A stretch of 20,364 nt of DNA from a virus. The notes beneath the pieces are model-generated. The model ran no database searches. It worked only from the letters and a program-made list of their open reading frames with translations, and was not told where the DNA came from. The first letter of the stretch is position 1. Each line of letters opens with the position of its first letter. Shown in pieces: positions 1 through 20,364 of this stretch. A program made the position numbers and the translations under genes. The DNA lies in the IMG/VR virus record IMGVR_UViG_3300046000_000833, positions 1 to 20,364 of that record, one strand, 5' to 3'.

Positions 1-915
1 AGGGATTGCGTATAGTTTACGCGCACCAGCTTCTGTTGAGCCATTGCCTAATTCAGAGACAATACGTGCTGGGATTACAAATTCGCCGTCGGCTAACCGA
101 GCAGGTTGGCGTTTACCAATCATAGCTGGGATGCTATCAGACACGCCATCACCGGGGCCTTTAAGTAGTCGACCACCATCTGAGTAGCCACCCAAGTTAG
201 CAATACCACCCGCTGCCAAACCTGTAGACTCCACAGGCGCAGCAACAGATTCAGCAGGTGGAGTTACTGGAGCCGCAGGAGTTGTACCCGCAGGTGTTTG
301 ACCGGCTTTGAGATACTGCATTGGGCTGAAGTACGTAACACCGCCAGAACCGGGTCGGCGAGCTACCATGTTTGGCCCCATAGCTGCTTGGTAGCGAGAT
401 TGAACTTGGTCAACAGGCAACTGCATAATGCCAGCCATACGCTCTGGGCTGACTCCAAATTGATTCATACCCCTAGCTACCATTGCATCGTTAATACCGG
501 GGCGCAGGGCGTAGTCACGGATCTCAGTATCTGATGGTTTGTATGTACTTGGCACTCCAGTAGTTGGCACTGCGTACTGTTGGCGATACGCAGTTAAAGT
601 GGGGATACCACCTCTGTAACCACCGGGGCCTTTTTGTACATCAAAAAGTTTGTCTGCCAACTTGCCCATACCAACAGCGCCCAAAGTTTGGAGCAAGGGC
701 GAATCTTTAAACAGTTTAGCAAGGTCTGAGCCGCTAAATAGACTGCTGTTGCCATACATATTACCGGAGGTGGTGTCACCTGTAGTAGATACATTTTGCC
801 ATGGCTGAACATCCTCATAACCTTGGGAGGTCATGTAGTCATTAAGCTCTGCCCCAGCAGTGGCATACCCGCTGTCGTCTACGCTCCAGTCAACTTGTTG
901 ATTTTCATCATCCAT
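1..915 (-). CDS. Virion-associated protein, partial (C-terminus beyond window)
   Basis: Open from ATG at 915 to the window edge with no stop, giving the first 305 residues. An AAGGAG site at 922-927 lies six bases before the ATG, and the start sits one base after the stop of the giant gene upstream, so the two are coupled. The first 90 residues are polar. Residues 132-178 hold a helical segment with the core FGVSPERMAGIM, resembling motifs in the giant protein. Residues 205-232 are Pro/Ala/Thr-rich, like a linker. Residues 236-305 form a Gly-rich module with LKGPGDGVSDSIPA and RLADGEFVIPARIVSELG, which I recall as a conserved C-terminal module of phage tail and internal proteins; if so the stop lies a few tens of codons beyond the window. 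Exact role unknown; a partner of the giant protein is inferred from position and the shared motif. Confidence 0.85.
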   Translation of the reverse strand, partial: MDDENQQVDWSVDDSGYATAGAELNDYMTSQGYEDVQPWQNVSTTGDTTSGNMYGNSSLFSGSDLAKLFKDSPLLQTLGAVGMGKLADKLFDVQKGPGGYRGGIPTLTAYRQQYAVPTTGVPSTYKPSDTEIRDYALRPGINDAMVARGMNQFGVSPERMAGIMQLPVDQVQSRYQAAMGPNMVARRPGSGGVTYFSPMQYLKAGQTPAGTTPAAPVTPPAESVAAPVESTGLAAGGIANLGGYSDGGRLLKGPGDGVSDSIPAMIGKRQPARLADGEFVIPARIVSELGNGSTEAGARKLYAIP

Positions 916-916
916 A

Positions 917-3900
917 TTAAGCTCCTTGCCTTATGATTTCTGCAATTTCTTCAGGAGTCGCAGCGTTGTCGCTTGACCCTTCAATCTTTTTAAGCAATTC
1001 TTCGATGTCATTTTCGTCGGTTTTGCCCTTCTGGGCAAGTGCTTCTTCCTCAATCTTTTCACCTTCAGCACCGGCTTTGGTAACGCTCAGCGCCTTGTAT
1101 TCTTCTTGCTCCAACTGGCCTTTCTTGCCAACCTTCTGTTTCTTAGACCCAAATTCTTTGCCGTAGTAGAACACGTTGGCCAATTGAGGTACGCCAAAAG
1201 TACCTGCAAGTGCGGTAGCTTGAGGCCAAGTTAAACCCGTTTGCTTACTTGGAACCTTTGGATTCTTAGGCGGCTTAGGCGGCGGTGACTTAGTTGGATC
1301 AGCAATAATTTTATCAATAATTGGGTCATCTATCAGGGTAGTAACCTTGTCAATTACGTCATCGTCTAAGTCGTCAATGATGTCGTCAACCTCTGCTTTT
1401 GTTTTAACTTCGTCCTTAGTTTCAACTTCTGCTTTAGTTTCGGTCTTGGTTTCAGCTTTGGTTTCAGCTTCGGTCTTGGTCTCAGCTTCGGTCTTGGTCT
1501 CAGCTTTGGTTTCAGCTTCGGTCTTGGTCTCAGCTTTGGTTTCAGCTTTAGTATCTGCAACTACATCTGCCTTAGTGTCAGCTTTAGTATCTGCAACTAC
1601 ATCTGCCTTAGTGTCAGCTTTAGTATCTGCTTTAGTGTCTGCAACTACATCTGCCTTAGTGTCAGCTTTAGTATCTGCTTTAGTGTCTGCAACTACATCT
1701 GCCTTAGTGTCAGCTTTAGTATCTGCTTTAGTGTCTGCAACTACATCTGCCTTAGTGTCAGCTTTAGTATCTGCTTTGATGTCTGCAACTACATCTGCCT
1801 TAGTATCTGCTTTGGTGTCAGCCTTAGTATCTGCTTTGGTGTCAGCCTTAGTATCTGCTTTGGTGTCAGCCTTAGTATCTGCTTTGGTGTCTGTAAGCAC
1901 ATCTGCAACAGTGTTAGCTTTAGTCTCAGTTAACCCCGCAGTTTGTAGCTCAGAAACTACATCAGCTTTAGCGCCAACCGTAGCGTCAGCTTTAGTAGCG
2001 TTTTCAATTTTAGTTGCTAACGACGTTGCCGTTTCATCTGAAACTTTAAGCCCAAGATCAGCCATAGTTTGCTGAGCCGTATCAACCGCAGTGGTTGTAC
2101 CCGTAGTTGTTTTGTTAGACGTAATAGCGTTTAGGTCAGCAACGGTTACGCTCTCGCCCTTAGCGTTTGTGCCAATGACCGCAGACGTATCAACCTTTAC
2201 TTCGCCTGAAGTTTTACCTGTTGCCGATTCACCAAGCAGCTCGGCCAGAGTTACGGGTTTACCCTCAGAATCTGTAGCTACAACTTGGTCACCGTTAAGT
2301 TTTGTAACACCTAAGTTATCAAGTGTCTCTTTGCTACCTAAAATTTGGTCGCCAATGATTTCATTAGACGCAGTAATGGACTGATCTTCTGTAAGCCCAG
2401 CATCTTGTAATTGCGTAATGAGCGTATCAGACGCATTGCTTGGAGAAGTGCTGTTCTTTAACGTAGTTGCCGCAGTATCCGCAACAGACTTAACTTGGGT
2501 CTCGGACAACCCAGAGTCTTGAAGCGCTGAAACAGTAGAGTCGGCGGCGCTAATAGTCGCCGTGGTTTTGCCGCCAATAACTGCTTCCCATGCGCTTGTA
2601 CCGGCAATCTTAGTCCAGTTTAAATCATCGTCGGGTTTGATTATTTTTTGCGTACCGCCTTCAATAATGCCAGCTTCTACGCCTTCTCCAGTACCTTCTT
2701 TAACACCCACTTTAGCGGCAGTTGTGGCTATTTCTTTTGCGCCAACTTTACCTGCGGTATCTCCAAAAATTTGTTTGGTCAGTGCGTTACCGCCGGGAAC
2801 TAAATTGAGTGTACCTGTAGTTACTGCACCAAGAGCTAGCGCCTTTTGTGACGCAGTTTGAGCGTCTTTGTCCGACATGCCAGCGTCTTTTGCGCGTTTG
2901 TAAGCATCTTCAGCAGCACCGCCACCTGACTCCATCATGTCTAAAACAACTTCGGTAGAAATACCTAAAGCCCTAGCAATTCTTGGCGCTGCGCCAACTA
3001 ATTTAGCCGCAGTAAGCACGCCCCCAGATGCAAGCAGTTGCGTGCCTTCTTGAAGAATTTCAGACGCTACGTTATAGGCTACAAACCCGGGGTTACTAAC
3101 AATTGTTTTACCTACAACAGCCAAAGCTTCCCAGCCATCTTTAGCAGCGGCCATGTTTTTATTAAAGTCCGAGCTAGCAGCCTTCATTTCTTCTGGCGTT
3201 TTAGCTTTAGAAAAAGCAGCGTAATCACTAACAGCTTGATCTACCGTACCGCCACGTTCTAAAACGTTAATAGCTTTAAGAGTACCCGTAACAAATGAAG
3301 CAATTTGAGATGTTGAGTCTACTGCTAACGCACCAGCATACTCGGCAATCTTGCCGCGCTCAGACAAATTCATACTGCCACCGGTCACATTGCCGTTTGC
3401 GTCGTATTGAACATCATTTACGTAGCTACCACCGTTGTCGGCATTGGAAGTTTTAAGCGCGGCAATTCGTGCAGCGGTTGCATTAAGTGAAGCGTTACGG
3501 GCGGCTGTGTCATTTTGAGCGGCTACTGTTTTACCCGCATCAGTAATTGTGGCTAGGTTAGACTGATTAATTGAAGCAATCTTTGCATCAGCTTTTTTCT
3601 CTGCTTCGGTGGCCGACTCGGTTGTGTATTTACCTGTTACGCCCGTCGCAGGGTTAGTCCATTCAAAAGTTGTATTGGGCCCAAAGGCTAAGCGATTAGC
3701 AGCATAAACGTCTTTAAAAGACGCGGCCTTTGTACCAGCGGCTGTGTTTTTATCAATAGCACCTTGCAAATCACCGAACTCAGTGTCCTCGGTTAAGCCC
3801 GCATTTTGAAGATTTGTTACAACGTCAGTGCTCGCAGTGCCCGCAGCGCCAATTTTGTCAACCTCTTTCATGGCGTCAAAATCTGCTTGGGTTTTTGCGT

Positions 3901-6900
3901 CAACGCCACTTAAAGTCACGCCGTTCCCAGCATCAGACACTACGTTATTAACAACACTTGCTAACTGAACGCCATCGGTTGTTGCATTGCCGTCTGTTAA
4001 TCCAGCGTTAGCCAAAACATTTGTAACGTCGGTGTTCTGCAACGTAGTGTTATCCACTACGTTAGTTTTAGTATCGCTTGTATTGGTTGTCGTTGTTGAT
4101 TGATTAGACGCTTGAAAAGCGTTACCAAACGTTATGCCAGCTTGAATAATATTTGTTTCGTTACCACTCTTAAGCGCGTCAACCAAGTTCTTTGCAGAAG
4201 CCGCGACGTACAGGTCTTTACTGCCAGTCAGGTCGCCAAGAGAAACCAAAGCGGCTGAAAGGTTGTCATCTTTAATTGCAAGTGCTAAGTTTGCGGCTTG
4301 AAAAGCTGTTGTGACGCCTGATGGAAGTGTTCCACCAGTTTGACCGTACGCTGACAAACTTGCGTTAATAACACCAGCAATGTTTTCAGATTGAAGAGCG
4401 GCAACCCCAGAAATGGCTGTCTGGGCGAGCTTGACGTTTGATACCGTGTTTTGCAAATCAAGAATTCGCGAGGTATTGACAATGTCTCCAGCGGCTTCTG
4501 CTGTTTTCAGCGTTGACAACTCGGTTCCAGCAAAAGAACCAGCCGCATTTAAGCCACTCAGCACAGCGCCAAGGTAGTTCTTCTGCTCTATAGCTAACGC
4601 CGCATTTGCCATCATTGCAAAGGGCTGGTGCGGCCCCGGGATCATGGCGGCAATCGAGATGACCATTGGCCCCATCTCGCTTACAAATCCGTATATTCCT
4701 GTTTTTTCTGAAGTTGCCGTGAGGTATGGCGTACCGTCTTCTGTAAACTTTACATTCAACCAATTCTTTCTACCCTTTAAATGGCCACCGCTTCTTTGAT
4801 AAGCTAATTGACCTGAGATATCAGTAAGCTCTGCACCAGTGTCTTTGTCAATGACAACGCTACCAATTTTATGTTGGTAAGTTCCATCTTTAAGTGTTGC
4901 CAACTCCGCCTCAGACAACGGCACAACTGAGACGGTGGAATTCTCTCCACTGCCTTCGAAGACGTGCTTAAAGTATTTTTTTGTAACTTTAGAAGGGTCA
5001 ACTTTTTCATACGACGTGGGGTTGCCTTCCGCGTCCGTTATTGGCACAAGGTATTCATTGCCCTGCTTAATAACTGGTTTACCATCAGCCATGAAAAATT
5101 GTTCAAATGCCGATGTTGTTGTAAACTTGTCTTTCTGACCAAGGTCACCAATAGTGTCTAAACCTTTTTTGACAAGTAGCGCGGCGGAGTTCTCCAAGTC
5201 GCCAAACACACCTTGGAAATACTGACCGCCTAGTGCGTTCCTCTGAGCGTTTAGTTGCTGAAATAAATTTTCTGACTGGATAGCGTCAGATCCATACGCA
5301 CTCCACTTTGTTTCAAGTTCTGCAATCTTGTTCTCGTATCCAGTCAAAGCACTGCCATACAACTTGTCAATGGCTGAATTTGCCTTTGAGCTAATTACGA
5401 AGTCTTTAAGTTGCTGAGTGGTTGAGTCCGTGTTGTTAGCAATTTTTGAAAAGTCTGTCTCAAAGTTTCTGACGGGGTTCAGGCTGTTCTGAATAACCTT
5501 AACATCAACGCCAGTAGCTTTTGCAATGTCATCATCAGTAAAGCCAAACTGTTTCTCTAAAGCGTAACTAGCAATTACCCTGTCAGCATCTGTTAAAACG
5601 TTCGGGCCTGTGAGGGTATCGTTGATGATTTTGTTGCGGTTGGTGTCGTAGCTTGTTAAAAGAGTATCAAACAGAGACTTGTCTTTACCCGTCAGGTCGG
5701 CAAGTTGTTGTGAGTTATACCCAAGATCACGAGCTAATTTGGAAACTTTTTGCGACTCTTCAAACGTTGCGGAGTTGTCTGCAATAATGTCGTTAATGCT
5801 TGTGGTTGTAGTAGTTTTAAGTTGATCTTTGTACTGGTTATATAAAGCTTCACCAAGAGTTGCTTTTAAACCAGCATCGCTAATGCCAAGATCTTTGGCG
5901 TATTTAAAACCAGCTAACGAATTAACACCACCCGCGCCAAATGCACCAGACAACTCTGCGGCGGCGGCAGTACGGAACTTCTCCCGCTCAGAGGCGTCAA
6001 TCTCGTTACCAAAACGGTCTCTCCAGTATTTCTTTCCCTCTTCCTCTGCAATTCTTCCCGGCCCCATAAATTCGCTGTACAAATCTTGAATTCGGCTATC
6101 CAGTTCTGCTTGCGCCGCAGTTTCAAATATTGCGCGATCTTCTGGGCTAATCTCAGAACCAACCGCTTTAAACCAGTCTGCTAAACCTTTAGCATCAGGT
6201 TTACGTCCCAGCACGTCTTCGTACAGACTAACAATACCTGAAACCGCAGCAGGTTTGGTATCTGTTAGATAGTCCGTGACATAAGTACTGTATTTATCTT
6301 CAGGATTGCTTGATAGGTAGTCAACAACAGCGGCTTGAAATGTATTGTTTAAATCCTCTGGTTTGATTTGCCCAGTTTCCAAAGCCGCAGTCCATGCGTC
6401 AAGACTTTCTTTATCAACGTTGGATGCTTCAGTACCGACCCCTGTACGCCCAATAGAAGCGTAGCGATCCAACACCATTTGTCTATAGTTAGGTTGTACT
6501 TGTGTGTCTACAGTAGCCACAAGATTGGGGGCTAGTACCGCTTGTTCTTCTACAGACCGGTTGGCAAGTTCTGATTGGGCGGCTTGCAAGAAGTCAGCTT
6601 TTTCCGACTCATCTACAGTAGGCCCAAATGCGTTTTCCCAGAATGCCTTACCACCTGCATCTGATGGACGACCAAGAATGGTTGTATACAAATCCTCAAC
6701 CGTCATATCAGACTCAGGAATAGACGCAATGTAGTCGTCTACTATGTCAGTAGTTTTTGCGGTGGGAGTTTCAACAGCGGCGGCGCTTGTATCAGCAGGG
6801 GTGGTTACAGCGGCAGGGGTGGTTACAGCGGCGGGAGTTTCAACAGCGGCGGGAGTTTGAACAGCGGCAGGAGTAGTGGCTGGTCGATACGGGGCTAAAG

Positions 6901-7030
6901 TAGACGCAATTGCAGCATCATCTAAACCCATACCCCTTAATGTTGTCAGCAAGTCATTGGTAGCATCCCGCCCACCAAAAACGTCATACACGTCTTCATA
7001 AGCATTAGAAAAATTTGTTGGTAATGCCAT
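917..7030 (-). CDS. Giant repeat-rich phage protein, probable internal virion/ejection protein with DUF4214-like repeats
   Basis: 2037 residues, ATG at 7030 two bases after the preceding stop, without a clear Shine-Dalgarno. Order of parts: residues 52-80 are TPAAV repeats; about 111-156, 265-312 and 315-361 are DUF4214-like units (LYTTILGRPSDAGGKAFW, LYEDVLGRKPDAKGLADW, a third with KKYWRDRFG), with a weaker one near 182-240; about 374-517 hold three helical motifs of the type LGISDAGLKATLG. Hydrophobic Ala/Gly-rich stretches lie near 780-840 and 1310-1420. Five copies of an LQxAGLTE motif lie between about 1000 and 1700. About 1714-1827 are perfect tetrads of the xxAD type (TKAD, VVAD), followed by a KAETKTE tract to about 1880. 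The end is acidic, then PPPKPPKNPK, then a charged helical C-terminus. Size, hydrophobic helices and place among tail and lysis genes suggest an internal protein ejected with the DNA, or a tape-measure-like protein. No catalytic motif was recognised. Function is inference. Confidence 0.9.
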   Translation of the reverse strand: MALPTNFSNAYEDVYDVFGGRDATNDLLTTLRGMGLDDAAIASTLAPYRPATTPAAVQTPAAVETPAAVTTPAAVTTPADTSAAAVETPTAKTTDIVDDYIASIPESDMTVEDLYTTILGRPSDAGGKAFWENAFGPTVDESEKADFLQAAQSELANRSVEEQAVLAPNLVATVDTQVQPNYRQMVLDRYASIGRTGVGTEASNVDKESLDAWTAALETGQIKPEDLNNTFQAAVVDYLSSNPEDKYSTYVTDYLTDTKPAAVSGIVSLYEDVLGRKPDAKGLADWFKAVGSEISPEDRAIFETAAQAELDSRIQDLYSEFMGPGRIAEEEGKKYWRDRFGNEIDASEREKFRTAAAAELSGAFGAGGVNSLAGFKYAKDLGISDAGLKATLGEALYNQYKDQLKTTTTTSINDIIADNSATFEESQKVSKLARDLGYNSQQLADLTGKDKSLFDTLLTSYDTNRNKIINDTLTGPNVLTDADRVIASYALEKQFGFTDDDIAKATGVDVKVIQNSLNPVRNFETDFSKIANNTDSTTQQLKDFVISSKANSAIDKLYGSALTGYENKIAELETKWSAYGSDAIQSENLFQQLNAQRNALGGQYFQGVFGDLENSAALLVKKGLDTIGDLGQKDKFTTTSAFEQFFMADGKPVIKQGNEYLVPITDAEGNPTSYEKVDPSKVTKKYFKHVFEGSGENSTVSVVPLSEAELATLKDGTYQHKIGSVVIDKDTGAELTDISGQLAYQRSGGHLKGRKNWLNVKFTEDGTPYLTATSEKTGIYGFVSEMGPMVISIAAMIPGPHQPFAMMANAALAIEQKNYLGAVLSGLNAAGSFAGTELSTLKTAEAAGDIVNTSRILDLQNTVSNVKLAQTAISGVAALQSENIAGVINASLSAYGQTGGTLPSGVTTAFQAANLALAIKDDNLSAALVSLGDLTGSKDLYVAASAKNLVDALKSGNETNIIQAGITFGNAFQASNQSTTTTNTSDTKTNVVDNTTLQNTDVTNVLANAGLTDGNATTDGVQLASVVNNVVSDAGNGVTLSGVDAKTQADFDAMKEVDKIGAAGTASTDVVTNLQNAGLTEDTEFGDLQGAIDKNTAAGTKAASFKDVYAANRLAFGPNTTFEWTNPATGVTGKYTTESATEAEKKADAKIASINQSNLATITDAGKTVAAQNDTAARNASLNATAARIAALKTSNADNGGSYVNDVQYDANGNVTGGSMNLSERGKIAEYAGALAVDSTSQIASFVTGTLKAINVLERGGTVDQAVSDYAAFSKAKTPEEMKAASSDFNKNMAAAKDGWEALAVVGKTIVSNPGFVAYNVASEILQEGTQLLASGGVLTAAKLVGAAPRIARALGISTEVVLDMMESGGGAAEDAYKRAKDAGMSDKDAQTASQKALALGAVTTGTLNLVPGGNALTKQIFGDTAGKVGAKEIATTAAKVGVKEGTGEGVEAGIIEGGTQKIIKPDDDLNWTKIAGTSAWEAVIGGKTTATISAADSTVSALQDSGLSETQVKSVADTAATTLKNSTSPSNASDTLITQLQDAGLTEDQSITASNEIIGDQILGSKETLDNLGVTKLNGDQVVATDSEGKPVTLAELLGESATGKTSGEVKVDTSAVIGTNAKGESVTVADLNAITSNKTTTGTTTAVDTAQQTMADLGLKVSDETATSLATKIENATKADATVGAKADVVSELQTAGLTETKANTVADVLTDTKADTKADTKADTKADTKADTKADTKADTKADVVADIKADTKADTKADVVADTKADTKADTKADVVADTKADTKADTKADVVADTKADTKADTKADVVADTKADTKADVVADTKAETKAETKTEAETKAETKTEAETKTEAETKAETKTETKAEVETKDEVKTKAEVDDIIDDLDDDVIDKVTTLIDDPIIDKIIADPTKSPPPKPPKNPKVPSKQTGLTWPQATALAGTFGVPQLANVFYYGKEFGSKKQKVGKKGQLEQEEYKALSVTKAGAEGEKIEEEALAQKGKTDENDIEELLKKIEGSSDNAATPEEIAEIIRQGA
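1390..1554 (-). repeat. Degenerate Glu/Lys/Thr/Ala repeat tract in the giant protein
   Basis: This continues the four-residue theme with Glu in place of Asp (TKAETKTEAETK and variants). The DNA is built from short variants of a word reading ggtttcagcttcggtctt on the plus strand, less exact than the neighbouring 48-bp array. It encodes a highly charged, probably helical or disordered segment just before the acidic Asp-rich and proline-rich C-terminal part. It looks like an older expansion of the same kind. Confidence 0.85.
1555..1892 (-). repeat. In-frame tandem repeats, 48-bp and 24-bp units, encoding xxAD tetrads
   Basis: Read on the plus strand, three identical 48-bp units lie at 1597-1644, 1645-1692 and 1693-1740. 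A fourth at 1741-1788 differs at two bases (giving IKAD instead of TKAD), and a 36-bp partial unit precedes them at 1561-1596. Next to them, three identical 24-bp units lie at 1801-1824, 1825-1848 and 1849-1872, with a partial one to 1892. All units are multiples of 12 bases and encode four-residue periods (TKAD, VVAD), so gain or loss of units keeps the reading frame. Near identity of the DNA points to recent expansion by slippage or recombination. Confidence 0.95.
6796..6874 (-). repeat. 15-bp in-frame repeats encoding TPAAV near the N-terminus of the giant protein
   Basis: Five adjoining units of 15 bases, with the plus-strand core acagcggc(g/a)gg, encode TPAAVQ/ETPAAV/TTPAAV from about residue 52 to 80. 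Pro/Ala repeats of this kind usually make an extended flexible linker, here between a short N-terminal helical part and the first DUF4214-like unit. Confidence 0.85.
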
Positions 7031-7032
7031 GA

Positions 7033-7302
7033 TTATGAAGTCTTTATACGAAGCATCTGGCTGGTATCTTGAACACCGTCTTGTGTGTCTCGATAGACAT
7101 CACCTAGCCTTAAATTAGCCAGATCAGCGTCTGTGGGTAGGTTGTTTAAATCAAAGTTTAAACTGGTTGCACCTATAGGCCCGGGGTTGTCTAACTGGTT
7201 AAAGTACAGACGCAAAACGTTTGTAAGTTTATCAAAATACTCACGCTCGTATTCATTACCGGCTAAAGGTAAGCTTGGCGCTTTAGCATTAAGTTGTGCC
7301 AT
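7033..7302 (-). CDS. Conserved small phage protein of unknown function
   Basis: 89 residues. The ATG at 7302 directly follows the TAA of the 634-aa gene (7303-7305), and a GGAGG site at 7309-7313 supports the start. The first third is Ala/Pro/Leu-rich; then comes NEYEREYFDKLTNVLRLYFN, a likely amphipathic helix, followed by a polar C-terminus. I recall similar short proteins between tail hub genes and giant genes in uncultured aquatic phages, but no function is known to me. No signal peptide, membrane segment or cysteine is visible. A small virion or assembly protein is possible; this is only inferred from position. Confidence 0.8.
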   Translation of the reverse strand: MAQLNAKAPSLPLAGNEYEREYFDKLTNVLRLYFNQLDNPGPIGATSLNFDLNNLPTDADLANLRLGDVYRDTQDGVQDTSQMLRIKTS

Positions 7303-9207
7303 TTACCGCCTCCCGTCGGGTCTGATGTCAATTCTAGGAGCGCCCAGTTGCCACTGAGTATTGATCTGGTTACTAGCAATCTTAAAGATCATCTGCCGTC
7401 CCCGTATTCGGGTATAGATCTGTCCTGTAAATTCTTCCGTAATGACATAGGTACTGCCTTTAGTAACTAAAGAAGAGGCAGTTTCAGTTACGCCAGAGCC
7501 TGAATTACTTAACCCCAACAGGCTGATAGTAACTCGTGGGGTGACAGCGGTTGGACTGTTTGTAGAATCACCAAACGTCAAGTCTGGAAGAATTCTCCAA
7601 ACAAAACCAAAGTTATGGCCGTCTTCAATGTCAAACTCAGAAGATGAGATGTAAGCGTCTAAAGCCGCTTCTGTGCCCGTTGCGTTGTCGTTCAGACCGT
7701 TTTCATGCTCTACAAGGTTACCTGTATTATTTGGTTGGTACGTCGCTGCCAATGGGTAGTCTCTTAGCCCTGAGTCCAGCCAAGCTGTCCTGCCCATAGT
7801 GCCGTAGTACCACACACCTTTACCGTCGTTCTCGATGTAGTTATAAATAACATATCGATCAATTTCTGTGCTGTTTTTTGAACAGTAAAACCACCAAATC
7901 TCATTAAAACCTTCATTTAATCCAGCAAAGACTTGTAAGTTTTGATTTTTGTTAATGTCGTTAAAAATAAACCTGCGCAGGTCGCAGTTCAATGTCTGTA
8001 CCCGGCCATCGTATTTATAGAACTTGTCTATGCCCATCCAGTACACAATACCTGAAGCAAGGACGGCTGCGTTCGGGCCATAGATGGATGTGTTATCACC
8101 CAAGAGTTGGGTTTGCCAAACAACTGGCGGGCCGAGATACTGTAATGAATACACCGCAGAGTCTGTAAAGACAATCTGCTCCTGCCTTGACTGCACCACA
8201 GCAATGATCTCAGAGCCATGTGACAGCGTCACACTACCAGCTTGATTGGTAGGAAGTGGATTCCAGATAAGTAGGTTTTCTTGATCTGACCAGCGTATTA
8301 ACATTGGATTTAATACGGAGCTTCCATAATCATCGCAGCCAAAACAAAAAACAAATCTGGATGTATCTGAGACTGCAACTAAATTAACAACCGAAGGCAC
8401 TTCAGCATCTGCACCCATTAGGCTAGACACCAAAACACCTCTGGTGTTTAAACCACCACTAGCGTCCCAATAATACAAACCACCGCCGCGAGGGTTAAAT
8501 ACTAAATCCTCGCCAAAGTTCTGCTGGCTCCAGATTCGTAAAGCACCAAAGACAGTTGCTACGGGAGCGCCATTACCCCATGTACCTAAACCCCATCCGC
8601 CAGAACCCCAGCCCTCTAACACTTGTTGCACTTCAGGGCCAACACTAATTTGATAGGTTGCAACCACAGAAGCGCCACCACCCGCACCCGCAGCATCTGT
8701 TGCGTTAGCTGTAGCTGTGGCTACAAAAGTGTATGTATTGGCGGTTAGAACAGTAATCTGATACTCAGCGTTTAACACCGTAGCGGTAATATTGCCGCCC
8801 AGACTGGTCGCGCCACTGAAGGTTACAAAGTCCCCTGTAACAGCGCCATGCGCTGTGTCTGTAACGGTAATAACGGCAGAGCCGTTTGTAGCCACAAAAG
8901 GGTTGGTGTTAATTGTGCTGGTTGCCCGGATGGGTGTGATGTCATAGTAAGCACCGCCATTCTCAAGGTAAAACTTGAGGTTTGTGCCAAGACCAATAAT
9001 ATTCTTGCCGTCCAATAAAACCCAGTTCCACAAAGACCGGCAGATACCTAAAAATGTATTGGTAGAAATACGTACCCAGCCACCAATTACTTCAGGGTTG
9101 CCCTGACGGAAACGAACCTTATCGCCCTCATACCAACCACCCTCGGTGGTGTACCGTGTGTTTTCGCGGTTTACACCCGGGCGGAAAAGTATTTTTTTAA
9201 GTGGCAT
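7303..9207 (-). CDS. Tail hub/stabilisation-like structural protein (propeller type)
   Basis: 634 residues, ATG at 9207, eight bases after the lysozyme stop, with AGGA about eleven bases upstream. The N-terminus (RPGVNRENTRYTTEGGWY, then KVRFRQGNPEVIGGW) is a conserved opening I recall from uncultured phage structural proteins. Residues 103-190 form an inserted beta-rich module (VTDTAHGAVTGDFVTFSGAT) ending in a Gly/Ala linker. Residues 197-213 are Gly/Trp-rich. Residues 280-500 carry blade-like beta repeats such as EIIAVVQSRQEQIVFTDSAV and SGIVYWMGIDKFYKYDGRV, reminiscent of P22 gp10-type stabilisation proteins and T7 gp12-type tail tubular proteins. Likely part of the tail tube, hub or plug of a short-tailed virion. 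The family link is inference from pattern; a structural role is well supported by context. Confidence 0.88.
   Translation of the reverse strand: MPLKKILFRPGVNRENTRYTTEGGWYEGDKVRFRQGNPEVIGGWVRISTNTFLGICRSLWNWVLLDGKNIIGLGTNLKFYLENGGAYYDITPIRATSTINTNPFVATNGSAVITVTDTAHGAVTGDFVTFSGATSLGGNITATVLNAEYQITVLTANTYTFVATATANATDAAGAGGGASVVATYQISVGPEVQQVLEGWGSGGWGLGTWGNGAPVATVFGALRIWSQQNFGEDLVFNPRGGGLYYWDASGGLNTRGVLVSSLMGADAEVPSVVNLVAVSDTSRFVFCFGCDDYGSSVLNPMLIRWSDQENLLIWNPLPTNQAGSVTLSHGSEIIAVVQSRQEQIVFTDSAVYSLQYLGPPVVWQTQLLGDNTSIYGPNAAVLASGIVYWMGIDKFYKYDGRVQTLNCDLRRFIFNDINKNQNLQVFAGLNEGFNEIWWFYCSKNSTEIDRYVIYNYIENDGKGVWYYGTMGRTAWLDSGLRDYPLAATYQPNNTGNLVEHENGLNDNATGTEAALDAYISSSEFDIEDGHNFGFVWRILPDLTFGDSTNSPTAVTPRVTISLLGLSNSGSGVTETASSLVTKGSTYVITEEFTGQIYTRIRGRQMIFKIASNQINTQWQLGAPRIDIRPDGRR
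8640..8900 (-). other. Inserted beta-rich module within the 634-aa tail protein
   Basis: Residues about 103-190 have a composition unlike the rest of the protein: Thr/Ala/Val-rich strands with VTDTAHGAVTGDFVTFSG and LNAEYQITVLTANTYTF, then an Ala/Gly-rich linker. I recall the same module type, with its TAHG...GD.V.FSGAT signature, at several places in unrelated phage structural proteins. It is therefore probably a mobile Ig-like or adhesin-type domain. Boundaries are approximate. Confidence 0.55.
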
Positions 9208-9215
9208 GAGCAGTC

Positions 9216-9722
9216 CTAGGATAGAAACAGTGCTTTTTCAGCGTCCCTGCGCTTTTTTAGCCCTAAGAGAATTTTACCCCCTGCCATGCAGTACAGCAAG
9301 AGGGCATCGGCTGCACCTTCCCAATCACCACGATTGATTTTCATCCGAATAGAAGAACGCTGAAAAGCCCCCACTCCGGCGTTGAAGGCAAAGCTGACGC
9401 ACGCGTCGAAAGCGCCTTGACGACCAGATAAAGCGGGAGCAAGTCGTAGAACACCACGTTCAGTAGGGCCGACGTCATCCTCGAATAGTTTCTCGATTTC
9501 TTCTTTAGTCCAGACACGATTGTCCTCCGGCTTTAATGGCATCTCTTTGCGGATCATGGGTGTTTCTTTGCCCTCTACCCTGACTACAGGCAGGCGGATT
9601 TGATCTTGGTACAGCACATGGCCATAGCCAATCGTCCAAATGTGGGCTGGGCAGAGGTACGGCTTAGTGCGATACCCCTCCCACTGGTGCATCAAATCAG
9701 CGCCAGCTTTGCCTAGTTTCAT
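9216..9722 (-). CDS. Endolysin, GH24 lysozyme (muramidase)
   Basis: 168 residues. It hydrolyses the beta-1,4 bond between N-acetylmuramic acid and N-acetylglucosamine in host peptidoglycan. The GH24 triad is visible as Glu15 (QWEGYR), Cys24 and Thr30 (WTIGYGH), with the family spacing Glu-8 residues-Asp/Cys-5 residues-Thr; Cys stands in place of the Asp of T4 lysozyme. Further family motifs are WTKEEIEKLFEDDV, the helix with FDACVSFAFNAGVGAF, and a Lys/Arg-rich end (GLKKRRDAE). Between the TIGYGH strand and WTKEE there are about 35 residues, more than in compact lambdoid enzymes as I recall them. No signal peptide or signal-anchor segment is seen, so export depends on the holin upstream. The ATG at 9722 overlaps the holin TGA as ATGA; GGAG lies a few bases before it. 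Confidence 0.95.
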   Translation of the reverse strand: MKLGKAGADLMHQWEGYRTKPYLCPAHIWTIGYGHVLYQDQIRLPVVRVEGKETPMIRKEMPLKPEDNRVWTKEEIEKLFEDDVGPTERGVLRLAPALSGRQGAFDACVSFAFNAGVGAFQRSSIRMKINRGDWEGAADALLLYCMAGGKILLGLKKRRDAEKALFLS

Positions 9723-10222
9723 TTCTTGCTCCAGCTACGTGAGCCAAACCAGAAACCAATGATGCCTCCAAGCATTGCCATCTCGTCTGTGGAGAAAATG
9801 ATGTCAGATACACGAATCAAGTCTTCCATGCTCAAGACAAGCCGTGGGTTGCTGTAGACGTAATAGGCAATCCAAGCATTGATGGCACATAGTTCCAGTA
9901 CAAAGATGTAGGTGACCATCGGGCGCACAGTACCTACAAAGTTTACTACCCAGCGGCTGGCGTTGTCCATGATCTTCTTGTCGTGGTCGTAGGCGGCAAC
10001 GGTCATTTGCGCGTCTGTTTCCATAGCAATCTGGTCGGTGCGAATCTCTTCCATGCGCTCTTGAGCCGCAAAGCCCTGCGCCATCATCTGTAGTTGCATC
10101 TGCACTTGAATCTGCGCTAAGGCTAACTCATGGCGTTGATCTGCCTTGTTCTGGAAAAAGTCAAGCAGTTTGGGCAAGCCTGAGATTAACAAGCCGCCAA
10201 GTGTTGAGAATAAAGATAGCAT
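9719..10222 (-). CDS. Putative holin, 3TM family (GTA_holin_3TM-like)
   Basis: 167 residues. It begins with a hydrophobic segment (residues 2-22). A long Gln/Met/Glu-rich amphipathic helix follows (about 25-75), then a membrane hairpin region with TVRPMVTYIFVLELCAINAW (about 98-122) and a C-terminal segment MLGGIIGFWFGSRSWSKK. The TVRP...Y and FWFGSRS signatures match the PF11351 family ('holin of 3TMs, for gene-transfer release') as I know it. It would sit in the inner membrane and form lesions that let the lysozyme reach the wall. Its start shares one base with the stop of the previous gene (TAATG) and its stop overlaps the endolysin start (ATGA), the classic holin-endolysin order. The holin role is inferred from family resemblance plus context. 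Confidence 0.85.
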   Translation of the reverse strand: MLSLFSTLGGLLISGLPKLLDFFQNKADQRHELALAQIQVQMQLQMMAQGFAAQERMEEIRTDQIAMETDAQMTVAAYDHDKKIMDNASRWVVNFVGTVRPMVTYIFVLELCAINAWIAYYVYSNPRLVLSMEDLIRVSDIIFSTDEMAMLGGIIGFWFGSRSWSKK

Positions 10223-10530
10223 TATTTTTTCCCCAGTTTTTCGTAGATAACGGCAATGTCTTGCCGGTTGTGCATGATGTCATCACGGTTCTTTTGGATT
10301 TCTTTTTCCAAATCTTGACGTAGCTTCTCACGGGCTAGTTCTGCTCCCGTATTGGTAGCTTGTTTGTTGTCTGAAGTAACAACCAAACTAATCTTGTTGT
10401 TTAGCACAGTCACTTCATGCGACAAGTGGGAAAGTGAATTCATTAAGTACACAACACAAGTGAACAGAATTGGCAAAATGGCAAACGCCACCTTCTCAAT
10501 CAAAGCGTGTTTTTCGTTTGGTTCGTTCAT
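10222..10530 (-). CDS. Single-span membrane protein with C-terminal coiled coil, lysis module
   Basis: 102 residues: a short charged N-terminus, one membrane segment (about 14-33, FAILPILFTCVVYLMN), then a long charged helical region (REKLRQDLEKEIQKNRDDIM). This N-anchored coiled-coil plan is that of inner-membrane spanin subunits (Rz-like) but also of other small phage membrane proteins, so the call stays general. The ATG at 10530 overlaps the TGA of the 49-codon gene upstream (ATGA), and the TAA shares its last base with the holin ATG. Candidate roles are an inner-membrane spanin or a holin regulator; both are inference. Confidence 0.85.
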   Translation of the reverse strand: MNEPNEKHALIEKVAFAILPILFTCVVYLMNSLSHLSHEVTVLNNKISLVVTSDNKQATNTGAELAREKLRQDLEKEIQKNRDDIMHNRQDIAVIYEKLGKK

Positions 10531-10676
10531 AGTCCAACCATCCCTAATAGTTTATCGACAATCTTCCCCGCCAACTCATCCGGCAGGAAGCGGAGCAGTC
10601 CGAGCACCCACCAAGCAATGCATAACCGCACAAAGACTTTAAGGAAAAGGTCAAATTGCTTTTGGTACTCATTCAC
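10527..10676 (-). CDS. Small hydrophobic protein, 49 residues, GTG start
   Basis: A short gene fitting exactly between two others. The GTG at 10676 overlaps the TGA of the preceding gene (GTGA) and its own TGA overlaps the next ATG (ATGA). An AAGG lies about a dozen bases upstream. It encodes a charged N-terminus (NEYQKQFDLFLKVF), one membrane-like segment around residues 14-30 (VRLCIAWWVLGLLRF) and an amphipathic end (ELAGKIVDKLLGMVGL). The plus strand here has other open frames, but the double overlap and membrane character fit the module. Function unknown; a small holin-like or antiholin-like role is possible. Confidence 0.75.
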   Translation of the reverse strand: MNEYQKQFDLFLKVFVRLCIAWWVLGLLRFLPDELAGKIVDKLLGMVGL

Positions 10677-11167
10677 CGCCCACACCTTGATCTTGCACAC
10701 AGATCAGAGACTTCATTAATACCCCAACCAACAGCACCAATAAACATCACAATAATAACAATGGCAGCCGCCCATTGCATTTGTTCGGCTTCAGCCTCTT
10801 TGCGCCGTTTTTCTTCAGCGTTTAAAGCCGCCATCTCTTTGGCATCATCCCTGTCCATTTCAGTTTGACGGGCTTTGGTTGCATTCCATACGTCTATGCG
10901 CCCAGCTTGCATGAACAACATTTTTAACTGCTCTTCAAACCGCTTGGCTTCATCCAAAGCCATCTCAATTTGTAACGCCGCACCAAGGTTAGACTTACCA
11001 CCGGTACGCTTGGCCTGAAGCATGGCCTTGGTAGCGGTGCTCTTTGCATCAAAAAGCTTGGCTATTGACGGCGTTAGACCTGCCAGATCACTAGCGACTT
11101 TACTAGCTTTTTTAACGACACTGATTGCAGTTTGCAATCCTTCTAGCGCCGTGATCGGATCAATCAT
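10673..11167 (-). CDS. Conserved phage protein with coiled coil and C-terminal membrane segment
   Basis: 164 residues. The N-terminus (MIDPITALEGLQTAISVVKK) and a central helical region lead to a charged coiled coil (about 95-130, with KARQTEMDRDDAKEM and EEKRRKEAEAEQ). One strong membrane segment follows at about 131-150 (WAAAIVIIVMFIGAVGWGI), then a short Cys- and Arg-containing tail. Proteins opening with MIDPITA and carrying this plan occur, as I recall, in many podovirus-like aquatic phages, without known function. The start overlaps the preceding stop (ATGA) and the stop overlaps the next GTG (GTGA). It could be a virion or lysis-associated membrane protein; nothing in the sequence decides. 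Confidence 0.85.
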   Translation of the reverse strand: MIDPITALEGLQTAISVVKKASKVASDLAGLTPSIAKLFDAKSTATKAMLQAKRTGGKSNLGAALQIEMALDEAKRFEEQLKMLFMQAGRIDVWNATKARQTEMDRDDAKEMAALNAEEKRRKEAEAEQMQWAAAIVIIVMFIGAVGWGINEVSDLCARSRCGR

Positions 11168-11316
11168 TTTCGCTCAACCTTTTGCCACTCAAGGCATACT
11201 ACTTTGCGGTTGTAGACATCCCCCGTCCACGCCCAACGCACACAGCGATATTCATCTTTCTTTTTTTGACTGGACGCTCCCGGCATTAACATAAAGATCA
11301 CCAGCAACCATTTCAT
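11164..11316 (-). CDS. Small secreted or membrane-anchored Cys-containing protein, 50 residues
   Basis: The start is taken at the ATG at 11316 because it overlaps the TGA of the 30-residue gene upstream (ATGA) and immediately precedes a signal-like N-terminus: MKWLLVIFMLMPGASSQ, followed by KKK. An upstream in-frame GTG at 11349 would place a polar extension before this signal and overlap the 30-residue gene, so it is less likely. The mature part has two cysteines in a compact aromatic and basic motif (CVRWAWTGDVYN, then KVVCLEWQK), suggesting a periplasmic disulfide. There is no lipobox Cys. I recall this motif from other uncultured phages, function unknown. Its position in the lysis module makes an outer spanin-like role conceivable but unsupported. 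Confidence 0.75.
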   Translation of the reverse strand: MKWLLVIFMLMPGASSQKKKDEYRCVRWAWTGDVYNRKVVCLEWQKVERK

Positions 11317-11405
11317 CCCCAAAGCCAAACAAGGGTGAATGTACCCCACACAATAAAGATGGTCAAAAAGGCCGCAACGATGAACGCTTCAGCCCAGTCC
11401 CACAT
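11313..11405 (-). CDS. Micro-protein, 30 residues, single membrane segment
   Basis: ATG at 11405, two bases after the TAA of the tail chaperone gene, and TGA at 11313-11315 overlapping the next ATG (ATGA). The product starts MWDWAEAF and is otherwise almost wholly hydrophobic and aromatic (IVAAFLTIFIVWGTFTLVW), one membrane span. There is no obvious Shine-Dalgarno; expression would rely on coupling to the upstream gene. Support comes from the exact fit between two genes and the membrane character matching its neighbours. It would be missed by usual length cut-offs. Function unknown. Confidence 0.6.
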   Translation of the reverse strand: MWDWAEAFIVAAFLTIFIVWGTFTLVWLWG

Positions 11406-11407
11406 GA

Positions 11408-11854
11408 TTAGGCGGGTGGCACGGGCCACTGAATGTTTTCGGGAAAGCCCGATTGAGCAGGCACATCACGTAAAGCTTGGCGATACGTAGCCCAAGGCGT
11501 AGAAATGCTGTCAGGGATGTCTTTGCCTTGCGTCCAATCTGAAGCGCCTAACATCATATGTCTGCGTTGACGAGCGCCTACGGTTATTTTGACAAGTTGT
11601 TCAGCCTTTTGAGCATCTGAAAATGGAACTTGCTTCCACTGCTGTACCCATTGACCATCTTGAAAAACTGGAACTTCGTTGTCAATGTAATGGTACGGCA
11701 AATTCTCAGGAGCCGTAGTTGAGACAATCTTTACATACCCTTCAGGGGCATCAAAATTGTCCGGAAAAGAAACGTTGGGGAAACGTAACCTTACTTCACC
11801 CTCATAAATTGGGTATTCAACAGGAATACCGTTTTCAAGTCGTGCATAAAACAT
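11408..11854 (-). CDS. Phage tail assembly chaperone-like protein (PF16778 type)
   Basis: 148 residues. The N-terminal 70 residues (MFYARLENGIPVEYPIYEGE, later YHYIDNEVPVFQDGQWVQQW) look like the variable part of small fibre-associated proteins. Residues 97-146 carry the family pattern RRHMMLGASDWTQ, WATYRQALRDVPAQSGFP and WPVPP, typical of 'phage tail assembly chaperone' (Phage_tail_APC) domains that follow fibre genes. GGAGA at 11861-11865 supports the ATG at 11854. It lies directly after the fibre cluster, as expected for a protein that helps fibres fold or attach. Family assignment is from motif memory; the exact client fibre is not known. Confidence 0.85.
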   Translation of the reverse strand: MFYARLENGIPVEYPIYEGEVRLRFPNVSFPDNFDAPEGYVKIVSTTAPENLPYHYIDNEVPVFQDGQWVQQWKQVPFSDAQKAEQLVKITVGARQRRHMMLGASDWTQGKDIPDSISTPWATYRQALRDVPAQSGFPENIQWPVPPA

Positions 11855-11870
11855 TTAAATTCTCCAATTA

Positions 11871-13313
11871 TTATATTGCAACTGTAGTTTTTGCGACAGT
11901 AGGGGCCGTCACAGACGTATTATTAGATCCAATATTTGTGTAGCCGGAAGCCACAAACGAAAATGGGTTTGTAGGCGATCCATACGGGGATGTGTTGTTA
12001 ACCGTAGGAGAAGCGGATGCGTATGTCACAGACTTTCCGCCAATAGTATATGTGCCCGTCCCAACCCCCGTGTCCTTGCCAACAAGTACAAATATGCCGG
12101 TAACGCTTGAAGTGTTTGTAAACTCAGTCGCATAACCAAACTTGTCCCCAGTACTGTTATACGCGGTTTGTTGCGCAGTGCTGCTTCCGTGGTTTATAGA
12201 CCTGTGCCAACTCCAAGTAGTAGTTCCTGTTGTGTACTTACTAATGAAATTTAACTGTGTGCCTGAAGCTGTACACCAAGGAACAATTAAAGAGCCACCA
12301 GAAAGTGCTTGTGCGCAACCCATCAAATTTTGAACTACTCCGCCTTGCGATGAATAAGTAAGGCGTTCAACCCTTTGGATTGTACCTGTGCTGTTAAAAC
12401 CAACTACAACAGCAGCAGGGCCATTTTCATAATTAGCTAAACTCCATATCCGAGAATTCGTTTGATCCCACACAATGCTAATAATTTTATTACTTCCTGA
12501 GCCAGTTGGATACGTCCATGTGTATTGCGGAGACGCGCCAATACCCATCATAAAAGTCATCTCAACTTCGGAAAAACTAGACGTGTACGATCCACCACAT
12601 ACATACCAACGGTTGTAAGAACCTGCGGGGCTACCAGTACCTTGGTCAAAGCAAGTTGCTTGGGGGTAATCTAAAGAAGGCCGCGCCGCCATATCAGTGT
12701 GGTACGTGGTAGTCATCGCCGGGAGGTCGCATACTAAAATACCATAATATGTATACCCCGGCTGAAAAGGTGGCTGCTCATACGGGCTAAAACCAAATAA
12801 CAATTTGTTTCCAATGTAATTAACAGCAGGATTGCTACCGTTACTAACTGTCCAGCCAGAACGCCACCATTCAGAAGTGTTGGAAGTTGCGCCTGTAGAA
12901 GAATTTAAAACTGCAACGGATATGCCGTTGTTAGATGATGCGGGGTAATTTACCGAATAAGACGAGTAAACATATTGCGTGCCGCTAACTGAAGCAGTTA
13001 CAGTGTTACCACCATTTTCTGATTCAGGCAACGTATCGCCGCCCCCTGATGCACCTATGTAAAAAGAACGCGTCCATTGGACTGCACCGTACTTGTCAAT
13101 TTTAAAAGTTAAATTTCTTGCAACAGAACCCGATCCGCCGACATACGTATTGATGATAAATCCCTCGTCATTGGTAGGGGCGAACCCACGTAAATTTAAT
13201 GAGGTTGCTCCAACCGCTCCACCCGTTGCTGTGTAAAAAGCCATAAATGTGGTGGCCGCTCCACCACCTGCACCTGATGCACCTAGCAATACTTTTTCAA
13301 CAGAAATAGTCAT
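11871..13313 (-). CDS. Putative distal tail/receptor-interacting protein, beta-propeller-like
   Basis: 480 residues from the ATG at 13313 (MTISVEKVLLGASGAGGG), four bases after the preceding stop. An in-frame ATG at 13367 would add 18 residues of unrelated composition and overlap the previous gene by about 50 bases, so it was not chosen. No clear Shine-Dalgarno is seen; coupling is likely. After a Gly/Ala-rich start come repeating strand patterns of the kind FKIDKYGAVQWTRSFY and IISIVWDQTNSRIWSLAN, rich in Ser, Thr, Gly and aromatics, as in beta-propellers. The end is Ser/Thr-rich (SVTAPTVAKTTVAI). Position in the fibre cluster suggests an exposed tail component that may contact the host surface. 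This is inference; no enzyme motif was seen. Confidence 0.85.
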   Translation of the reverse strand: MTISVEKVLLGASGAGGGAATTFMAFYTATGGAVGATSLNLRGFAPTNDEGFIINTYVGGSGSVARNLTFKIDKYGAVQWTRSFYIGASGGGDTLPESENGGNTVTASVSGTQYVYSSYSVNYPASSNNGISVAVLNSSTGATSNTSEWWRSGWTVSNGSNPAVNYIGNKLLFGFSPYEQPPFQPGYTYYGILVCDLPAMTTTYHTDMAARPSLDYPQATCFDQGTGSPAGSYNRWYVCGGSYTSSFSEVEMTFMMGIGASPQYTWTYPTGSGSNKIISIVWDQTNSRIWSLANYENGPAAVVVGFNSTGTIQRVERLTYSSQGGVVQNLMGCAQALSGGSLIVPWCTASGTQLNFISKYTTGTTTWSWHRSINHGSSTAQQTAYNSTGDKFGYATEFTNTSSVTGIFVLVGKDTGVGTGTYTIGGKSVTYASASPTVNNTSPYGSPTNPFSFVASGYTNIGSNNTSVTAPTVAKTTVAI

Positions 13314-13317
13314 ATTT

Positions 13318-13788
13318 TTATGCCGAGTAGTTGAGCAAAGATGATCCGCGCCATGAAGTTCCAGCATTGTCAGTTACAAACACTAACATGTCTATGCCAG
13401 AAGCCGTGAGTGTTGGAGCAATTGCTCCGGGCCATTTAACTGCGGCAGGCCATGTCTGAGTTCCAGTACCACCATTTGTCAACGCCAAAACCATCATGTA
13501 ATTTCTTGTGGATGGAGGGTTACTAAATGTCCAAGTTAACGCGCCTGTTGCTGTTTTTGTAAAGTAGTTACCCGTTGTACAGTCAATTGTTGACGCAGCC
13601 ACAGCAGTGTTATTAGCGCAAGCACCTCCAGAAACATCAAGGTCATAGTTGGTGGTTGGCGTTGTGTTAATGCCAAGCGCCAAAATATTTGTGCCAGTAG
13701 TAGCAACGGTGACCTGCGTACCACCCGCTGCCTGAAGATCTAGCGAACCAGAAGAACTTACGCTTGTTGAGCCTAATGTGACTGCCAT
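13318..13788 (-). CDS. Tail fibre-like structural protein
   Basis: 156 residues. An AAGGAG at 13796-13801 lies seven bases before the ATG at 13788 and overlaps the stop of the preceding fibre gene. The N-terminal third is Ser/Thr/Gly-rich fibre-like sequence (VTLGSTSVSSSGSLDLQAAG). Residues about 68-156 form a conserved module: DCTTGNYFTKTATGALTWTF, NYMMVLALTNGGTGTQTWP, VKWPGAIAPTLTASGIDML and TSWRGSSLLNY. Modules with the 'WP..VKW.GG..PTLT..G.D' pattern are, as I know them, widespread in phage fibres and baseplate-associated proteins. Likely a small fibre or fibre-tip protein; its partner may be the 391-aa fibre upstream. Confidence 0.88.
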   Translation of the reverse strand: MAVTLGSTSVSSSGSLDLQAAGGTQVTVATTGTNILALGINTTPTTNYDLDVSGGACANNTAVAASTIDCTTGNYFTKTATGALTWTFSNPPSTRNYMMVLALTNGGTGTQTWPAAVKWPGAIAPTLTASGIDMLVFVTDNAGTSWRGSSLLNYSA

Positions 13789-13799
13789 AATTTAACTCC

Positions 13800-14975
13800 T
13801 TAAGGTGTGCCGTTAGCAACCACGTCACTAATTGTTGTAAAGACGCCTGCACTTGTCATGCTTGCTATTGTAGTAGCACCGTATTTAAAAATCAATTTAC
13901 CACCAGATTCTTCAATACTAAAGTTGGTTGTTGCTAGTTTTGCTACGGTGCCATTTGCATTACCCGTACCGCCGTTGGCCGTAGCCAAAGTACCAGCAAG
14001 AGTCACAACACCAGTGGATGCTGTTGAAGGAGTAAACCCCGTTGAACCTGCGCTAAACGACGACACACCCGCAGCAATAGCGCCAATCTGGTTTTGCACA
14101 AACGCGGTAGTTGCAATCTGGGTTGTGTTTGTGCCGTTTGAGGCGGTTGGGGCAGCAGGCGTGCCTGCCAAAGTTGGGCTAGTTGCAAATACCAACGCTC
14201 CAGACCCCGTCTCATCCGTTATAGCCGCAGCTAAATTGGCGCTAGATGGCGTACCTAAGAATGTAGCGACCCCAGTTCCAAGACTTGTAATGCCCGTTCC
14301 GCCGTTGAGCACGGGGAGTGTGCCGGTTACGTTGGTTGCCAGATTAACAAACGTTGTAGATGTTGTGCCTGTACCGCCGTTAAGTATTGGCAGTGTGCCC
14401 GTGACTTGGGATGTTAAGTTCACGTTAGCCAACGTACCGCCAAGGGTCAAGTTGCCTGTGCTTGTGACTGTGCCTGTCAGGGTAATGCCGTTGACTGTAC
14501 CTGTACCGGTTACGCTTGTGACGCCGTCGGCTACGCTTGAAGCCACTTTGACAAAGTCTGTGCCGTTGAAATACACAACGCACTTCTCACCCACAGCTAC
14601 AGAAACACCGGTCTGGCCATAGGCTTTGAATGTCACTGTGCCACCCGTAGCGGCGTTGTCCACAATGTATGACTTGCTTACGGCAGGGGAGCTAACCGTA
14701 CCAACTGTGATGATCTTGGTTGTGGTCAGCGTACCTGCCACCTTGATGATGGCGTACTGCCCAGAGTTTGCTGTGATGTTAGAAGCCGCGTCATCACCAG
14801 CAGTATTGTCAAGCGTAACCGCGCCGTCACCTGTGAAAGTGGACGTACCAGCAATCGCAATGTCTAAGTAGTTGGTTAGAGCGTTGTTGACCAGATCGCC
14901 CCATGAGCCATCAAAGTAGCCTTCAACTGGAAGGGGTAGATCCAGTAGGGCTGTGTTATTAAGTCCGGCGGGCAT
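13800..14975 (-). CDS. Tail fibre protein with Phage_fiber_2-like repeats
   Basis: 391 residues. The ATG at 14975 follows the S74 fibre stop after two bases, with AAGGA at 14981-14985. The N-terminus MPAGLNNTALLDLPLPVEGY and DGSWGDLVNNALTNYLDIAI is a conserved fibre opening. The middle is Thr/Gly/Val-rich with three NGGTG loops (about residues 200, 222 and 335). Around residues 282-296 lies TTQIATTAFVQNQIG, the signature of the Phage_fiber_2 repeat (PF03406). The last part repeats short beta-strand units. It most likely forms a trimeric beta-structured fibre. No chaperone domain is present at its own C-terminus, unlike the preceding fibre. Confidence 0.92.
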   Translation of the reverse strand: MPAGLNNTALLDLPLPVEGYFDGSWGDLVNNALTNYLDIAIAGTSTFTGDGAVTLDNTAGDDAASNITANSGQYAIIKVAGTLTTTKIITVGTVSSPAVSKSYIVDNAATGGTVTFKAYGQTGVSVAVGEKCVVYFNGTDFVKVASSVADGVTSVTGTGTVNGITLTGTVTSTGNLTLGGTLANVNLTSQVTGTLPILNGGTGTTSTTFVNLATNVTGTLPVLNGGTGITSLGTGVATFLGTPSSANLAAAITDETGSGALVFATSPTLAGTPAAPTASNGTNTTQIATTAFVQNQIGAIAAGVSSFSAGSTGFTPSTASTGVVTLAGTLATANGGTGNANGTVAKLATTNFSIEESGGKLIFKYGATTIASMTSAGVFTTISDVVANGTP

Positions 14976-14977
14976 AA

Positions 14978-17900
14978 TTATCCTTCAATGAGTTTGGCGA
15001 CCAGCGCCTCAAGTTTAGCGATGCGGTCTTCGTGTTCAGCCACAGCAGCAAGAGCCAAAGCACTGAGTTTTTCGTAGTCTACCGCCAATGAACCATCAGG
15101 TCGAGTGCGAACTGCGCGGGGGAAATTCTTTTGAACGTCTTGGGCTATAACGCCAAAGTCAGCTTTCTGGACAAAATAACCGTCTTCGCCGCCTTCAGAC
15201 GCAACATATTCGTCTGTCCAATCAAACAACTTGCCACCAATTGCTGATGCTGTAGCTGCTGCGTTGGGGATGTTTTGAATATTTTCTTTGAACTTGCTGT
15301 CTGAAGAATAGAAAGCAACAACACTGTTTGTTGCACGAATCTGACCGGCTGTGCCAGAACCTGCTGTACCAACACCCAGAGAGTTCATCTGAAAGTTATT
15401 TGATGTGTTAGTTGCGTTGGCTGTAGTAGCTGTAGTTGCTGTTGTGGCTGTAGCAGCGTTACCAGAACATGAGGTAGATGAACCGTTAATGTTCATTGTC
15501 TGGCCGGACAGAAGTGTAGCGGCTGCTGCGGCTGTGTAGCCTCGACCGTAGTTGTCCGAACCGTTTGTTCCGGTAAAAGTGGCCATGCCGCTAGTGTTTG
15601 CGCTGGCCGTTACAGGAAATGTTCCTGATGCGTTGTAGTAAACAGCAAAAACGTAACCGTTGACATCTCGGGCAACAACTTTACTCGCAGTAGCCGCAGT
15701 AGTTGCATCAACAGCAGCAGTTACCGCAGCAGAACCATTGAATGATGTGCCCGTCAAATACGAGCCGAGTGTCAGCGTATTAGTCGTGTTTGCTGTAATG
15801 GTGATGTTGGCGCTACCGTTAAACGATGTGCCGTTAATTGTGCGGGCTGTTTGTAGCGTTGTGGCAGTAGCCGCGTTACCTGTAGTCGAGCTAGAAGTTG
15901 TAGCATTTCCAGATAAAGCCGCTGTTATTGTGCCCGCGCTAAAGTTACCAGAAGCATCCCTAGCAACAATGGCCGATGCTGTATTTGCGTTGGTAGCGTT
16001 AGACGTTACTGTAAATGTAGCTGCGCTTGACTGATTAGCCGTGAATGTCTGTGAACCAGACAAGCCCGTGCCGGACACATTCATTGTCAGTGTGCCGTTG
16101 TTTACGTTGGCGGCTGTTGTAGCCGTTGTAGCATTCCCAGACAAAGACGCTGTAATAGTACCGGCAGAGAAGTTACCCGAGGCATCACGCGCTACGATGG
16201 CCGATGCAGTGTTTGCATTAGTGGCAGTTGTGGCTGAGTTGGAAACTTTGCCAGCAGTCGAGATCGTGCTCAGCTTGGTATCTGCAATAGAGCCTGCCAA
16301 CATGGTGTTGGTTACGGTGCCAGAATCGCCCGTTGTAATCGCCGTACCTGTTGTGGCTGGAAGCGTAAAGACTGTACCCGTACCAGCAATAGCCGCAGGG
16401 ATAACCTGAACCGTACCAGAAGTAGAACCGGGTAAGGTGACGCTAGAAATGCCAGTCAATGCTTGGTTAGCTGATGTTCTGTTTAGCGCAGTAGAAGTTG
16501 TTCCAATAAAAACTGCGGAGTTACCCAGTACAGCCGAAGGAATGGTTCCCGCCAAATTGCCAGCAGTCAAGTTTGTCAAATTAGCGCCGGTAACAGCACC
16601 AAACAAGCCAGACCATGTGCCCGTAGTCACCGTGCCGGTTGTGGTCAAATTTGTAGACCCGGCCAAAGGCGAAGCGCCAATGGTATTGTAGGAAATTGTC
16701 TGTGCGGCAGAACCATTAAACGTTGTGCCTGATACTGCGCCTGTACCGCTGCTGTTCATTGTCAGTGCGTTAGGCAAAGAAAGGGCAGAGTAAGCAAACG
16801 CAGAACCTGTCCAGTTCAGATATGTAGCCGCCGTTGTAGGAGCAACAATATAAGCCGTTGTGCCTGCCGCTGTGTTGTACGAAATCTGGTTAGCTGCACC
16901 GCCAGCCGTGTTTGTTGCTGTGGTTGCTGTAGTTGCGTTACCAGTCAACGCGGCTGTGATCGTGCCCGCGGCGAAGTTACCAGAGGCGTCACGAGCTACA
17001 ACCTTAGAGGCGGTATTGGTAGACGTGGCGTCTACCGCAAATGTACGAGCCGCAGAACCATCATACGTACCTGCGCTCGTTAGGTATGTACCCGCAGTCA
17101 AAGCATTGGCCACTGAACCCGCTTGTCCGGAGATGGCTCCTGTTACAGCAGCGCCATTGATTGCAATAGCTGTATTGGTTACAGAAGTAAGTTGGCCCTG
17201 TGCATTAACTGCAAATACAGGAACTTGAGAAGCAGAACCGTATGTAGCGGCTGAAACCGTGGTGTTAGCAATGTTAAACGTGTAAGTTGGAGACTCGTTT
17301 AAACCTGTACCCGCCGTGTACGTAATTGGCGCAGAAAACTGCTGAAAAACAATTGCTGTCGTGCCAATTGTGATGGGTGGCGGAGTCTGTTGCACCCAAG
17401 CGGTGTTGACATTAGCCGTGCCACTGGTCACCAAGAAGAAGTCGCCCTCGTCGATCTGGTCAACGCCCGTACCAACAGAGTCCATGTCTGATGATCGGGT
17501 TAGGATGTAAGGCGTTCCAGCAGAGCCAACCTGCGTGACAACGTACACGCCGTTATTTGCACCGGCTACTTCGTTCTTGACCAGTATTCTTTCGGAGACA
17601 ACAGTCAGTGTTGAGTCCACAGACAGAGCGCCGTTGGCGTTTCCTGTGAGCGTTGCGCCAACTCCAGAGGAGCCGTTGTTGTATGTGTTTGCTGGCAGCG
17701 CTGCTGTGGTGGCTAAAGCAACTGCTTCGTGGAAGTGAATACCAGATGCAATTGCGTCAGCGTACTCTTTATTAACAATGTCTGTATTACTAGTAGGAGC
17801 CGTAGAAATTGTGCCTGTAGTTAACGCTGCAGATGTTGCGGTAATTGCGCCAAATGCGGTTTGGACTACTTGCGTTCCTGCTTCATTTTGATACGCCGAC

Positions 17901-18199
17901 CGTGAGGATGGGTACGTAACAAAAACATCTTTTGAATTGGCGGCAAAATTTACTAGGGAACCGCCATTACTAGACGACAGAACCGTTGTACGAGATAACG
18001 TTGTACCGGAAGAAGTGTACGTACCGATGCCTACTTCCCAATCACCTGTGATTGAGTCTGCGATGGCATAGTATGTTGTGTTGCCGTTACCTACAGCGGC
18101 AAAAGATTGAAACCCAGATACCGCCCCAGCAAGTGTCAGTGTGCCTGTACCAGCAGTGGTAGAGGTTTCTTTAACCCGATCTTTTAAAACTAAAGCCAT
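14978..18199 (-). CDS. Large tail fibre/spike protein with C-terminal peptidase S74 intramolecular chaperone
   Basis: 1073 residues. AAGGA at 18206-18210 supports the ATG at 18199. Residues 1-105 are a conserved fibre opening (MALVLKDRVKETSTTAGTGT, YYAIADSITGDWEVG, DVFVTYPSSRSAYQNE). Residues about 150-330 form a second module (HFHEAVALATTAALPANTYN; RILVKNEVAGANNGVYVVTQ). Residues about 330-940 are a long repetitive Thr/Ala/Gly/Asn shaft with recurring VARDASGNF units. The last 108 residues are an S74 domain: SDSKFKENI, FGVIAQDVQKNFP and a helical end (DRIAKLEALVAKL). Ser966 and Lys971 have the Ser/Lys dyad spacing known for endosialidase-type chaperones, so self-cleavage after trimer folding is expected. 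The shaft is probably a receptor-contacting trimer. No depolymerase active site was recognised. Confidence 0.95.
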   Translation of the reverse strand: MALVLKDRVKETSTTAGTGTLTLAGAVSGFQSFAAVGNGNTTYYAIADSITGDWEVGIGTYTSSGTTLSRTTVLSSSNGGSLVNFAANSKDVFVTYPSSRSAYQNEAGTQVVQTAFGAITATSAALTTGTISTAPTSNTDIVNKEYADAIASGIHFHEAVALATTAALPANTYNNGSSGVGATLTGNANGALSVDSTLTVVSERILVKNEVAGANNGVYVVTQVGSAGTPYILTRSSDMDSVGTGVDQIDEGDFFLVTSGTANVNTAWVQQTPPPITIGTTAIVFQQFSAPITYTAGTGLNESPTYTFNIANTTVSAATYGSASQVPVFAVNAQGQLTSVTNTAIAINGAAVTGAISGQAGSVANALTAGTYLTSAGTYDGSAARTFAVDATSTNTASKVVARDASGNFAAGTITAALTGNATTATTATNTAGGAANQISYNTAAGTTAYIVAPTTAATYLNWTGSAFAYSALSLPNALTMNSSGTGAVSGTTFNGSAAQTISYNTIGASPLAGSTNLTTTGTVTTGTWSGLFGAVTGANLTNLTAGNLAGTIPSAVLGNSAVFIGTTSTALNRTSANQALTGISSVTLPGSTSGTVQVIPAAIAGTGTVFTLPATTGTAITTGDSGTVTNTMLAGSIADTKLSTISTAGKVSNSATTATNANTASAIVARDASGNFSAGTITASLSGNATTATTAANVNNGTLTMNVSGTGLSGSQTFTANQSSAATFTVTSNATNANTASAIVARDASGNFSAGTITAALSGNATTSSSTTGNAATATTLQTARTINGTSFNGSANITITANTTNTLTLGSYLTGTSFNGSAAVTAAVDATTAATASKVVARDVNGYVFAVYYNASGTFPVTASANTSGMATFTGTNGSDNYGRGYTAAAAATLLSGQTMNINGSSTSCSGNAATATTATTATTANATNTSNNFQMNSLGVGTAGSGTAGQIRATNSVVAFYSSDSKFKENIQNIPNAAATASAIGGKLFDWTDEYVASEGGEDGYFVQKADFGVIAQDVQKNFPRAVRTRPDGSLAVDYEKLSALALAAVAEHEDRIAKLEALVAKLIEG
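15655..17010 (-). repeat. VARDASGNF/GNATTAT repeat units of the S74 fibre shaft
   Basis: At least four related units start near 17010, 16207, 15977 and 15690 (minus strand). They encode SKVVARDASGNFAAGTIT, SAIVARDASGNFSAGTIT (twice) and a diverged KVVARDVNGYVFA. Each of the first three is followed by a Thr/Ala-rich GNATTAT stretch. The two middle copies are nearly identical in protein but differ at many third codon positions, suggesting older duplication held by selection or repeated recombination between fibre alleles. Confidence 0.8.
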
Positions 18200-18208
18200 T
18201 TTTAATCC

Positions 18209-19132
18209 TTACGACGGTAAGTTGTTCCAACCGGGGTTTTGAGCACTGTTGATATTTTGCCAGTTTGGGTTCTGGCTGTCATCAATTACCGCCCAAACAA
18301 GTACGTCGCCAATAGAAACAAGAAGCTGGATGCCCGTCACGTTTGCGTTTACCGTCTTAACAACACTTATAGCATCAATCGCAGATACAAACTCAGCAAC
18401 AGAACCAGCAAATACAACCTGCGTTGACACCGCATCCACAGCAGAAGCGCCTTCATTGACAGCCACTTGAATAGAAAGGCCGCGCTGCATCAAATCAACG
18501 CCAGACACACCTTCAGCTACAAGCGCTACAAAACTAGCCGCAACTGTGTTGGCATCAATACCACTAATAGCTTCAACAATAGCAGCAACAAAATCAACCT
18601 GCGATGTACTTACGGCACTGGCAGAAACACCCTCGGCAACCGCTGCGGCAAACGCCACTTGCGTTGCTAAAGAATCAACACCAGAACCCGCTTCAGAAAT
18701 GCTTACGGCAAATACTGCCTGCCCAACTATTGCATCTACAGCACTTGCGGCTTCCGCAACACTACTAACAAAATTAACTTGCCCAGCAACGGCATCTACA
18801 CCAGAAGCTGCTTCCGTGATATTTCCGGGGTATGTGCCCAAAGCAGAAACAGTATCAACCCCGCTTGCGGCTTCTGGAATAGAAACATTGAACGTGTTGT
18901 TGATGGTATCAACAGAATCCACGCCAGACGCAGCTTCTGCAACTGATCCCGCAAAGGTAGTAAGCACAGAAACGTTATCTAGCGCAGACACGCTCTCAGC
19001 CATCACACCACCGGCGATAAAGATTGCATCTACAGCATCAACGCCTGACCCTGATTCTGAAACGGAGACGGCGAACGTGTTGCCCCCTTGAGAGGCAAAC
19101 GGCGCTTGAGCAAAAGCTACATCCCCGAACAT
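18209..19132 (-). CDS. Virion protein made of about twelve 20-residue beta repeats
   Basis: 307 residues, ATG at 19132, six bases after the preceding stop with a weak AGGG upstream. Residues from about 19 to 255 are tandem units of about 20 residues with the consensus F-x-x-x-V-x-E-x-x-S-x-V-D-x-V, for example FNVSIPEAASGVDTVSALGT, FVSSVAEAASAVDAIVGQAV and FAVSISEAGSGVDSLATQVA. Glu, Ser and Asp recur at fixed positions. The units differ in DNA, so the array is old and kept by selection. The C-terminal 40 residues are different: a hydrophobic LLVSIGDVLVWAVID, then DSQNPNWQ and SAQNPGWNN, a duplicated Gln-Asn-Pro-x-Trp motif. Comparable EaaSaxD repeats occur, as I recall, in other uncultured phages. 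A fibre or beta-solenoid structure is inferred; function unknown. Confidence 0.88.
   Translation of the reverse strand: MFGDVAFAQAPFASQGGNTFAVSVSESGSGVDAVDAIFIAGGVMAESVSALDNVSVLTTFAGSVAEAASGVDSVDTINNTFNVSIPEAASGVDTVSALGTYPGNITEAASGVDAVAGQVNFVSSVAEAASAVDAIVGQAVFAVSISEAGSGVDSLATQVAFAAAVAEGVSASAVSTSQVDFVAAIVEAISGIDANTVAASFVALVAEGVSGVDLMQRGLSIQVAVNEGASAVDAVSTQVVFAGSVAEFVSAIDAISVVKTVNANVTGIQLLVSIGDVLVWAVIDDSQNPNWQNINSAQNPGWNNLPS
18369..19075 (-). repeat. Protein-level tandem array, about 60 bp per unit
   Basis: About twelve in-frame units of roughly 20 codons encode the E-x-x-S-x-V-D pattern of the 307-aa protein. On the plus strand they appear as recurring words such as agcttctgcaac and gcttccgcaac, roughly 60 bases apart. 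Units are degenerate at the DNA level, unlike the exact 48-bp repeats of the giant gene. Confidence 0.85.
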
Positions 19133-19138
19133 ACCCTA

Positions 19139-19702
19139 TTAGGTCGCTGTTAAGGAAAACTGATATGTTACGTTCAGTGTATCGCCGTTGGCTACAGACT
19201 TATCAAGGCCCTGAAAGTTTCCTACAGAGAACAAAATACCAGAGTTGTCTGTAGTAGAAGCCAAGAAAGCTCCAGCAATCGTAGCTGTATTATTCATAGC
19301 AAACGATGCGGGGGAAGCTGTGTTAGAAATCACTGATGGGTTAGCTGTAGAAGCCGCGCCAAACGTCACAGCTTTGCGACTACCTGTGTATGCGGTGTTT
19401 TCCGCCCAACCTGCGTGGGAGGCCAAGGTATCGCCAGCAGCGTATGTATTGCTTGCACCGGGGCCTGTTACCAAACCAAGATACCAAGTGGTAGTCTGCG
19501 CAGTACCAGCAAGGTACGCACCGTTCATGTTGGCCAAGCCTTGGTTAACGACCAAGTTGTGGAAGGTGTCTGACCACTTCTCTACGCCGTCTGCGCCTAC
19601 GCAAGTAACGGTGTAAACACCACCAGCACCAACGGTTTCACCGAGGCCGGGGCGTGTGACTAAAGTGGCTGTCACTTGGTCTTTTGCTGAACTGAATTCC
19701 AT
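19139..19702 (-). CDS. Conserved virion structural protein
   Basis: 187 residues. AAGGA at 19709-19713 overlaps the previous stop and supports the ATG at 19702. The N-terminal part contains VTCVGADGVEKWSDTFHNLV; residues 55-100 contain NMNGAYLAG, TTWYLGLVTGPG and YAAGDTLASHAGW; the end has FSVGNFQGLDKSVANGDTLN and VTYQFSLTA. The 'YAAGDT..SHAGW' and 'GDTL.VTY..SL' motifs match a family of small phage structural proteins I recall next to adaptor and fibre genes. It is probably a tail or fibre-attachment component. No enzyme motif, membrane segment or signal peptide is visible. Confidence 0.88.
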   Translation of the reverse strand: MEFSSAKDQVTATLVTRPGLGETVGAGGVYTVTCVGADGVEKWSDTFHNLVVNQGLANMNGAYLAGTAQTTTWYLGLVTGPGASNTYAAGDTLASHAGWAENTAYTGSRKAVTFGAASTANPSVISNTASPASFAMNNTATIAGAFLASTTDNSGILFSVGNFQGLDKSVANGDTLNVTYQFSLTAT

Positions 19703-19711
19703 GATAGATCC

Positions 19712-20161
19712 TTAAGAAATGCGCACAATCGCGCTGTTGGCATCGGGGGTTGGGAAGATGATTTGGAAAGTATCGTTGCTTACTGTCTTGTCTGAACCGA
19801 AGTCCAGCACAGCAACAGACTTGTTGCCTTGAGTAACGTTATAAATCAAAGCGCCTCTAGCTGTAAATGTGGCATTTGTCCAAGTTGTGTTGTTGAACGA
19901 AACAAACGCTGTAGGAACACCGCTAGTATTGTTGCCGGAAGTTGGCGAAGTGGAAATCACCAACGTGTTACCGCCGGTTGTGTAACCGCCCCCATTTGGC
20001 ACTTCGTTAGTACTGTTATAGACGGTTGTGGTTGGGCCAATGTTTGCCGCTGCTGTATACAACGCCACTTTAAAAGTGTTAGGTGTGGTAGGGCCAAAGT
20101 TATGAACCGCCTGAAGCAGTTCAACTTTAAAACTTGTGGTTGCTGTTTGCGAAATTGACAT
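19712..20161 (-). CDS. Conserved small virion protein
   Basis: 149 residues. The ATG at 20161 comes one base after the upstream stop, with AAGGTG about nine bases before it. Beginning MSISQTATTSFKVELLQAVHNFG, it continues with FKVALYTAAANIG, NEVPNGGGYTTGGNTL, FNNTTWTNATFTARGALIYN, AVLDFGSDKTV and FPTPDANSAIVRIS. This pattern is very recurrent in uncultured phages as I remember it, directly after adaptor genes. It is rich in beta strands and probably a tail or head-tail structural protein. The following 187-aa gene has similar composition, so the two may assemble together. Confidence 0.88.
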   Translation of the reverse strand: MSISQTATTSFKVELLQAVHNFGPTTPNTFKVALYTAAANIGPTTTVYNSTNEVPNGGGYTTGGNTLVISTSPTSGNNTSGVPTAFVSFNNTTWTNATFTARGALIYNVTQGNKSVAVLDFGSDKTVSNDTFQIIFPTPDANSAIVRIS

Positions 20162-20162
20162 A

Positions 20163-20364
20163 TCAAGTCACCTTTTGTCGGAACTGTCCAGAACGATATG
20201 CGTCTTGACGCTCCATACCATCGGCCAAACGTTTTGCTAGTGCAAGAGCTTCCATGAACTTCTGATTGTACAGAGTCATCATATCTGGCTCACCCTTCAT
20301 GTAGGTGTAAGCCTCAACCAATGAGCCGTACAACAGCACAGAATCGAAGTTATCACCAAGCCAT
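20163..20364 (-). CDS. Adaptor/head-tail connector-like protein, C-terminal fragment
   Basis: A reading frame enters from the window edge and ends with TGA at 20163-20165, giving the last 66 residues. The visible part is helical: DNFDSVLLYGSLVEAYTYMK, then MTLYNQKFMEALALAKRLAD, then ERQDAYRSGQFRQK. The LLYGSLVEAYTYMKGE segment followed by a Tyr-x-x-x-Phe-x-x-Ala helix resembles phage adaptor proteins (SU10 adaptor type, head-tail connector). The start and most of the protein are outside. Position at the head of the tail gene block fits a neck component. Family assignment is tentative. Confidence 0.75.
   Translation of the reverse strand, partial: WLGDNFDSVLLYGSLVEAYTYMKGEPDMMTLYNQKFMEALALAKRLADGMERQDAYRSGQFRQKVT

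Follow-up and report, generated by a model that had tools for sequence, protein, structure and literature searches.

A family of probable short-tail proteins of freshwater phages composed of a cap, a repeat shaft and a tryptophan-repeat end

What kind of protein is encoded at 18209..19132 of this viral DNA, where units of about 20 residues recur with fixed Glu, Ser and Asp, and what use would the virus have for it? The window, by which we mean the whole stretch of 20,364 bases analysed (virus record G000), contains genes that point to a short-tailed phage, including a relative of the phage stabilisation protein (39% to DSL-LC04, see below), an endolysin, and fibre genes bearing S74 and tail-assembly-chaperone domains. 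We consider it probable, at about 60%, that the repeat protein serves a podovirus-type phage as a structural component of its short tail, built as a three-part appendage. Its function we infer from position and architecture alone.

The open reading frame lies on the minus strand, a strand that the preliminary description had not named, and extends from an ATG at 19132 to a stop at 18209. The start at 19132 is supported by the MFG cap, which is invariant in the relatives (columns M1, F2, G3, F7, Q9, P11, F12, A13 and G17 in 41 sequences). A contig from a second sample agrees with the window over 9303 bases except for 9 mismatches (99.9%), and the stretch is therefore not an assembly artefact of a single record. 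In a charge-hydropathy plot the predicted protein falls on the ordered side. The gene and its parts are as follows.

18209..19132, minus strand: repeat protein gene, 307 aa, pI about 4.05, one Lys and one Arg
19076..19132, minus strand: N-terminal cap, residues 1-19, beginning MFGDVAFAQAPFASQGG; one of two exchangeable cap types of the family
18362..19075, minus strand: array of 12 E units, each 20 residues long except for one of 21
18287..18361, minus strand: terminal unit, residues 258-282, which resembles one V-T-G-V-Q-type unit and links the E units with the Trp repeat
18212..18295, minus strand: C-terminal 11-residue Trp repeat, D-x-Q-N-P-x-W, with W280, W291 and W302

Within the array, E-x-x-S occurs at residues 26, 46, 66, 87, 107, 127, 147, 167, 187, 207, 227 and 247, a spacing of 20 residues that becomes 21 once. 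Glu is present in 12/12 units, Asp in 11/12, Val at E+5 in 8/12 and Ser in 12/12, the last by definition of the E-x-x-S search, giving the consensus F-x-x-x-[VI]-x-E-x-[AV]-S-[GA]-V-D; all 12 Glu of the whole protein are repeat Glu. Shuffling produced E-x-x-S chains of at most 2 (5000 shuffles) against the 12 observed, and self-identity reaches 0.26 at a shift of 20 and 0.27 at a shift of 40 against a shuffle maximum of 0.196 (2000 shuffles). The preliminary description was therefore right to see about twelve 20-residue repeats with fixed Glu, Ser and Asp, but its statement that the protein consists almost entirely of them is too strong, as the array (residues 18-257) makes up about 78% of the protein.

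The same description held that the DNA is diverged between units while the pattern is selected, and this is borne out. Mean DNA identity between units is 48%, and the fixed Ser is encoded by codons of both classes (TCT 8, TCA 1, AGT 2, AGC 1). Among relatives, conservation is 0.986 for Glu, 0.944 for Ser and 0.812 for Asp versus 0.636 in the other repeat columns. Approximately 31% of the family units sampled have Ala, Ser or Glu where Asp would stand. The dN/dS values of the repeats lie between 0.13 and 0.33 in 12 relatives of the same length, and the repeats are thus under purifying selection. Adjoining units are barely more alike than remote ones, with identities of 0.317, 0.298, 0.297 and 0.287 at distances of one to four units (76 of 82 proteins used). 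This near-flat profile lacks an odd-even alternation, so all units look equivalent, and a two-unit hairpin repeat of 40 residues was rejected on the same grounds.

Relatives are numerous in metagenomic virus records. A single-sequence scan of IMG/VR gave 80 loci, with 162 stretches encoding relatives, a profile scan gave 79 loci, with at least 465 such stretches, and a search with the DSL-LC04 protein added 80 further loci. Copies were dropped only if the 150 bases at the match (loci) or the last 150 residues (ORF set) were identical, and a single contig may stand under several locus identifiers. The bacterial and archaeal genomes scanned contained no relative, and so offer no hint that the family occurs in prophages or stems from cells. 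In agreement with the earlier statement that no named fold was known for it, the window protein found nothing at useful scores in Pfam, PHROGs or NCBIfam. PHROGs matches just two of the relatives, L068 (3e-7) and L070 (3e-4), in both cases on the repeat array and through PHROG 12240, a family that has no assigned function and does not match the window protein. A relative of 747 aa has no match in named phages. The family is not described in the literature searched, which included the available text of PMC10611076 and PMC9599517, and none of the literature matches listed reports virion proteomics on it. We conclude that the protein is real, widespread and unnamed, and that it belongs to bacterial viruses of freshwater.

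The family is assembled from two cap types (MFG and WG), at least two types of shaft unit and the Trp-repeat end, the shaft units being either 20-residue E units or V-T-G-V-Q units of 20 or 22 residues (V20, V22). Among 188 distinct ORFs that bear the end motif, a set drawn from loci below L349, these parts re-assort. The most frequent combination of cap and unit is that of the window protein, MFG/E (112 ORFs), followed by WG/V22 (27), MFG/V22 (12), WG/V20 (9), MFG/few (8), other/E and other/few (5 each), WG/E (4), MFG/V20 and other/V22 (2 each), and other/V20 and WG/few (1 each). Both cap patterns are rarer elsewhere: of the N-termini of 3454 other ORFs in these loci, 86 show MFG and 71 WG. 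Homology between E and V units is not detectable (4% versus 7-10% for reversed controls), so that an equal function of the two as shafts would follow from their shared ends and shared slot. V20 and V22 units compare at 94.6%, and we regard their link as moderate given a reversed control of 72% and a V20 set of 12 windows from 4 proteins.

Several relatives depart from these combinations. In L068 (2931-6221), L236 and L257, E units and the Trp end follow very different long N-terminal parts, and in L081 (3875-6025) a domain of about 300 aa is inserted ahead of the Trp end. At L080, positions 2845-4032, a protein like that of PHROG 8123 continues in frame into a capless E-repeat protein, representing either a gene fusion or a recombinant. 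Loci L007 and L135 both belong to IMGVR_UViG_3300020044_000300, a 16.7-kb record with two opposed tail modules, each with a repeat protein, which is probably a chimeric assembly.

In the window protein, Trp at 280, 291 and 302 follows an exact period of 11 residues; the duplicated Gln-Asn-Pro-x-Trp reported at first sight (287 and 298), for which a possible attachment or binding role was suggested, is real, but it is part of this three-Trp repeat. The spacing between Trp residues is exactly 11 in 492 of 498 cases in the 188 ORFs, whose end motif is not independent evidence, as they were selected by it. A strict form of the motif is found in 75 of 77 complete ORFs from the single-sequence IMG/VR scan and in 55 of 75 from the set found with the DSL-LC04 protein. 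In a profile comparison, the C-termini of E-type and V-type proteins match at 99.3% (E 1.6e-20; reversed controls below 1%) and are on this measure homologous; the sets compared were chosen by pattern, which raises their similarity before the Trp, and omitted 37 of the 188 ORFs whose pattern was unmatched or whose unit type was unclear. By the same method the terminal unit of E-type proteins matches V22 units at 34.5%, versus 0.3-0.4% for reversed controls. One V22 protein with an MFG-like cap (L347:1-639, MW202675 UOF80312) carries a different Trp-rich end, W-N-G-x-x-W, as if the Trp end too had been exchanged.

Protein length varies in steps, of 20 residues in the shaft and of 11 at the end. 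In 93 E-type proteins the distance from the cap to the Trp is 117-118 (6 proteins), 178 (1), 197-201 (56), 277-281 (29) or 698 (1), and the tail after that Trp measures 28 (39 proteins), 39 (44) or 61 residues (6), with single proteins at 17, 18, 20 and 24. Of 16 relatives, 6 have much greater synonymous divergence in the repeats than in the C-terminus (P 2e-4 to 3e-8), and 4 have greater divergence there than in the cap (P 8e-5 to 6e-4); the remaining relatives show no such contrast at P <1e-3. This contrast fits an exchange of cassettes at conserved ends, although constraint on the DNA could also account for the low synonymous change there.

The surroundings of the gene bear on its role. Its nearest neighbours in the window are the following.

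20163..20363, minus strand: C-terminal portion of a protein that matches PHROG 2941, of the head and packaging class (E 0.0025)
19712..20161, minus strand: PHROG 644-like protein, upstream in 85/90 relatives
19139..19702, minus strand: PHROG 8123-like protein, upstream in 85/90 relatives
14978..18199, minus strand: tail-fibre protein of 1073 aa with an S74 intramolecular chaperone domain (PF13884, 5.7e-10; PHROG 5668, 7.6e-17), directly downstream

On the minus strand the order is thus PHROG-2941-like end, PHROG-644-like gene, PHROG-8123-like gene, repeat protein and S74 fibre. More fibre genes and the lysis genes come next, and then the genes for the stabilisation protein and for a protein of 2037 aa. 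This last ORF, 917-7030(-), contains a dense short tandem repeat at window positions 1386-1924, with units of 12, 24, 36 and 48 bases and a protein repeat of the D-T-K-A-D type. Among 103 distinct matching loci, 90 had enough upstream and 88 enough downstream sequence to be counted. The genes for the 644-like protein, the 8123-like protein and the adaptor end lie just upstream in 85 of the 90 each, and a fibre gene (S74 or 13800 gene) lies within 500 bases downstream in 79 of the 88. The 644-like gene is absent from its usual place in five of the 90 (L068, L077, L079, L081 and L146), and in L079, L081 and L146 the repeat gene is placed after the S74 fibre. The slot is therefore a fixed one in a tail module beside fibre genes, as would be expected of a tail-fibre or shaft protein. 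The PHROG 644-like and 8123-like genes (19139-20161) are kept in this slot, and PHROG 644 is also found in named pelagiphages and roseophages.

The gene also comes after two small genes and, before these, the gene of an adaptor, which is a protein of the neck, the adaptor annotation being carried by the DSL-LC04 counterpart of the PHROG-2941-like gene. Together with the lack of a recognisable receptor-binding domain, this would suit a head-fibre protein or a decoration of head or neck, in which the repeats spread the protein from the capsid or neck surface. We regard this as unlikely, given that the genes directly downstream encode fibres carrying S74 and tail-assembly-chaperone domains and that in three loci the gene stands behind the S74 fibre itself.

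The fold is less easily read. It had been suggested at the outset that the strict period points to a regular beta-structure, possibly a solenoid whose acidic residues form ladders able to bind metal ions. With Glu, Ser and Asp as the putative ladder residues, the recurrence of conserved acidic residues every 20 residues in a protein with just two bases agrees with that idea, as do the short strands of an AlphaFold monomer of the window protein (41 sequences; mean pLDDT 31.2). A model of the information-richer relative L079 (29 sequences; mean pLDDT 36.6) instead places approximately one helix in each unit, and at such confidence neither model can be used. On both scales and in each of the five E-unit groups, averaged hydrophobicity points to helix more than to strand, if weakly (P for the difference 0.03-0.36). 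Instead of metal ladders, S-x-x-D may equally represent a helix capping box, with the joint occurrence of [ST] and [DE] barely above expectation in the main clade (0.474 versus 0.451). Considering also how often Asp is replaced, we find the proposal of beta ladders doubtful, and these observations do not support it.

V22 units show the opposite tendency, strand over helix. It is possible, and we offer it tentatively, that a common cap and a common Trp end accept either helical 20-residue units capped by S-x-x-D or beta units of 20 or 22 residues, and that recombination at the ends would swap stalks of differing make and length between phages. These tendencies also bear on the idea of a tail needle or plug of the P22 gp26 kind, in which a trimer would form a rod whose N-terminal plug is conserved and whose body varies in length by repeats. 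The short conserved N-terminal motif, the rod-like repeats with their weak helical bias in E units, and the relative of the stabilisation protein encoded in the window would all accord with a needle. Yet Pfam, PHROGs and NCBIfam yield no needle-family match, the strand-leaning V units that occupy the same slot do not fit a coiled coil, and the gene lies about 9 kb from that of the stabilisation protein, making a needle quite improbable.

The short-tail structural protein that we favour has the three-part build shown above, in which n equivalent units of 20 residues form the shaft between the conserved cap at the N-terminus and the Trp-repeat piece at the C-terminus. It would be located in the virion as a fibre or stalk of several chains, perhaps three, with its length set by the number of units, and both conserved ends would dock on other tail parts, one of them perhaps the neighbouring fibre. 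As the searches detected no known globular domain, the shaft would serve as a variable spacer and not as a receptor-binding head. An abundant but unnamed family of tail-module proteins of freshwater phages (at least 465 stretches), related at its ends to hypothetical pelagiphage proteins, thereby gains an architecture defined well enough for annotation. Should the shaft indeed be a length-setting spacer swapped as a cassette, the family would offer a simple natural system for the tuning of phage tail appendages. For structural work, the Trp repeat with its exact 11-residue period is an obvious target.

Searching the PDB by sequence and by profile yielded no convincing solved relative. Clostridial toxin A (single sequence, E 0.0014 over 67 residues) and colicin Ia (profile, E 0.0041) were taken as composition matches. 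The CROP repeats of clostridial toxins are an aromatic-rich motif, and no repeat of this kind was found in the 240-residue array, which has 12 aromatic residues and no Trp. The 'tail repeat like protein' of MJing1, encoded in a similar slot, was rejected at a best E of 0.44.

By tblastn with the window protein, which also matches V-type loci, DSL-LC04 is the sole named relative (34% over 55 C-terminal residues, E 0.01), and according to the available text of PMC10611076 it is known solely from a metagenome assembly. Its protein WJZ48131.1 (OR003939.1), annotated as hypothetical, is encoded after a PHROG-644-like gene, as in the window, and before a gene annotated as intramolecular chaperone domain protein. 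Like the window protein it has the homologous C-terminal unit and 11-residue Trp repeat; unlike it, it has a WG-type cap and 22-residue V-T-G-V-Q units, and no homologue of the 8123-like protein was found in DSL-LC04. Further V-type members identified by blastp, all annotated as hypothetical, are gp68 of Pelagibacter phages HTVC023P (E 1e-26) and HTVC027P (3e-13), gp57 of Roseobacter phage CRP-603 (1e-10) and UOF80312 of MW202675 (1e-34). HTVC027P gp68 directly follows its PHROG-644-like gene, CRP-603 gp57 is without the window-type Trp end, and UOF80312 closes with its different Trp-rich repeat. With V-T-G-V-Q proteins of the DSL-LC04 and HTVC023P gp68 type, the window protein thus has ends and slot in common, but not the shaft unit.

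The adenovirus fibre shaft, the T4 gp5 needle and P22 gp26 are rods of equivalent short repeats between end domains. The window protein would have a similar rod plan, without a sequence relation to them in the PDB and, unlike them, without a detectable terminal knob or enzyme domain. By analogy it would work like these repeat-shaft fibres while being by sequence a member of none, and the family is in this sense an undescribed one of a known kind.
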